Assembly (NCBI RefSeq): GCF_028692895.1
Contig: NZ_JAQUWN010000019.1
Coordinates: 1 to 58,633 of the forward strand
Length of the DNA stretch: 58,633 bases
Origin: Pseudodesulfovibrio sp.
GTDB taxonomy: Bacteria > Desulfobacterota > Desulfovibrionia > Desulfovibrionales > Desulfovibrionaceae
Direction: 5' to 3'
The position numbers and the translations under genes were made by a program. Numbering within the stretch: position 1 is the first letter of the stretch; every line of letters begins with the position of its first letter. Below, piece by piece: positions 1 through 58,633 of this stretch. Below the pieces are notes generated by a model that saw only the letters and a program-made list of their open reading frames with translations, made no database searches and was not told the DNA's origin.

Positions 1-17
1 CTCCGGACAAGGAATAG
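1..17 (+). CDS. Possible last codons of an upstream gene (partial)
   Basis: A frame running in from the left edge ends at a TAG at 15-17, four bases before a strong terminator hairpin. That is where the 3' end of a plus-strand gene would be expected. Only five codons are visible, so nothing can be said about the product, and the frame could be chance. Confidence 0.25.
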
Positions 18-20
18 CTG

Positions 21-48
21 AAGGGGCGCAACGCCCCTTTTTTCTTTT
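21..48 (+). terminator. Intrinsic terminator of the upstream gene
   Basis: An AAGGGGCG / CGCCCCTT stem with a three-base loop is followed by a T-rich tract (TTTTTTCTTTT). This is a textbook rho-independent terminator on the plus strand. It isolates the next gene from whatever lies to the left. Confidence 0.85.
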
Positions 49-207
49 CCCCCACGCCATACCTGCGCCCGGCGCATGGCATTTGCCGCACCTCCCGCTC
101 CTGACGGGCGCCTTGTTTTGCGCCCTGCGTTTCCCTTTGATTTATTGATAAAACAGCCGGTTCCGGCGGTTCCTTCCCCGCTTGCCCGGCGATAGGCTAA
201 AAAAGAC

Positions 208-237
208 TTGACTTATGAATGATTACTATTATCATAA
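208..237 (+). promoter_or_regulatory. Promoter overlapped by a Fur-family (Fur/PerR) box
   Basis: TTGACT at 208-213 and TATCAT at 230-235 with a 16-base spacer form a sigma-70-type promoter. Lying across the spacer and -10 is a 7-1-7 inverted repeat, TGATTAC-T-ATTATCA (220-234), matching 12 of 14 defined positions of the Fur-type consensus TGATAAT-N-ATTATCA. An outer TTATGA (213-218) / TCATAA (232-237) pair extends the symmetry. The position suggests repression by a Fur-family protein. Whether Fur or PerR binds cannot be told from sequence. Confidence 0.65.
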
Positions 238-272
238 AAATCAAGCAAGCCAACAAGCCATCAGGAGGAGCC

Positions 273-623
273 ATGCAAAACCTTCGCGACTACCGCAACC
301 TCGACATAGATTGGACCATGACGCCCGAGGCGGCCGTCACCCTGTACCTGGAGTGGGGCAACAACGCCTGGCGGGCAGAGCATGGGCCGGTGACCGGCAA
401 GTACGACTCCAGCACCTATTTTGTCGTCTACGCCTGGGACGAGAATCCCCGGCTGATGCTCATCCGGCGCAATTCCGAGGGCGCCGAGGAGCTGCTCAAC
501 GAGGAGCTGCCCCACGACGTGGGCAAGCGCTTCCTGGAGTCCGTGAGCCATCTCAAGGGCGTGTATCCGCCCAACCGCGAGGTGCGCGAGTGGATCGAAC
601 GCCAATTTTCCGCACGCCAGTAG
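273..623 (+). CDS. Small conserved protein, resembles DVU0772 family
   Basis: A soluble protein of 116 residues with no signal peptide or membrane segment. It starts MQNLRDYRNL and contains the segment TLYLEWGNN near residue 25. From memory this resembles D. vulgaris DVU0772, a protein of unknown function in the oxidative-stress (PerR) response; I could not check this. The ATG at 273 is chosen because AGGAGG lies at 263-269, and because the upstream in-frame ATG at 219 falls inside the promoter and Fur-family box. The gene is monocistronic, with a promoter before it and a terminator after it. The operator supports metal or peroxide control, but the biochemical role is unknown. Confidence 0.75.
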   Translation: MQNLRDYRNLDIDWTMTPEAAVTLYLEWGNNAWRAEHGPVTGKYDSSTYFVVYAWDENPRLMLIRRNSEGAEELLNEELPHDVGKRFLESVSHLKGVYPPNREVREWIERQFSARQ

Positions 624-664
624 GGGCGGGAAGCCGCCTTCGGGCGGGCTGTCCAAAGGGTTCG

Positions 665-694
665 GGACCGGCCTTGCGCCGGTCCTTTTTTATT
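665..694 (+). terminator. Intrinsic terminator
   Basis: A GGACCGG (665-671) / CCGGTCC (679-685) stem is followed by TTTTTTATTT. It ends the small gene at 273-623 and separates it from the aminotransferase gene. Confidence 0.85.
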
Positions 695-801
695 TGGCGC
701 GGCGGTTGGTTGCGTCGCCCGATCTTGTGGCCTGTCGGACGTTCGGCCCTTGCAAGCCATCGGCTTTGAGGGTAAGCCAAGTCGGATAAAGGAGAAATGG
801 C

Positions 802-1977
802 ATGTCCGATAAATTCGCCCGGAGAATGGGCACCGTGCACCGCTCGTTCATCCGGGAAATCCTGAAAGTCACGGCTGATCCTGAAATCATTTCCTTTGCC
901 GGGGGACTCCCCAATCCCGAACTCTTCCCCGTGGACGCCATGGACAAGGCGGCCCACGAGGTGTTCGCGACCATCGGGACCTCCGCGCTGCAATATTCCA
1001 CCACCGAGGGCGATGCGGGGTTGCGCGCCATCATCGCCGCGCGCTATGCCCGGCGCGGGCTGGCCGTGGACCCGGATTCCATCCTCGTCACCACCGGATC
1101 GCAGCAGATTCTGGACCTGTGCGGCAAGGTCTTCCTGGACCGGGGGAGCAAGGTCGTCATCGAGCGGCCCGGCTATCTCGGGGCCATCCAGGCCTTTTCC
1201 CTCTTCGAGCCGGAGTTCGTCACCGTGTCGCTTGAGGCGGACGGCCCGAACCTGGAGGAGCTGGAGGCGGCCTTCAAGGCCGGGGCCAAGTGCTTCTACG
1301 CCGTGCCCAACTTCCAGAACCCGTCCGGCATGAGCTATTCCGCCAAACGGCGCGAGGAAGTGGCCGAGCTGCTGGACAAGTACGACGTCCTGTTCGTGGA
1401 GGACGACCCCTACGGCGAGCTGCGCTTCAAGGGCGAGCGGCTGCCGAGCGTCTATTCCCTGCGCAAGGGCGGCAGCCTGCTCTGCGGCTCCTTCTCCAAG
1501 ATCGCCGCGCCCGGCTTCCGCATCGGCTGGGTGGTGGCCCCCAGGGACATCTACGACAAGCTGGTCATCGCCAAGCAGGCGGCCGACCTGCACACTTCCA
1601 CCGTGGCCCAGGCCATCCTGCGCCGCTACCTGGAGACCAACGACATCGAGCAGCACGTGGCCCTCATCCGCGAGCGATACGGCAGCCAGCGGAACGTCAT
1701 GCTAGAAATGGCCCGCAAGCACTTCCCGGCCGGGGTGGACGTCACCGAGCCCGAGGGCGGCATGTTCCTGTGGGCGACCCTGCCCGAGGGAACCTCGTCC
1801 ATGGACCTGCTCGACCTGGCGGTCAAGGACAAGGTGGCCTTCGTGCCCGGCCGCCCCTTCTACGTGGACGGCTCTGGCGAGAACACGCTGCGCCTCAACT
1901 TCTCCAACTCCGACCCGGTCCGGATCGAGGAGGGCATGCGCCGCCTCGGCGTGTCCATCGGTTCGCTGCTCAGGTAA
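802..1977 (+). CDS. PLP-dependent aminotransferase, class I/II (LysN/MocR-like fold)
   Basis: A 391-residue fold-type I aminotransferase. The PLP Schiff-base lysine is K233 in the SFSK motif, followed by the phosphate-binding APGFRIGW segment. GSQQILDL near residue 95 and NFQNPSG near residue 170 are the usual cofactor and substrate-binding elements. It lacks the N-terminal GntR-type helix-turn-helix of MocR regulators, so it is an enzyme. Relatives include 2-aminoadipate, branched-chain and aromatic aminotransferases, and the substrate cannot be fixed from sequence. AAGGAG precedes the ATG by about nine bases. The next gene starts 53 bases downstream on the same strand, so the two are probably co-transcribed. 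Confidence 0.9.
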   Translation: MSDKFARRMGTVHRSFIREILKVTADPEIISFAGGLPNPELFPVDAMDKAAHEVFATIGTSALQYSTTEGDAGLRAIIAARYARRGLAVDPDSILVTTGSQQILDLCGKVFLDRGSKVVIERPGYLGAIQAFSLFEPEFVTVSLEADGPNLEELEAAFKAGAKCFYAVPNFQNPSGMSYSAKRREEVAELLDKYDVLFVEDDPYGELRFKGERLPSVYSLRKGGSLLCGSFSKIAAPGFRIGWVVAPRDIYDKLVIAKQAADLHTSTVAQAILRRYLETNDIEQHVALIRERYGSQRNVMLEMARKHFPAGVDVTEPEGGMFLWATLPEGTSSMDLLDLAVKDKVAFVPGRPFYVDGSGENTLRLNFSNSDPVRIEEGMRRLGVSIGSLLR

Positions 1978-2030
1978 ACGCTCGCGGCCGCGAGGGAAGG
2001 CCGCGACAATGCATATACGAAGGAACTGCA

Positions 2031-3740
2031 ATGTCCCAACACATCGTCATCATCGGCGGCGTGGCCCTCGGGCCCAAGGCCGCCTGCCGGTTCAAGCGGC
2101 TGGAGCCCTCCTCCCGGGTGACCATGGTCGACCAGAGCGCCCTCATCTCCTACGGCGGGTGCGGCATTCCCTATTACGTGTCCGGCGACGTCTCGGACGC
2201 GAGCGAGCTGTGCACCACCAGTTTTCACATGGTGCGAGACGTCGATTTCTTCCGCGAGGTCAAGGGCGTGGACGTGCGCACCCTGACCCGTGCCACTCGC
2301 ATCGACCGTGAGAGCAAGCAGGTCCACCTGACGGACGTGACCACGGGCGAGGAGTCCGTGCTCGGCTACGACAAGCTGGTCATCGCCACCGGGGCCTCCC
2401 CGCGCAGGCTCGGCCTGCCGGGCGAGGATCTCAAGGGCGTCAGCTACGTCTGCAACCCGGACGACGCCACCCGTATCCGCGAGGGCATCTCCAAGGGCGA
2501 GGTGGGCAAGGCGGTCATCATCGGGGCCGGGTTCATCGGCCTGGAGATGGCCGAGGCCTTCGCCGACATGTGGGGCGTGGAAACCACGGTGGTCGAGATC
2601 ACCGGCCAGATCATGCCCCGTCTTGTCAGCCCGGCCCTGGCCACCATGGGCCAGCGCCACATGGAGGAGAACGGCGTCACCTTCCATTTCGGCGAGACCG
2701 TCAAGGCCATCGAGGGCGAGGACGGCCGCGTGACCCGCGTCGTCACCGACAAGCGGACCCTGGAGGCCGACGCGGTCATCATCGCGGCGGGCGTGGTTCC
2801 CGGTTCGGACATCGCCCGCGAGGCCGGGCTGGAGGTCCACCCGCGCGGCGGCGTCATCGTGGACGAGCACATGCGCACCAGCGATCCCGACATCTATGCG
2901 GGCGGCGATTGCGCCATCGTCAGGAACCTCATCACCGGGGACCAGGCCTACCTGCCGCTGGGCTCCATGGCCAACCGCCAGGGCCGCGTCATCGGCACCA
3001 ACCTGGCCGGGGGCGACGCTTCTTTCGACGGCGTGGTCGGTTCCTTCGTGGTCAAGTTCTTCGAGCGCTCCATGGCCGGGACCGGCCTGAGTCTGGAAGG
3101 GGCCCGGGCCGCCGGGTTCGAGGCCATGAGCGTGCTGCTCATCCAGCTCGACAGGGCCCATTTCTACCCCTCCAAGGAGCTGATGACCCTGGAGATGGTC
3201 GTGGACAAGCCCACCCGCCGCGTGCTCGGCGTCCAGGGCTTCGGCTCCACGCGCGACGCCATGGTCGGCCGCATCAACGCGGTGGCCGCCATCCTCAAGT
3301 ACGCGCCCAAGGTGGAGGACATCTCCAACATGGAGCTGGCCTACTCCCCGCCCTTTGCTTCGGCCATGGACATTCTCAATTCCCTGGCCAACCTGGCGGA
3401 CAACGCGCTGCGCGGCATCAACCGCGGCGTGGGCCCGGACGGGTTCAAGCGGCTCTGGGACGCGCGCGACACGGACGGGTGCTTCTTCCTGGACTGCCGC
3501 GAAGCGGGCGACGCCGATCCCTACATCGAGCGGCATCCCGGCGAGTGGCACAACGTGCCCCAGGGGCAGATCTACGACCGGCTGGCCGAGATTCCCAAGG
3601 ACCGGCCCGTGGTCCTGGTCTGCAACACCGGCGCGCGGTCCTACGAGGCCCAGGTCATGCTTACCGAAAAGGGATACAAGGACGTTACCAACGTGCAGGG
3701 CGGCATGGCCGCCATCAAGAACTACGGCGTTGATCTGTAG
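2031..3740 (+). CDS. FAD-dependent pyridine nucleotide-disulfide oxidoreductase with C-terminal rhodanese domain
   Basis: A 569-residue fusion. Residues 1-450 are an FAD/NAD(P)H oxidoreductase of the CoA-disulfide reductase/NADH oxidase group: an N-terminal dinucleotide motif (VIIGGVALGPKAA), single redox Cys44 in YGGCGIPYY, a second nucleotide fold (VIIGAGFIGLEMAE) and the FAD-binding YAGGDCA. The last ~110 residues form a rhodanese domain with active-site Cys531 in CNTGARS. This architecture matches Npsr/CoADR-Rhd enzymes that reduce persulfides or polysulfides, which fits a sulfur-metabolising anaerobe. The glycine motif carries V-A-L where most relatives have a third glycine. It sits directly after the aminotransferase gene. 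The ATG at 2031 is preceded by AAGGA. Confidence 0.9.
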   Translation: MSQHIVIIGGVALGPKAACRFKRLEPSSRVTMVDQSALISYGGCGIPYYVSGDVSDASELCTTSFHMVRDVDFFREVKGVDVRTLTRATRIDRESKQVHLTDVTTGEESVLGYDKLVIATGASPRRLGLPGEDLKGVSYVCNPDDATRIREGISKGEVGKAVIIGAGFIGLEMAEAFADMWGVETTVVEITGQIMPRLVSPALATMGQRHMEENGVTFHFGETVKAIEGEDGRVTRVVTDKRTLEADAVIIAAGVVPGSDIAREAGLEVHPRGGVIVDEHMRTSDPDIYAGGDCAIVRNLITGDQAYLPLGSMANRQGRVIGTNLAGGDASFDGVVGSFVVKFFERSMAGTGLSLEGARAAGFEAMSVLLIQLDRAHFYPSKELMTLEMVVDKPTRRVLGVQGFGSTRDAMVGRINAVAAILKYAPKVEDISNMELAYSPPFASAMDILNSLANLADNALRGINRGVGPDGFKRLWDARDTDGCFFLDCREAGDADPYIERHPGEWHNVPQGQIYDRLAEIPKDRPVVLVCNTGARSYEAQVMLTEKGYKDVTNVQGGMAAIKNYGVDL

Positions 3741-3827
3741 TTGTTTTTTTATTCATAACGGGATAAACGGCTACTTTCCTGGCACCATGCCGGACAAACC
3801 GGCCCTGGCGGTAAAAGCGAGGAGTTC

Positions 3828-4223
3828 GTGCGGTTCTTGATTGTGGATGACGATGAAAGCGCGCTGGCCTACCTGGAGACGGTGCTCTCGCCGTTCGCCG
3901 GATGCGACGCAGTGCTTTCCGGCAGGGAAGCACTGGCCGCCTTCGACAAGGCGCATGCCGAGGGGCGTCCCTATGACGCCGTGCTGATGGACATCCTCAT
4001 GCCCGGCATGGACGGGCACCAGACGGCCGAGCTCCTGCGCGCCCGGGAAGAAGCGCTGGGCGTGGACGAGTTCCACGCCTTCAAGCTGGTCATGGTCTCC
4101 TCCCTGGTGGACGACGTCAACGTGACCCGCGCCTTTTTCTCCACCCAGGCGGTCTGCTACCTGGTCAAGCCGCTGGAGAAGGAGAAGATTCTGGACGAGC
4201 TGCGCCAGAACCTGGTCATCTGA
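3828..4223 (+). CDS. Single-domain response regulator (CheY-like receiver)
   Basis: The whole 131-residue protein is one receiver domain: acidic pocket VDDDE (residues 6-10), phospho-acceptor D55 in LMDILMPGMDG, and K114 in YLVKP. There is no output domain, so it probably signals by protein contact or in a phosphorelay. A GTG at 3828 preceded by GAGGAG is the likely start. It lies 87 bases after the oxidoreductase gene and is followed by a strong terminator. No partner kinase is adjacent. Confidence 0.9.
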   Translation: MRFLIVDDDESALAYLETVLSPFAGCDAVLSGREALAAFDKAHAEGRPYDAVLMDILMPGMDGHQTAELLRAREEALGVDEFHAFKLVMVSSLVDDVNVTRAFFSTQAVCYLVKPLEKEKILDELRQNLVI

Positions 4224-4245
4224 TGCGGGTTGTTTCAGCAAAATG

Positions 4246-4280
4246 AAAGAGGACGGTCCGTCGGGCCGTCCTCTTTTTTT
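4246..4280 (+). terminator. Intrinsic terminator, probably bidirectional
   Basis: An 11-base-pair perfect stem AAAGAGGACGG (4246-4256) / CCGTCCTCTTT (4266-4276) has a T tract on the plus side and an A-rich flank on the other. It sits between the convergent response regulator gene and the last gene of the ABC importer operon and could serve both. Confidence 0.85.
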
Positions 4281-4299
4281 CGGGCTATTGGGGGGGGCG

Positions 4300-5307
4300 T
4301 CAGATGCGCCCTTCGGCCACGGCGTGGCAGGCCACCACCACGCCGCTTTGCATGGTGCGCGGGGCCGGGGCCTCGGTCATGCACCGCTTGCCAGCGTGGG
4401 GACAGCGGCCGTGGAACACGCAGCCGGAGGGCAGGTTGATGGGGGTGGGCACGTCGCCGGAGAGGCGGGTGTGTCCCCCCGCCTTGCCGCCCAGCCGGGG
4501 AATGGCCGAGAGCAGGGCCTGGGTGTACGGATGGCGCGGATTGGCGAAGAGCTCCGCCGCCGGGCCGAGTTCGCAGACGCAGCCCAGGTACATGACGCAG
4601 ACGCGGCTCGAGATGTGTTCGACCACGCTCAGGTCGTGGCTGATGAACAGGTAGGTCAGGCCGCGCTCCTCCTGGGCGTCCATGAGCAGGTTCAGGATTT
4701 GGGCCTGGATGGAGACGTCCAGGGCGGCGATGGGCTCGTCGGCCACGATGAATTCCGGGTCCACCACCAGGGCGCGGGCGATGGAGATGCGCTGGCGCTG
4801 CCCGCCCGAGAACTCGTGCGGGTAGTTGGTGGACCAGACCGGGTCCACGCCCACCCGGCGCATGACCTCGGCCACCTTGTCGTGGACCTCGTCCCGGTTG
4901 AGCGACGGGTTGTGGAGCCGGACCGGCTCCTCCAGGATCTGGCGCACGGTCATGCGCGGGTTCAGGGAGGCGTAGGGGTCCTGGAAGACCATCTGCATCT
5001 TGGTGCGGTAGGGGAGCATCTGCGAGGAGCTCAGGTTGTCGATGCGTTCGCCCTTGTAGAGGATTTCGCCCCGGTTGGGCCTGTAGAGGCCCATGACGGT
5101 GCGGGCCAGGGTGGACTTGCCGCAGCCGGACTCGCCGACCACGCTCAGGGTCTCGCCGGGCATGACCGACAGGGTGACGCCGTTGACCGCCTTGACCACG
5201 GTCCGTTTGCGGGTGATCCGGCCGCCGTCCAGCCGGAGCTGGTCGAGAATGGTGCCGGAGATGTCGAAGTGCTTGTCGATGTTTTTGATATCGAGGATGG
5301 CGGTCAT
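4300..5307 (-). CDS. Oligopeptide/dipeptide-type ABC transporter ATP-binding protein (OppF/DppF-like)
   Basis: A 335-residue ATPase with Walker [10 protein letters not shown] at about 58-66, signature [15 protein letters not shown], Walker [13 protein letters not shown] and the H-loop [11 protein letters not shown]. The C-terminal oligopeptide-transporter extension carries cysteines in [15 protein letters not shown], typical of the OppD/F group, where a 4Fe-4S cluster has been found in relatives. It is the last gene of a five-gene minus-strand operon, and its ATG overlaps the stop of the partner ATPase gene (shared base 5307). The pair powers the import complex on the cytoplasmic side of the inner membrane. 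Confidence 0.93.
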
Positions 5308-6281
5308 TATTGATCCCCTCCCTGGCAGCGGAAGCAGGCCACCTGAGCGCCGCCCTCGGCCTTGGTCAGGACGGGAATTTCGCGCAGGCAGCGGTCCAGG
5401 CGGACCTCGCAGCGCGGCTGGAAAGGACAGCCTTTTGGCATGTTCAGCAGCGAGGGCATCATGCCCGGAATCTGGTTGAGCCGCCGTTTGCCCTCGGCCA
5501 TCTGCGGCAGGGCGCGGAGCAGCCCCCGGGTGTAGGGGTGCTGCGGCGAGCCGATGATCCGGTCCGTGGGACCGATCTCAACCACCTTGCCCGCGTAGAG
5601 CACGGCGATGCGCTGGGTCACCTCGGAGACCACGGCCAGGTCGTGGGTGATGAGGATGAGGCCCATGTTCTCGTTTTCGCACAGCTCCAGGAGCAGGGAC
5701 ATGATCTCCGCCTGGATGGTCACGTCGAGCGCCGTGGTCGGCTCGTCCGCGATGATAAGCTTGGGGTTGGTCAAAAGCGAGATGGCGATGACGATGCGCT
5801 GGCGCATTCCGCCCGAGAACTCGTGCGGATACTGCTTGAGCCGTTTTTCGGGCGAGGGGATGTAGACCTTCTTCAGCTTGTCCAGGCAGATGGCCTCGGC
5901 TTCCTCGTCCGAGACGTCCATGTGGGCCAGGATGGTCTCCTTCATCTGGGTGCCGATGGTCAGCACCGGGTTGAGGGTCATCATCGGGTCCTGGAAGATC
6001 ATGGAGATGTGGTTGCCCCGGATGTGGCGCATCTTCTCGTAGGAATACCTGGAGATGTCCTCGCCGCCGAAGATGATCTCGCCGCCGGTGATCCGGCCGG
6101 GCTTGGAGATGAGGTTGATGATGGAGAACCCGAGCACGGACTTGCCCGCGCCGGATTCGCCGACGATGCCGAGGCGCTCGCCCCGGCCTATGGAGAGGGA
6201 GACGTCGCGCACGGCCCGGACCGTGCCCGAGCGCAGGGCGAAGTCGACCCTGAGGTTCTTGATGTCGATGAGCGGTTCCAC
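5307..6281 (-). CDS. Oligopeptide/dipeptide-type ABC transporter ATP-binding protein (OppD/DppD-like)
   Basis: The 324-residue partner ATPase has Walker A GESGAGKS at 41-48, signature [16 protein letters not shown], Walker [13 protein letters not shown] and the H-loop [11 protein letters not shown]. Its C-terminal region has the Cys-containing CPFQPRC segment of the family. It lies three bases after the DppC-like permease gene and overlaps the next ATPase start by one base, indicating translational coupling. Confidence 0.93.
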
Positions 6282-6284
6282 GCC

Positions 6285-7202
6285 TTACCCCTTGTACAGT
6301 TTGGGGTTGAGGAAATCCCGGACCCAGTCGCCCAGGAGGTTGATGACCAGGATCAGGAGGACCAGCAGGATGCCGGGGAAGATGGTGATCCACCACGAGC
6401 CCGAGAAGATGTACTCGAACCCGGCGGTGATCAGCGACCCGAGCGACGGCTTTGTCACGGGCATGCCCAGTCCGAGGAAGGACAGGGCCGCCTCGCTCAT
6501 GATGGCGTTGGCCACCTGCACGGTGGAGATGACCAGCACAGGCGAGAGCGTGTTGGGCAGGATGTGCCGCCACATGATCCGGCTGCTGGGCAGGCCGATG
6601 ACACGGGCCGCCTCCACGTATTCCTTCCTCCGTTCGGCCAGCACCGAGGCGCGCACAGTGCGGGCGTACTGCGGCCATTCGGCCAGACCGATGATGACGA
6701 TGAGCAGCGGCACGGCCACGTCCTCGTACCCGGCCACGCCAAAGGCGGTCTGCACGATGGCGCCGATGAAGATGGCGACCATGTAAGTGGAGAACGAGAG
6801 CTGCACGTCGGCGATGCGCATGAGGATGTTGTCCAGCCTGCGGACGTAGCCCGAGAGCAGGCCGACCACGATGCCCAGAAAGGCCTGGAGGCAGACCGCG
6901 CCCACGCCGATGATGATGGACACGCGCATTCCGTAGAGCATGGTGGACAGGATGTCGCGTCCCTGGGCGTCGGTGCCGAGCAGGAACTGTTCGGTGCCGC
7001 CATGCTCCCAGGACGGGGGCAACTGGGCGTTCATAATGTCCACGGTGGTGGGATCGTAGGGGTTGTGCGGAGCGAGGACCGGCGCCCCGAAGGCGCTCAC
7101 GAACAGCAGGGCGAGGATGATGAAGCTCGTCAGGGCCACGGGATCGCGCAGGAAACTGTGGAGCATGTACGAGTCCTTGAAGCGTTGCCAGCGGGTGCGC
7201 AT
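6285..7202 (-). CDS. ABC transporter permease, DppC/OppC-like
   Basis: A 305-residue inner-membrane permease with one N-terminal transmembrane helix (about 24-45), the LLGTDAQGRDILSTMLYG segment that opens the BPD_transp_1 domain of DppC-type proteins, and the cytoplasmic EAA loop (EYVEAARVIGLPSSRIMWRHILPN). It pairs with the DppB-like subunit upstream, starting two bases after that gene's stop. Confidence 0.92.
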   Translation of the reverse strand: MRTRWQRFKDSYMLHSFLRDPVALTSFIILALLFVSAFGAPVLAPHNPYDPTTVDIMNAQLPPSWEHGGTEQFLLGTDAQGRDILSTMLYGMRVSIIIGVGAVCLQAFLGIVVGLLSGYVRRLDNILMRIADVQLSFSTYMVAIFIGAIVQTAFGVAGYEDVAVPLLIVIIGLAEWPQYARTVRASVLAERRKEYVEAARVIGLPSSRIMWRHILPNTLSPVLVISTVQVANAIMSEAALSFLGLGMPVTKPSLGSLITAGFEYIFSGSWWITIFPGILLVLLILVINLLGDWVRDFLNPKLYKG

Positions 7203-7203
7203 T

Positions 7204-8181
7204 CTATTTCCTCCCCGCCACGCGGACCGTGGGATTGACCAGGCCGTAGATGATGTCCACGGCGGTGTTGACCAGGACGAAGACGAATCCCACGAAGACG
7301 AGGTAGGCGACCATCAGCGCGGTGTCGGACCGCTCCACGGACTCGATGAACATGGAGCCCATGCCCTGCCACTGGAACACGGTTTCGGTCAGGATGGTGA
7401 AGGCCACCATGATGCCGAGCTGGACGCCGCCCACGGTGATGACCGGGAGCAGGGTGTTCTTGAAGGCGTGGATGATCCAGACGCGCCAGGGCTTGATGCC
7501 CTTGGCCCAGGCGTACTTGACGTATTCGGTCTCCAGCACTTCCATCATTTCCGAGCGGATGAGCCGGATGAACAACGGCAGCATGATGGAGGAAAGGGCG
7601 ATGGAGGGCATTATCAGGTGTTTGATGCCGTCCCAGGTGAACATGCCGCTCTCCCACCAGCCGAAGAGGAGCACTGTCTTGCCGCGCCCGAAGGAGGGGA
7701 GCCAGTGCAGCTCCACCGAAAAGATGTAGATGAGCAGGATGGCCGTCAGGAACACCGGCATGGACACCCCGACGATGGAGGCCCCCATGGTGATGCGGCT
7801 AAGCCAGCTCTTTGGTCGGATGGCGGCGTAGATGCCGAGCGGGATGGAGAGCACGACGATGATGAACGCCGCGCAAAAGACCAGCTCCAGCGTGGCCGGG
7901 GCCTTGTTGACGATGACCTCGGTGGCCGGTTTCTTGAAGAAGTAGCTTCGTCCAAGGTCGCCGTGCAAGGTGGCGTTCAGGAAGCGGACATATTGGGTGA
8001 CGAACGGGTCGTTGAGTCCGAGCTTTTCGCGGATTTCCGCGCGTTGGGCCGGGGTGACCCGCTCGCCCACCAGCTCGCGCACCGGGTCTCCGAAGCTGTG
8101 CTTGATGGAGAAGCCGATGAAGCTGATGATGAGCATGACGATGATCGCCTGCAGGATTCGTTTTACGCTGAATGCAAACAT
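7204..8181 (-). CDS. ABC transporter permease, DppB/OppB-like
   Basis: A 325-residue permease beginning MFAFSVKRILQAIIVMLIIS, the standard DppB N terminus, followed by a periplasmic region and a BPD_transp_1 domain with the EAA-type segment ETEYVKYAWAKGI. The frame opens upstream of 8181, but that extension is Pro/Arg-rich and unlike the family, so the ATG at 8181 is preferred. There is no strong ribosome site. A hairpin with a T tract lies between this gene and the binding-protein gene, so its expression probably depends on read-through. Confidence 0.9.
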   Translation of the reverse strand: MFAFSVKRILQAIIVMLIISFIGFSIKHSFGDPVRELVGERVTPAQRAEIREKLGLNDPFVTQYVRFLNATLHGDLGRSYFFKKPATEVIVNKAPATLELVFCAAFIIVVLSIPLGIYAAIRPKSWLSRITMGASIVGVSMPVFLTAILLIYIFSVELHWLPSFGRGKTVLLFGWWESGMFTWDGIKHLIMPSIALSSIMLPLFIRLIRSEMMEVLETEYVKYAWAKGIKPWRVWIIHAFKNTLLPVITVGGVQLGIMVAFTILTETVFQWQGMGSMFIESVERSDTALMVAYLVFVGFVFVLVNTAVDIIYGLVNPTVRVAGRK

Positions 8182-8275
8182 GGATGGTGCCGGTTGAGGT
8201 TGATGCCGTCCCCGGGGACGCGCGGCCATGCCGCCGGTCTCCGGGCCGTCGAAAGGGGGCCCTGGCCGTATTCCG

Positions 8276-8312
8276 CTCAAAAGGGGAACCCGGACGGGCC
8301 GGGTTCCCCTTT
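8276..8312 (-). terminator. Intercistronic terminator-like hairpin between binding protein and permease genes
   Basis: A perfect 14-base-pair stem (8280-8293 with 8299-8312, arms beginning AAAGGGGAACCCGG) has a five-base loop and, read on the minus strand, a TTTT tail at 8276-8279. It sits in the 169-base gap after the solute-binding protein gene and before the permeases. It would end most transcripts after the first gene, or protect that message's 3' end, and so set a high binding-protein to permease ratio. Confidence 0.75.
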
Positions 8313-8350
8313 ATTTCGATTTTGCCGGATGGGCAAGCGTTCCTTGCGGA

Positions 8351-9979
8351 CTACTTGATCATCATGTCCCCGAAGTAGGGGAAGTTCATGACGTTGACGA
8401 TTTCGGGCGTGTTCATGTTGGACTTGGAGGCCCAGGACAGGTGCTCCCAGTGCATCGGGATGTAGCCGGCCTCGTCGTACTGGATCTTCTCCACTTCCTG
8501 GAGCATGGCCGCGCGCTTGGCGGGATCGGTCTCGGTCTGGGCGGCCAGGGTCAGTTCGTCCACCTTGGCGTTGCAGTAGTTGCCGGAGTTGTACTGGCCG
8601 TAGCCGGTCTCGGCGTTGCGGCACATGGACAGGAACTCGTAGTAGTTGCCGGAGTCCTCGGTGTCGGGATGCCAGCCGATCATCTGGATGTCGGCAACCT
8701 GGGCGTCGAACTGATCCCAGTACTGGGCCTTGGGCATGGTCTTCAGGCTGACCTTGATGCCGATCTTGGACATCATGCCCACGAAGGCCTCGGCCAGCTT
8801 CTCGTCGTTCACGTAGCGGTTGTTCGGGGCGATCATGGTCGCCTCGAAGCCGTCGGGATAACCGGCCTCGACCATCAGGGCCTTGGCCTTTTCCAGATCG
8901 TAGCGCGGGGCGCATGCCGGGTTGTAGCCGACGAGACCCTCGGGGCTCATCTGGCCGGCGGCGGTGGCGAAGTCCTTCATGATCTTCTCGACCACGCCCT
9001 TGTTGTCATAGGCGTAGGCCATGGCCAGGCGGACCTTCGGGTTGGCGAAGGCGGCGTTGCGCTTCTGGTTGAGCTGGAAGGTGAGGATGCGCGAGCCGGA
9101 CATGGTCACGAGCTGCAGCCCCTCGGTGGAGCGGACGCGGTCCAGGTCCTGCGGCGGCACGGGCATGATGAAGTCCACGTCGCCGGAGAGCAGGGCGGCC
9201 ACGCGGGTGGCGTCGGTCTTGATCGGGGTCAGGACGATTTCGTCCACGTTGCCGGTGTTCTTGTCCCAGTAGTCCTTGAAGCGGGTGAAGACCATCTTCA
9301 CGCCCTGCTCGCGGGCGGTGACCACGTAGGGGCCGGTGCCGGACTCATGGGTGTTGGCGTAGGAGTAGTCGGTCTTGATGACCAGGTCCTTGGCTTTGCC
9401 CTGGTCGTCGGTGCCGGTGTAGAAGGCCTTGTCCATGGGGAAGACGTAGGTGGCCATGTTGAGCACCAGGCCGTAAGGCTTCTTGCTGATCAGGTCCACG
9501 GTGTACTTGTCGACGGCCTTGGCCTCGGCAAAGGGCTCGAAGAGGCCCTTGAAGTCTTCGGAGTTGCGGAAGCGGGCCACGGTGAAGACCACGTCGTCGG
9601 CGGTCAGCTCGTTGCCGGAGTGGAACTTGACGCCCTTGCGCAGGTGGAAGCGCATGGTAAGGTCGTCGATGCGCTCCCACTTCTCGGCCAGGCGCGGCTC
9701 GAACTTCATATCCTTGGTGTAGCGGATGAGCGGGTCGAAGACCATGTGGGAATACTGGAGCATACCGCCGGAGAGCTGGACCTGCGGGTCGAGGGACACG
9801 GGGTCGGCGTCCATGGCGAGCTTGAGGACGACCTTGGCGGGCGCTTCGGGAGCGGCGGCTTTTTCGGCCTCTTGTTTCTTTTCACCCTCGCCGCAGCCGA
9901 CCAGCAGCAGCGCGGATACGATAAGTGCGATCACGAGGACGGAAAATTTTCCCGCCTTGCGCATCGTCGACGATTTCAT
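8351..9979 (-). CDS. ABC transporter substrate-binding protein, family 5 (peptide/nickel type), lipoprotein
   Basis: A 542-residue extracytoplasmic solute-binding protein. The first ~30 residues are a lipoprotein signal ending in LLLVGC, followed by a Glu/Ala-rich linker and the SBP family 5 fold (DADPVSLDPQ near the start of the mature protein, LRKGVKFHSGNELTADDV later). Relatives bind di- or oligopeptides, nickel chelates or heme. The ligand is not predictable. The ATG at 9979 has AGGAGG eight bases upstream, and the longer open frame upstream lacks a signal sequence. It is the first gene of the importer operon and is tethered to the outer face of the inner membrane. Confidence 0.93.
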   Translation of the reverse strand: MKSSTMRKAGKFSVLVIALIVSALLLVGCGEGEKKQEAEKAAAPEAPAKVVLKLAMDADPVSLDPQVQLSGGMLQYSHMVFDPLIRYTKDMKFEPRLAEKWERIDDLTMRFHLRKGVKFHSGNELTADDVVFTVARFRNSEDFKGLFEPFAEAKAVDKYTVDLISKKPYGLVLNMATYVFPMDKAFYTGTDDQGKAKDLVIKTDYSYANTHESGTGPYVVTAREQGVKMVFTRFKDYWDKNTGNVDEIVLTPIKTDATRVAALLSGDVDFIMPVPPQDLDRVRSTEGLQLVTMSGSRILTFQLNQKRNAAFANPKVRLAMAYAYDNKGVVEKIMKDFATAAGQMSPEGLVGYNPACAPRYDLEKAKALMVEAGYPDGFEATMIAPNNRYVNDEKLAEAFVGMMSKIGIKVSLKTMPKAQYWDQFDAQVADIQMIGWHPDTEDSGNYYEFLSMCRNAETGYGQYNSGNYCNAKVDELTLAAQTETDPAKRAAMLQEVEKIQYDEAGYIPMHWEHLSWASKSNMNTPEIVNVMNFPYFGDMMIK

Positions 9980-10005
9980 AAACGGATTCCTCCTGATGTT
10001 GATTC

Positions 10006-10025
10006 GTGCGCCGCGATCGGCGCAC
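10006..10025. promoter_or_regulatory. Palindromic hairpin in the importer 5' leader
   Basis: GTGCGCCG / CGGCGCAC form a perfect eight-base-pair inverted repeat with a four-base loop, about 27 bases upstream of the binding-protein ATG and within its transcribed leader. It could be an operator or an mRNA hairpin. No specific regulator is recognised. Confidence 0.4.
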
Positions 10026-10106
10026 ACCATACCTCTCCTCGTTTCCCTCCGGCCCTGTTGCCTGATCCCGGCTCCATTGTGTACAAGACGGGTGGAAAAC
10101 ATCGGG

Positions 10107-10135
10107 AGCATACACGCATCAACCCGTTTTAACAA
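10107..10135 (-). promoter_or_regulatory. Putative promoter of the importer operon
   Basis: Read on the minus strand, TTGTTA (10130-10135) and TATGCT (10107-10112) are separated by 17 bases. This would start transcription near 10100 and give a leader of about 120 bases before the binding-protein gene. It is a pattern-based call only. Confidence 0.45.
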
Positions 10136-10171
10136 TAGTGTCCCGCGTGCCTGTTGAAAAGTGGAGGCGAA

Positions 10172-10591
10172 ATGATATTCGGAATACGGCTTCTTCGGGC
10201 GGCTGTTTTGATTTTTATACTGATTTTATGCGGATGTGGCGCATCATTGGGGGTGGAATCCGGCGTGGAGCCAACCATGACCCTCGCCCTGGACGACGGG
10301 TTCGAATTTTCGGCGGCCGTGGACAAGGGCGACGTCCTCGGCCTGGACATGCCCCAGCCCAGCCAGCCCGGCTACCGCATTGAGGGCGCGGCCTTCGACC
10401 CGACCGTGTTCCGGCTCGACCATTTCCTGACCTATGACCGCGACGGCGCGCCGCGCGCCCAATATATGTTCACCGTACTGGAAGACGGGGCCTCGGATAT
10501 ACTCATCAAGATGCGCAACGGAGAGAGCGGTCCGGTGGAGCTGTTCAAGCGGGTCTCGGTCAACGTGGGGGGGAACCGCGGCCTGTTCTGA
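10172..10591 (+). CDS. Putative lipoprotein of unknown function
   Basis: A 139-residue exported protein with a hydrophobic signal and a lipobox-like LCGC ending at Cys22. The mature part looks beta-rich: a GDVLGLDMP segment, a QPGYRI loop and a C-terminal strand pair ending VSVNVGG. The arrangement faintly recalls chagasin-type (I42) peptidase inhibitors, whose NPTTGY loop would correspond to PSQPGY, but the other two inhibitor loops are not convincing. The ATG at 10172 is chosen over an upstream TTG because GGAGG lies just before it. It is divergent from the importer operon. Confidence 0.65.
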   Translation: MIFGIRLLRAAVLIFILILCGCGASLGVESGVEPTMTLALDDGFEFSAAVDKGDVLGLDMPQPSQPGYRIEGAAFDPTVFRLDHFLTYDRDGAPRAQYMFTVLEDGASDILIKMRNGESGPVELFKRVSVNVGGNRGLF

Positions 10592-10708
10592 CCCGCGCGG
10601 CCCGCGTCGCAAAGTCGCGGAAATGTGAGGGGAGCGCCTAAACCGGTTCGCGAATTGCGCCGATCAGGGGGGTGACGGAACACCTGACACACCCCGGAAG
10701 GAGCTTTC

Positions 10709-11536
10709 ATGAACCGGCCGTTCTTCTTTCTGCACATTCCGAAAACCGCAGGCACCACGCTCAACGGCGTCTTTGACGACAACCTGACGCGCGAGCGCAT
10801 CCTGGACCTCTACACCGAGTCCCAGCACCGGGCGCTCGCGGACGTGACCTATGAGGAGATCGCCCGCTATCGCATGGTGCGCGGCCACGTCTTCATCGCC
10901 GATTTCGCCCAGATCCTGGACGGGCCGGTCAATTTCCGGGTCTTCACCTTCCTGCGCGACCCCGTGCAGCGGGTCATTTCCGAATACTACTTCCTCAAGC
11001 GCTGGCCCAAGAGCCACCTCTACAAATACCTGAACGAGAACAACGTCTCCCTGCTGGAGTACGTCACCGGCGAGGACCGCGTCCTGCGCCGCCGGGGGCG
11101 CAACAACATGGTCAATTCCCTGTCCGGCGTTCGGCGCAGCGACCTGGACGAGGGACTGGAGCTGGCTTGGCACCACCTGCGCAACCGGTTTGAATTCTTC
11201 GGCGTCCTTGAGCGGTTTGACGAGAGCCTGCTCATGCTCAAGCGGCTCATGGGGCTGGGGAGCATCTTCCACGAGAAGCGCAACGTGCGCGGCGAAAGCC
11301 TGGACCGGCCCGTGACCCGCGAGGAGTTCGAGATCATCAGCGAGCGCAACCGGTACGACATCCGGCTGTACGAGCGGGCCGTGGAGGAGTTCGCGGCCAG
11401 GGTGGACCGGCTCGGCCCGGCCTTTCAGGCGGACGTGCGCATGTTCGAGGCCATCAACAACCGCTTCCAGCGCGTCACCGAGCTGGTGGACCGGCGGGCT
11501 GGCCTGGACCGGGGCGTGCTGATAAACCCGAAATAG
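10709..11536 (+). CDS. Sulfotransferase family 2-like protein
   Basis: A 275-residue cytoplasmic protein. The N-terminal FFLHIPKTAGTTL is the 5'-phosphosulfate-binding loop of PAPS-dependent sulfotransferases, and FRVFTFLRDPVQRVISEYYF near residue 80 is the 3'-phosphate-binding motif. Bacterial members usually sulfate carbohydrates or other surface molecules; the acceptor is unknown. AAGGAG lies six bases before the ATG. The gene stands alone between a lipoprotein gene and a convergent radical SAM gene that ends seven bases away. Confidence 0.88.
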   Translation: MNRPFFFLHIPKTAGTTLNGVFDDNLTRERILDLYTESQHRALADVTYEEIARYRMVRGHVFIADFAQILDGPVNFRVFTFLRDPVQRVISEYYFLKRWPKSHLYKYLNENNVSLLEYVTGEDRVLRRRGRNNMVNSLSGVRRSDLDEGLELAWHHLRNRFEFFGVLERFDESLLMLKRLMGLGSIFHEKRNVRGESLDRPVTREEFEIISERNRYDIRLYERAVEEFAARVDRLGPAFQADVRMFEAINNRFQRVTELVDRRAGLDRGVLINPK

Positions 11537-11542
11537 GCGGGA

Positions 11543-14068
<2,526 letters not shown>

Positions 14069-14107
14069 GGGAGGGAGAGCCTAAGGGGATTCGGGTGAAT
14101 GGTCCAC

Positions 14108-14140
14108 ACAAAAACGGGGCGGCTCCTGCGAACCGCCCCG
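14108..14140 (-). terminator. Intrinsic terminator
   Basis: CGGGGCGG (14115-14122) pairs with CCGCCCCG (14133-14140). On the minus strand the stem is followed by TTTTTGTG. It ends the small gene at 14165-14500 and separates it from the radical SAM gene. Confidence 0.8.
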
Positions 14141-14164
14141 CCTGATGCGCGTAAATGGGGGAGG

Positions 14165-14500
14165 CTAGACGAGCTTGAGGCCGCCGCCGGAGCCCATGCC
14201 GCTGCCGGACAGGTCGAGGCCGCCGCTGCTCATGGCGATGTTGGTCACCGCCTCCAGGTACTTGGTTTTGAGCTCTTCGGGGCAGTTCTGGTACTGGAAG
14301 AGGACGTGCGCCGTGGAGATTTCCCCGTGCATTTCCTGATCGAAGGGGTAGCCGAAGGGCAGCAGGACCATCTGGGTCCCCTGCTGGGTGGGCAGCGCCT
14401 GGATGGTGGCGGGATCGGCGATCTTGCCGGCCGCCTCGTCGAACTTGCCGACGATCATGTCGCCGCTGACCAGTTTCACCAGTCTGATATCGTAATCCAT
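14165..14500 (-). CDS. Small hypothetical protein, possibly Sm-like beta fold
   Basis: A 111-residue soluble protein with no recognised family. The N-terminal IRLVKLVSGDMIVGKFDE resembles the first strands of Sm/LSm-like folds, where a conserved lysine-leucine-serine-glycine turn precedes an interaction surface; that is inference. The C-terminal tail is low complexity (Gly/Ser-rich with GSGMGSGGG). AAGGAG lies nine bases before the ATG, and a dedicated terminator follows, so it is monocistronic. Confidence 0.6.
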   Translation of the reverse strand: MDYDIRLVKLVSGDMIVGKFDEAAGKIADPATIQALPTQQGTQMVLLPFGYPFDQEMHGEISTAHVLFQYQNCPEELKTKYLEAVTNIAMSSGGLDLSGSGMGSGGGLKLV

Positions 14501-14583
14501 GGGGAATCTCCTTGCGTTTGGTGTGGCCTCCCTAAGTAGGTACGGGGAGGCGCGCTGTCAAGGGCCGTTTCCCGCCAGGGGCG

Positions 14584-14620
14584 AAAGGGGCGGAACCGGG
14601 TGGGTCGGTTCCGCCCCTTT
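14584..14620 (-). terminator. Terminator hairpin of the symporter operon
   Basis: A perfect 14-base-pair stem (14584-14597 with 14607-14620, core GGGGCGGAACC) lies 25 bases past the symporter stop. The T tail is short (TTTC on the minus strand), but the stem is long and very GC-rich. Confidence 0.7.
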
Positions 14621-14644
14621 CCGGGGTGAGGAGGAGATGGGCTG

Positions 14645-16219
14645 TTACGCCTGCTCGGGCCCGTGCAGGATGGCCATGACTTCCCGGGTGTCGGGAGGCA
14701 GGGCCGCCTCGCCCTTGGAGGCGTATTCCATCTTCGAGGCCGCGTAGATGGCCAGGAAAGACAGGAGCATGACGAATCCGCCGGGGTTCTGGTACTGCAG
14801 GAAATGGGGGAGCATGTCCTTGCCCAGGATCATGAAGAAGGACCCCACGATGCCCACGACCAGCCCGGCGCAGGCGCCGTTTCGGGTCATCTTCGGCCAC
14901 CACACGCCCATGACCAGCACCGGGAAAAAGGTGGACGCGGCGATGGCGAAGGCCAGGCCCACCAGGACCGCGATCTGCATGTTCTCGGCCCAGAAACCCA
15001 GGGGAATGCCGAGCAGGCCCACTCCGATGGAGGCCACGCGGGCCACCAGGACGCGGGAGCGCTCGGGCATGTTCGGGTTGAAGACGTTGACCACCAGGTC
15101 GTGGCCGATGGCCCCGGCGCAGGCGATGATAAGCCCGGCCACGGTGGACAGGATGGCCGCGAAGGCCCCGGCCACCACGATGCCGAGCAGGACCTGCCCG
15201 CCGAAGTGGGAGCCCGCCACGGGCACGGCCAGGTTCTTGCCGTTGGCGGCCAGCCACTTCATCAGGTGCGGGGACACGCCCAGGGCCTCGCCCTGAAGGT
15301 AGACGTAGCGCACCACGTGGCCGACGTAGGGGCTCAGGATGTAGAACATGCCGATCAGGAAGAGCACGTAGATGACGGTCTTGCGCGCGGCCTTGCCGTC
15401 GGGCGCGGTGTAGAAGCGCACCAGGATGTGCGGCAGCCCGGCCGTGCCGAACATCAGGGCCAGCAGCAGGGACAGGGTGTCCTTGAGGCTGTGCAGCCAG
15501 TAGGCCGGGTGCGTGTAGGCCACGCCGTCGAACATCTTGCCGGTCATGGGGTCCGGCCCCTTGAAGGTGGAGATGAAGGCCACCACGTCGGTGTAGGTGT
15601 AGCCCTTGGCCATGAACGGGATGAAGGCGAGCAGGAACATGGCGCCGAACAGGATCCAGAACTGGACCAGTTGGTTGACGGTGGTGGCCTTCATGCCGCC
15701 CACGGTGACGTAAGTGGTGATGATGAGTGCGATGATGACGATGGACTTCTCATAGCTCATGTTGAGCAGCAGCCCCATGACCTTGCCCGCGCCCAGCATC
15801 TGCGGGGCCATGTAGAACAGCGAGATGAAGAGCACGCCGACCACGCCCAGGATGCGCGCGCCCTTGGAGTGGAACCGCTCGGAAACGAAGTCGGGCACGG
15901 TGTAGCGGCCGAACTTCCGCAGAGGGCTGGCCAGGAAGAGCAGCAGGGCGATGTAGCCCACGAAGAAGCCCAGGGCGTAGATGATGCCGTCGAACCCGAA
16001 GAGGAAGGCCACGCCGGCCACGCCCAGGAAGGACGCGGCGGAAAGGTAGTCCGACGAGATGGCCGAGGCGTTGATGAAGGAGTTGACCTTGCGGCCCGCC
16101 AGGTAATAGTCCGCCGAGGTTTTCTGGCGGCGGAACATGAACGTCGTCACCACGGTGAAGGCCAGCATGGCGCCGATCAGCACCAGGGCCATGACCGGGA
16201 TTTGGTATCCGGCTTCCAT
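14645..16219 (-). CDS. Sodium:solute symporter, acetate permease (ActP/VC_2705)-like
   Basis: A 524-residue polytopic inner-membrane protein of the SSS family with about 13 helices. The family signature region includes TSADYYLAGRKVNSFINASA near residue 35 and the sodium-site region around AAFAAILSTVAGLIIA. Closest by eye are cation/acetate symporters of the ActP/VC_2705 group, which take up acetate or other short carboxylates with sodium. The small-subunit gene lies two bases upstream. Acetate is an end product in sulfate reducers, so retrieval or exchange of acetate or pyruvate is plausible. The substrate is inferred, not shown. Confidence 0.88.
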   Translation of the reverse strand: MEAGYQIPVMALVLIGAMLAFTVVTTFMFRRQKTSADYYLAGRKVNSFINASAISSDYLSAASFLGVAGVAFLFGFDGIIYALGFFVGYIALLLFLASPLRKFGRYTVPDFVSERFHSKGARILGVVGVLFISLFYMAPQMLGAGKVMGLLLNMSYEKSIVIIALIITTYVTVGGMKATTVNQLVQFWILFGAMFLLAFIPFMAKGYTYTDVVAFISTFKGPDPMTGKMFDGVAYTHPAYWLHSLKDTLSLLLALMFGTAGLPHILVRFYTAPDGKAARKTVIYVLFLIGMFYILSPYVGHVVRYVYLQGEALGVSPHLMKWLAANGKNLAVPVAGSHFGGQVLLGIVVAGAFAAILSTVAGLIIACAGAIGHDLVVNVFNPNMPERSRVLVARVASIGVGLLGIPLGFWAENMQIAVLVGLAFAIAASTFFPVLVMGVWWPKMTRNGACAGLVVGIVGSFFMILGKDMLPHFLQYQNPGGFVMLLSFLAIYAASKMEYASKGEAALPPDTREVMAILHGPEQA

Positions 16220-16221
16220 GA

Positions 16222-16488
16222 TTATTCACCTCCCAAGGTGGTTTCGATTTCGTCCTCCAGGGCGTTGGCCCTGCCCACGTACCAGATGAAGAGCGCCCAG
16301 GTTACGGGATAGATGGCGATGGCGACGAGCCAGTAGTGGAGCGGGAAGCCCACGATGCTGACGCCGGTCACGGCCGCGGGGGCCAGGTAGACGAGCAGGA
16401 AGATGCCGATGACGAAGGCGAAGTAGGGAATCCCGACGCCCAGCGCCATGCCGAGTTGCCTTTTGCGGATGGTTTCGATCCGATCCAT
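16222..16488 (-). CDS. Symporter small subunit (DUF4212/DUF485-like membrane protein)
   Basis: An 88-residue protein with two transmembrane helices (about 16-38 and 49-70) joined by a loop ending in GFPLHYWL. The C-terminal WYVGRANALEDEIE resembles the end of YjcH-type proteins that pair with acetate symporters. It immediately precedes the symporter gene and is probably translationally coupled to it. It starts a two-gene operon divergent from the DUF294 protein gene. Confidence 0.8.
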   Translation of the reverse strand: MDRIETIRKRQLGMALGVGIPYFAFVIGIFLLVYLAPAAVTGVSIVGFPLHYWLVAIAIYPVTWALFIWYVGRANALEDEIETTLGGE

Positions 16489-16680
16489 GATGTTTACCCC
16501 CTGTTTGCGGTTGAACGATTTGCCGTTGCAGCCCTTTTATCGTAGGGAACTGAAGGGGCGCATGGGATTTCAGGTAAACGGTCGAACCCGTCCGGTCGCG
16601 GATCGGCGGGGTGCGCCTGGTCCGGTCAACGGGCCTTTTCCCCCGGTCAACGGCTGGGGCCGGGCGCGTGGAGAACCTTC

Positions 16681-17757
16681 TTGAGCAGTCAATCACGGGA
16701 TGAACGGTCGTCGTCGGCGGCGGTGGACGGCGCTTTGGGGACGCCGGACGGTCTGGACCGCGAGCTGCTGGCCATGGCCCGGGAGGGCAAGCTCACCGGC
16801 CTGCGCAGTACCAGGATCGACCTGGTGCAGGACTGGCTGGACCGGGGGCTCTCTGCCGAGGCCACCTGCAAGCGGCTCACGGCCTACAACCGGTCCGTGG
16901 TCCTGGCCGTGCTTGAGGCCCACGCCGAGGAGCATCCCTGGCTCAGGTCGTGCACCTTCCTGGAGTTCGGCTCCGGCGGGCGCGACGAGCAGTCCGTGGG
17001 CTCGGACCAGGACAACGGCCTGCTCATGCGCGTCTCCCCGGACCCGGACGAGCTGGACGAGGTCACCCAGTCCATCGTGGTGGCCCTGGACGGCGCGGGG
17101 CTGGCCCTGTGCGAGGGCCAGGTCATGGTCAACAACCCGCAATGGCGCGGGGATTTCGACGACTGGCTCGCGCGGCTGACGGGCTGGCTGTCCAACCCGG
17201 CGGAGCGCGGCTCCTGGCAGTCGGGCCTGGTGCTCGACTTCCGGGCCGTGTTCGGGGCCCCGCGCGACGCCATCCTTCTGCGCGAGCGGCTGTGGGAATA
17301 CGTGCGCACCAAGCCCATCGCCCTGTCCCTGCTCATCGGCGAGCTGACCGACTACCGGATGCCGCTGACCTTCTACGGCGCGTTCGTCACCGAGAAGGAC
17401 GGTCCGTGGCAGGGGTTCCTGAACCTCAAGAAGAGCGTCCTGGCCCACCTGACCAACGGGACGCGCATCCTGGCCCTCAAGTACAACCTGCCCGAGCACA
17501 ACACCTGCGACCGGCTGCGCGCGCTCTCGGCTGCGGGCCACGTTTCGTCCAGGCACGCCGTACAGTTGCTGGACGGGTGGGAGTACCTCCAGCGCAAGCG
17601 GCTCGACATCGCGCTGGACTGCGCGCGCGACGACGCGAAGCCCCACTGCTACGTCAAGCCCTCCGCCCTGGAGCCGGCCGAGCGGGACCGGCTCAAGGCG
17701 GCCATCCACGCGGTGGAGAAGCTGGTCCGCCTGGTCCAGGCCGGGATCGGGCTGTGA
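16681..17757 (+). CDS. DUF294 nucleotidyltransferase-like signalling protein
   Basis: A 358-residue cytoplasmic protein. Residues ~95-115 carry the nucleotidyltransferase signature GSGGRDEQSVGSDQDNGLL, like that of the GlnD uridylyltransferase domain; the C-terminal ~150 residues form the DUF294 substrate-binding-like helical domain. The tandem CBS domains that usually precede this unit are missing. Homologues are often encoded beside ActP-type symporters, and here the gene is divergent from one, suggesting control of carboxylate uptake. The start is a TTG at 16681 with GGAG seven bases upstream; the next in-frame ATG would remove the first ~30 residues. Confidence 0.82.
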   Translation: MSSQSRDERSSSAAVDGALGTPDGLDRELLAMAREGKLTGLRSTRIDLVQDWLDRGLSAEATCKRLTAYNRSVVLAVLEAHAEEHPWLRSCTFLEFGSGGRDEQSVGSDQDNGLLMRVSPDPDELDEVTQSIVVALDGAGLALCEGQVMVNNPQWRGDFDDWLARLTGWLSNPAERGSWQSGLVLDFRAVFGAPRDAILLRERLWEYVRTKPIALSLLIGELTDYRMPLTFYGAFVTEKDGPWQGFLNLKKSVLAHLTNGTRILALKYNLPEHNTCDRLRALSAAGHVSSRHAVQLLDGWEYLQRKRLDIALDCARDDAKPHCYVKPSALEPAERDRLKAAIHAVEKLVRLVQAGIGL

Positions 17758-17833
17758 CGTCTCCGGCTCCGATCTTGCAACGGCCCGGCGGGCCGACGGT
17801 CGGCTGACGCCCATATAGTAAGGATACGCGCGC

Positions 17834-19381
17834 GTGAACGTTCTCGTCATCAACCTGACCCGCTTCGGGGACCTGATCCAGACCCAGCCGGTGGTGACCG
17901 GCTTCCGGCGGCTCGGCTGCCGGGTCGGGCTGGTCTGCCTGGAAAATTTCGCCTCGGCCGCCACGCTGCTGGACGGCGTGGACGCGGTCTTCCCCCTGCC
18001 GGGGGCGCGGCTGCTCTCCGGCCTGGACGGGGACTGGCGGCTGGCCGTGCGCGACGCGGACGGGTTCCGAGCCCGCGTCCTGGCCGAGTTCCCGCCGGAC
18101 AGGACCGTGAACCTGACGCCCTCCGTGGCCGCGCGGCTGCTGGCCCGCGCTCTGACCCCGGACGGGGCGGCGGCGGGCTTCTTCGTGGACGAGTTCGGGT
18201 TCAATGCCGACAGCTCGGCCTGGGCCGCCTTCCTGCAACTGGCCGGGGGCAACCGGGGGGCCAGCCCCTTCAACATCTGCGACATCTTCCGGCGCACGGC
18301 CGGTCTGGCGGGCGAGGGCAATTCCCTGGCCCTGGCCGCGCCGACAGCCGAGGTCGCCGCCAGGGCCGAAACCCTGCTCCGGGCCGGGGTAGCCGCCGCG
18401 CCAGGTTTCGTGGCCATGCAGCTCGGGGCCAGCGAGGACCGCAGGCGCTGGCCCGTGGAATATTTCGTCCGCACCGCCCGGCTGCTGCGCGAGCGGGACG
18501 GCCTGGTCCCGGTCCTCCTCGGGACCGGGGGCGAGGCGGCGCTGGGTGAGCGTTTCGTGGAGGCGTTCGATGGCCCGTGCGTCAACCTCGTGGGCCGGAC
18601 CTCGCTGGCCGAGCTGGCCGGAGTGCTGGCCGCCTGCCGGGCGCTGGTCACCAACGACACCGGGACCATGCACCTGGCCGCCGGGCTCGGCACGCCCGTG
18701 TGCGCCGTGTTCCTGGCCACGGCCCAGCCCTGGGACACCGGCCCCTACCGGGCTGGCAACATCTGCCTGGAGCCGGACCTGGAGTGCCACCCCTGCGCCT
18801 TCGGCCGCGAGTGCGGGCGGGAGCACGCCTGCCGTCGCGCGGTCACGCCCGAGGCCATGTACGCCCATGTCGCCCACCTGCTCGGCGGCGATCGGCCAGG
18901 GCCGTTCCCCGGCGCGCGCGCCTGGCTGACCCGGACCGGGGACGACGGGTTCATGGACCTCGTCTCCCTCTCCGGCCACGGCGGGACGGACCGGGCCCTG
19001 TGGATCGCCATCCAGCGCGCCCACTACCGCCCCTTCCTGGACGGCGGCCGCTTCGCCGGAAAAACCGGCCTGGCGGGCCGGATGAGCCCTGGCGCGGCCG
19101 AGGGGCTGTACAAAACTTTGACGAGCGCGCACGACCTGCTTTTCCTGCTCTCCCGGCAGGGCATGGTCCTGGCCCAGGCTCCCAGGGCCCAGGCCAAGGC
19201 CAAGTTTCTGACCTCCTGGCAGCGGCTTCAGAACGTCCTTGGGGCCAATGACTATCTCAATATGTTGGGATTGCTTTGGAAATTTGAGTCGCAGCGGCAC
19301 GGCGGCGATCTCGCCTCCCTGCTCGGCATGACCGACCGCTACCTGGGTCTCTTCGCTTCCCTCAAGGCGGAATTCGAATAG
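17834..19381 (+). CDS. Glycosyltransferase family 9 (heptosyltransferase-like) with long C-terminal extension
   Basis: A 515-residue protein. Residues 1-340 form a GT-B family 9 transferase: LINLTRFGDLIQTQPV at the N terminus, QLGASEDRRRWP before the donor-site domain, and TNDTGTMHLAAGLGTPVCAVF near residue 280. About 150 further helical residues follow that ordinary heptosyltransferases lack. Cysteines around residue 315-335 (LECHPCAF, CGREHAC) resemble a metal site. The start is a GTG at 17834 with AAGGA before it. It leads a run of three plus-strand genes whose other members are small helical proteins, so flagellin or envelope glycosylation is possible but unproven. Confidence 0.85.
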   Translation: MNVLVINLTRFGDLIQTQPVVTGFRRLGCRVGLVCLENFASAATLLDGVDAVFPLPGARLLSGLDGDWRLAVRDADGFRARVLAEFPPDRTVNLTPSVAARLLARALTPDGAAAGFFVDEFGFNADSSAWAAFLQLAGGNRGASPFNICDIFRRTAGLAGEGNSLALAAPTAEVAARAETLLRAGVAAAPGFVAMQLGASEDRRRWPVEYFVRTARLLRERDGLVPVLLGTGGEAALGERFVEAFDGPCVNLVGRTSLAELAGVLAACRALVTNDTGTMHLAAGLGTPVCAVFLATAQPWDTGPYRAGNICLEPDLECHPCAFGRECGREHACRRAVTPEAMYAHVAHLLGGDRPGPFPGARAWLTRTGDDGFMDLVSLSGHGGTDRALWIAIQRAHYRPFLDGGRFAGKTGLAGRMSPGAAEGLYKTLTSAHDLLFLLSRQGMVLAQAPRAQAKAKFLTSWQRLQNVLGANDYLNMLGLLWKFESQRHGGDLASLLGMTDRYLGLFASLKAEFE

Positions 19382-19455
19382 TCGGCATGGTTCTTGAATA
19401 GTCCGGTAAAAACCGACCCATGCGGAAAAAATTCCCTTTCGAGGAGGAGACCACA

Positions 19456-20058
19456 ATGATTGTTATCGATGGCAAGCAGTATGACATCGGGCCCCAGAAC
19501 TTCGAGAATCTGGAGCAGGTGTTCGTCAAGGTCATGGAAGACGGCCATCTTGAAGACCGCGTCGTGACCGACGTGCTCATCAACAACGAGCCTTTCAGCG
19601 AAATTTACCCCCACCAGTCCGAAGACATCGAGATGGACGGCGTGGAGTCCGTGGAGATCGTGACCATGTCCGCCGACGACATGGCCGTGGAGATCACTCT
19701 GGAGCTCTACAAGGTGGTCAACATCATGAGCGAGGGTGCCAAGCAGGTGGCCGGGCTCTTCCGTCAGGCCGACGACGCCGAGGCCCTGGACACCTACCAG
19801 GATCTGCTGGAGGTCATCCGCAACTTCCTCAAGATGGTCGGCGTGCTGCGTGACGAATACTCCCTCAAGAACAACGAGGACTACGAGAAGGGCGCGGTCG
19901 AGCTGAACGAACTGTTCACCGAGATGAGCTCGGTCCTGGAAAACGAGGACTGGATTCTTCTGGCCGACCTGCTCGAATACGAATTCCTGCCGGCGGTGGA
20001 AAAATGGAAGCGCGTCATCAAGGCCCTGCGCGACGACATTCGTCAGGCGAGGAAGTAG
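19456..20058 (+). CDS. Conserved hypothetical protein, two-part, possibly flagellum-associated
   Basis: A 200-residue acidic soluble protein. The first ~70 residues look like alternating strands and helices (MIVIDGKQYDIGPQNFENLE at the start). The rest is helical, with heptad-like stretches such as LELYKVVNIMSEGAKQVAGLF. I do not recognise a family. GAGGAGGAGA lies just before the ATG at 19456, which is preferred over an upstream frame extension. It sits between the long GT9 gene and a small coiled-coil gene that starts two bases past its stop, so the two are coupled. Confidence 0.65.
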   Translation: MIVIDGKQYDIGPQNFENLEQVFVKVMEDGHLEDRVVTDVLINNEPFSEIYPHQSEDIEMDGVESVEIVTMSADDMAVEITLELYKVVNIMSEGAKQVAGLFRQADDAEALDTYQDLLEVIRNFLKMVGVLRDEYSLKNNEDYEKGAVELNELFTEMSSVLENEDWILLADLLEYEFLPAVEKWKRVIKALRDDIRQARK

Positions 20059-20060
20059 AC

Positions 20061-20417
20061 ATGACGGCCCGGCGTCGGATGCTCGACGAGGCGCTGTCCA
20101 TCGGCCGCAGGGAGCTGGGCTGCCTGGCGGACGGGGACGTCTTCGAGGCGGAGCGGCTCTCCAAGGACAGGGAACGCATCCTGGACGAGGCCATCGGCGG
20201 CCTTGATCGCGAGCATCTCTCCGAACTGGCCGACAAGCTGGTCGAGGTGAAGTCCCTGCACGACGAGATCTCCGAGGAGGCCCGGCGGCTGCACGCGACG
20301 CTGCGAAACGACCTTGTCTCCCTCAAGAAGCAGAACCGCCGCATCTCCGGCTACAGCCTGGGTGCGGGCAACCTGCCCAGCCGCGCCCGCCAGCGGTTTG
20401 TCCACAAGAAGGGGTGA
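20061..20417 (+). CDS. Small coiled-coil protein, possible FlgN/FliT-type chaperone
   Basis: A 118-residue highly charged helical protein with heptad-rich segments through residues 10-100 and a basic C-terminal tail (ARQRFVHKKG). Size, composition and the position of a conserved-looking SLKKQNRRI segment resemble small flagellar export chaperones, but no diagnostic residue can be named, so this is a weak inference. It starts two bases after the previous stop and ends before a strong terminator. Confidence 0.55.
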   Translation: MTARRRMLDEALSIGRRELGCLADGDVFEAERLSKDRERILDEAIGGLDREHLSELADKLVEVKSLHDEISEEARRLHATLRNDLVSLKKQNRRISGYSLGAGNLPSRARQRFVHKKG

Positions 20418-20439
20418 TCTTCCGCTCGAAACGCATGTG

Positions 20440-20472
20440 AAAAGGCCCCGGCAGTTCCGCCGGGGCCTTTTT
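20440..20472. terminator. Intrinsic terminator, bidirectional
   Basis: AAAAGGCCCCGGC (20440-20452) pairs with GCCGGGGCCTTTT (20459-20471), a 13-base-pair stem with T tracts on both strands. It lies between the convergent coiled-coil and PilZ genes. Confidence 0.88.
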
Positions 20473-20489
20473 CATTCCCTGGGCCAGGG

Positions 20490-21416
20490 CTAGAATCTTT
20501 CCCAGGACAGGCGGCCCGTGCGGTCGTTGACCAGGGCCTGGCCGTCGAACTGGACGCCCATGCGGGTGAAGCCGGGCGCGCCCCCGGTCATGGCGCGGAC
20601 GCGGCCGGAATACCAGAAGGGGCGGAAGGCTTTTTCCCGGAAGTTGAACATGAACAGGTTGAGGGTCACGGCCGAGCCCACGGCGCAGGCCTCGGGAAGG
20701 AGCCCGTCCTGGACCAGGAGGCCGATGCCGCCGTCCGAGAGGTTGACCACGGCGTTGGCGGACTGGGACGGTCCGTCGCCGCCGAAGGAGTTGATCCCGA
20801 TCTGCGGGGCCGCGTCCTCGAAGGCGAGGTCCGAGGCGAAGGGATCGGCCACCCAGAGCTTGACCCGGATGAACTGCTGGTCGGCCACGCGTTTGCGGCC
20901 GTGCCTGCGGCGCGGGATCATCGCATAGTCCAGGGGTTTGGAGAGGACGATGCGGTCCGTGCGGCCGGAGCGGTCGGACTGGAGGACCCTGGCCCGGAGG
21001 GAGTTGATCTTGCCGTCCCGGCCGGTGCGCAGGGGGGGGAAGACGCAGGTGACCTCGCCGCCCTCCTTGACCCGGAGCGGGCCCAGCCGCTCGATGATCT
21101 CGCACTTGATCTTGCCGCCCGTCACCGACGTGATGACGCAGCGCAGGGGCACGTTCTCGTCGTCGGGCCCGCGCACGAGGTCCACGGTGGCCCCGCTCTG
21201 CTGCAGGACGCGGGGGACGTTGATCCGCTTGGGCGCGCGGGCGCGGCCGCTCCCCCGGAAGAGGCGCAGGGCGAGCAGGGCGAGGAGCAGGGCGGCCACG
21301 GCGAGCAGGGCCGCGCCGCCGTAGCGAGCCGCCTCGGCGGGCAGGCCGGGAAAGAGGGCGCGGGTCCACTCGGTCAGGGCGCGGCCCGCCTGGTCGATGA
21401 GTTCCTGGAGATCCAT
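20490..21416 (-). CDS. Membrane-anchored PilZ domain protein
   Basis: A 308-residue protein with one transmembrane helix at about 34-56 (the Ala/Leu-rich GGAALLAVAALLLALLALRL) and a cytoplasmic part. An N-terminal YcgR-like strand region is followed by the c-di-GMP motifs of PilZ: RRRHGRKRV (RxxxR) near residue 170 and NLSDGGIG near residue 225. It probably binds c-di-GMP and acts on motility or the envelope at the inner membrane. An in-frame GTG three codons upstream (21425) is an alternative start. It begins 12 bases after the MltC-like gene stop and is probably co-transcribed with it. Confidence 0.8.
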   Translation of the reverse strand: MDLQELIDQAGRALTEWTRALFPGLPAEAARYGGAALLAVAALLLALLALRLFRGSGRARAPKRINVPRVLQQSGATVDLVRGPDDENVPLRCVITSVTGGKIKCEIIERLGPLRVKEGGEVTCVFPPLRTGRDGKINSLRARVLQSDRSGRTDRIVLSKPLDYAMIPRRRHGRKRVADQQFIRVKLWVADPFASDLAFEDAAPQIGINSFGGDGPSQSANAVVNLSDGGIGLLVQDGLLPEACAVGSAVTLNLFMFNFREKAFRPFWYSGRVRAMTGGAPGFTRMGVQFDGQALVNDRTGRLSWERF

Positions 21417-21428
21417 GTCGTCCACCGG

Positions 21429-22592
21429 CTAGAAATTGACGAAGTGCTTCTTGGCTTCAATGACCTTGCCAAGATAGCGCCGCGTCTCGCTCTGGGGAAG
21501 CCCCGATTTGAGCTTTTGGTAGACCTCGCCCGTGGACAGGGCGTTGATCCGGCGCTTGGCCCGGTCCTTGTTGGCGTCGAAGGTGCGCAGCACCGCGCCC
21601 GCGCCGCCGTTGTATCCGGCGATGACGCAGTATTCGCGCGACACCGGGTCGTCGATGCCGCCGAGGAAGCGGGCGTCGAGCAGGTGCAGGTAGGCCGTTC
21701 CGTAGGTGATGTTGCCCGCCGGGTCGAAGAGCGTCTCCCGCGTGGGCGCGCCCGCCTTGCCGTGCAGGAAGCGGTAGACGTCGCTGCCCGCCGTCTTCTG
21801 CACCACCTGCATCAGGCCGATGGCCATGGCCCCGCTGACGGCGAAGGGGTTGAAGTCCGACTCCACCTGCATGATGGCGTAGACCAGGTTGCGGCTGACG
21901 GAGAACCGCCTGGCCGCCGCCTCGACCAGCCCCCGGTATTTGCGCGCGCGCACGTCCAGGTGGTCGCGGGCCATGTCGATGGTCACGTAGCGGACGGTCT
22001 TGCCGTTCGCGGCGCGCGTCCTCAGGCCCGTGGCCATGAGGTGGTCGGCGAAGCGCCCGGCCCGCCAGGCCCAGCGGATGTCCTTGCCGTCCGCGTCCTT
22101 GACCTCGCCCAGGAGGAATGGCGTCTCGCCGAGCTTGACCGGCTTGTCGGAATAGAGGTCCACGGCGCGCGGGTCGCCGGGGGTGAGCAGGGTGGTGACG
22201 ATGGCGGTCCTCAGGCTGGCCGGGCCGTTCTCCTGGTCCAGGGTCTCCACGGTGATGATTCCGGCGTCGAAGTCCACGCTGGCCCGCGACAGGTAGTTGT
22301 GGGTGTACTTGACGTAGGTCTTGGGCTCCGGGACGCGGGTGTCGGACGCGCCCCAGACCGAGCCCGCGGCCTTGACGAAGTCGTCCACCACCTGTTTGAA
22401 CCGCTTGAGGTCGGCCGCCAGCGCCCTGGGATTGGCGGCGTAGCCGATGGCCTTGTCCCTGGCCAGGGCCTCGGCCGCGGCGGCCGGGCTGCCCGTTGCC
22501 GCCGCCCGGGCGATGCGCACGGCGTCGTAGCGCGAGCATGACGCGAGCAGGGTGAGGAGCAGGAGCGGGATGTAGAGGGGCTTCATGGCCAT
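21429..22592 (-). CDS. mltC: Murein transglycosylase C-like lipoprotein (DUF3393 + SLT)
   Basis: A 387-residue lipoprotein with lipobox LLASC (Cys19). Residues ~50-210 match the MltC N-terminal domain; residues ~220-370 form a lysozyme-like SLT domain with catalytic Glu244 in MQVESDFNPFAVS, followed by AIGLMQV and AGYNGGAG. It cleaves the MurNAc-GlcNAc bond to give 1,6-anhydro ends, in the periplasm. A second ATG two codons in (22586) is also possible. It leads a two-gene unit with the PilZ protein, which hints at wall opening for motility or secretion structures. Confidence 0.88.
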   Translation of the reverse strand: MAMKPLYIPLLLLTLLASCSRYDAVRIARAAATGSPAAAAEALARDKAIGYAANPRALAADLKRFKQVVDDFVKAAGSVWGASDTRVPEPKTYVKYTHNYLSRASVDFDAGIITVETLDQENGPASLRTAIVTTLLTPGDPRAVDLYSDKPVKLGETPFLLGEVKDADGKDIRWAWRAGRFADHLMATGLRTRAANGKTVRYVTIDMARDHLDVRARKYRGLVEAAARRFSVSRNLVYAIMQVESDFNPFAVSGAMAIGLMQVVQKTAGSDVYRFLHGKAGAPTRETLFDPAGNITYGTAYLHLLDARFLGGIDDPVSREYCVIAGYNGGAGAVLRTFDANKDRAKRRINALSTGEVYQKLKSGLPQSETRRYLGKVIEAKKHFVNF

Positions 22593-22694
22593 GTTCGATA
22601 GGTCGCCTTGACACGCATCACGGAAGGATGATTAAAGTTTGACGGTTGCGACGAATGATCGCAGGATAGGAATGTTTGGCGGGAAAAACAAGAG

Positions 22695-22711
22695 CGTGCA
22701 AAAGTTGCACG
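22695..22711. promoter_or_regulatory. Palindromic operator-like site upstream of the Hpt gene
   Basis: A perfect inverted repeat CGTGCAA-AAG-TTGCACG lies 23 bases before the Hpt gene start and within the divergent region shared with mltC. The form is typical of a dimeric repressor or activator site. The cognate protein is not identifiable. Confidence 0.45.
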
Positions 22712-22733
22712 GCGATCACGGGGGGAAGTCCAT

Positions 22734-23042
22734 ATGGCGACCGGCCAGATCATCGAGCGAATCGACCACGACCTCGAACCGCTGATGCCGCGGTTCTTCG
22801 ACAATTCCCGGCAGGACGTCCGGACCATGCGCGACGCCCTGGCGGGCGGCGACATGGAGTCCCTGGCCCGGCTGGGGCATACGGCCAAGGGGACCGGCTA
22901 CGGCTACGGCATGCGCACCATGGGCGACATCGGCGCGGAGCTGGAGGCGGCGGCCAAGGTCGCCGACGCGGCCGGGTGCCTGGACGCCATCGAGCGCATG
23001 GACCGCTACCTGGACACCGTGGTCGTCGAGTTCCGCAACTGA
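22734..23042 (+). CDS. Histidine phosphotransfer (Hpt) domain protein
   Basis: The 102-residue four-helix protein is a single Hpt domain. The phospho-accepting H49 lies in LGHTAKGTGYGYG, the HxxKG(T/S) signature. It would shuttle phosphate between a hybrid kinase receiver and another regulator. No kinase is adjacent; the nearest hybrid kinase in the window is at 47.8 kb. It is monocistronic, with GGGGGAAG before the ATG. Confidence 0.87.
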   Translation: MATGQIIERIDHDLEPLMPRFFDNSRQDVRTMRDALAGGDMESLARLGHTAKGTGYGYGMRTMGDIGAELEAAAKVADAAGCLDAIERMDRYLDTVVVEFRN

Positions 23043-23082
23043 CCCCCCGGCGGCGCGGGCCGCCATCCCTTTCCCCCGGACG

Positions 23083-23116
23083 CGCCGGAGCGGGGGAGGA
23101 GGGGCCCGCTCCGGCG
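23083..23116. terminator. GC-rich hairpin between convergent genes
   Basis: CGCCGGAGCGGG (23083-23094) pairs perfectly with CCCGCTCCGGCG (23105-23116). There is no T tract on either side, so it is not a classical intrinsic terminator. It may still stall or protect the 3' ends of the convergent Hpt and AroA'-type transcripts. Confidence 0.5.
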
Positions 23117-23124
23117 GATCGAAT

Positions 23125-23916
23125 CTAGAGCAGCTCCATGGCCTGCTCCACACTCCAGTTCTCGTGCACGACCTTGTTCAGCGCGGCCACGATCTTGGCC
23201 GGGTTTTCGTGCTGGAAGACGTTGCGGCCCACCGAAAGGCCGGAGCCGCCCGCCTGGATGGAGTCGTAGACCATCTGGACCAGGTCGCGGTCGCTGTCCA
23301 TCTTGGGCCCGCCGGCGATGACCACGGGCACGCAGCACCCCTCCACCACGCGGGAGAAGGACTCCGGGTCGCCGGTGTAGTTGACCTTGACGATGTCCGC
23401 GCCGAGCTCCACGCCCACCCGGGCGCAGTGGGCCACCACCGTGGGGTCGTACTCGTTGTCGATCTTGGGCCCGCGCGCGTACATCATGGCCAGCACCGGC
23501 ATACCCCATTCATTGGCCTCGGAGCAGAGCGCGCCGAGGTCGGACAGCATGCGGCCCTCGGTCTCGTCGCCCAGGTTGATGTGCACGGAGACCGCGTCGG
23601 CCCCGAGCTTGAGGGCGTCCGTGACCGAGCCCACCAGGGTCTTGGCGTTGGGGAACGGGGAGAGCGAGGTGGAGCCGGAGAGGTGGATTATCAGGCCGAT
23701 GTCCTTGCCGCCCGCGCGGTGGGAGCAGCGGGGGATGCCCTTGTGCATGAGCACGGCGTTGGCCCCGCCGTCGGCCACCTGGTTGACGGCCTGGCGCAGG
23801 TCCACAAGGCCGTAGATGGGCCCGACGGTGACCCCGTGGTCCATGGGGACGACGATGGTCCGGCCGTCGTTGCGGTTCATGATGCGTTCCATCCGAATGG
23901 CTTTTCCCAGATGCAT
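23125..23916 (-). CDS. 2-amino-3,7-dideoxy-D-threo-hept-6-ulosonate synthase (AroA'), class I aldolase family
   Basis: A 263-residue TIM-barrel enzyme of the DeoC/FbaB-type aldolase family. The Schiff-base lysine is K177 in GADIVKVNY, with D26 in VVPMDHG and Y146 in MMYARGP. This subgroup makes ADH, the first intermediate of the 3-dehydroquinate route that bypasses DAHP synthase, known in methanogens and Desulfovibrio. Sequence alone cannot exclude a class I fructose-bisphosphate aldolase, but the Phe-rich leader and attenuator directly upstream favour the aromatic role. AAGGAG precedes the ATG at 23916; the longer frame upstream runs through the attenuator. The AroB' partner gene is not adjacent, unlike in some relatives. 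Confidence 0.85.
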
Positions 23917-23955
23917 GAGGTGCTCCTTTGGTGTTTCGACCGGCGGCGCGGCCCG

Positions 23956-23992
23956 AAAAAAAAGAGGCCGCGGACTTTGCCCGCGGCCTCTT
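23956..23992 (-). terminator. Attenuator terminator upstream of the AroA'-type gene
   Basis: AAGAGGCCGCGG (minus strand, 23992-23981) pairs with CCGCGGCCTCTT (23973-23962), a perfect 12-base-pair stem with a seven-base loop. An uninterrupted run of eight T's follows (23963-23956). It lies 40 bases before the gene start, between leader peptide and structural gene. Confidence 0.9.
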
Positions 23993-24039
23993 GGTTGATC
24001 GATTTTCTCCAAATACTAGCGCACACCAAGACCGCAGGC
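23956..24039 (-). promoter_or_regulatory. Phenylalanine transcription attenuator (antiterminator/terminator switch)
   Basis: Read on the minus strand, GCCTGCGGTCTTGGT (24025-24039, inside the leader peptide gene) can pair with ACCAAGAGGCCGCGGGC (23979-23995) through 15 pairs with one G-U and a two-base bulge. That helix uses up the 5' arm of the terminator at 23956-23992, so the two structures are mutually exclusive. A ribosome stalled on the Phe codons (24052-24072) leaves the first strand free, giving antitermination. One that reaches the stop codon (24016-24018) covers it, and the terminator forms. This is the layout of the enterobacterial phe and pheST attenuators. Confidence 0.85.
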
Positions 24040-24093
24040 GTTCCTGTCGTTAAAGCTAAAGAAGAAAAAGAAACGGGCGGAGTTGTGTGTCAT
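24016..24093 (-). CDS. Phenylalanine-rich leader peptide of the attenuator
   Basis: A 25-codon reading frame beginning ATG at 24093 and ending TAG at 24018-24016. Residues 8-14 are FFFFFSF, six Phe codons out of seven, using both TTC and TTT; the remainder is Phe-free. Composition, length and the position of the stop relative to the downstream helices match attenuator leader peptides such as PheL and PheM. The peptide itself need have no function; its translation senses charged tRNA-Phe. No clear ribosome site precedes the ATG, and a TTGACA box 31 bases upstream would place the transcript start at or next to the ATG. Confidence 0.85.
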   Translation of the reverse strand: MTHNSARFFFFFSFNDRNACGLGVR

Positions 24094-24124
24094 GACTATC
24101 GGGGTAGCGCAGATCGCCGCGCGC

Positions 24125-24130
24125 TGTCAA
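24125..24130 (-). promoter_or_regulatory. Possible -35 box for the AroA' leader transcript
   Basis: A perfect TTGACA on the minus strand lies between the RidA stop codon and the leader peptide. The best-spaced -10 candidates (CTACCC or TACCCC at 24101-24107) are poor, so the promoter call is tentative. Read-through from the RidA gene is the alternative source of the leader transcript. Confidence 0.35.
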
Positions 24131-24161
24131 GCGGCGAACGGGTGACGGTTCGGGGGGCGGG

Positions 24162-24545
24162 TCAGTCGGCCACGGCCGTGCACTTCATTTCCACCAGGCC
24201 TCCCAGGGGCAGGCCCGCCACCTGGATGGCGGCGCGGGCGGGCTTGTGGGAGGTGAAGTATTCCGCGTAGATGGCGTTGAGGTCCGCAAAGCGGCCCATG
24301 TCCATGACAAAGACCTCCACGGCCAGGACCTTGTCCAGGGAGGAACCGGCGGCTTCCAAAATGGCTTTCAGGTTTTCCAGGGCCTGGCGGGTCTGGGCCT
24401 TGAAGCCTTCCGCCAGCTTGCCTTCGCCCGGGATGATGCCGAGCTGGCCGGAGACGAAGACCAGGCCGTTCGCCTTGGCGGCCTGGGAATAGGGACCGAC
24501 GGCGGCCGGGGCCATTTCCGTATGGATCAGATCGATGTTCGGCAT
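24162..24545 (-). CDS. ridA: RidA family reactive intermediate/imine deaminase
   Basis: The 127-residue protein covers the whole YjgF/YER057c/UK114 family. It has GPYSQA near residue 17, GLVFVSGQLGI at about 27, and the catalytic-site arginine in KPARAAIQVAGLPLGGLVEMKCTAV. Trimers hydrolyse reactive enamine/imine products of PLP enzymes such as threonine dehydratase, releasing ammonia and 2-keto acids. AAGGAGG lies just before the ATG. It follows the gate-domain membrane protein gene by 26 bases and lies upstream of the Phe-rich leader, so the three units may share transcripts. Confidence 0.93.
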   Translation of the reverse strand: MPNIDLIHTEMAPAAVGPYSQAAKANGLVFVSGQLGIIPGEGKLAEGFKAQTRQALENLKAILEAAGSSLDKVLAVEVFVMDMGRFADLNAIYAEYFTSHKPARAAIQVAGLPLGGLVEMKCTAVAD

Positions 24546-24571
24546 GGGAGCCTCCTTGGTTTGGCGGGGCG

Positions 24572-25534
24572 CTAACCGGCGACCCAGAGATAGGTGTTGC
24601 GAAATTTGGCGGGCAGGTGGCGGACGATGCGGACGATGATCGCCACGGCGATGAGCGCGAAAAGCAGTCGGCCCCAGAGGATGCCCGAGATGTGCCCGCC
24701 GATGAGCAGGAGCAGGAGCGTGTCTTCGATGAGCGAGTGGCACAACCCCATGAGAGTCAGGGAGTAGAAGACGTCCTCCCGGCTCACGCGACCGCTCTTG
24801 GCCTCGCTGATGATCAGCCCGCCGCCGTAGGCCAGCCCCATGGTCAGCCCGATGACCGTGATGGCCGACGCCTTGGGGCCGATGCCCACCTGCTTGAGCA
24901 CCGGGCGGAGGATGCGGTTGATCAGCTCGATCAGGCCCAGGGCCTGGAGTATGCGCATGATGGTGAGCAGGGCGAGGATGATGCAGGAGATGGAGAGCAG
25001 GTTGCGCACCTGGCCGAGCCCCCAGGCCAGGAGCGAGGAATCGCCCGTTGCTTTCGCGGTGAAGAGCATGACGGCCGGGGTCTGGAGGGTGCCGGTGGCG
25101 TCGTATGCGAGATGCATCACCATGGCCAGGGCGAAGGCCCCGACCAGGCGCGAGACGGCCTGGAACAGGAAACGCGCTCCTGAGCGGCGGGCGATGGCGC
25201 ACTCCACCGGGAGGCCGTGGCCCACCAGCATGAGCACCGCGAGCACCGTGGCCTGCGCTCCGGTCAGGGGATTGTCCTGAATGAGCGAGGCCAGGACGAT
25301 GAGGCCGGTATAAATGTTGTTGAGCAGGGCGGCCGCCCAGACAAGGCCCATCTCCGCGGGCAGGCCCAGCAGGCTCATGGCGGGCTTGAGGGGCCAGGCC
25401 AGGTACTGGATCAGCCCCAGTTCCTGGAGTATCTTGACCCCGATGAGAATCGGAACCATGACCTTGAAGAGTTCGAGGGAAGCCGTGACGGTCTGGCGCA
25501 CGATCTCCCCGGCGGTACGGAAGAGTTTTTCCAT
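24572..25534 (-). CDS. Nucleoside-recognition (Gate) domain membrane protein
   Basis: A 320-residue polytopic inner-membrane protein with about nine helices and two Gate-type segments, one in the first third (GLVWAAALLNNIYTGLIVLASL) and one in the second (GLAYGGGLIISEAKSG). Related proteins include spore maturation proteins and the gates of FeoB and nucleoside transporters; the transported solute is unknown. It is the first gene of a minus-strand unit with RidA, and a terminator separates it from the downstream end of the feo operon. Confidence 0.82.
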   Translation of the reverse strand: MEKLFRTAGEIVRQTVTASLELFKVMVPILIGVKILQELGLIQYLAWPLKPAMSLLGLPAEMGLVWAAALLNNIYTGLIVLASLIQDNPLTGAQATVLAVLMLVGHGLPVECAIARRSGARFLFQAVSRLVGAFALAMVMHLAYDATGTLQTPAVMLFTAKATGDSSLLAWGLGQVRNLLSISCIILALLTIMRILQALGLIELINRILRPVLKQVGIGPKASAITVIGLTMGLAYGGGLIISEAKSGRVSREDVFYSLTLMGLCHSLIEDTLLLLLIGGHISGILWGRLLFALIAVAIIVRIVRHLPAKFRNTYLWVAG

Positions 25535-25573
25535 GGGATTGGGCCTCGTCGGCGCACTCTAGGGCATCCCCAG

Positions 25574-25606
25574 GCAAAAGAAAAGGGGAGGCCGGAGCCT
25601 CCCCTT
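25574..25606 (-). terminator. Terminator of the feo operon
   Basis: AAGGGGAGGC (25583-25592) pairs with GCCTCCCCTT (25597-25606). On the minus strand the stem is followed by TTCTTTTGCC. It lies 25 bases past the feoB stop codon. Confidence 0.82.
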
Positions 25607-25630
25607 GTTTTTGTCTGTTGTCGCGGGACG

Positions 25631-27766
25631 CTACAGGAAGGCCCTGGTGACGTGATAGCCGATGACGGCCATGACGAAGGCCAGGGTGGTGGAGCCCACC
25701 ACGCTGAAGGCGGCCCAGCGCCAGCTCGACTCCCGGGCCATGGTCACCACGGTGACGAAGCACGGGGCGTAGAGCATGGTGAAGATTATCAGGGCCACGG
25801 CCGAGGCGGCGGTGAAGGCCGGGTCGGCCAGGAGCCGCTCGGACAGGGGCTCGGCGTCCTCGGGGTCCACGTCGCCCATGGAGTAGGCGGTGCCCAGGGT
25901 GGAGACGATGACCTCCTTGGCCGCGAACCCGCCGGTCAGGGCGATGTTGGTCCGCCAGTTGAAGCCCGCATGTTTGGTCAGGGGCTCCAGCGCGGCGCCG
26001 ATGCGGCCCGCCACGGTGTTGAGCATGGCCTCCTCGGACTCGGCGTTGGCGATGTCGGCCGCGGCCTCCTCGGTCTGGGCGGCCTGGCGCAGTGCCTCGT
26101 AGTGGGCCACCCGGTCGGCGGGAAGCTGCGGGAAGGTCATCATGGCCCAGATGAGGATGGAGATGCCGAGGATCACGGTGCCCGCCTTCTTGACGTATTC
26201 CCAGGTCCGCTCCCAGGTGTGGATGAGCACGCCGCGCAGGGTGGGCATACGGTAGGGCGGAAGCTCCATGACGAAGGGCGTGCACTCGCCCCGGATGACC
26301 GTGGAGCGCAGGGCGCGGGCCACGAGCAGGGCCATGCACCATGCGCCCAGGGTAATGGCGAGCATGACCGTGGCCGCGTGGGCCGGGAAGAAGGCGGCGG
26401 CGAGCATCAGGAAGACCGGCACCTTGGCGCCGCAGGTCATGTACGGGGCCACGAACAGGGTGGCCAGCTTCTCCTTGGGGCTGCGCAGGGTGCGCGCGGC
26501 CATGACGCCGGGCACGGCGCAGCCGCCCGCGATGCCGCCCGAGACGATGAACGGCAGCACCGAGGTGCCGTGCAGGCCGAAGATCTTGAAGACGCGGTCC
26601 AGCATGTAGGCCATGCGGGCGATGTAGCCGGAGTCCTCAAGGGCCGAGATCATCAGGAACATGAAGATGATGAGCGGAACGAAGCCGAGGACGCCGCCCA
26701 CGCCGTCGATGATGCCGGAGACGATGAGCGAGCGCAGGTGGCCGTCGGGCAGGGCGTTGCTTGCCGCGTCGCCGATGACGCCGAACAGGCTTTCCAGCCA
26801 GCCCATGGGGATTTCGCCCACGGTGAAGGTGACCTTGTAGATGAGATAGACGATGGCGATCATGATGAGCGGGCCGAGCAGGGTGTGGGTCAGGACCTTG
26901 TCCATCTGGTCGGAGCGCGAGATGCGGTCCTCGTCCAGCAGGGGGTAGGTGACCACGTCCTTGATGATGCCCGCGATGAAGCCGTAGCGGTAGTCGGCGA
27001 TGAGCGCGTCGGGCTGGGCCTTGAGGGTCTTCTGCATGTGCTCCGCCACCTCGCGCGCCATGGCCTCCAGCCTGTCGGACACGGCGGTGTCGGCCATGCG
27101 GCCCTTGACGATGACGTCCTCGTCCCGCTCCAGGTACTTGATGCCGGTCCAGCGGGCCGGGACCCTGTCGGTCAGGAAGGCCGACTCCTCGATGAGGGCG
27201 GTCATCCTGGCCAGGACCGGGTCCAGGTCCGGGCCGTAGGAAATGTGCAGGGGCTTCCACTCCCCCCGGCGCTCCGCGGCCAGGGAGACGGACGCCTTGA
27301 GCAGTTCGTCGGTCCCGTGGGCGTTGCGGGCCACGGTCTCGACCACGGCGCAACCGGTCAGGGCGGCCAGCCGCGCGCTGTCGATGGTCTTGCCGTTCTT
27401 GCGCACCTCGTCCATCATGTTCAGCCCAAGGACCAGGGGCACGCCCAGTTCCATGATCTGCACGGCCAGGTAGAGGTTGCGCTCCAGGGCGTCGGCGTTC
27501 ATCACGTCGATGACGGCCTCGGGCCGCTCGTCCACCAGGAAATTGCGGGCGACCAGCTCCTCCTGGGTGTAGGCCGTCAGCGAATAGGTGCCGGGCAGGT
27601 CCACCACCTCCAGGGAATCCCCGTTGCGGGTGAGGTGGCCGATTTTCTTCTCGACGGTGACGCCGGGCCAGTTGGCCACGTGCTGGTGCGCGCCGGTCAG
27701 GGCGTTGAAGGTCGTGGTCTTGCCGCAGTTGGGGTTGCCGGCGATGCCGATGGTATAGGTCGACAT
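25631..27766 (-). CDS. feoB: Ferrous iron transporter FeoB
   Basis: A 711-residue protein with an N-terminal G domain: G1 GNPNCGKTT at 9-17, G2 NWPGVTVEKK, G3 DLPGTYS, G4 NMMD. A helical GDI region and a membrane part with two Gate domains (SGGIAGGCAVPG and FAAKEVIVSTLG) follow. It moves Fe2+ into the cytoplasm. The ATG at 27766 is chosen because the family start MSTYTIGIAGN follows it; an upstream extension would run through feoA in another frame. It begins two bases after the feoA stop and is part of the Fur-controlled feoA-feoB operon. Confidence 0.96.
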   Translation of the reverse strand: MSTYTIGIAGNPNCGKTTTFNALTGAHQHVANWPGVTVEKKIGHLTRNGDSLEVVDLPGTYSLTAYTQEELVARNFLVDERPEAVIDVMNADALERNLYLAVQIMELGVPLVLGLNMMDEVRKNGKTIDSARLAALTGCAVVETVARNAHGTDELLKASVSLAAERRGEWKPLHISYGPDLDPVLARMTALIEESAFLTDRVPARWTGIKYLERDEDVIVKGRMADTAVSDRLEAMAREVAEHMQKTLKAQPDALIADYRYGFIAGIIKDVVTYPLLDEDRISRSDQMDKVLTHTLLGPLIMIAIVYLIYKVTFTVGEIPMGWLESLFGVIGDAASNALPDGHLRSLIVSGIIDGVGGVLGFVPLIIFMFLMISALEDSGYIARMAYMLDRVFKIFGLHGTSVLPFIVSGGIAGGCAVPGVMAARTLRSPKEKLATLFVAPYMTCGAKVPVFLMLAAAFFPAHAATVMLAITLGAWCMALLVARALRSTVIRGECTPFVMELPPYRMPTLRGVLIHTWERTWEYVKKAGTVILGISILIWAMMTFPQLPADRVAHYEALRQAAQTEEAAADIANAESEEAMLNTVAGRIGAALEPLTKHAGFNWRTNIALTGGFAAKEVIVSTLGTAYSMGDVDPEDAEPLSERLLADPAFTAASAVALIIFTMLYAPCFVTVVTMARESSWRWAAFSVVGSTTLAFVMAVIGYHVTRAFL

Positions 27767-27768
27767 GC

Positions 27769-28011
27769 CTAGCCCTCCTGTTCGCGGACGGTTATGTGGT
27801 CGGCCTCGCTGTTGCGCAGCGTCAGCGTGAAATCCTTCAGTCGCAGGGCCACGGGGTCCCGCAGGGGGGCCTTGCCGATGACCTTGCATTCGGTGCCGGG
27901 GATCAGCCCCATGTCGCGGATGCGGCGGCCCAGCTCCCCGGCGGCCGACACCGTGACGATTTTCAGCATTTGATTGACCTTGGCCTTGCGCAGGCAGAAC
28001 GGTTCGCTCAT
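27769..28011 (-). CDS. feoA: Ferrous iron transport protein FeoA
   Basis: An 80-residue SH3-like protein with the family features GRRIRDMGLIPGTECKVIGKAPLRDPV. FeoA binds FeoB and is needed for efficient Fe2+ uptake. The ATG at 28011 matches the family start; the open frame extends upstream but lies in the intergenic stretch and the preceding gene. It sits 43 bases after the Cys-rich membrane protein gene. Confidence 0.94.
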   Translation of the reverse strand: MSEPFCLRKAKVNQMLKIVTVSAAGELGRRIRDMGLIPGTECKVIGKAPLRDPVALRLKDFTLTLRNSEADHITVREQEG

Positions 28012-28054
28012 GAATGGTACCTCACTCTCTTGGCGACAGGTTAAACTTTCCGGG

Positions 28055-28234
28055 CTACTGGCGGCAGCCGCAGGATGGCCCTTGGGCCTTGTTTTGCGAG
28101 GGGCACGAGGGCCCCTGGCTACAGCCGGAGCAGTCGCAGGAAGGCCTGTCCGCCCGGAAGGTGCGGATGACCCTGCGCGCGAAGAACGCAAAGGCGGCGA
28201 GCACGATGATGCCTACTATTATGGTGTCGGTCAT
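28055..28234 (-). CDS. FeoB-associated Cys-rich membrane protein
   Basis: A 59-residue protein with one N-terminal transmembrane helix (TIIVGIIVLAAFAFFARRV) and a short tail with seven cysteines in CDCSGCS, SC and SCGC pairs. This matches the small FeoB-associated Cys-rich proteins found in feo operons, which may bind or sense iron. The ATG at 28234 has GAGGGA before it; a TTG four codons upstream is less likely. It is the first gene after the Fur-box promoter. Confidence 0.85.
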   Translation of the reverse strand: MTDTIIVGIIVLAAFAFFARRVIRTFRADRPSCDCSGCSQGPSCPSQNKAQGPSCGCRQ

Positions 28235-28281
28235 GATGTCCCTCAAAAGATGGTTGTGGCCCCATCGGGCCGGACAAAAGA

Positions 28282-28310
28282 GTGATAGTGATGTTGAAAA
28301 TCAATGTCAA
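28282..28310 (-). promoter_or_regulatory. feo operon promoter with Fur box
   Basis: On the minus strand TTGACA (28310-28305) and TATCAC (28287-28282) are separated by exactly 17 bases. A Fur-type 7-1-7 site, TGAAAAT-C-AATGTCA on the plus strand (28295-28309), overlaps the -35 and spacer. This is the expected arrangement for iron-repressed ferrous uptake genes. Eleven of 14 positions match TGATAAT-N-ATTATCA. Confidence 0.75.
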
Positions 28311-28488
28311 GTAAAACGCGCCGGAAAAATGCCACCGATTTTTGGCTGCCAATTAATGCAGCAATTCAGGTTGATTGAAATGGGAAAACGGTTTGACTGC
28401 CGTCGGCCTGTTCCGATCGTTCGCCAAGGTTGTCAATATCTTGCTTTTATGGTCATATGCGCGAATTCCGAATGGGAGTCGTCGCCAG

Positions 28489-29154
28489 TTGAAGACCAGA
28501 TTGTTGCTTATCGCCGAACCGGGCGCGGCGCGCAACGCCTATATGGAAGTGTTGCGCAGTCTTGACGTCGAGGTGGATTGCGTCGGGTCCCCGGCCGAGA
28601 TTACCGGCCGCCTGGCCGACGCCTTCTACAGCGGCCTGGTCGTCGACGTCCCGACCATGATCCGTTGCGAGTGCGGGGACAAGAACCGCATTACACGGTG
28701 CATGGAGCGGTTCCCGGTGCTGCGGGTCATGTTCAACCCCGACGCCGGCGGCATCCGGGGACTCTCCCAGGGCGGGACCCTGCGGCACAACCGCGACCTG
28801 GCGGATTTCGTGGAGTACGAGTGCCGGTCCTTCACCGCCCGCTCCATCCGGGTGGCCCGGCGGCGGGAGGTGGTTTTCAATGTAGTCCTGTTCAACCGGC
28901 CAGACGGGGCCGAAGGCGAGCGGACCGTGACCATCAACGTCTCCGAGCACGGCTGTTTCATTTTTACGATCAACGACTGGCGGCTGCAATCCCCGGCGTG
29001 GATGGTGGTCAGCGAGTTCGAGGACAAGACGCCCGTCGAGCTGCTGGTGCGTTGGCGGCGTCCCTGGGGAACCGAGGGCCGGGCCCCGGGAATCGGCGCG
29101 ACCTTCGAGTCCATGACCGCGTACCAGTACGTGCAACTCCAGTCCATTCTCTGA
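28489..29154 (+). CDS. PilZ-like domain protein with degenerate receiver-like N terminus
   Basis: A 221-residue protein from a TTG at 28489 (MKTRLLLIAEPG). Residues ~1-105 alternate strands and helices like a response-regulator receiver but lack the acidic pocket. The second half has RSIRVARRREVVF and NVSEHGCFIF, approximating the RxxxR and (D/N)xSxxG motifs of PilZ, so c-di-GMP binding is plausible. The frame stays open to another TTG at 28375, which would add 38 residues unlike the family; neither start has a good ribosome site. It is divergent from the feo operon and followed 18 bases later by a small membrane protein gene. Confidence 0.65.
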   Translation: MKTRLLLIAEPGAARNAYMEVLRSLDVEVDCVGSPAEITGRLADAFYSGLVVDVPTMIRCECGDKNRITRCMERFPVLRVMFNPDAGGIRGLSQGGTLRHNRDLADFVEYECRSFTARSIRVARRREVVFNVVLFNRPDGAEGERTVTINVSEHGCFIFTINDWRLQSPAWMVVSEFEDKTPVELLVRWRRPWGTEGRAPGIGATFESMTAYQYVQLQSIL

Positions 29155-29172
29155 GAACGAGGCGAGAGCATC

Positions 29173-29376
29173 ATGTCGGACGATTCAAAGGAATTCATGC
29201 AATGGGTGGACGCTCTGGCCAAAGGCATCATCGCCGGTTGCGCCGTGGGCTTTTTGTTCAGCCTGACCGGGCTGATGGCCGCGCCCAAGGCCGTGGTCCT
29301 GGGCGGGCTGGCCGGTTGCCTGGCCTCCATCACCTTCAAGAACAGGACGGACGACCGCAGGGACCGGGACAAGTAG
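29173..29376 (+). CDS. Small two-helix membrane protein, unknown function
   Basis: A 67-residue protein with two predicted transmembrane helices (about 17-33 and 38-54) and a charged C-terminal tail (KNRTDDRRDRDK). I recognise no family. It lies 18 bases after the PilZ-like gene, with a GAGGCGAGAGC leader before its ATG, and may be co-expressed with it. Confidence 0.6.
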   Translation: MSDDSKEFMQWVDALAKGIIAGCAVGFLFSLTGLMAAPKAVVLGGLAGCLASITFKNRTDDRRDRDK

Positions 29377-29391
29377 TCCCCGGCCGGGTCG

Positions 29392-30441
29392 TCAGAACCC
29401 CTTCTTCTTCAGGCCCAGTTCGAGCAGCCGGAGGGCCTCCGGCAGGTTTTCCCCGGGGGTGAACGTCTCCAGGCACTCGCGCGTGCCCAGCTTGCAGGTG
29501 TTGCTGTTGCAGGGATAGCAGGGCAGGCCCTTGGTGGCGCTGACGTGCTCGTCAGAGGGAAAGCCCCAGCCGGTGCCCGTGGCGCCCTGGATGGTCAGGG
29601 TGGGAATGCCCACGGCCACGGCGAAGTGGCGCGGGGCCGAGCAGTTGCCGAGGTGCATGGCCGCCCGCTCCTGCACGGCGGCCATCTCCCGCAGGGAAAG
29701 CATGGCGTCCGGGACCAGCGCACCGTCGCCCGCCTGGGCGGCCACGGTCTCGGCCAGCTCCTTTTCGCCCGGTCCGTAGAGGATCACGGCCCCCAGCTCG
29801 GGATGGCGCTCGCGCAGCAGGCGGACGAGTTCCGCGAAATGTCGTTCGGGCCAGCGTCGGGTCTCCCGCCGGTGGCTCGGGTCCACGGTGATGAACGGCC
29901 GCCCGCCCAGGCCGTGGCGTTCGATGAAGCCGTCGGCAAAGGCGCGTTCCCCGTCGGTCAGCCAGAGCTCCGGGCGTTCGCCGTTCCACTCGATGCCCAG
30001 GGGGGCGAGCACGCCCGCCTTGCACTTGGCGGCATAGCCGTACACCAGGGGACCCCAGTTGGTGTAGAGGAACCGGTTGTACCACTTGGGGGGAAAGCTC
30101 AGCCGCACCGGCGCGCCGGAGAATCGGACGACCCACTTGCAGCGGGGGAGCTGCTGGAAGTCCACGATGAGGTCGAACCCCTGCCGCGCGACCCCGGCGT
30201 ACCAGGCCAGGGCCTTGAACGGGTTCTTGAGCGCCTTGCGGTCGAGGACCCAGACGGTGTCGACGTGGGGGTTGTTCTCCAGGACGGGCAGGCAGCGTTT
30301 TTCGGTCAGTACGTGCAGCTCGGCATCGGGGTAGCGCTCCTTGAGCAGCCGGATGGCCGGGGTGGCGAGGAGCACGTCGCCGATCTGCCGGAGCTGGCAG
30401 GCCAGGATTTTTCGGGGGTGCAGATTGGTGATGTCTTTCAT
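29392..30441 (-). CDS. Glycosyltransferase family 9 (heptosyltransferase-like)
   Basis: A 349-residue GT-B protein with the ADP-heptose:LPS heptosyltransferase signatures: ILACQLRQIGDVLLATPAIR at the N terminus, DPSHRRETRRWPERHFAEL before the donor domain, and HLGNCSAPRHFAVAVGIPTLTI near residue 265. It probably adds a heptose or similar sugar to the lipopolysaccharide core. The CYPCNSNTCKLG stretch near the C terminus is typical of this subgroup. It is convergent with the small membrane protein gene and divergent from the surface-carbohydrate gene. Confidence 0.9.
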   Translation of the reverse strand: MKDITNLHPRKILACQLRQIGDVLLATPAIRLLKERYPDAELHVLTEKRCLPVLENNPHVDTVWVLDRKALKNPFKALAWYAGVARQGFDLIVDFQQLPRCKWVVRFSGAPVRLSFPPKWYNRFLYTNWGPLVYGYAAKCKAGVLAPLGIEWNGERPELWLTDGERAFADGFIERHGLGGRPFITVDPSHRRETRRWPERHFAELVRLLRERHPELGAVILYGPGEKELAETVAAQAGDGALVPDAMLSLREMAAVQERAAMHLGNCSAPRHFAVAVGIPTLTIQGATGTGWGFPSDEHVSATKGLPCYPCNSNTCKLGTRECLETFTPGENLPEALRLLELGLKKKGF

Positions 30442-30588
30442 GGATGGCGGTCCGGGATGGTTCCTCTCGAATGAGCGGATGCAATTTCCCCTATCGCCGG
30501 GGGGATGTCAAGGCGAGGGTATGGACAACCGGTGCCAGTTGTGCTTTGGTGTGCCAGCCTTACTCCCGACGCAAGGAATCAGCCGAAC

Positions 30589-31938
30589 ATGCTCTGCGCC
30601 ATACCCATCGAAATCGTCAACCGAGAACTCGACGCGGTCCTGTACCTGGCCCTCCACCTGGCCGGGCGGGGACTCCCCACCCTCATGGGCGACTACATGG
30701 TGCGCCGCTGGGTCTTCCGGTTCGACAAGGGCAAGCCGGTCATCTATTTCGACCAGGACCAGAGCCTGCGCGACAACCAGGCCGTGCTCGACGCGGGCGG
30801 CGTGGTCTTCAACCTCAACCAGGAAGGCCTGGTCCTGGAGGACTCCCTGGAGCAGGCCGACTACGCCCTGGCCGTGCGCGCCCTGACCATGCTTTTCGCC
30901 TGGGGCGAGGCGGGCAGACGCAACATCCTGCGCCGGATTCCCGAGGACAGGCATTCCCTGGTCAAGGTCACGGGCCATCCCTCCTTCGACCTGGCCAACG
31001 AGCGCTTCGTCCCGTTCTACCGCGACCCGGAGATCATCGCGGCCCACGGCGAGGGCCACATCCAGATCAACACCAATTTTTCGTACGCCAACCTCAAGAT
31101 GGACCTTGACCGGTACATCAAGATGCTCTCCGGCATGGACGAGTGGAAGATATACGGCGACAAGGCCGTTCAGGAATACGTCTGGAAACTGCACGACTTC
31201 CAGGCCGGCCTTCTTGACAAGTACATTGAGCTCGCCGGGGTTCTCGCCGACGCTTTTCCGGACCGCCACGTGGTCTTCCGGCCCCATCCCATGGAGAACC
31301 GCGACCGCTACGTCCAGGCCTTCCGCTCCCTGCCCAACGTTTTCGTGGACAACGCGAAGCCGGTGCGCAACTGGCTCGCATCGGCCGGGCACGTCGTCCA
31401 CTGCGACTGCACCACCGGCATGGAGGCCCTGCTCATGGGCCGCCCGGTCATCGGCTACCGGCCGGTGGAGAACGCCGAACTGACCAACCGGCTCTTCGCC
31501 GGGATCGGGGTCCCGGCCGACACGCCGGAGGCCGTGGCCGAGGCCGTCCGCGCGGGCGACATGCCCGTCGAAATGCGCCGCGCCCAGTTGGCGACACTCT
31601 CTCCCTACCTGGCGAACCTGGAGGAGAGCGCGGCGGGCCGCATCGCGGACTACGCCGCCTCCTGCACCTCGCCGGACAAGGTCTGGCTGCCCCGGCCCCT
31701 GCGCTGGACCGAGCGGCTGGAGTGCTTCCGCAAGCACGTCAGCAAGCTGATCCGGGCCCGGCAGCCCGGGCACAATGGCCGCAAGGTCCGGTACGCACTG
31801 GAAAAATTCCCTCCCACCAACGTCGCCGTCCTCATCGACAAGGTCCGCCGCCTGCGCGAGGCCGAGCCCTCCCTGCCCGCAGTGCGGGTGGAGCAGGTCG
31901 CGCTCAACACGTTCCTGATGGTTCCGGAAAAAGGCTGA
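30589..31938 (+). CDS. Surface carbohydrate biosynthesis protein (putative)
   Basis: A 449-residue soluble protein. Segments such as NRELDAVLYLALHLAGRG near the start, KVTGHPSFDLA around residue 125, RPHPMENRDRYVQAF around 230 and HCDCTTGMEALLMGRPVIGYRP around 270 resemble the surface-carbohydrate (capsule or polyglycerophosphate-like) biosynthesis proteins of the TIGR04396 type. The late GMEALL helix has the GT-B/CDP-glycerol transferase layout. The ATG at 30589 has AAGGA upstream and matches family starts; the frame extends further but the extra residues are unlike them. It lies convergent to the end of the pseudaminic operon. Confidence 0.65.
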   Translation: MLCAIPIEIVNRELDAVLYLALHLAGRGLPTLMGDYMVRRWVFRFDKGKPVIYFDQDQSLRDNQAVLDAGGVVFNLNQEGLVLEDSLEQADYALAVRALTMLFAWGEAGRRNILRRIPEDRHSLVKVTGHPSFDLANERFVPFYRDPEIIAAHGEGHIQINTNFSYANLKMDLDRYIKMLSGMDEWKIYGDKAVQEYVWKLHDFQAGLLDKYIELAGVLADAFPDRHVVFRPHPMENRDRYVQAFRSLPNVFVDNAKPVRNWLASAGHVVHCDCTTGMEALLMGRPVIGYRPVENAELTNRLFAGIGVPADTPEAVAEAVRAGDMPVEMRRAQLATLSPYLANLEESAAGRIADYAASCTSPDKVWLPRPLRWTERLECFRKHVSKLIRARQPGHNGRKVRYALEKFPPTNVAVLIDKVRRLREAEPSLPAVRVEQVALNTFLMVPEKG

Positions 31939-31972
31939 GTTTCGAGGGCCGCGTTTTGGCGCGGCAACGGGA

Positions 31973-32272
31973 CTAGTCGATCCGTTCGAGCAGGAAGACC
32001 ACCGGCCGGTAGCCGTCGGTGCAGCAGGTGACGAACCGCTGCGGCCCGCCGCGCGACATGGACCAGACCATCTTCTGCATGTCGGCCCAGGCCCAGCCGC
32101 AGAACCCCTCGGGCTTGTCCCAGGGCGCGTCCGGGCCGACGACGAAGACGTCGCCCTCGGCGAACTCCGGGCAGGGCGTCCAGCTTTCGGGATGGTCCGC
32201 GTACGCCTCGATCAGGTCCTGGTGGAAGAGCCGCTTCTGGACGGTGATGCGGACGGCGTGGTTGCGGCCCAT
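31973..32272 (-). CDS. TIGR04076 family protein
   Basis: A 99-residue soluble protein matching small TIGR04076-type proteins: a GDVFVVGPDAPWDKPEGFCGWAW core followed by a C-terminal CTDGYRPVVFLLERI strand, with three cysteines. The function of the family is unknown. It starts four bases after the hisF-like stop codon and is the last gene of the pseudaminic operon, which suggests but does not prove a part in that pathway. Confidence 0.75.
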   Translation of the reverse strand: MGRNHAVRITVQKRLFHQDLIEAYADHPESWTPCPEFAEGDVFVVGPDAPWDKPEGFCGWAWADMQKMVWSMSRGGPQRFVTCCTDGYRPVVFLLERID

Positions 32273-32276
32273 GGCG

Positions 32277-33038
32277 CTAGTCCCGGCGCACCGGGATGCC
32301 CGCCCGGCGCAGGTGGGCCCTGGCCTCGGCCGGGGTCTGTTCCGTAAAGTGGAAGATGGAGGCGGCGGCCACGGCCGTGGCCCCGCCGTCGCGGATGGCC
32401 TGAAGCATGTGCTCGTAGTTCCCGGCCCCGCCCGAGGCGATGACCGGGATGGTCACCGCGTCGCTCACGGCCCGGACGGCCTCGATGTCGTAGCCCTTGA
32501 AGGTGCCGTCCAGGTCCACGGAGGTGAGCAGGATCTCGCCCGCCCCGCGCTCCTCCATCTCCCTGGCGAAGGCCGCCGGGGCCAGCCCGCGCGGGTTGCG
32601 GCCCGAGTTGGTGACCACTTCCAGCCGTCCGTCCGGGTGGCGCTTGAAGTCGATGGAGACGATGGCGCACTGGGCCCCGTATTTGTCCGCCACGCGTGTG
32701 ACCAGGGCGGGGTCGTTCACGGCGGCGGTGTTCATGGCCACCTTGTCCGCCCCGGCCTCCAGCAACCGGCCCACGTGGTCCACATGGGTCACGCCGCCGC
32801 CTACGGTGAGCGGCATGAAGCAGTCGTCGGCGAAGTCGTTGACCCAGGCGAAATCAGGCTCGCGGCCGTCGCCCGTGGCCTTGATGTCCACGATGATGAG
32901 CTCGTCCACGTTGCGCATGTTGTAGACCTTGATGGACTGCATGAGCGAGCCCACGTGCCGCCAGCTGTCGAAGCCGACGCCCTTGACCAGCCCGTAGTCG
33001 CGGTAGAGCAGGGTGGGGATGATGCGCGTCTTGAGCAC
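32277..33038 (-). CDS. hisF: HisF paralogue, synthase subunit of a sugar amidotransferase
   Basis: A 253-residue TIM barrel of the HisF family. D130 (IVSID) is kept, but the residue at position 11, a catalytic Asp in true imidazole glycerol phosphate synthase, is Leu (IIPTLLYRDYG). This and its place between amidotransferase and nonulosonate genes indicate that it works with the HisH paralogue to pass ammonia to the PseA/WbpG-type enzyme, as proposed for HisH2/HisF2 in O-antigen loci, not in histidine synthesis. The start is a GTG whose G overlaps the hisH-like TAG stop, a translational-coupling arrangement, with GAGGA upstream. Confidence 0.85.
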   Translation of the reverse strand: MLKTRIIPTLLYRDYGLVKGVGFDSWRHVGSLMQSIKVYNMRNVDELIIVDIKATGDGREPDFAWVNDFADDCFMPLTVGGGVTHVDHVGRLLEAGADKVAMNTAAVNDPALVTRVADKYGAQCAIVSIDFKRHPDGRLEVVTNSGRNPRGLAPAAFAREMEERGAGEILLTSVDLDGTFKGYDIEAVRAVSDAVTIPVIASGGAGNYEHMLQAIRDGGATAVAAASIFHFTEQTPAEARAHLRRAGIPVRRD

Positions 33039-33664
33039 TACGATTCCTCGCTGAGCCGGATGAAGTTCTTGAGCAGTTTCAGGCCGATGGCCTGGCTCTT
33101 CTCCGGGTGGAACTGGGTGCCGTAGACGTTGCCGCGGTTGACCACGGAGACGAACTCGCCGCAGTAGGGCGTGGTGGCCACGGCGTTGGCCGGGTCGTCG
33201 GGCGCGAAGTGGAAGCTGTGCACGAAGTAGAAGTCCTCGCCGGGCGGGATGTCCGCCAGGAGCGGGTTGGGGACCTCGTAGTCCACGTTGTTCCAGCCCA
33301 CATGCGGGATGCGCTCGCCGCAGGTCGGCCGCAGGGGGCGGACCGTGCCCGGAATCCAGCCCAGGCCCCGGTGCTCGCCGTACTCCAGGCCGGTGGTGGC
33401 CAGGAGCTGCATGCCCAGGCAGACCCCCAGGATGGGGATGCCGTAGGCGATGATCTGGTCTTCGAGGATCTTGTCCAGGTTGCGCTGGCGCAGCAGGCCG
33501 ATGGCGTCGCCGAAGGCCCCCACGCCGGGCAGCACGCAGGCGTCGACGACCTTGAAGTCCTCCTCGCGGTCGGTGAGCAGGGGCTTGGCCCCGCATACCG
33601 TCAGCGCCCGCGAGATGGAGCCGATGTTGCCCACGCCGTAATCGACCACCGCCACCGTCAGCAT
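33038..33664 (-). CDS. hisH: HisH paralogue, glutamine amidotransferase subunit
   Basis: A 208-residue class I glutamine amidotransferase with nucleophile C82 in GVCLGMQLL and the His-Glu pair in TQFHPEKS near residue 190. It hydrolyses glutamine and delivers ammonia to the HisF-like partner. The intact triad indicates an active glutaminase. Its stop overlaps the hisF-like GTG start, and it follows the PseA/WbpG-type gene by 15 bases. The locus argues against a role in histidine biosynthesis. Confidence 0.87.
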   Translation of the reverse strand: MLTVAVVDYGVGNIGSISRALTVCGAKPLLTDREEDFKVVDACVLPGVGAFGDAIGLLRQRNLDKILEDQIIAYGIPILGVCLGMQLLATTGLEYGEHRGLGWIPGTVRPLRPTCGERIPHVGWNNVDYEVPNPLLADIPPGEDFYFVHSFHFAPDDPANAVATTPYCGEFVSVVNRGNVYGTQFHPEKSQAIGLKLLKNFIRLSEES

Positions 33665-33679
33665 GTCGTCCCCGCCCGC

Positions 33680-34840
33680 CTAGACGTTGTCGTCGTTGAT
33701 CCGCACCAGGTTGCCCTGGCGGTCCCGGAGCAGGTTGCCGCGCCGGTCGGTCTTGAAGATCTTCTTGTTGGTGAAACGATCGCAGACGGCCTGGAATTCC
33801 TCCAGGGTCATGTCGATCTCCTCCAGGATGGTCGAGAGGTCGCAGCCCAGGTAGCTCCAGGGGAATTTGCCCTCGTGCTTCCTGACCAGTTGGAGTCCCT
33901 GCTCGCGCGAGAGGCGGCCCCGGCGGATGTGCCAGCAGGCCCAGTCCGTGGGGCGGCTGTAGCCGTACTTGAGGAACTTGAAATAGTCGTGGATGCGCAT
34001 CTGCTGGTTGTCGAGGTTCTCATAGTTGACGATGGACCCCTCGACGATGGTCGGGTTGCTCTCGAACCCGTGGGCTGCGGCCACCAGGGCGTTGGAGAGG
34101 CCGTCCCACTGCTTGTAGTGGCCCAGGAAGATGCCCGTGACGCCCACCTCGGCCAGCTCCTGGTCGCTGGGGTAGGTGTACTGGACCAGGTGTTTCTTTT
34201 CGATGCCGGCCTGGCCCGCCAGGTCGGTGACGCGCAGGCCGAGCAGGCCGCCGAACTCCTCCAGCCAGCGCCGGGTCAGGTGCGGGCTTCCGGCGTCGGC
34301 CGCAGGGCCTCCGTTCTCGTTTTGGGGATTCTCGCCCCACACGATCAGAGGGATGCGCTGCTGGACCGCGATGCGCACGGGGATGGTGAAGATGGTCAGG
34401 TGCTCGGGCCAGGAGATGTCGCCCACCTGCTCCAGGCAGAGCTTGTTGATGCGCCGCCGGATCACGGGGTTGGTCGAGACCTCGATGTAGTCCACGCCGA
34501 GCTTCTTGATGTTCTCGATGTTGCGCCGTCCGATGGGGGAGAGGCGGTCGGTGCTGGCCGTGACGCACAGGGGGTTGAGGCCCATGTCGAGCATGGTCAG
34601 GGTCTGGTAGGTGGAGTCCTTGCCGCCGCTGCACGGGATGAGGCAGTCGTAGTTGGAGCCGTCCTTGGAGCGGTACCGCTCGACGATCTCCTCCAGCTCC
34701 CGCAGCCGGGAGGCCCAGTCTATCTCCTCGCGCTGCTCGAAGAACTGGCAGGCGGCGCAGACGCCGTTCTCATCGAACCAGAGGTCCGGCTTGGTCTCCG
34801 GCATGACGCATTTGGTGCAATATTTGAGGTGGTCGGACAT
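33680..34840 (-). CDS. N-acetyl sugar amidotransferase (PseA/WbpG family)
   Basis: A 386-residue enzyme with two N-terminal Cys pairs (CTKC at 8-11, CAAC at 28-31) that probably bind zinc. An ATP-pyrophosphatase PP-loop SGGKDS (71-76) follows. Members (PseA, WbpG, LegX-like) activate an N-acetyl group with ATP and replace its oxygen with ammonia to give an acetamidino group. The ammonia probably comes from the HisH/HisF paralogues encoded next. AAAGGAG lies nine bases before the ATG. The likely substrate is a pseudaminic acid precursor or its CMP form. Confidence 0.9.
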   Translation of the reverse strand: MSDHLKYCTKCVMPETKPDLWFDENGVCAACQFFEQREEIDWASRLRELEEIVERYRSKDGSNYDCLIPCSGGKDSTYQTLTMLDMGLNPLCVTASTDRLSPIGRRNIENIKKLGVDYIEVSTNPVIRRRINKLCLEQVGDISWPEHLTIFTIPVRIAVQQRIPLIVWGENPQNENGGPAADAGSPHLTRRWLEEFGGLLGLRVTDLAGQAGIEKKHLVQYTYPSDQELAEVGVTGIFLGHYKQWDGLSNALVAAAHGFESNPTIVEGSIVNYENLDNQQMRIHDYFKFLKYGYSRPTDWACWHIRRGRLSREQGLQLVRKHEGKFPWSYLGCDLSTILEEIDMTLEEFQAVCDRFTNKKIFKTDRRGNLLRDRQGNLVRINDDNV

Positions 34841-34867
34841 GGTGTCTTCTCCTTTGGGCTTGGGGGA

Positions 34868-35908
34868 TCAACCGATCAGGTTCCAGTTCAGGGGCGTTCC
34901 CATGGCGATGTCGCGGGTGGCGCGGCGGCCCGTCACCTCTTCCAGGTAGCGGGTGTGAAGGCCGTGCCCGGGGCGGATGGAGCGGACGTTTTCCCGGGTG
35001 AAGAGCTCGCCCTGCTTCATGTCCCGCACAACAAACAGGGAGCGGCGGAACGCGACGCTCTCCTTCTGCTTCTCGGTAAGGGCGTAGGAAATCTCGCCCA
35101 GGGCGGACTCCGCCGTGCGGATGTCACGCACCATTTGGCCGAACTCGTCGGGCTCCATGGAAAAGGCGCCGTCGGGCCCGCCGTCGGCGCGGGAGAGGGT
35201 GAAGTGCTTTTCCACGATGCACGCGCCCAGGCTTACGGCGGCGACGGCCACGGCGCTGCCCATGGTGTGGTCGGAAAGGCCCGCAGGGCAGCCGAAGGTC
35301 TGGGAGAGGTGGGCGATGGTGCGGAGGTTGGCCTCCTCGGGCGGGGCCGGGTAGGCCGAGGTGCACTTGAGCAGGGCCAGCTCCCGGCAGCCGTTTTCCC
35401 GCAGGGTCCGCACCGCCTCGTCGATCTCGGCCAGCGAGGCCATGCCCGTGGACATGATGACCGGCTTGCCGGTGGCGGCGATCTTCTTCAGCAGCGGGAT
35501 GTCCACGTTCTCGAAGCTGGCGACCTTGTAGCAGGGCATGTCGTGCGCTTCGAGAAAGTCCACGGCCGTGTCGTCGAACGGGGTGGAGAAGCAGTCCATG
35601 CCCAGCCCGTTGGCCAGCGCCTTGAGCCGGGGCGTCCACTCCCAGGGGGTGAAGGCCTCCTGGTAGAGGTCGTGCAGGGTGCGCCCCTCCCAGAGGGTGC
35701 CCTGGACCGTGAAATATTCGTTGGCGCAGGGAATGGTGATGGTGTCGGCCGTGTAGGTCTGGAGTTTGACCGCGTCCGCCCCGGCCTCGGCGGCGGCCCG
35801 GATGAGTTGTTCGGCCCGCTCCAGGCTCTTGTTGTGGTTGGCCGACATCTCGGCGATGACGTAGGTGGGCCTGTTCGGGCCGATTTTGCTGAAATCCAGT
35901 CTGGACAA
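34868..35908 (-). CDS. pseI: Pseudaminic acid synthase
   Basis: A 346-residue NeuB-family enzyme condensing 2,4-diacetamido-2,4,6-trideoxy-L-altrose with phosphoenolpyruvate. The N-terminal barrel has YVIAEMSANHNKSLERA and VKLQTYTADTIT; the C-terminal SAF (antifreeze-like) domain begins near residue 285 (RRSLFVVRDMKQGE). PseI-type proteins share the EMSANH motif, whereas sialic and legionaminic synthases usually differ there. The start is a TTG at 35908 with GGAGG seven bases upstream; no ATG fits the family N terminus. It follows the methyltransferase gene by 18 bases. Confidence 0.92.
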   Translation of the reverse strand: MSRLDFSKIGPNRPTYVIAEMSANHNKSLERAEQLIRAAAEAGADAVKLQTYTADTITIPCANEYFTVQGTLWEGRTLHDLYQEAFTPWEWTPRLKALANGLGMDCFSTPFDDTAVDFLEAHDMPCYKVASFENVDIPLLKKIAATGKPVIMSTGMASLAEIDEAVRTLRENGCRELALLKCTSAYPAPPEEANLRTIAHLSQTFGCPAGLSDHTMGSAVAVAAVSLGACIVEKHFTLSRADGGPDGAFSMEPDEFGQMVRDIRTAESALGEISYALTEKQKESVAFRRSLFVVRDMKQGELFTRENVRSIRPGHGLHTRYLEEVTGRRATRDIAMGTPLNWNLIG

Positions 35909-35926
35909 GGTGCCGCCTCCGCTCTG

Positions 35927-36709
35927 TTAGGGCAAAATCATCGTGGCCGTGGCCTTCATCAGATACTTGCAGTTGATGAACGTGTCGTGGGTCCGGAAGT
36001 GCTCGGCCAGGCGTTCCGCCACCGCGTCCCGCAGGGCCGGGTCGTGGAAGGTGGAGTTCTCCCAGTAGCCGAACACCTTGTCGGCCGAGTCCCAGGCCAC
36101 CGGGTTGCGCTCGGTGGTGCTCCGGACGTCCTTGAGGTTGTCGCTCATCCAGTTCACCACGTCGGCCATGAACCGCTGGGCCGTGTAGACGATGTAGTCG
36201 TCGATTCCGACCCCGCACGCCTGGAGGAAGCTGAACAGTTCGTCGTTGTTCCGGCCGTAGGGGCCCACCACGGTGATTCGTCCGGTTTCGGACAGCCGGT
36301 CCCGCACCAGGCCGAGCAGCCGGGCGAAGTCCTTGTTGTAGTAGAGGCCGTAGGAGCAGAAGAACAGGTCGATCCGATCCGGGAACGCGGCCGTGACGGC
36401 CTCGAAATCATTGAAGTCCAGGCGGCGGGCCTCGACCCGGTCGCGGACGGCTTCGTCCAGTTGGCCGGTCAGGTAGTCCAGGGACTTCTGTTCGATGTCG
36501 AAGGCGTGGATGCGCGAGCCGGGAGTGAGCCGCCGGGCGAACTCCAGGGTCTGCTTGCCGGTGCCGCAGCAGCACTCGACGATGTTCGCGTTGTCCGGAA
36601 TGTCGAGGCCCTGGAAGATCCAGCCGACGAAGTCCAGCGCCTGGGAGGCGTTGCCCTCGATTCTTGCGAGTAGCGCGTCCCGCCGCGTCGCGTTTTGTTT
36701 TTCAGCCAT
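35927..36709 (-). CDS. Class I SAM-dependent methyltransferase in the pseudaminic operon
   Basis: A 260-residue Rossmann methyltransferase: motif I IVECCCGTGKQTLEFA near residue 43, HAFDIEQ at the motif II acidic position, and LDFNDFE before motif IV. There is no membrane or signal segment. Its place inside the nonulosonate operon suggests methylation of a Pse derivative, for example an N-methyl-acetimidoyl or O-methyl group, but the acceptor is inferred only. Its start lies 31 bases after the PIG-L stop codon. Confidence 0.8.
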   Translation of the reverse strand: MAEKQNATRRDALLARIEGNASQALDFVGWIFQGLDIPDNANIVECCCGTGKQTLEFARRLTPGSRIHAFDIEQKSLDYLTGQLDEAVRDRVEARRLDFNDFEAVTAAFPDRIDLFFCSYGLYYNKDFARLLGLVRDRLSETGRITVVGPYGRNNDELFSFLQACGVGIDDYIVYTAQRFMADVVNWMSDNLKDVRSTTERNPVAWDSADKVFGYWENSTFHDPALRDAVAERLAEHFRTHDTFINCKYLMKATATMILP

Positions 36710-36740
36710 GTTGTCGATATCCTGAGTATTCTTGTGGTCG

Positions 36741-37433
36741 TTAGGGGATGATGGCCCGGTAGAGCATGAAGGCCTCGGCGGCGATGCAGCCGCATTGCGA
36801 GCCGCGCAGCGCGGCCAGGGCCTGGATGGCTTGGGCGCTCCTCGGGTGGGGCCAGGGCTGCAGTTCCTCCTCGTAGGCGCCGAGGGCCTCGATTTTCCTG
36901 TCGAGCTGGTCGGCGACGTTCACGTAGACCTGGGGCGTGAACTGCGGCCCGGCGCCCGGAGGGGCGTATTCGGTGCTGGAGAGGACCTCGAAGCCCAGGA
37001 TGGTCCTGGCCGTCTTGCCGGGCAGGGGGCGGAAGGCGGTCATCACCGCGCGGTGCGTGAGGGAGTGGTCGATGTTCAGGTCGCCCGCGTGGTGCGTGAA
37101 AATGATGTCGGGATCGAATTCCCGGGTGCTCTTCTCGATGAACTGGACCAGGTCGAGCAGGGGCACGGAATCGAACCGGTTGTCGGGCATGTTGCCCAGG
37201 ATCAGCTCCGTGGCGTTCAGGATGGACGCGGCCTTGCCCGCCGAGCGGGCCGCGCCGCTCCGGGACGCCGCCGCGTCGCTGTCCAGGCGCGAGGTGGGGC
37301 CTTCGCCGAGGAGGATGATGACGACTTCGGCTCCCTGCGCGGCGAGCCGGGCCAGCGTGCCGCCGCACCCCAGGGTCTCGTCGTCGGGGTGGGCCGCCAC
37401 GGCCAGAACTTTCTTGCCGGTGCAATCAAACAT
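36741..37433 (-). CDS. PIG-L family N-deacetylase in the pseudaminic operon
   Basis: A 230-residue zinc-dependent deacetylase with the LmbE/PIG-L motifs AAHPDDETLGCGGTL (residues 13-27) and HHAGDLNIDHSLTH near 113-126, which supply the metal ligands and catalytic Asp. Relatives remove N-acetyl groups from sugars. The ATG shares a base with the pseG-pseH stop (TGATG), so translation is coupled. Standard pseudaminic pathways have no such step, so it may expose an amine for another acyl or amidine group. It could instead belong to a different sugar. Confidence 0.87.
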   Translation of the reverse strand: MFDCTGKKVLAVAAHPDDETLGCGGTLARLAAQGAEVVIILLGEGPTSRLDSDAAASRSGAARSAGKAASILNATELILGNMPDNRFDSVPLLDLVQFIEKSTREFDPDIIFTHHAGDLNIDHSLTHRAVMTAFRPLPGKTARTILGFEVLSSTEYAPPGAGPQFTPQVYVNVADQLDRKIEALGAYEEELQPWPHPRSAQAIQALAALRGSQCGCIAAEAFMLYRAIIP

Positions 37434-38899
37434 CAGGACCTCTGTTTTTGCAGGATGACGATGGGAATCCCGTCGTGCTCCGACGGACCGATCCGCTCGA
37501 AGCCCGCCTTCTCGAACGCGCGGACGGACGCCGTGTTGTCCGCGCGGACTTCCGCCGTGAGGCTGGGCGTTTCCGGGTCTTCGGCAAAGAACCGGGCCGC
37601 GGCCTCCCGCAGGAGCCGGCTGCCGATCCCCTTGCCCCGCGCCGTCCGTCGCAGGGCGATGCTCAGGACGCAACGTCCCTTCTCGCGTTCGAACCGGATG
37701 TAGCCCGCCACGTTCCCGTCGGGCTCCCGGATGGCGTAGAAGGGGGCGTCCCCCCGGGCAAGTCGATTTGTAAACCATCGGACATGATCAGTCCACTGCA
37801 CTTCGCCGGTGGAAAAGAAGAAGCGGCGGACCTCCGGGTCGCTCGCAACGGCGAAGACGCCCTCGCAGTCGTCCACGGTGACGTGGTCGAGCCGGAGCAG
37901 CCGTTCGGCCATGGCCCGGACGACCCTGTCGGCCCCTTGCCCGTCGATGAGGGCCATGCTTCGGCGGTGCAGCTCCCGGCGGGCGGCCGCCGAGGCCAGG
38001 GTCGCCGCGAGGGGGCCTTCCAGGCAGTCCACGGCGATGCCGTTTTCCACCAGGTGGCGGACGTTGCCCCGCTGGTTCTCGGCCAGGGAAAGGACCCCGA
38101 AGGGGACGCCCAGGGCGCACAGTTCCCAGCAGGTGGACCCGCCCGCCGTGACGCAGAAGTCGGCCCGGCTCATCCGCTCGGGCATGTCCGGGGCCGTGGG
38201 CAGGATCACCACCTCGGCCGGGCAGCCGGAGAGCAGCTCCCGCCACCGTTGTTCCGGCACGCCGCCCGCGATGACGTGCAGGGCGCAGCCTTCGAGAACG
38301 GGGTCGCACAGCCGGTCGGCCAGGGGGCCGAGCAGGGCGGAGACGTCGGCCCCGCCCAGGCTGACCAGGATGTTTTTCGCCCTGTCGGGAAAGGTCCTGG
38401 CCGCCGCCCCGGGGATTTCGGCGAGAAACTCGCTGCGCAGCAGGACGTGCTGCGGTCCCAGCAGTTTGTCCGCGATTTCGCCCTGGTAGGGAATCTCCTC
38501 CGCGCCGATGTTCTGGTTCAGCAGGAGGTCGCAATGGTATGCCGGGAGGTGGCCGTAGTCGTCCATGACCAGGACCCGGCGGCCGGTGCGGGCCAGGGCG
38601 CGCTGGCAGTCGGCGTCGAACCGGTAGCCGTCCAGGGCGATCCAGGGGCCGTCGGTGGCCGACACGTCCCGGACCAGGGCCTCGGGGGATTCCCGTTCCG
38701 GTGGCGGACCGTCCAGGAGGATGGTCTCGACGCCTTCCCGGCGCAGCCGGTCGGCGACGAAGTCGTTTTGCAGGCGGCCGATCAGGACAGCGCGGCCGCC
38801 GAGCCTTTGCCAGGCCTGGCAAAGGGCGATCATGCGCATGACGTGGCCGGTGCCGATGGCGGGCGAGGCGTCCGCCCGGATGGTCAGCGTCCCGATCAC
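37433..38899 (-). CDS. pseG: UDP-2,4-diacetamido-2,4,6-trideoxy-beta-L-altropyranose hydrolase fused to GNAT acetyltransferase (PseG-PseH)
   Basis: A 488-residue bifunctional protein. Residues 1-340 are PseG: IRADASPAIGTGHVMRM with catalytic His19, and TAGGSTCWELCALGVPFG near 255-275. Residues ~345-488 form a GNAT domain with the acetyl-CoA loop RRTARGKGIGSRLL, replacing separate PseH, the N4-acetyltransferase that acts one step earlier. The fusion thus joins the acetylation and UDP-removal steps. The start is a GTG overlapping the pseF stop (GTGA); the longer open frame upstream is read-through in the pseF region. Confidence 0.9.
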   Translation of the reverse strand: MIGTLTIRADASPAIGTGHVMRMIALCQAWQRLGGRAVLIGRLQNDFVADRLRREGVETILLDGPPPERESPEALVRDVSATDGPWIALDGYRFDADCQRALARTGRRVLVMDDYGHLPAYHCDLLLNQNIGAEEIPYQGEIADKLLGPQHVLLRSEFLAEIPGAAARTFPDRAKNILVSLGGADVSALLGPLADRLCDPVLEGCALHVIAGGVPEQRWRELLSGCPAEVVILPTAPDMPERMSRADFCVTAGGSTCWELCALGVPFGVLSLAENQRGNVRHLVENGIAVDCLEGPLAATLASAAARRELHRRSMALIDGQGADRVVRAMAERLLRLDHVTVDDCEGVFAVASDPEVRRFFFSTGEVQWTDHVRWFTNRLARGDAPFYAIREPDGNVAGYIRFEREKGRCVLSIALRRTARGKGIGSRLLREAAARFFAEDPETPSLTAEVRADNTASVRAFEKAGFERIGPSEHDGIPIVILQKQRS

Positions 38900-39588
38900 A
38901 GCTCGCCGGTCTCCCCGAGGACGCGGTACATGGCCTCGGCCCGGACCCAGTCCTCCTCGGTGTCGATGTCCTGGACGCGGTGGCGCGGGATGGGAACGCC
39001 CACTGCCTCGCCGTCCATGAATTCCTTGCCCGCGAGCAGGAACTCCCGCGTGGCCCAGTAGAACTGGCCGCAGTCGTGGAAGGCCTCGGGCAGGTCCTGG
39101 GAGCGGGTCGCGCGGTGCTCGGGCCAGAACAGGGTCATGCGGCCGTCGGCGTCGCGCCGGAGCCCGCGCTGGATGGGGTAGGCGAAGGTGGTCACGGCGA
39201 AGGCGGCCGGGGCCCCGGCCAGGGCCGCGTGCCCCCGTTCCAGGTCGGCGGGCAGGCAGAAGGGGGCCGTTGCATACAGGCCGCAGACGGTCTCCACCTC
39301 GCGGCCGTCGGCCAGGCACCACTGAAGGGCGTGGCGGATGACCGGCGTGGTGCCGGTGAAATCGTCGGCCAGGCTCGCCGGGCGCATGAAGGGCGTCTCG
39401 GCCCCGTGGGCGCGGGCCGTCTCGGCGATGGCCTCGTCGTCAGTGGAGACGATGACCGAGGCGAACAGCCCGGTGGCCAGGGCGGTGCGGATGGACCGGG
39501 CGATGATCGGCAGGCCGCAGAAATCCCGGATGTTTTTGCGCGGGATGCGCTTGCTCCCGCCTCGGGCCGGGATGACCGCTATGTTCAT
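38896..39588 (-). CDS. pseF: Pseudaminic acid cytidylyltransferase
   Basis: A 230-residue nucleotidyltransferase of the CMP-NeuAc synthetase family: AVIPARGGSKRIPRKNI at 4-20, STDDEAIAE near 53, and FHDCGQFYWA, typical of PseF. It makes CMP-pseudaminic acid, the donor for glycosylation. The ATG overlaps the pseC stop by four bases (ATGA), and its own stop overlaps the pseG-pseH GTG, so the three genes are tightly coupled. Confidence 0.92.
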   Translation of the reverse strand: MNIAVIPARGGSKRIPRKNIRDFCGLPIIARSIRTALATGLFASVIVSTDDEAIAETARAHGAETPFMRPASLADDFTGTTPVIRHALQWCLADGREVETVCGLYATAPFCLPADLERGHAALAGAPAAFAVTTFAYPIQRGLRRDADGRMTLFWPEHRATRSQDLPEAFHDCGQFYWATREFLLAGKEFMDGEAVGVPIPRHRVQDIDTEEDWVRAEAMYRVLGETGEL

Positions 39589-40700
39589 GCCACCTCCAGC
39601 AGGGTGCGGATCACGTAGTCGAGATTCTCGTCGGTCAGGGCCGGGAACATGGGCAGGGAGAGGATCTCCCGGTAGGCCGCCTCGGCTGCGGGGCAGAGTC
39701 CTTCGCCGGTGCCCAGGCGCTCCCGGTAGTAGGGATGCAGGTGGACCGGGATGTAGTGGACCTGGGCGTGGATGCCCGCCTCGCGCAGTTTCCTGTAAAC
39801 CTCGTCCCGCCCGTCCAGGCGCACCACGTAGAGGTGGTAGGCGTGCACCGCGCCGGACCGCACCTTGAGGGGGCGGACGGCCGTGCCCGCGAACCGCTCG
39901 TCGTAGACGGCGGCGATCTCCCGTCTGCGGCGCAGGAATCCGGGCAGCTTCCTCATCTGGCTTTCGCCCAGGGCGGCCTGGATGTCGGTCATGCGGTAGT
40001 TGTAGCCCAGCTCCGTCATCTCGTAGAACCACGCCCCGGCCGTGTCGCGGGTGCGGGCGTCGGTGGTGATGCCGTGGTTGCGGAAGAGGCGCAGGCGCGC
40101 GGCCAGCCCGGCGTCGTCGGTGACGACCATGCCGCCCTCGCCCGTGGTGACGTGCTTGACCGGGTGGAAGGAGAAGACCGTCATGTCGGCCAGCCCGCCC
40201 ACGGGCCTGCCGTCCAGGGTGGCCCCCAGGGCGTGGCAGCCGTCGGCCACCAGGGCCAGGCCGTGGCGGTCGGCGATCTCGCGCAGCCGGGGCCAGTCGC
40301 AGGGCTGCCCGGCGTAGTCCACGCCGATGATGGCCTTTGTCCGCTCCGTGATCCTGGCCTCGGCCGAGGCCGGGTCGATGAGCAGGGTGGCCGGGTCCAC
40401 GTCGCAGAAGACCGGGGCGCCGCCCTGGTAGAGGACGCAGTTGGCCGAGGCGGCGAAGGTCATGGGCGGCACGATCACCTCGTCGCCGGGGCCGATGTTC
40501 AGGGCGAACATGGCGGCGTGCAGGGCGGCCGTGCCGTTCATCACGGCCACGCCGTGGGCCGCGCCGCAGAACTCCCGAACCGAGGTCTCGAACCCGTCGA
40601 TGCGGGGGCCGGTGGTCAGGTAGTCCGAGCGCAACGCCTCGACCACGGCCCGCACGTCGTCGTCATCGATGTACTGCCTGCCGTAGGGGATGATGGACAT
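39585..40700 (-). CDS. pseC: UDP-4-amino-4,6-dideoxy-N-acetyl-beta-L-altrosamine transaminase
   Basis: A 371-residue DegT/DnrJ/EryC1-type aminotransferase. The PLP lysine is K182 in FSFHPVKHVTTGEGG, and the N terminus IPYGRQYIDDDDVRAVVEAL is typical of PseC. It converts the 4-keto product of PseB to the 4-amino sugar with glutamate as amine donor. Its ATG lies two bases after the pseB stop. It is distinguished from other sugar aminotransferases mainly by operon context and this N terminus. Confidence 0.93.
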   Translation of the reverse strand: MSIIPYGRQYIDDDDVRAVVEALRSDYLTTGPRIDGFETSVREFCGAAHGVAVMNGTAALHAAMFALNIGPGDEVIVPPMTFAASANCVLYQGGAPVFCDVDPATLLIDPASAEARITERTKAIIGVDYAGQPCDWPRLREIADRHGLALVADGCHALGATLDGRPVGGLADMTVFSFHPVKHVTTGEGGMVVTDDAGLAARLRLFRNHGITTDARTRDTAGAWFYEMTELGYNYRMTDIQAALGESQMRKLPGFLRRRREIAAVYDERFAGTAVRPLKVRSGAVHAYHLYVVRLDGRDEVYRKLREAGIHAQVHYIPVHLHPYYRERLGTGEGLCPAAEAAYREILSLPMFPALTDENLDYVIRTLLEVA

Positions 40701-40702
40701 GG

Positions 40703-41689
40703 CTATATCTCGAAACCCTGTTCCTTGAGGACGGCCCGGAATTCCTCGATGGAGATCCAGTCGTCGTTGGTGTCGGAGCCGTAGGCGAAACCTTCGGGGA
40801 CCTTCTCGTACCGGCTGATGTCGCCCTTGTAGCGCAGGACGTCGGACATGGGCAGGATGATGTAGCCCGTGTCGGTCCTGACCACGTTGTGGGACTCCTC
40901 GGCCGGGATCATGCACTCGTGCAGCTTTTCGCCGGGGCGGATGCCCACGACCTTTTGCCCGCATTCGGGCGCGATGGCCGTGGCCAGGTCCGTGATCTTC
41001 ATGCTCGGGATGCGCGGAACGTAGATTTCGCCACCGGCCGAGCACTCGATGGCGTGGAAGACCATCTCCACGGCCTTGTCCAGGGTGATCCAGAACCGGG
41101 TCATGCGGTCGTCGGTGATCGGGAGCACGCCTTCCTTCCGCTTCTTCATGAAGAAGGGAACCACGCTGCCCCGGCTGCCGATGACGTTGCCGTAGCGGAC
41201 CACGGAGTACCGGGGGCCCAGGGCGAAGGCGTTGGCCGCCACGAAGAGCTTGTCCGAGGCCAGCTTGGTTGCGCCGTAGAGGTTGACCGGGGCCACGGCC
41301 TTGTCCGTGGACAGGGCCACGACGCATTCCACGCCGAGGTCGGAGGCCACGTTGATGAGGTTCTGGGCGCCGTAGATGTTGGTCTTGATGGCCTCGGTGG
41401 GGTTGTACTCCGAGGCGGGCACCTGCTTCATGGCGGCGGCGTGGACGATGACGTCCACCCCCCGGCAGGCGCGGTAGAGCCGTTCCTTGTCCCGCACGTC
41501 GCCGATGAAGAAGCGGATGGGGGAGGTGTCGGACATGGGAAAGTCCTGGGCCATCTCGAACTGCTTGAGCTCGTCCCGGCTGAAGATGATGAGGCGCTTG
41601 GGCTTGTAGCGCTCCAGCGTCATCTTGACGAATTTCTTGCCAAAGGAGCCGGTGCCTCCGGTAATGAGGATGGTCTTGTTGTTGAGCAT
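40703..41689 (-). CDS. pseB: UDP-N-acetylglucosamine 4,6-dehydratase (inverting)
   Basis: A 328-residue extended SDR enzyme: nucleotide motif ITGGTGSFGKKFV at 9-21, HAAAMKQVPASEYNP, STDKAVAPVNLYGATKLASDKL, and the family end YEKVPEGFAYGSDTNDDW. It inverts C5 of UDP-GlcNAc, committing it to the L-altro series and pseudaminic acid. It is the first gene of the operon. The ATG at 41689 matches family starts; a longer frame from 41809 would include residues overlapping the promoter. Confidence 0.94.
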   Translation of the reverse strand: MLNNKTILITGGTGSFGKKFVKMTLERYKPKRLIIFSRDELKQFEMAQDFPMSDTSPIRFFIGDVRDKERLYRACRGVDVIVHAAAMKQVPASEYNPTEAIKTNIYGAQNLINVASDLGVECVVALSTDKAVAPVNLYGATKLASDKLFVAANAFALGPRYSVVRYGNVIGSRGSVVPFFMKKRKEGVLPITDDRMTRFWITLDKAVEMVFHAIECSAGGEIYVPRIPSMKITDLATAIAPECGQKVVGIRPGEKLHECMIPAEESHNVVRTDTGYIILPMSDVLRYKGDISRYEKVPEGFAYGSDTNDDWISIEEFRAVLKEQGFEI

Positions 41690-41781
41690 TCGTATCCCGT
41701 TAGGATGTTGATGGGTGTTCATGTCTGGGGGATGTGCGCCAGAGCGAGGCGACCTCCGCCCATGCCGAAATGCCGTGCATA

Positions 41782-41809
41782 GTAATAGTCGATGACGGCA
41801 CGGTGTCAA
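41782..41809 (-). promoter_or_regulatory. Promoter of the pseudaminic operon
   Basis: Minus-strand TTGACA (41809-41804) and TATTAC (41787-41782) are separated by 16 bases, about 100 bases before pseB. A six-base inverted repeat CCGTGC (41773-41778) / GCACGG (41798-41803) brackets the -10 and could be an operator. No other strong promoter is seen within the operon. Confidence 0.55.
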
Positions 41810-41899
41810 GCCGCAGCACGCGCCGGAGGCGTCCCGCGGGTTCGCCTGTCGTCGGCTTGCCGCCCGCCGGAGGCCGCCGCTCCGTTCACTCCGCCTTTT

Positions 41900-43381
41900 T
41901 CACGGCAGTGGCTCGGCCCGGTGGAGCTTGCGGCCGAACCAGACTTCGGCGGCCGGGGGCGTGGCCGGGTCGCATCCCTTCGGGACGAGCAGGAAGGAGG
42001 TGTAGTCCACCCGCTTGAGGCGCTCCGGCCCGATGAAGTCGTCGTGGGCCGTGACGTCGGTCACGAACAGGGCCGCCGTGCGGTATTCGTTGCGCTGGAT
42101 GGCCATCAGGACGTGGTCCTCGCGCGGGACCCGCTTCCCCTTCGTTCCGGTGAACAGGCTGATGATCTTGCTCTCGATGAGGTCGGGCTGCCAGTGCTCG
42201 TAGTGCATGAGGATGGGTTTTTTCTCGGCCAGCAGGGGGGCGAGGAGGCGGTAGTCGCAATCGAGCTGGACAAGGGAGTTGACCGGCGGAATCTTCTTGG
42301 CGGTGAAGGCGAGGAAGGCGATGAAGACCAGGGCCAGGAGCGCCTTGGCCGTCCTTGGCCGGGCTCCCCGGAGCACGAACAGGGAGCGGACCAGCAGAAG
42401 CAGGCCTACGGGCGCGATGACGCCCCAGAAACGGGTGCCTACCGGCATGGCCAGCTTGAGCGGCGAGAAGCTGGAGAGCATGTAGAGCAGCAGAAAGGCG
42501 TGGATGGCGTAGAGCAGGCCCAGGGCGCGCCAGCGCGGGTCGCGGTCAAGGGCGTTGTGCAGGGCGGCGATGAGGCAGAGGGCCCAGACGGCCACCAGCC
42601 CCTTGAGCTTCACGATGGCCTTGATGTTCAGCAGGTAGTCGTGGAGCGAGATGCCGAGCCCGGCCGTCTTGAGATGGGTGGCGGCGATGATGCCGATGCG
42701 GCCCATGGGGTTGCCCGTGAGCTGCCGGAAGACCGCCCATTCAACGGTGCAGAGCACGCCGAAGATCAGGAAGAAGAGGAAGACCGGCCGGAAGCGGAAG
42801 GTGGGCAGGAAGAGAAGCAGGGCCAGGCCCGGCGCGGCGTAGATCATGGTCACCCGGCAGCCCCAGCCCAGGAAGAATACCACGGCCGCCAGGGCCAGGA
42901 CCGGGGTGGAGCGGGTGTCCAGCCAGATGAGGATCAGCCAGAGGCACAGGCAGAGGTGGAACAGCTCGAACACGCCGGGCCAGAGCTGGCTGCCGGTCTG
43001 CGCCATCTGGGGAAAGACGATGGCGGCCAGGGCGGCGGTGACGCCCAGCTCCCGGCTGTGCAGCCGCTGGCCGATGAGGAAGACGAGCCCGGCGGCCAGG
43101 GACGAATAGAGCACGGGCTGGACGTACATGATGACCGGGTTGAGGCCGAACGCCTTCATCAGCCCGGCCAGGGGGAGCAGGATGCCCCAGCGCACGGTCT
43201 GCTGGTACCAGAAAGTGTAGCTTCCGGTGGTGAGCAGGGCGTTGACCTGGTGCCACTTCTCGAAGTTGTCGCCGCCGATGTCCACGTATTCGGCGGTGAG
43301 CAGGCGCACGGCCACGCTGACGAGGACGATGCCCAGGAATATGAGCGCGGTATGTTCGTTCCGGGGGCGTTGGGAGAGCAT
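41900..43381 (-). CDS. Polytopic membrane protein, putative GT-C-type glycosyltransferase
   Basis: A 493-residue protein with about 11 transmembrane helices. After helix 1 comes a periplasmic loop with the acidic pair YVDIGGDNFEKWHQ, the position of catalytic Asp/Glu residues in lipid-linked sugar (GT39/GT83-type) transferases. A C-terminal soluble domain of about 130 residues follows the last helix. It most likely transfers a sugar from a polyprenyl phosphate donor. The GT2 gene upstream could make that donor, and the intergenic distance of 13 bases supports a shared transcript. Confidence 0.72.
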   Translation of the reverse strand: MLSQRPRNEHTALIFLGIVLVSVAVRLLTAEYVDIGGDNFEKWHQVNALLTTGSYTFWYQQTVRWGILLPLAGLMKAFGLNPVIMYVQPVLYSSLAAGLVFLIGQRLHSRELGVTAALAAIVFPQMAQTGSQLWPGVFELFHLCLCLWLILIWLDTRSTPVLALAAVVFFLGWGCRVTMIYAAPGLALLLFLPTFRFRPVFLFFLIFGVLCTVEWAVFRQLTGNPMGRIGIIAATHLKTAGLGISLHDYLLNIKAIVKLKGLVAVWALCLIAALHNALDRDPRWRALGLLYAIHAFLLLYMLSSFSPLKLAMPVGTRFWGVIAPVGLLLLVRSLFVLRGARPRTAKALLALVFIAFLAFTAKKIPPVNSLVQLDCDYRLLAPLLAEKKPILMHYEHWQPDLIESKIISLFTGTKGKRVPREDHVLMAIQRNEYRTAALFVTDVTAHDDFIGPERLKRVDYTSFLLVPKGCDPATPPAAEVWFGRKLHRAEPLP

Positions 43382-43394
43382 GGGCGTCCGTCCG

Positions 43395-44510
43395 TTAGAG
43401 GTTGAGCTTGCCCTCCCGGAAGACCAGGAGCTTTCGGGCGAAGAAGTTCAGCACGAAGCCGATGAGGGTGGCGAAGAGCTTGGCGCCCAGCGGCGAGGCC
43501 CCCAGGGCGATGAGCCCCACGGTGATGCCCACGTCCACCATGCAAAGCACGGCCACGGACGCGGCGTAGACGGCCAGCTCGCCCGGAGCGCTCCAGTGCG
43601 CCTTGTGACGGAAGAGGATTTTGATGCACAGCCAGTAGTTGACCGCGGCGGCCACGATGAACGCTGCGGTGGCGGCGGCCCCGGCAGACATGGCGGGCAG
43701 CAGCGCCAGGAAGCCGATGGTGTTGACGATGGCGGCGGTGAGCCCGATGAAGAAATAGATGAGGAGTTGCAGGGGCAGCGGCGCGCAGTGGGCGTTGTAG
43801 TGGAAGAGGCAGTAGAGGGCGCGCACGCCGTCTCGCCAGCCGATCTTCTTGCCCTCCTCGTAGGTGCGGCCGTCGTAGGAGATGCCGCGCTCGTAGACCC
43901 GCGCCTTGGAGTGGGCCAGCTTGGAGACCATCTCGGGCTCGATGCCGAACCGTTTCTCCTCCAGGTTCAGGGACTGGATCAGTTCGCGGCGAAAGACCTT
44001 GTAGCAGGTCTCCATGTCCGTGAGGTCCAGGTCGGTAAACAGGTTGGAGACGAAGGTCAGCCCCTTGTTTATCATGGTGTGGTAGAAATAGAGCACGCGG
44101 CGGGTGCCGGTGGCGTTCAGGTAGCGGGAGCCGAGCACGGCGTCGGCCCGGCCGTCCACCAGGGGGACCAGGAGTTGGCGCAGGTCCATGGGGTTGTACT
44201 CCATGTCCGCGTCGTGCACGCCCACGAACTCGCCGGTGGCGGCGGCGAAACCGGTCTGGAGCGCGCCGCCCTTGCCCTGGTTCGCCTCGTGCTTGAGCAG
44301 GCGGATGCAGGAATGCTCGCGGGCCAGTTCCTCGGCGACCTTGCGGCTTGCGTCCCTGGAGCAGTCGTCCACGATGATGACTTCGAGGGTGAGCCGCTCG
44401 TCCTGGATGGCCAGCAGGCCCTCCACGCTCGGGCGCAGGGTTTCCTCCTCGTTGTAGCAGGGAACCACCACGGTGAAGACAAAGGGCCGGTCGAAGGTGA
44501 CGTCGCTCAT
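43395..44510 (-). CDS. Family 2 glycosyltransferase fused to GtrA-like membrane domain
   Basis: A 371-residue protein. The N-terminal GT2 domain has VVVPCYNEEETLRPSV, VDDCSRDAS, and DADMEYNP (the DxD-like site); it resembles polyprenyl-phosphate glucosyl/mannosyl transferases. From about residue 240, four transmembrane helices form a GtrA-type domain that anchors it or helps flip the lipid-linked sugar. The ATG at 44510 is preferred; an upstream in-frame extension is Arg/Asn-rich and unlike the family. It precedes the GT-C-type gene, so the two could form a lipid-donor glycosylation pair. Confidence 0.85.
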   Translation of the reverse strand: MSDVTFDRPFVFTVVVPCYNEEETLRPSVEGLLAIQDERLTLEVIIVDDCSRDASRKVAEELAREHSCIRLLKHEANQGKGGALQTGFAAATGEFVGVHDADMEYNPMDLRQLLVPLVDGRADAVLGSRYLNATGTRRVLYFYHTMINKGLTFVSNLFTDLDLTDMETCYKVFRRELIQSLNLEEKRFGIEPEMVSKLAHSKARVYERGISYDGRTYEEGKKIGWRDGVRALYCLFHYNAHCAPLPLQLLIYFFIGLTAAIVNTIGFLALLPAMSAGAAATAAFIVAAAVNYWLCIKILFRHKAHWSAPGELAVYAASVAVLCMVDVGITVGLIALGASPLGAKLFATLIGFVLNFFARKLLVFREGKLNL

Positions 44511-44655
44511 GCGGGAACTCGTATTGTTGTTTTGGGCGCGCGCCCGGTCTGGGCGCTTGCCGGAAAAGCCGGTCCGCTGGCCGGTGCCGCGATGCCGAGC
44601 CTGATTACCATACATGATACCCCGCCGCAATAGTTGCGGGCGGGCCCCGGAGGCA

Positions 44656-44692
44656 ATGAAAAGGGCGGCCTGCGGAGTTCCGCAAGCCGCCC
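44656..44692 (-). terminator. Terminator of the amino acid importer operon
   Basis: GGGCGGCCTGCGG (44663-44675) pairs with CCGCAAGCCGCCC (44680-44692), one mismatch. On the minus strand it is followed by TTTTCATT. It lies 20 bases past the ATPase gene stop. Confidence 0.82.
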
Positions 44693-44711
44693 GGATGTGC
44701 TGTTCGACGCC

Positions 44712-45443
<732 letters not shown>

Positions 45444-45445
45444 GG

Positions 45446-46456
45446 CTAAGCCTCCGCCGTCCGTTTTTCAAGGTACTGGACGAACATGGACAGGGCAAAG
45501 GTGATGACCAGGTACATGATGCCGCACAGAAACCAGAGTTCGTAGGGCATGAGGCTGGTGGTGACCGCCTCGCGCGTGGCCTTGGTCAGCTCGCGGATGG
45601 CGATGACGCCGAGCAGCGAGGAGTCCTTGATCAGGCTGATGAACTGGCCCGCCAGCGGGGGCAGGATGCGCTTGAAGGCCTGGGGCAGGATGATCTTGCG
45701 CATGGCCATGGACTTGGGCATGCCCAGCGAGCGCGCCGCCTCCATCTGGCCCCGGTCGATGGACTGGATGCCCGCGCGGACGATCTCGGCCACGTAGGCC
45801 CCGGCGAAGATCGCCAGGGAGGCCACGCCGAACCACAGCTCCGGAATCTGGAACAGCCCAGCCTTGGCGAGCAGGTTGTTGATGATGGTGCCGAGCACGA
45901 AGTACCAGATCATGATCTGGACCAGCAGCGGGGTGCCCCGGATGATCTCGATGTAGGTGATGGCCAGCCCTTTTACGCACGGGTTGGTCGAGATGCGGGC
46001 CAGGCCGGTGAACAGCCCGAGCATGATGCCCAGCAGGATGGACACGATGCTGACCTCGATGGTGATGATCAGGCCGTCGGTGAGCAGGCCTATCTTGCCC
46101 TCCTGGTACACGCCGATCACGTCGCCCATGTAGAGGGTGTCGCCTTCCTTGACCCGCAGGTCTTCGCCGGGGATGGTGTAGTGGTCGGTCCCGTCGGGTC
46201 CCTTGACGATGACCACGGCCTCGCCCCTGGAGCGGGTGATGGTGGCTACTTCGCCCTCGATCTCGGCCTTCACGTTGATCGTGTCGGTGTAGTAGAAATA
46301 CTTGGGCAGCCGGTTCCAGTGCCAGATATAGTTGGTTTGCGTGGTGGACCAGTAGAATCCCACGCAGACGATGGCCATCAGGATAGCGTACAGCGCTTTC
46401 CACATGACGGATTTGTCGAGCCCCTTGAGGGAGCCGACCTTGGGGAGTTTCTTCAT
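45446..46456 (-). CDS. Polar amino acid ABC transporter permease with an extra periplasmic domain
   Basis: A 336-residue HisM/GlnP-type permease. The conserved permease core runs from about residue 128 to the C terminus, with [16 protein letters not shown] and the EAA loop ([24 protein letters not shown]). Between the first helix (about 20-36) and this core lies an insert of about 85 residues predicted to be periplasmic and beta-rich ([20 protein letters not shown]). Ordinary members have only a short loop there. The insert could contact the binding protein or the wall. It follows a hairpin terminator after the binding-protein gene. Confidence 0.9.
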
Positions 46457-46481
46457 AGGGACAGCTCGAAATAGTTAGCGA

Positions 46482-46519
46482 AAAAAAAACGAACGGGGGC
46501 CGCTGCAAGCGGCCCCCGT
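46482..46519 (-). terminator. Intercistronic terminator between binding protein and permease genes
   Basis: ACGGGGGCCGC (46493-46503) and GCGGCCCCCGT (46509-46519) form a perfect 11-base-pair stem. On the minus strand it is followed by TTCG and a run of nine T's (46481-46489). It sits 8 bases past the binding-protein stop and ~37 before the permease ATG, so only a fraction of transcripts should extend into the permease and ATPase genes. Confidence 0.9.
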
Positions 46520-46526
46520 AGTGTCA

Positions 46527-47390
46527 TTAGTGGGCGATTTCTTCGTACCAGTCGTTGGAGCCGAACCACTTGTTGTAGATCCGCTCGTAACGGCCGTCGT
46601 TCTTCATCTGGCGCAGGAAGTTGTTCAGCCAGTTGAGGAAGTCCGGGTCACCCTTGTTGATGGCCCATCCGAGGGGCTCGTAGGTGAAGGGCTTGTCCAG
46701 GAACTTCATGCCCGCTTCCTTGCCGCGCTGGGTGTAGAAGATGGAGCACATGGGCAGGTCGTAGACGGTGGCGACGGCCTTGCCGTTCAGGGTCTCCAGC
46801 ATGGCCTGGTCCTCCATTTCGAAGGACTTGTAGGTGGCCTTGGGCAGGAGGCGCTTGACGGCCTGCTCGCCGGTGGTGCCGAGCTTGGAGGTGATGGTGT
46901 ACTTGGGATCGTTCAGATCCTTCCAGGAGTGGATTTCATCGGCGAACTTGGGGTTGAGCAGCACGGTCTGGCCGACGATGATGTACGGGTCGGCGAAGTT
47001 GACCTTCAGGTTGCGCTCCTGGTTGATGGTCATGCCGGCGGCGATGATGTCGTACTTGTCGGACATCAGGCCGGGGATGATGCCGTCCCAGGCGGTGTTG
47101 ACGATTTCAAGCTTTACGCCCATGGCCTTGGCCATCTCGGCCAGCAGATCCATGTCGAAACCGACGACGTTGCCCTTCTTGTCGGTCATCTCGAAGGGCA
47201 TGTAGCCGGCCTCGGTGCCGACGCGCAGGGAGCCGCGGTTGACGATCTTCTCAAGGGTGGAAGCCTTCTGGAGTTCGAGGCGGACGTTGACGTCCTCCTT
47301 AGTGGCCTGGGCCTGCTGGGGCTGCTGGCTGCACGCGAAAAGAAAGAGCATGGTGCTGATCACGGCGATCAGGGTAATGAGACGTTTCAT
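46527..47390 (-). CDS. Polar amino acid ABC transporter substrate-binding lipoprotein
   Basis: A 287-residue SBP family 3 protein with a lipoprotein signal (LFLFAC) and a mature domain starting with a Gln-rich linker. RGSLRVGTEAGYMPFEM and DIIAAGMTINQERNLKVNFADPYI are the family's ligand-cleft segments. Homologues bind glutamine, histidine, cystine or glutamate. The ATG at 47390 has GGAGG nine bases upstream; another ATG four codons earlier lacks it. It is first in its operon and followed by a strong terminator-like hairpin. Confidence 0.93.
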   Translation of the reverse strand: MKRLITLIAVISTMLFLFACSQQPQQAQATKEDVNVRLELQKASTLEKIVNRGSLRVGTEAGYMPFEMTDKKGNVVGFDMDLLAEMAKAMGVKLEIVNTAWDGIIPGLMSDKYDIIAAGMTINQERNLKVNFADPYIIVGQTVLLNPKFADEIHSWKDLNDPKYTITSKLGTTGEQAVKRLLPKATYKSFEMEDQAMLETLNGKAVATVYDLPMCSIFYTQRGKEAGMKFLDKPFTYEPLGWAINKGDPDFLNWLNNFLRQMKNDGRYERIYNKWFGSNDWYEEIAH

Positions 47391-47797
47391 CCTTTCCTCC
47401 AATGAAACAGGGTGGGTTGGTATACCTCTTCATGAGGCAAACGGCCGGGTTGAACCGCTTCCCTCAATCCCATGGTCCTAATGACAAGCGTCGTCCAGAA
47501 AGGGGCTACTCCGCAGGACGACAGTCCTTCATATCCGCAACTGGTGAAAAATACAAGGCTAGTTCTTGCCCGCCGTATCGAGTGCCGTTTTTGCCGATGG
47601 CGATCATTGTGTTTTTTCGGAGGGCTGGAATCGAACGAAGTTCATGGCGGAGCAGCAGCCGGTATTCCCGGCGGAAGGTTGTTCGAGGAGCGTTGCAGGA
47701 AGTCGTCCCTGATAATAATTGTCTTTCTGCGGGGTGGCGGTAGGGTGGGGACAGTCATGGGCCCGGGCGGGCCCGCAGGCGAGCCGGGAGAGGACAG
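47391..47797. other. Intergenic region of about 400 bases
   Basis: This stretch separates the amino acid importer (minus) from the hybrid kinase (plus). I find no convincing gene in it; the open frames crossing it lack ribosome sites and family resemblance. It should hold two divergent promoters. A TTGTAT/TATGAA pair with 17-base spacing on the minus strand is only a weak candidate. A short AT-rich patch (GATAATAATTG near 47711-47721) stands out from the GC-rich surroundings, and GAGAGGACAG before 47798 supplies a ribosome site for the kinase. Confidence 0.5.
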
Positions 47798-49372
47798 ATG
47801 CGCATATTGGTGGTGGAGCGGGACGAAGAGGCCCGGCGGACGACCTTGGACGCGGTGGCCGGGGCCGGGTGGGAACTGGCCGCAGAGGCGGCTACGGTCC
47901 GGGAGGCGCGGGATCTGGCGGACGGGACGCATCCCGACCTTGTGCTCCTGGACGCGGGGCTGCGCGGCGAATGCGCCGGGGAGGCTTGTTTTTTCGGGCT
48001 GCCGATCATCCTGATGACCTCAGGATCGGAGCGGGAGGGCGGCGTCTGGCCCGACGGCGTGCCGGTGGGCCGCCTGCGCAGGCCGGTGACGGCCGTACAG
48101 CTTCGGGCGGCCGCGGAGCTGGAGCTCTGGAAGCGGCGCATGTTGAACGACCTGGGCCGCGCCCGGCGTGAGGCTTTGGTGGCCGAGCGGGCCAAGACCT
48201 CCTTCCTGGCCACCATCAGCCACGAGCTGCGCACCCCCATGAACGGCGTGCTCGGCATGACCGAACTGCTCCTGCTTTCGGACCTGGAGGAGCCCTATCG
48301 CGAGAACGTGGACCTGATCCGGCAGTCGGCCCAGTCCCTGCTTTCCGTGCTCAACCAGATCATCGACTATTCCCGGCTGGAAGCGAGTTCGCCCCGGCTC
48401 AGGGAGGCTGATTTCCGCATGGAGGACCTGCTGACGGGCGTGCTGTCGCAACATCGGCGGGCCGCCGCTGCCAAGGGCGTCCGGCTCGGATACACCCTGG
48501 ACCCGGCCATGCCCGGCTGGCTGCGCGGGGACGCGGGCAAGATCCGCCAGGCCCTGGGCAACCTCCTGGCCAACGCGGTCAAGTTCACGGCCTCGGGGCA
48601 GATCATGGTGGACGTCTCGCCGGAGCCCGGCCCGGACGGCGCGCCGGGGGAGGATGTCGTCCAGGTCCGCGTGCTGGTGCAGGACACCGGCGTCGGCATC
48701 CCGCCCGACCGCATGGACGCCATCTTCGAATCCTTCGTCCAGGGGGGCGACCACCTGGCCCACACCTCGGGCGGCCTCGGCCTGGGGCTGGCCATCGTCA
48801 ACCGGCTGGTGACCATGCTGGGCGGCACGGTGCACTGCGCGAGCCGGGAAGGGCGGGGGAGCACCTTTTCCTTCGCCATCCCGCTCGGGCGCAGCCGCTA
48901 CGAGACGCGCTCTCCGCTGGAGACGGCCATGGGCGAGGACAAGCCTCTGGCCGGGGCCCGGGTCCTGGTGGCCGAGGACGAGACGGTCAACCAGCGCTAC
49001 CTCACCCGGCTGCTGGAAAAGATGGGCTGCGCGGTCACCCTGGCCGAGAACGGGCTGGAGGCGGTGGAGGCCCTGCGGGCCGCCCCCTTCGACATCGTGC
49101 TCATGGACGTGGAGATGCCGGTGATGAACGGCATCGACGCCACGCGTGCCATCCGCCGTCCGGAGACCGGCTGCCTGGCCCCGGCTGTGCCCATCGTGGC
49201 CCTGACGGCCCACGCCATGTGGGGCGACGAGCAGCGCTGCCGGCACGCGGGCATGACCGACTACGTGCCCAAGCCCGTGGACATCGGGACCGTGGCCGCC
49301 ATCATCCAGTCGATCCTGGACGGCAGGGACGGGGAGGAGGCGTTCGCCGCAACCTTTGTGCAGGGCGATTGA
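47798..49372 (+). CDS. Hybrid sensor histidine kinase (REC-HisKA-HATPase-REC)
   Basis: A 524-residue cytoplasmic protein. Residues 1-110 form an N-terminal receiver with D52 (LVLLDAG), but the usual Lys-Pro near its end is Arg-Pro (LRRPV), so it may be degenerate. HisKA has phospho-accepting H142 in ATISHELRTPMNG. HATPase motifs are NLLANAVKF, DTGVGIPPDRM and GGLGLGLAIV. The C-terminal receiver has D437 in LMDVEMPVMNG. It has no membrane segment or obvious sensor domain, so it is probably driven by another phosphoprotein. The gene is followed closely by an AI-2E family permease gene. Confidence 0.92.
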   Translation: MRILVVERDEEARRTTLDAVAGAGWELAAEAATVREARDLADGTHPDLVLLDAGLRGECAGEACFFGLPIILMTSGSEREGGVWPDGVPVGRLRRPVTAVQLRAAAELELWKRRMLNDLGRARREALVAERAKTSFLATISHELRTPMNGVLGMTELLLLSDLEEPYRENVDLIRQSAQSLLSVLNQIIDYSRLEASSPRLREADFRMEDLLTGVLSQHRRAAAAKGVRLGYTLDPAMPGWLRGDAGKIRQALGNLLANAVKFTASGQIMVDVSPEPGPDGAPGEDVVQVRVLVQDTGVGIPPDRMDAIFESFVQGGDHLAHTSGGLGLGLAIVNRLVTMLGGTVHCASREGRGSTFSFAIPLGRSRYETRSPLETAMGEDKPLAGARVLVAEDETVNQRYLTRLLEKMGCAVTLAENGLEAVEALRAAPFDIVLMDVEMPVMNGIDATRAIRRPETGCLAPAVPIVALTAHAMWGDEQRCRHAGMTDYVPKPVDIGTVAAIIQSILDGRDGEEAFAATFVQGD

Positions 49373-49405
49373 CTTGTCCGCGATTCCGGTCATACTCTCA
49401 ACCAT

Positions 49406-50536
49406 ATGGAACCCAAAAAACTGCTCGACACCAACGGATCGTCACCGTTTTTCACCGGCGGCATCTACAAGGCGTTTCTCATCGTCCTGCTGCTGTTTTC
49501 GCTCTACCTCGGGTTCTCCATCGTCGAGCCCTTCATCCACACCCTGATCTTCGCCACCGTGCTGGCCGTGCTTTTCTCGCCGGTCAGTGCATGGGCGCAG
49601 AAGCGCTTCTGCGGGCATCGGGCCGTGGCCTCGCTTTTCACCGTGGCGGTCATCGTATTTTGCCTGCTGCTGCCCATGACCTTTCTGCTCATGGCCCTCA
49701 TCGGCCAGGGCGTGCAGTCCCTGGGCGCGCTCAACGCCTGGGTGGCCAAGGGCGGCTACGAGGCCTTCATCAATTCGTCGGCCTATGACCACTACATCGC
49801 CATCCTGCACGCCAAGCTCCCGTCCCTGCACATCAACGAGCTCGACATACAGGCGAGCATCATCCAGTATTCCAAGCAGTTCGCCCAGGCCATGCTCGGC
49901 TACGGCACCGAACTGGTGCGCAACGCGGCCAAGCTCATCCTCCATTTCCTGCTCATGGTCTTCATCCTGTTCTATTTCCTGCGCGACGGGGCCAAGATGG
50001 TGGCCTACCTCAAGCACCTTTCGCCGCTTCGGCCGCTCCAGGAGGACTTCATCATCGAGTCCCTCAGGCGGGTGGCGCGCGGGGTGCTCATGGGCTCCCT
50101 GCTGGTGGCCGTGCTTCAGGGCGTCGCGGGCGGCATCGGGCTGGCCGTGGCCGGTATTCCCGCCTTTTTCTGGGGAGCCGTGGTGGCCCTGGCCTCGCTC
50201 ATCCCTGTGGTGGGCACTGGGCTGGTCTGGGTGCCCGCCATGTGCTACCTGCTCCTGTCGGGCGACTGGAAGATGGCGCTGTTCCTCGGCCTGTGGTTCG
50301 GCGTCTTCGTGGTCGGCATCGACACCGTGCTCAGGCCCCTGTTCATGAAGGAGGCGGCGCGCATCTCCACCTTCTACATCTTTCTGGCCATCCTCGGCGG
50401 CGTGTACACCTTCGGTATGCTCGGCATCCTTTACGGGCCGCTCATCCTGAGCTTCGTCATGGTCATGCTGCACATCTACGTCGAGGAGTACGCCGAGGAC
50501 CTCAAGGACACCCTGGACGAGGAATCATGCGGATAG
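49406..50536 (+). CDS. AI-2E family transporter (PerM/YdiK-like)
   Basis: A 376-residue membrane protein with the usual pattern of this family: two to three N-terminal helices, a long extracytoplasmic or amphipathic region (about 115-175), then four or five helices with GGIGLAVAGIPAFFWGAVVALASLIPVVGTG near 220-250. Despite the name, members' substrates vary (autoinducer-2, sodium/proton exchange, unknown). No clear ribosome site precedes the ATG. Its stop overlaps the MltA start by 10 bases, so the two are translationally coupled. Confidence 0.88.
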   Translation: MEPKKLLDTNGSSPFFTGGIYKAFLIVLLLFSLYLGFSIVEPFIHTLIFATVLAVLFSPVSAWAQKRFCGHRAVASLFTVAVIVFCLLLPMTFLLMALIGQGVQSLGALNAWVAKGGYEAFINSSAYDHYIAILHAKLPSLHINELDIQASIIQYSKQFAQAMLGYGTELVRNAAKLILHFLLMVFILFYFLRDGAKMVAYLKHLSPLRPLQEDFIIESLRRVARGVLMGSLLVAVLQGVAGGIGLAVAGIPAFFWGAVVALASLIPVVGTGLVWVPAMCYLLLSGDWKMALFLGLWFGVFVVGIDTVLRPLFMKEAARISTFYIFLAILGGVYTFGMLGILYGPLILSFVMVMLHIYVEEYAEDLKDTLDEESCG

Positions 50537-51804
50537 CAAGAATACTGCTTCTTCTGTGCCTCTGTCTGGCGACGGTCCCGCTGGCGGGATGCCCCAAGTC
50601 GCCCCCGCCGCCGGACCAGCAGTCGGACCGGCACCCGGCCCCGTCGTCGGCCGGGGACAATCAACCGGCGCAGGACACGCCGCCGTTCTACCGCATCCTG
50701 CGCCAGGGCGACGCGCGGCGCATCTCCCGCAATCTTTCCCCGACCTCACAGGGTTTTCGCTCCTGGACCGAGTACCGGTCCGCCCTGGAAGACAACCTGG
50801 GGTATATCCTCAAGAAGAAATCGGACGCGGTCTGCGTCCGTCGTCCCGGCCTAACCCTGACCTGGGGCCAGTTGGGCGACAGCGTGGCCGAGCTGATGGC
50901 CATCCTGCCCCGGCTGGACCGGCGGCCCGGCCTGCTGGCCGAGCGCTTCCGCTGGCTTCGGGTCTCCCCGGACACGCTGCTGACCGGCTACTACGAGCCG
51001 TGGCTGGACGCCTCGCTCACGCCCGACGACACCTACCGCTACCCGCTCTACGGCATGCCCGACGACCTCCAGGTGGTGGACCTGGGCAAGTTCCATCGCC
51101 GCTGGAACGGGCAGCGGCTGGTCTATCGGATGGGCTCGGACGGCATCGAGCCCTATCCCGACCGGCGGGCCATCGACGCCCACGACGCCATCGGCGGCAA
51201 GGGCTACGAGATCGCCTGGGCCAAGGACCCGGTGGACGTCTTCTTTCTCCAGATTCAGGGATCGGGGCGGCTGGTCCTGCCCGACGGCACGTCGCGTCAC
51301 ATCCTTTACAACGGCCGCAACGGCCGCCGTTACGTCTCGCTGGGACGCGTGCTCATCAGCCGCGGCCTGGTGCCCAGGGAGGAGATGTCCATGCAGCGCA
51401 TCCGCCAGTTCCTGAGCGCCAACCCGGAGGAGGCGCGCCAGCTCATGTTCGAGAATCCCAGCTACGTCTTTTTCCGGCTCTCGGACCGGGGGCCGTTCGG
51501 GGCCGCGAACCTTCTGCTCGAACCCTGGCTCAGCGTGGCCGTGGACCCGTCCATGATCCCGCTGGGCGGAGCCTGCGTGCTCTCCACCCGTCTCGGCGAC
51601 AGCAAGACCGGCAAATCCCGGCCGTTCCGCACCCTGGTCCTGGCCCAGGACACGGGCGGGGCCATCCAGGGCACGCGCATGGACCTGTTCTGCGGCTCCT
51701 CGCCCGAGGCCGAGCACCTGGCCGGGCATCTCCAGGAGCCTTCCGAAGTTTTCCTGCTGGTCAGCCGGCAGGCCATGGCGTCCGCCGAAACGGCGGTCAA
51801 TTAG
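50527..51804 (+). CDS. mltA: Membrane-bound lytic murein transglycosylase A
   Basis: A 425-residue lipoprotein with signal lipobox PLAGC (Cys22) and a low-complexity Pro-rich linker. The MltA barrel (TGYYEPWLDASLTPDDTYRYPLYG; FFLQIQGSGRL near residue 240) and a C-terminal 3D domain ending in AQDTGGAIQGTRMDLFCG follow. The aspartate in that last motif is the expected catalytic acid. It cleaves glycan strands in the periplasm. The ATG overlaps the preceding permease gene. It is the second lytic transglycosylase in the window besides the MltC-like protein. Confidence 0.9.
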   Translation: MRIARILLLLCLCLATVPLAGCPKSPPPPDQQSDRHPAPSSAGDNQPAQDTPPFYRILRQGDARRISRNLSPTSQGFRSWTEYRSALEDNLGYILKKKSDAVCVRRPGLTLTWGQLGDSVAELMAILPRLDRRPGLLAERFRWLRVSPDTLLTGYYEPWLDASLTPDDTYRYPLYGMPDDLQVVDLGKFHRRWNGQRLVYRMGSDGIEPYPDRRAIDAHDAIGGKGYEIAWAKDPVDVFFLQIQGSGRLVLPDGTSRHILYNGRNGRRYVSLGRVLISRGLVPREEMSMQRIRQFLSANPEEARQLMFENPSYVFFRLSDRGPFGAANLLLEPWLSVAVDPSMIPLGGACVLSTRLGDSKTGKSRPFRTLVLAQDTGGAIQGTRMDLFCGSSPEAEHLAGHLQEPSEVFLLVSRQAMASAETAVN

Positions 51805-51814
51805 GAGACGATCA

Positions 51815-52216
51815 ATGCAATACGTGGCGTTATTCGAAGAGGAGAAACGCGGTTTCTCCGTGACCTTTCCGGATTTTCCGGATTGCGTCACCTTTGGCGA
51901 GGACCTGGACGAGGCCGTGGACCATGCCCACGAGGCCCTGGCCTCCTATGTGGAAATGCTGGTCGAGGAAGGGGCGTCCCTGCCCGAGCCCTCGGCCAAG
52001 AAGGCCATCCTGGCCCGGCCGGAGAGCGGGGACAGGCGGGCCATCAATATCGAGGTGGCCGGGGACGGCGGCGACTGGGAGGAGTTCGAGGTGGCCATGC
52101 ATCGCCACCTGCTCGCCCGCATCGAGAAATACGCCGACCTGCACGGGGTCTCCCCGGCGGACTTCCTGGCCGCCGCCGCGCGCCTGGCCCTGCGCGAGGA
52201 CGTCTTCGGCCGCTGA
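51815..52216 (+). CDS. HicB family antitoxin-like protein (orphan)
   Basis: A 133-residue protein. Residues 1-60 are the HicB RNase H-like fold (MQYVALFEEEKRGFSVTFPDFPDCVTFGEDLDEA, with the DFP/DC segment). Residues ~85-133 look like a DNA-binding ribbon-helix-helix or similar (FEVAMHRHLLARIEKYADLHGVSPADFLAAAAR). No HicA-type toxin gene lies on either side, so it is an orphan that may act as a stand-alone regulator. TAGGAGACGATC before the ATG supplies the ribosome site, 10 bases after the mltA stop. Confidence 0.8.
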   Translation: MQYVALFEEEKRGFSVTFPDFPDCVTFGEDLDEAVDHAHEALASYVEMLVEEGASLPEPSAKKAILARPESGDRRAINIEVAGDGGDWEEFEVAMHRHLLARIEKYADLHGVSPADFLAAAARLALREDVFGR

Positions 52217-52244
52217 TTCCTTCCTACCTTTTTGTCATTCCGGA

Positions 52245-52288
52245 TCGCCGGGGGGATGGAAATTTTCGCCACTCCCCGGCGACTTTTC
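52245..52288 (+). terminator. Terminator after the HicB gene
   Basis: TCGCCGGGG (52245-52253) pairs with CCCCGGCGA (52274-52282), with a 20-base loop, followed by CTTTTCG and a further T run. It is a reasonable intrinsic terminator on the plus strand. Confidence 0.65.
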
Positions 52289-52429
52289 GTATTTTCCCCC
52301 CGGAATCCCCGTCAGTACTGGCATTCTGCCTTCGACATTGTTGTCAAAAATAGGTTTTCCCTACAGCTTGCGCGCTTTTGCCTTTTGGTCTACGGTCCTC
52401 GTCCGGGGCGGGAACTGGCTCCTGCACAG

Positions 52430-52462
52430 TTGCATGAAAAATTAATTCGATTTTTCTTGCAA
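52430..52462. promoter_or_regulatory. 33-base near-perfect palindrome upstream of glutamate synthase
   Basis: TTGCA at 52430 pairs with TGCAA at 52458; GAAAAAT at 52436 pairs with ATTTTTC at 52450. Twelve of 13 outer pairs match around a seven-base centre (TAATTCG). It is AT-rich in GC-rich DNA and lies 122 bases before the first synthase gene. A dimeric regulator site is the likeliest reading; no known consensus is matched exactly. Confidence 0.55.
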
Positions 52463-52527
52463 AAATGTGAATGACCTGCGGTCTCCGACGGGATGACGGA
52501 GTTGGATCGTGTTTTGCGGGTCGTTTT

Positions 52528-52542
52528 TGGCACATGATGCCA
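52528..52542. promoter_or_regulatory. Short palindrome near the glutamate synthase start
   Basis: TGGCA-CATGA-TGCCA is a five-base inverted repeat with a five-base gap, 43 bases before the ATG. It loosely resembles a LysR-type half-site pair. It does not fit a sigma-54 promoter, because the spacing between GG and GC is two bases too short. Confidence 0.3.
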
Positions 52543-52584
52543 GTTTCCCGGCCATAACGTTCAACCGTGGAGTGACGAGAGAAA

Positions 52585-53721
52585 ATGTGCCGTTTATTTG
52601 CACTCACGAGCCGCGATCCGGTGTCGCCCATGCGCGCCATCGACGCCCTCAACGTGATGAAGGAAGGGCATGACGGTTCCGGCGTCGGCCTGTTCCTCAG
52701 CGGTCTTGGCGGACCTTTCGAGGAGTTCGGTGAATGTCCCATCCTGTCCGGCATCTTCAGCGATTCCGGGCTGAAACGGGTCTTCGACTACATGTCGGAC
52801 AAGGGCTTCAACAGCAAGTATTCCGTCCTGTTCACTCCCGAAACCGAACCGCCCCTCGGCACGCCCAAGCGTGGCATCTACGCCTCCATCGCCTTTGAAG
52901 TCCCGGCGGAGATGAAGAAGCTCTCGAAGGACGACCTGGGCAGCCGCCTGGTGCGCATCCGCCTCGATCTGCGCGCCATGGGCGAGCAGAAGAACGACAT
53001 CATGGTCTTCTCCTTTTGGCCCGACACCATCATGATAAAGGAAGTGGGCGACCCCCTCGCCATCGGCGAGTACCTGCGCCTCGGCCGCGAGGAGCTCTAC
53101 GCCCGCCACATCCTGGCCCAGGGGCGGCAGAACACCAACTACGCCATCAACCTCTACGCCTGCCATCCGTTCTTCATCGAGGGCGTGTCCACCATGACCA
53201 ACGGCGAGAACACGGCCTTCGTGCCCATCCGCGAGTATTTGCAGTCGCGCGGGGTCACCGGCTACGAGGGATACAATTCCGACTCCGAGGTCTTCACCCA
53301 CATCGCCCATTTCTCCACCAAGAAGCTCGGGCTCGACATCTCCGCCTACAAGCACGTCATCACCCCGATGAACGACGACGAGATGGCCGGTCATCCGGAC
53401 CGCGCCTTCCTCTCCGGGCTCAAGAAGTCGTGCCGCAAGCTGATCATCGACGGCCCCAACTGCGTCATCGGCTGCCTGGACGACGGCTCCATGTTCATGG
53501 TCCAGGACCGCAAGAAGCTGCGGCCCGGCGTGGTTGGCGGCAATCCGGAAATCGGCATGTACGCCTTCTCCTCGGAAATATGCGGGCTCAACGCCGCCAT
53601 CCCCGAGCGCGACAAAAGCAAAGACTTTCAACCCATGCATCTCGATACGGCCATCGTCAGACCTGACTGCCGGGAGGTAACCAAATGCTCGCAGAAAGAC
53701 CCATTACGCCTTCAACGCTAA
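52585..53721 (+). CDS. Glutamate synthase glutaminase domain protein (class II amidotransferase)
   Basis: A 378-residue protein with an N-terminal nucleophile Cys2 (MCRLFALTS), exposed after Met removal. It carries the class II glutamine amidotransferase fold that forms domain 1 of bacterial GltB; EGHDGSGVGLF near residue 27 helps form the site. It hydrolyses glutamine and feeds ammonia to the synthase subunit. In this organism the domain is a separate gene, as in archaeal-type glutamate synthases. Its 3' end overlaps the next gene by 37 bases, in a different frame. Confidence 0.9.
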   Translation: MCRLFALTSRDPVSPMRAIDALNVMKEGHDGSGVGLFLSGLGGPFEEFGECPILSGIFSDSGLKRVFDYMSDKGFNSKYSVLFTPETEPPLGTPKRGIYASIAFEVPAEMKKLSKDDLGSRLVRIRLDLRAMGEQKNDIMVFSFWPDTIMIKEVGDPLAIGEYLRLGREELYARHILAQGRQNTNYAINLYACHPFFIEGVSTMTNGENTAFVPIREYLQSRGVTGYEGYNSDSEVFTHIAHFSTKKLGLDISAYKHVITPMNDDEMAGHPDRAFLSGLKKSCRKLIIDGPNCVIGCLDDGSMFMVQDRKKLRPGVVGGNPEIGMYAFSSEICGLNAAIPERDKSKDFQPMHLDTAIVRPDCREVTKCSQKDPLRLQR

Positions 53722-55319
53722 GCGTCAAGGACCTGCCCTGGCAGATCAAATGGGACATCAACACCTGCACCAAGTGCGGGCGTTGCACCTCGGTCTGCCC
53801 GGTCAACGCCATCGAGCTCGGCGTGTTCCGCAAGCGTGAGATCAACGCGCCCATGGGCCTTTCCGCCAAGCCGACCACGACCTTCTCCACCTTCTACGGC
53901 ATTCGCCAGCGCACGGACCCGGCCTATTCCTGCATCGGCTGCGCCATGTGCAACATGGTCTGCCCGAACAACGCCATCAGGCCCGAACGGCAGTACGACT
54001 CCACCACCCTGGAGTTCCAGAACAACCGCGGCGGCCAGTCCCGCACCCGGGGCGGGCGGCGCAACAACAGCGAGTCCCTGCTCGACCAGATCAAGTTCAT
54101 CCGCATCTCCATGCTCACCGACCCGGCGCTCGACGCGGGCCGCCACGAGTTCGAGATGCGCACGCTGCTCGGCCGCGTGCTCTCGCCCGAGGCGGAGCTG
54201 AAGGCCCTGCGCGAGAACGGGTGGATGCCGCCGGTGCGCGAAATCTACCCCCTGGTCATCGGCGGCATGTCGTTCGGCGCGCTCTCCCCGAACATGTGGG
54301 AAGGCATCCAGATGGCCGTGGCCTACCTGAACGAGGAGCTGAACATGCCGGTGCGCGTGTGCACGGGCGAGGGCGGCTGTCCGCCGCGCCTGCTGCGCTC
54401 CCGTTTCCTCAAATACGTCATCCTTCAGATCGCCTCGGGCTACTTCGGCTGGGACGAGATCATCCACGCCATCCCCGAGATGAAGGAGGACCCCTGCGCC
54501 GTCGAGATCAAGTACGGCCAGGGCGCCAAGCCCGGCGACGGCGGCCTGCTCATGTGGTACAAGGTCAACAAGCTCATCGCGGCCATCCGCGGCGTGCCCA
54601 AGGGCGTCAGCCTGCCCAGCCCGCCCACGCACCAGACCCAGTACTCCATCGAGGAGTCCGTGGCCAAGATGATCCAGTCCATGTCCATGGCCTGGGGCTT
54701 CCGCGTGCCGGTCTATCCCAAGATCTCCGCCTCCTCCACCTCCATGGCCGTGCTCAACAACCTGGTCCGCAACCCGTATGCGGCCGGTCTGGCCATCGAC
54801 GGCGAGGACGGCGGCACGGGCGCGGCCTACAACATCTCCATGAACCACATGGGCCATCCCATCGCCTCCAGCATTCGCGACTGCTACAACGCCCTGTGCA
54901 CGGCCGGCGCCCAGAACGAGATTCCGCTCATCGCGGGCGGCGGCATCGGCAAGCACGGCAACCTGGCGGCCAACGCGGCGGCGCTTATCATGCTCGGCGC
55001 GTCCATGGTCCAGATCGGCAAGTACGTCATGCAGGCCGGAGCCGGTTGCCTGGGCAGCGAAAAGGACCGCTGCAACGTCTGCAACATCGGCGTCTGCCCC
55101 AAGGGCATCACGTCCCAGGACCCGAGGCTCTACCGCCGTCTCGACCCCGAAAAGGTGGCCGAGCGCGTGGTGGACTTCTACCTGAGCTTCGACACGGAAC
55201 TGCGCAAGGTGTTCGCGCCGCTCGGCCGGTCCACCTCTCTGCCCATCGGCATGTCGGACGCCCTCGGCATCAGCGACAAGGATGCCGCCGACCGTCTCGG
55301 CATCAAGTACGTGATCTAA
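53685..55319 (+). CDS. Glutamate synthase central/FMN domain protein with ferredoxin domain
   Basis: A 544-residue protein. Residues ~25-110 contain two 4Fe-4S motifs (CTKCGRCTSVCP and CIGCAMCNMVCP). The rest is the GltB FMN-binding TIM barrel (CTGEGGCPPR, GGIGKHGNLAANAAALIMLGASMVQIGKYVM) and the 3Fe-4S-type cluster loop CNVCNIGVC. It aminates 2-oxoglutarate and is reduced through the clusters or the FAD subunit. The ATG at 53685 has GGGAGG before it and lies inside the previous gene's last codons, an overlap that couples their translation. Confidence 0.92.
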   Translation: MLAERPITPSTLSVKDLPWQIKWDINTCTKCGRCTSVCPVNAIELGVFRKREINAPMGLSAKPTTTFSTFYGIRQRTDPAYSCIGCAMCNMVCPNNAIRPERQYDSTTLEFQNNRGGQSRTRGGRRNNSESLLDQIKFIRISMLTDPALDAGRHEFEMRTLLGRVLSPEAELKALRENGWMPPVREIYPLVIGGMSFGALSPNMWEGIQMAVAYLNEELNMPVRVCTGEGGCPPRLLRSRFLKYVILQIASGYFGWDEIIHAIPEMKEDPCAVEIKYGQGAKPGDGGLLMWYKVNKLIAAIRGVPKGVSLPSPPTHQTQYSIEESVAKMIQSMSMAWGFRVPVYPKISASSTSMAVLNNLVRNPYAAGLAIDGEDGGTGAAYNISMNHMGHPIASSIRDCYNALCTAGAQNEIPLIAGGGIGKHGNLAANAAALIMLGASMVQIGKYVMQAGAGCLGSEKDRCNVCNIGVCPKGITSQDPRLYRRLDPEKVAERVVDFYLSFDTELRKVFAPLGRSTSLPIGMSDALGISDKDAADRLGIKYVI

Positions 55320-55341
55320 CGCCCAGGAACGGAGTAGCAAA

Positions 55342-57672
55342 ATGGCCAAAAGAACATATCGCATCAGCGGCAGCGAGGACGGCCTGCGCGTCGAGTCCCG
55401 TCTGCTTGAAAAACGCATCCAGGAAGCGGTCGCCAAGGGCGCGCGCAAGCTGGAGATCGACGCGCTCGGCCAGCACGGCATCGGCGGACGCCTCTGGGTC
55501 TCCAAGGACGAGCCGATCCACGTGACCATCACCGGCTCGCCCGGACAGCGCATCGGCTCCAAGGGGTTCCCCGGCACGACCATCGAGATCATGGGCGAGA
55601 CGTCCGACGACGTCGGCTGGCTCAACGCGGGCGCGGAGATCATCGTGCACGGCCAGGCCAGCAACGGCGCGTGCAACGCCATGGCCCAGGGCAAGGTCTT
55701 CATCGCGGGCAACATCGGCTCGCGCGGCATGACCATGACCAAGACCAACCCGCGCTTCGACGCGCCCGAACTCTGGGTGCTCGGCTCGGTGGGCGACTAC
55801 TTCGCCGAGTTCATGGCGGGCGGCACGGCCGTCATCTGCGGCCACGAGGCCCAGAACCCCAAGAACGTTCTCGGCTACCGCCCCTGCGTGGGCATGGTCG
55901 GCGGCCGCGTCTTCGTGCGCGGGCCCATCGACGGGTTCTCGCGGTCCGACGCCGTCCAGGAGCCCATCGACGACGAAACCTGGGCCTGGCTGACCGCCGG
56001 GCTGGAGGACTTCCTCAAGAAAATCAAGCGTACCCGGCTGCTCCCGCGGCTGACCAGGCGCGACGAGTGGCAGCTCATCCGGGCCAAGACCCCGTTCGAG
56101 AAGAAGGGCAAGACCCGCCGCTCCATGGCCGACTTCCGGACCGGCGTCTGGGATGCGGAGCTGGGGCGCGGCGGACTGATCGGCGACCTGACCAGCCTGG
56201 ACCGTTCGCCCATCCCGCTCATCGTGCACGGCGACCTGCGCCGCAAGGTGCCGGTGTGGGAAAACCGCAAGTACATGGCCCCGTGCCAGTCCAGTTGTCC
56301 CACGGGAATGCCCGTGCAGCGGCGTTGGCAACTGGTGCGCGACGGCCTGGTGGACGAGGCGGTGGACCTGGCCCTGGCCTACACGCCGTTCCCGGCCACG
56401 GTCTGCGGCTACCTCTGCCCGAACCTGTGCATGCAGGGCTGCACCCGCAACACCCAGCAGCACATGGCCGCCATCGACATCACCAAGCTCGGCCGCGAGG
56501 GGCACAAGTCCAAGGCCCCCAAGCTGCCGCCCCTCTCGGGCGGGCGCGTGGCCGTCATCGGCGGCGGCCCGGCGGGCATCTCGGTCGCCTGGCAGATCCG
56601 TATGAAGGGCCACGAGGCCGTGGTCTACGACATGGACAAGACCCTGGGCGGCAAGATCGTCTCGGCCATTCCCTACACCCGCGTCCCCAAAGAGGTCGTG
56701 GAGGCCGAGGTCAAGCGCGCCGCCGAGGTGCTGCCGCACGTTCACCTTCAGCAAAAGCTCAAGGCCGACGACTTCGCGGCCGTGCGCGACGAATACGACT
56801 ACGTGGTCATCGCCACCGGCGCGCAGAAGCCGCGCATCATCCCGGTGCCCGGCCACGAGCGCATCTATCCCGCCCTGACTTTCCTCAAGGACGTCAAGGC
56901 GGGCGCCGCCAAGGTCGGGAAGAAGGTCGTCATCATCGGCGCGGGCAACGTGGGTTGCGACGTGGCCGCCATGGCCTTCAAGACCGGGGCCGAGGACGTC
57001 CTGCTCATCGACATCCAGGAGCCCGCCTCCTTCGGCAAGGAGCGCAAGGACGCCGAGGCCGCCGGGGCGCGCTTCAAGTGGCCCTGCTTCACCAAGGAGA
57101 TCACGGACAAGGGCGTGCTGCTTCAGTCCGGCGAGCTGCTGGAGGCGGACACGGTCATCATGTCCATCGGCGACGCGCCCGAGCTGGAGTTCCTGCCCGC
57201 CGACATCGCCCAGAACCGGGGCTACGTGGTGGTCAACGACGACTTCCAGACCACGGACTCCAAGGTCTTCGCCATCGGCGACGTGGTCCGGCCCGGACTC
57301 ATCACCAACGCCATCGGCAACGGCCGACGCGCCGCCGAGGTCATCGACGACCTCCTGAACGGCCGCCGTCCGCTCTCCGACACCCGCGAGATGATCGACT
57401 ACACCCGCATGACGCTGGAGTACTTCGACCCGCGCGTCGTCGAGTTCAGCGACATGAACCAGTGCGGGGCCGAGTGCTCCTCCTGCGGTTCCTGCCGCGA
57501 CTGCTACATCTGCGACACGGTCTGTCCCCAGGCCGCCATCACCCGCAACGAGCTGCCCGACGGCGGCTTCGAGCGCGTGGTGGACCCGGACAAGTGCATC
57601 GCCTGCGGCTTCTGCGCCAACGCCTGCCCCTGCGGCATCTGGGACATGAAGAATCCCGCGCCCATGGAATAG
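55342..57672 (+). CDS. Glutamate synthase GXGXG domain fused to GltD-like FAD/NAD(P)H oxidoreductase and ferredoxin
   Basis: A 776-residue fusion. Residues 1-240 are the beta-helix GXGXG domain (GGRLWVSKDE, AGEII and NIGSRGM repeats). Residues ~285-350 form an N-terminal Cys-rich Fe-S cap (APCQSSCPTGMPVQRR; GYLCPNLCMQGC). Residues ~360-690 are a GltD-type oxidoreductase with VIGGGPAGIS and IGAGNVGCDVA nucleotide motifs. The last ~60 residues hold two more 4Fe-4S motifs (CGSCRDCYICDTVCP; CIACGFCANACP). It thus supplies domain 3 and the electron-input subunit in one chain, completing the enzyme with the two genes upstream. Confidence 0.92.
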   Translation: MAKRTYRISGSEDGLRVESRLLEKRIQEAVAKGARKLEIDALGQHGIGGRLWVSKDEPIHVTITGSPGQRIGSKGFPGTTIEIMGETSDDVGWLNAGAEIIVHGQASNGACNAMAQGKVFIAGNIGSRGMTMTKTNPRFDAPELWVLGSVGDYFAEFMAGGTAVICGHEAQNPKNVLGYRPCVGMVGGRVFVRGPIDGFSRSDAVQEPIDDETWAWLTAGLEDFLKKIKRTRLLPRLTRRDEWQLIRAKTPFEKKGKTRRSMADFRTGVWDAELGRGGLIGDLTSLDRSPIPLIVHGDLRRKVPVWENRKYMAPCQSSCPTGMPVQRRWQLVRDGLVDEAVDLALAYTPFPATVCGYLCPNLCMQGCTRNTQQHMAAIDITKLGREGHKSKAPKLPPLSGGRVAVIGGGPAGISVAWQIRMKGHEAVVYDMDKTLGGKIVSAIPYTRVPKEVVEAEVKRAAEVLPHVHLQQKLKADDFAAVRDEYDYVVIATGAQKPRIIPVPGHERIYPALTFLKDVKAGAAKVGKKVVIIGAGNVGCDVAAMAFKTGAEDVLLIDIQEPASFGKERKDAEAAGARFKWPCFTKEITDKGVLLQSGELLEADTVIMSIGDAPELEFLPADIAQNRGYVVVNDDFQTTDSKVFAIGDVVRPGLITNAIGNGRRAAEVIDDLLNGRRPLSDTREMIDYTRMTLEYFDPRVVEFSDMNQCGAECSSCGSCRDCYICDTVCPQAAITRNELPDGGFERVVDPDKCIACGFCANACPCGIWDMKNPAPME

Positions 57673-57696
57673 GCTGGCGGCACAAGGAAAAAACAG

Positions 57697-57727
57697 AGGC
57701 GGCGAACTTCGATTCGCCGCCTTTTTT
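57697..57727 (+). terminator. Terminator of the glutamate synthase operon
   Basis: AGGCGGCGAA (57697-57706) pairs with TTCGCCGCCT (57713-57722), with a six-base loop, followed by TTTTTT. A textbook intrinsic terminator 24 bases past the stop codon. Confidence 0.9.
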
Positions 57728-57777
57728 CATGCCGGATCGGTTCGCCGGATCGATTCGCCGGACGAGGGGGAGGGGGC

Positions 57778-58329
57778 TCAGTCGCCCCGGTGGCGCTCCT
57801 GCTTGAGGCCGTGCTCGGTGAGCCGGTCGTAGTCCTCCTGCCGACGCTGGTGGTCCTGGAAGACGCGCTCGGCCCGGTATTTGACTTTCTCCTTGATGGC
57901 GGAGCAGGGGACGTCGCGGATGCGCAGCAGCTCCCGCTCCAGCTCCTTGGCCGCGTCGCGGGCGATGTCGCCGTGGATGCGCTCGTGGATGGTCAGTTGC
58001 TTGAGGGTGTCGTTCCACCACTGGGCGGTGCGCCGCCCCGTGGCGCTGGCCAGGCGGGGATAGGTGTAGAGCAGGTGCAGGTGGACCTTCACGTCGGTGA
58101 CGGTGCACATGCCGCCCTGCTGCCGCCAGGTGTAGGAATACTTGAAGGATGGCCGGGCGGAGGCCGCGCTTCTGGTCTCGCGCTGCTGATAGAAGCGCGA
58201 GATCTGCGCCCGGGTCGAGCCCTCGACGACATAGTGGTCTTCGCTGGTGGAGACGGTCACTCCGGCTCCGGCCCGGACGGGCGTCAGCAACAGGGCGAGC
58301 AGGGCGAGCAGGGGCGTCAGGCGGCGCAC
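57778..58329 (-). CDS. DUF922 domain protein, putative secreted zinc protease
   Basis: A 183-residue exported protein with a short signal (RRLTPLLALLALLL). Its DUF922 domain is a predicted metalloprotease fold: HERIH (HExxH-like) near residue 125 would bind zinc, and cysteines in GGMCTV and VPCSAI could form a disulfide. The start is a GTG at 58329; AAGGAG, which overlaps the stop of the GGDEF gene upstream, supplies its ribosome site. A longer GTG at 58338 is less likely. The substrate is unknown. Confidence 0.75.
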   Translation of the reverse strand: MRRLTPLLALLALLLTPVRAGAGVTVSTSEDHYVVEGSTRAQISRFYQQRETRSAASARPSFKYSYTWRQQGGMCTVTDVKVHLHLLYTYPRLASATGRRTAQWWNDTLKQLTIHERIHGDIARDAAKELERELLRIRDVPCSAIKEKVKYRAERVFQDHQRRQEDYDRLTEHGLKQERHRGD

Positions 58330-58334
58330 CGGGG

Positions 58335-58633
58335 TCACTCCTTGTCGACGGCGAGCCACTGCGTCTCGTTCTTCTTGGCCTTGTACATGGCCCGGTCGGC
58401 CCGGTGCGACAGGGTGTCGATGTCCTCGCCCGCCCGGTATTGGGCGATGCCGCAACTGAAGGAGACCGGAACGTCATGGGCTTTCCCCACGGCGTCGCGG
58501 ATGCGGGTGGCCAGGATCTCCGCCTCGCAGTCCTTGCCGTCCAGCAGGATCAGAAATTCGTCGCCGCCCCAGCGGGAGAGCAGGTCGGAGGGACGGATGG
58601 TGGCCGCGATGGCTCTTGACACGGCCTTGAGGA
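58335..58633 (-). CDS. GGDEF domain protein, C-terminal part (cut by window edge)
   Basis: About 99 codons of the end of a diguanylate cyclase domain. The active-site loop RWGGDEF and the later family segment ADRAMYKAKKNET are intact, so cyclase activity (two GTP to c-di-GMP) is plausible. The N-terminal sensor region lies beyond 58633. Its stop codon overlaps the ribosome site of the DUF922 gene, so the two are coupled. Confidence 0.9.
   Translation of the reverse strand, partial: LKAVSRAIAATIRPSDLLSRWGGDEFLILLDGKDCEAEILATRIRDAVGKAHDVPVSFSCGIAQYRAGEDIDTLSHRADRAMYKAKKNETQWLAVDKE

Follow-up and report, generated by a model that had tools for sequence, protein, structure and literature searches.

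The leader region of a solo ADH synthase gene

The window analysed here, the whole 58,633-nt stretch of contig NZ_JAQUWN010000019.1 from Pseudodesulfovibrio sp., carries on its minus strand a gene (23125–23916) for an ADH synthase (AroA'-type; 2-amino-3,7-dideoxy-D-threo-hept-6-ulosonate synthase), assigned with the TIGR01949 profile at 401 bits (cut-off 299) and with MJ0400 as its closest solved relative (333 bits). ADH synthase starts the DAHP-independent route to dehydroquinate, a pathway role that is established for the family, and by this family model the regulated gene contributes to making Phe, the amino acid predicted to be sensed at this site. Directly upstream of the leader region and on the same strand lies ridA (24162–24545), which ends about 70 nt before the leader ORF, and downstream of the ADH synthase gene lies a convergent Hpt gene (22734–23039, plus strand). 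Because this next gene is on the opposite strand, the ADH synthase gene is probably monocistronic. Across the sample described below, ridA was found within 700 nt upstream in 17 of 26 rows with a solo ADH synthase and a Phe leader (hereafter Phe-solo), and in none of the 142 other rows; as ADH carries an amine, an imine-hydrolase partner is conceivable.

Between ridA and the ADH synthase gene, a leader ORF of 25 codons, MTHNSARFFFFFSFNDRNACGLGVR, occupies 24016–24093 on the minus strand, with its ATG at 24093 and a TAG stop at 24018–24016. Residues 8–14 are encoded by TTC TTT TTC TTC TTT AGC TTT, giving Phe at positions 8–12 and 14 (24072–24058 and 24054–24052) and Ser at position 13. Codon by codon, this is the leader that the initial annotation had described, with six Phe among seven residues and the same stop. 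The C-terminal tail of the leader, NACGLGVR, is conserved. Upstream of the ATG, we predict a sigma-70-type promoter (24103–24130, minus strand) composed of TTGACA (24130–24125), a 16-nt spacer and GCTACC (24108–24103), the latter being a weak −10 box with two of six matches to TATAAT. As the promoter ends 9 nt before the ATG, the transcript probably has little or no 5' untranslated sequence ahead of the leader ORF, and translation would then start at or near its 5' end. We applied the same promoter search to 105 leaders, after removal of those labelled as none, those with an antiterminator p value above 0.05 and those too near a sequence edge. The best promoter-like pair ended 2–11 nt before the ATG in 73 of them, compared with 9% in shuffled sequence, and an exact TTGACA was present in 93; in the Phe-solo leaders tested, the pair was found at this distance in 22 of 23. 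Most leader ORFs therefore look leaderless.

Downstream of the first leader codons, the transcript can adopt competing pairings, all on the minus strand. Segment 1 (24069–24090) comprises the first codons themselves and pairs with 24045–24023 as a putative 1:2 protector, a feature that goes beyond the initial annotation. Segment 2 (24025–24039), encoded by the ACGLG residues of the conserved tail, is the 5' arm of the antiterminator, and segment 3 (23979–23995), its 3' arm, overlaps the 5' arm of an intrinsic terminator (3:4; 23956–23992). The terminator stem pairs 23992–23979 with 23975–23962 around a 3-nt loop and is followed by eight T at 23963–23956, two of which lie within the stem as folded; the eight T had been noted before, and the stem, previously given as 12 bp, measures 14 bp. 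The T tract ends 40 nt before the gene, and the apparent ribosome-binding site of the gene lies outside the hairpin. Computed duplex energies were −19.2 kcal/mol for 1:2, −28.6 kcal/mol for 2:3 and −27.4 kcal/mol for 3:4. In agreement with the earlier proposal of an antiterminator between 24025–24039 and 23979–23995, these arms do pair, and the 2:3 value is that of the best duplex around them.

These structures exceeded expectation from composition. The element as a whole (23950–24093) folded with z = −3.6, a value that none of 200 dinucleotide shuffles equalled, while z reached −4.0 for the duplex of the antiterminator (200 shuffles, p 0.005) and −3.2 for the 1:2 pairing. Transcripts ending at 23979, 23975 or 23970 had the antiterminator as their minimum-energy fold, and transcript ends at 23966 or 23956 gave the terminator. 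At the transcript end 23979, masking the Phe codons with a ribosome kept the antiterminator and masking the stop codon removed it (mask sizes were assumed), in line with the geometry that the initial annotation had described. For the complete element, the lowest-energy fold was the terminator at every ribosome position tried, and the choice between the structures must therefore be kinetic. With no ribosome on the transcript, the antiterminator also prevailed at 23979, and the folding therefore lends weak support to a protector role of the 1:2 pairing. In the terminator stem, two base pairs changed on both sides, in four and three of 11 sequences, respectively.

Leader classes among ADH synthase paralogs

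We compared 170 ADH synthase genes, drawn from two sources. A peptide-pattern search of GTDB species genomes yielded 55 loci, from which partial ones without a gene start were then dropped, and a family sample of 119 genomes contributed the loci of the 109 in which an ADH synthase gene was present. The tree comprises 168 proteins (two of the 170 genes were left out), the upstream count 168 genes (two with less than 300 nt upstream were left out), and the element and antiterminator survey all but one gene with less than 200 nt upstream. Leaders were labelled by composition rules, and some labels are borderline. An ORF with at least six aromatic residues in eight codons, together with a terminator, was found upstream of 110 of 168 genes. 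The rest of these loci, 1.90 million strand-bases of mostly coding sequence, served as background; there the same combination with an ATG-started ORF occurred twice, which corresponds to about 0.0004 per 420 nt; one of the two background matches was itself an ADH synthase leader read from an earlier ATG.

The window enzyme belongs to a solo clade of 22 members (SH-aLRT 99), including two pairs of rows with identical proteins. The initial annotation expected orthologous leaders to keep both the Phe run and the terminator. Phe-rich leaders were present in 22/22, so the first expectation held throughout; the terminator passed our script rule in 20/22, and the remaining two (L117 and L136) keep the hairpin with a weak U tract. 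A second solo clade (SH-aLRT 96) had Tyr leaders in 9/9. Among the 113 genes followed by a DHQS II gene, 79 have leaders with Trp plus Phe and/or Tyr, and 22 have no leader (archaea, tandem second copies and others). The labels clustered on the tree, requiring 30 changes compared with 83 in shuffles, and the amino-acid content of the leader largely follows the paralog clade of the enzyme. Four of the 26 Phe-solo rows fall outside the main clade (L135, L137, L142 and L146), and in one clade of five rows the labels Tyr, Phe, FY and none occur side by side; specificity has therefore shifted at least twice. For two archaeal rows, which have no terminator, the label (Tyr or FYW) comes solely from the ORF rule. 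No Trp-only class appeared among the leader labels of the 168 proteins.

The genome of the window encodes three ADH synthases. The operon copy (L059; G000:C112, minus strand) has a mixed Tyr/Phe/Trp leader, MIDTTPRSAYFTNFYFGYWYCRARGPERGAL, whose ORF ends 131 nt before the start of the ADH synthase gene, and the DHQS II of the alternative route was found in the operon on C112 with 571 bits. For the third copy (L060; G000:C14:1468, minus strand), the upstream region contained no ORF that was both rich in aromatic residues and accompanied by a plausible antiterminator, and a candidate leader of its own was rejected (antiterminator p 0.81). The combination of a Phe leader for the solo copy and a mixed one for the operon copy recurred in all seven genomes of the genus sample, including that of the window (window and L059, L071 and L090, L072 and L095, L073 and L092, L081 and L091, L094 and L093, L096 and L097). 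In several family genomes we also considered a third match as a third isozyme and rejected it, as it scored below the family cut-off in 8 of 10 genomes. The single PF00793 match in the genome of the window is a 270-aa frame directly behind a CTP-synthase-like ORF. Read by eye, this frame is a KDO8P synthase, and the PF00793 search thus recognised no type I DAHP synthase in the genome. With three ADH synthases, of which the operon copy has a mixed leader and the third copy none, the first step should be only partly under Phe control, and the initial suggestion that Phe-tRNA controls this step as a whole was too broad.

To compare pairing across elements, we collapsed identical pairs, which reduced the set from 127 to 122, and excluded L117 and L136, which have no rule-passing terminator. 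The antiterminator was supported at p≤0.05 against shuffles in 21/22 Phe-solo, 68/75 mixed operon and 8/11 Tyr-solo elements. Loop gaps break the antiterminator columns of the alignment (A1), and an arm-swap test therefore replaced a formal covariation count. Cognate arms of Phe-solo elements paired at −30.5 kcal/mol compared with −27.2 kcal/mol for swapped arms (permutation p 0.0002), and cognate pairing was likewise the stronger in the mixed (p 0.0002) and Tyr-solo (p 0.0022) classes. The 1:2 pairing reached p≤0.05 in 15/22 Phe-solo, 27/75 mixed and 2/11 Tyr leaders, and is therefore supported mainly in the Phe class. No antiterminator was detected at p≤0.05 in eight Desulfobacterales leaders (L014, L019, L020, L021, L024, L026, L036 and L055), nor in six leaders of the family sample that have aromatic runs (L128, L143, L146, L150, L167 and L169). 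The eight Desulfobacterales leaders have strong Tyr/Phe(/Trp) runs, and their architecture is perhaps different.

Leaders at symporter and ligase genes

A covariance model (R1) built from 11 Phe leaders matched in 89 of the 119 family genomes and, judging by coordinates, many of the matches lie just before ADH synthase genes. When 21 matches were read singly, 13 preceded a symporter gene, four an ADH synthase gene, three a PaaK-like ligase gene and one none of these. The symporter is of the sodium:solute (SSS-family) type, PF00474 having been tested on the copy in the genome of the window. In that genome, a Phe leader, MHTNLNRFRCFFFGFRFFRSACGLGVCV, stands before an SSS-family symporter gene (L201; G000:C44:17318–17470). 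We found 31 symporter matches in 27 of 119 genomes and read 30 of the loci: 17 had a Phe leader and three a Tyr leader, and our rule assigned no leader to the other 10. Three genomes of one genus (G057, G079 and G108) each encode two symporter paralogs whose leaders differ, Phe for one and Tyr for the other (L216, L266, L267, L269, L277 and L278). A Phe leader ahead of a symporter suggests that the protein is an aromatic amino acid transporter.

PaaK-like genes were present in 91 genomes. Of 30 loci that we read, three had a strong Phe leader, all in one genus (g7), and three other PaaK loci of that genus had no leader by rule. In the three positive loci (L209, L213 and L215), the Phe leader is followed by the gene for the PaaK-like phenylacetate-CoA ligase and then by an ACT-domain gene, an arrangement that hints at Phe being made from phenylacetate.

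An attenuation model, its alternatives and its precedents

The anatomy of the site, its mutually exclusive pairings and the conservation of both are shown by the sequences. We are highly confident that the site acts as a Phe-responsive, ribosome-mediated transcription attenuator on the solo ADH synthase isozyme, and the analysis supports the initial annotation in this central reading. With an ample supply of charged Phe-tRNA, the ribosome would reach the stop codon at 24018 and cover segment 2, so that the terminator would form before the gene. When charged Phe-tRNA is scarce, the ribosome would stall on the Phe codons, segments 2 and 3 would pair, and RNA polymerase would read on. If the leader is untranslated, the 1:2 protector may favour termination. 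That the leader is translated, that ribosomes stall on it, that transcription terminates and that the switch responds to Phe supply are all predictions that we infer from the sequence.

Three other explanations have to be weighed. The hairpin could do no more than end the ridA transcript, and the Phe-rich ORF could have arisen by chance in T-rich sequence, as might be suspected from the position of ridA, on the same strand and some 70 nt before the ORF, and from its presence within 700 nt in 17/26 Phe-solo rows. However, the chance rate of such an arrangement is about 0.0004 per region, the complementarity of segments 2 and 3 exceeds that of shuffles, and leaders with antiterminators also occur where no ridA lies within reach (in 9/26 Phe-solo rows and in every operon or Tyr-solo row), which leaves this explanation highly improbable. 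We also consider it very unlikely that the leader senses general ribosome speed, or acts mainly as a small protein elsewhere, rather than serving as a Phe sensor. The conserved NACGLGVR tail would fit such a protein, and trans action of an attenuator peptide is described for peTrpL in excerpts of PMC7298713. Against this, conservation of the tail would be explained by its codons forming the antiterminator arm, the amino-acid content of the leader shifts with the paralog (Phe, Tyr or mixed), and symporter paralogs split between Phe and Tyr in three genomes of one genus.

A real switch that works through translation or Rho instead of an intrinsic terminator would be in keeping with the weak U tract of two clade members and with the eight Desulfobacterales and six family-sample leaders that lack an antiterminator at p≤0.05. 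We give this option very little credence for the window, where a 14-bp stem with eight T lies 40 nt before the gene and the apparent ribosome-binding site of the gene is outside the hairpin. The preferred reading remains attenuation of transcription in response to Phe.

Phe leader attenuators are known from pheA and pheST of enterobacteria (Rfam RF01859, Phe_leader). The element resembles these in its short Phe-rich ORF, its alternative antiterminator and terminator, and an amino-acid biosynthesis target, but differs in gene, pathway and lineage and in its probably leaderless ORF. It also scores below the Rfam gathering threshold: no Rfam family matched in the window at gathering score, and RF01859 aligned to the element with 24 bits (E 0.055) compared with the required 55. 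In E. coli, Tyr, Phe and Trp each act on a different DAHP synthase isozyme (AroF, AroG and AroH, respectively). The predicted system would likewise give isozymes of the first committed step separate aromatic responses; unlike the E. coli isozymes, which rely on allostery and repressors, it would use tRNA-sensing attenuators on an unrelated enzyme, and without a Trp-only class. In the case of Sinorhizobium meliloti trpL, excerpts of PMC7298713 place the start of the leader ORF at the 5' end of the transcript. We predict a leader ORF at or near this end here too, although the S. meliloti attenuator differs in its target, trpE(G), in its Trp leader peptide and in belonging to Alphaproteobacteria.

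The initial annotation knew of no attenuator on an AroA'-type gene, and one had in fact been listed as a prediction. In Table 7 of Song et al, 2005 (PMC1173090), a putative attenuator precedes the D. vulgaris supraoperon aroA'>aroB'>aroQ-pheA>aroF>tyrA>[trp], taken, according to the same excerpts, from Merino's website of predictions. It precedes the same enzyme family and matches the operon-copy elements described here. The excerpts of that paper do not contain the word "leader", give no leader peptide or amino-acid specificity, and do not mention the solo ADH synthase copies that we describe. Among other sources, PMC3766115 covers ten Desulfovibrionales genomes with Rfam motifs only, in an Rfam then without Phe according to its excerpts, and a term search of PMC545781, on metal-reducing deltaproteobacteria, found neither aromatic amino acids nor leader peptides mentioned. 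In excerpts of two RNA-seq papers (PMC4162548 and PMC5701242) aro genes move together, and PMC5701242 there calls the induction of aromatic genes in D. desulfuricans unexplained. In open-licence papers, we found none joining Desulfovibrio, leader peptide and attenuation, and in the open-licence PMC literature nothing on the regulation of the DAHP-independent aromatic pathway in sulfate reducers. The mechanism is known; for the enzyme, the lineage and the partition among paralogs, the open-licence literature searched offered no counterpart save for the predicted D. vulgaris attenuator.

The best reading is that the element is one of a set and that the isozymes are predicted to differ in the amino acid sensed. 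On balance, we lean towards the view that sulfate reducers have rebuilt an E. coli-like isozyme logic in attenuators (Phe, Tyr and pan-aromatic, mostly leaderless) that also includes symporters and a phenylacetate-CoA ligase. If this is true, the PaaK-like ligase of one genus would serve to make Phe from phenylacetate. Each ADH synthase paralog, and a sodium symporter that has no specific family name, would gain an amino-acid specificity that is directly testable, and paralogs of the same genome with differing run codons would offer a natural comparison.
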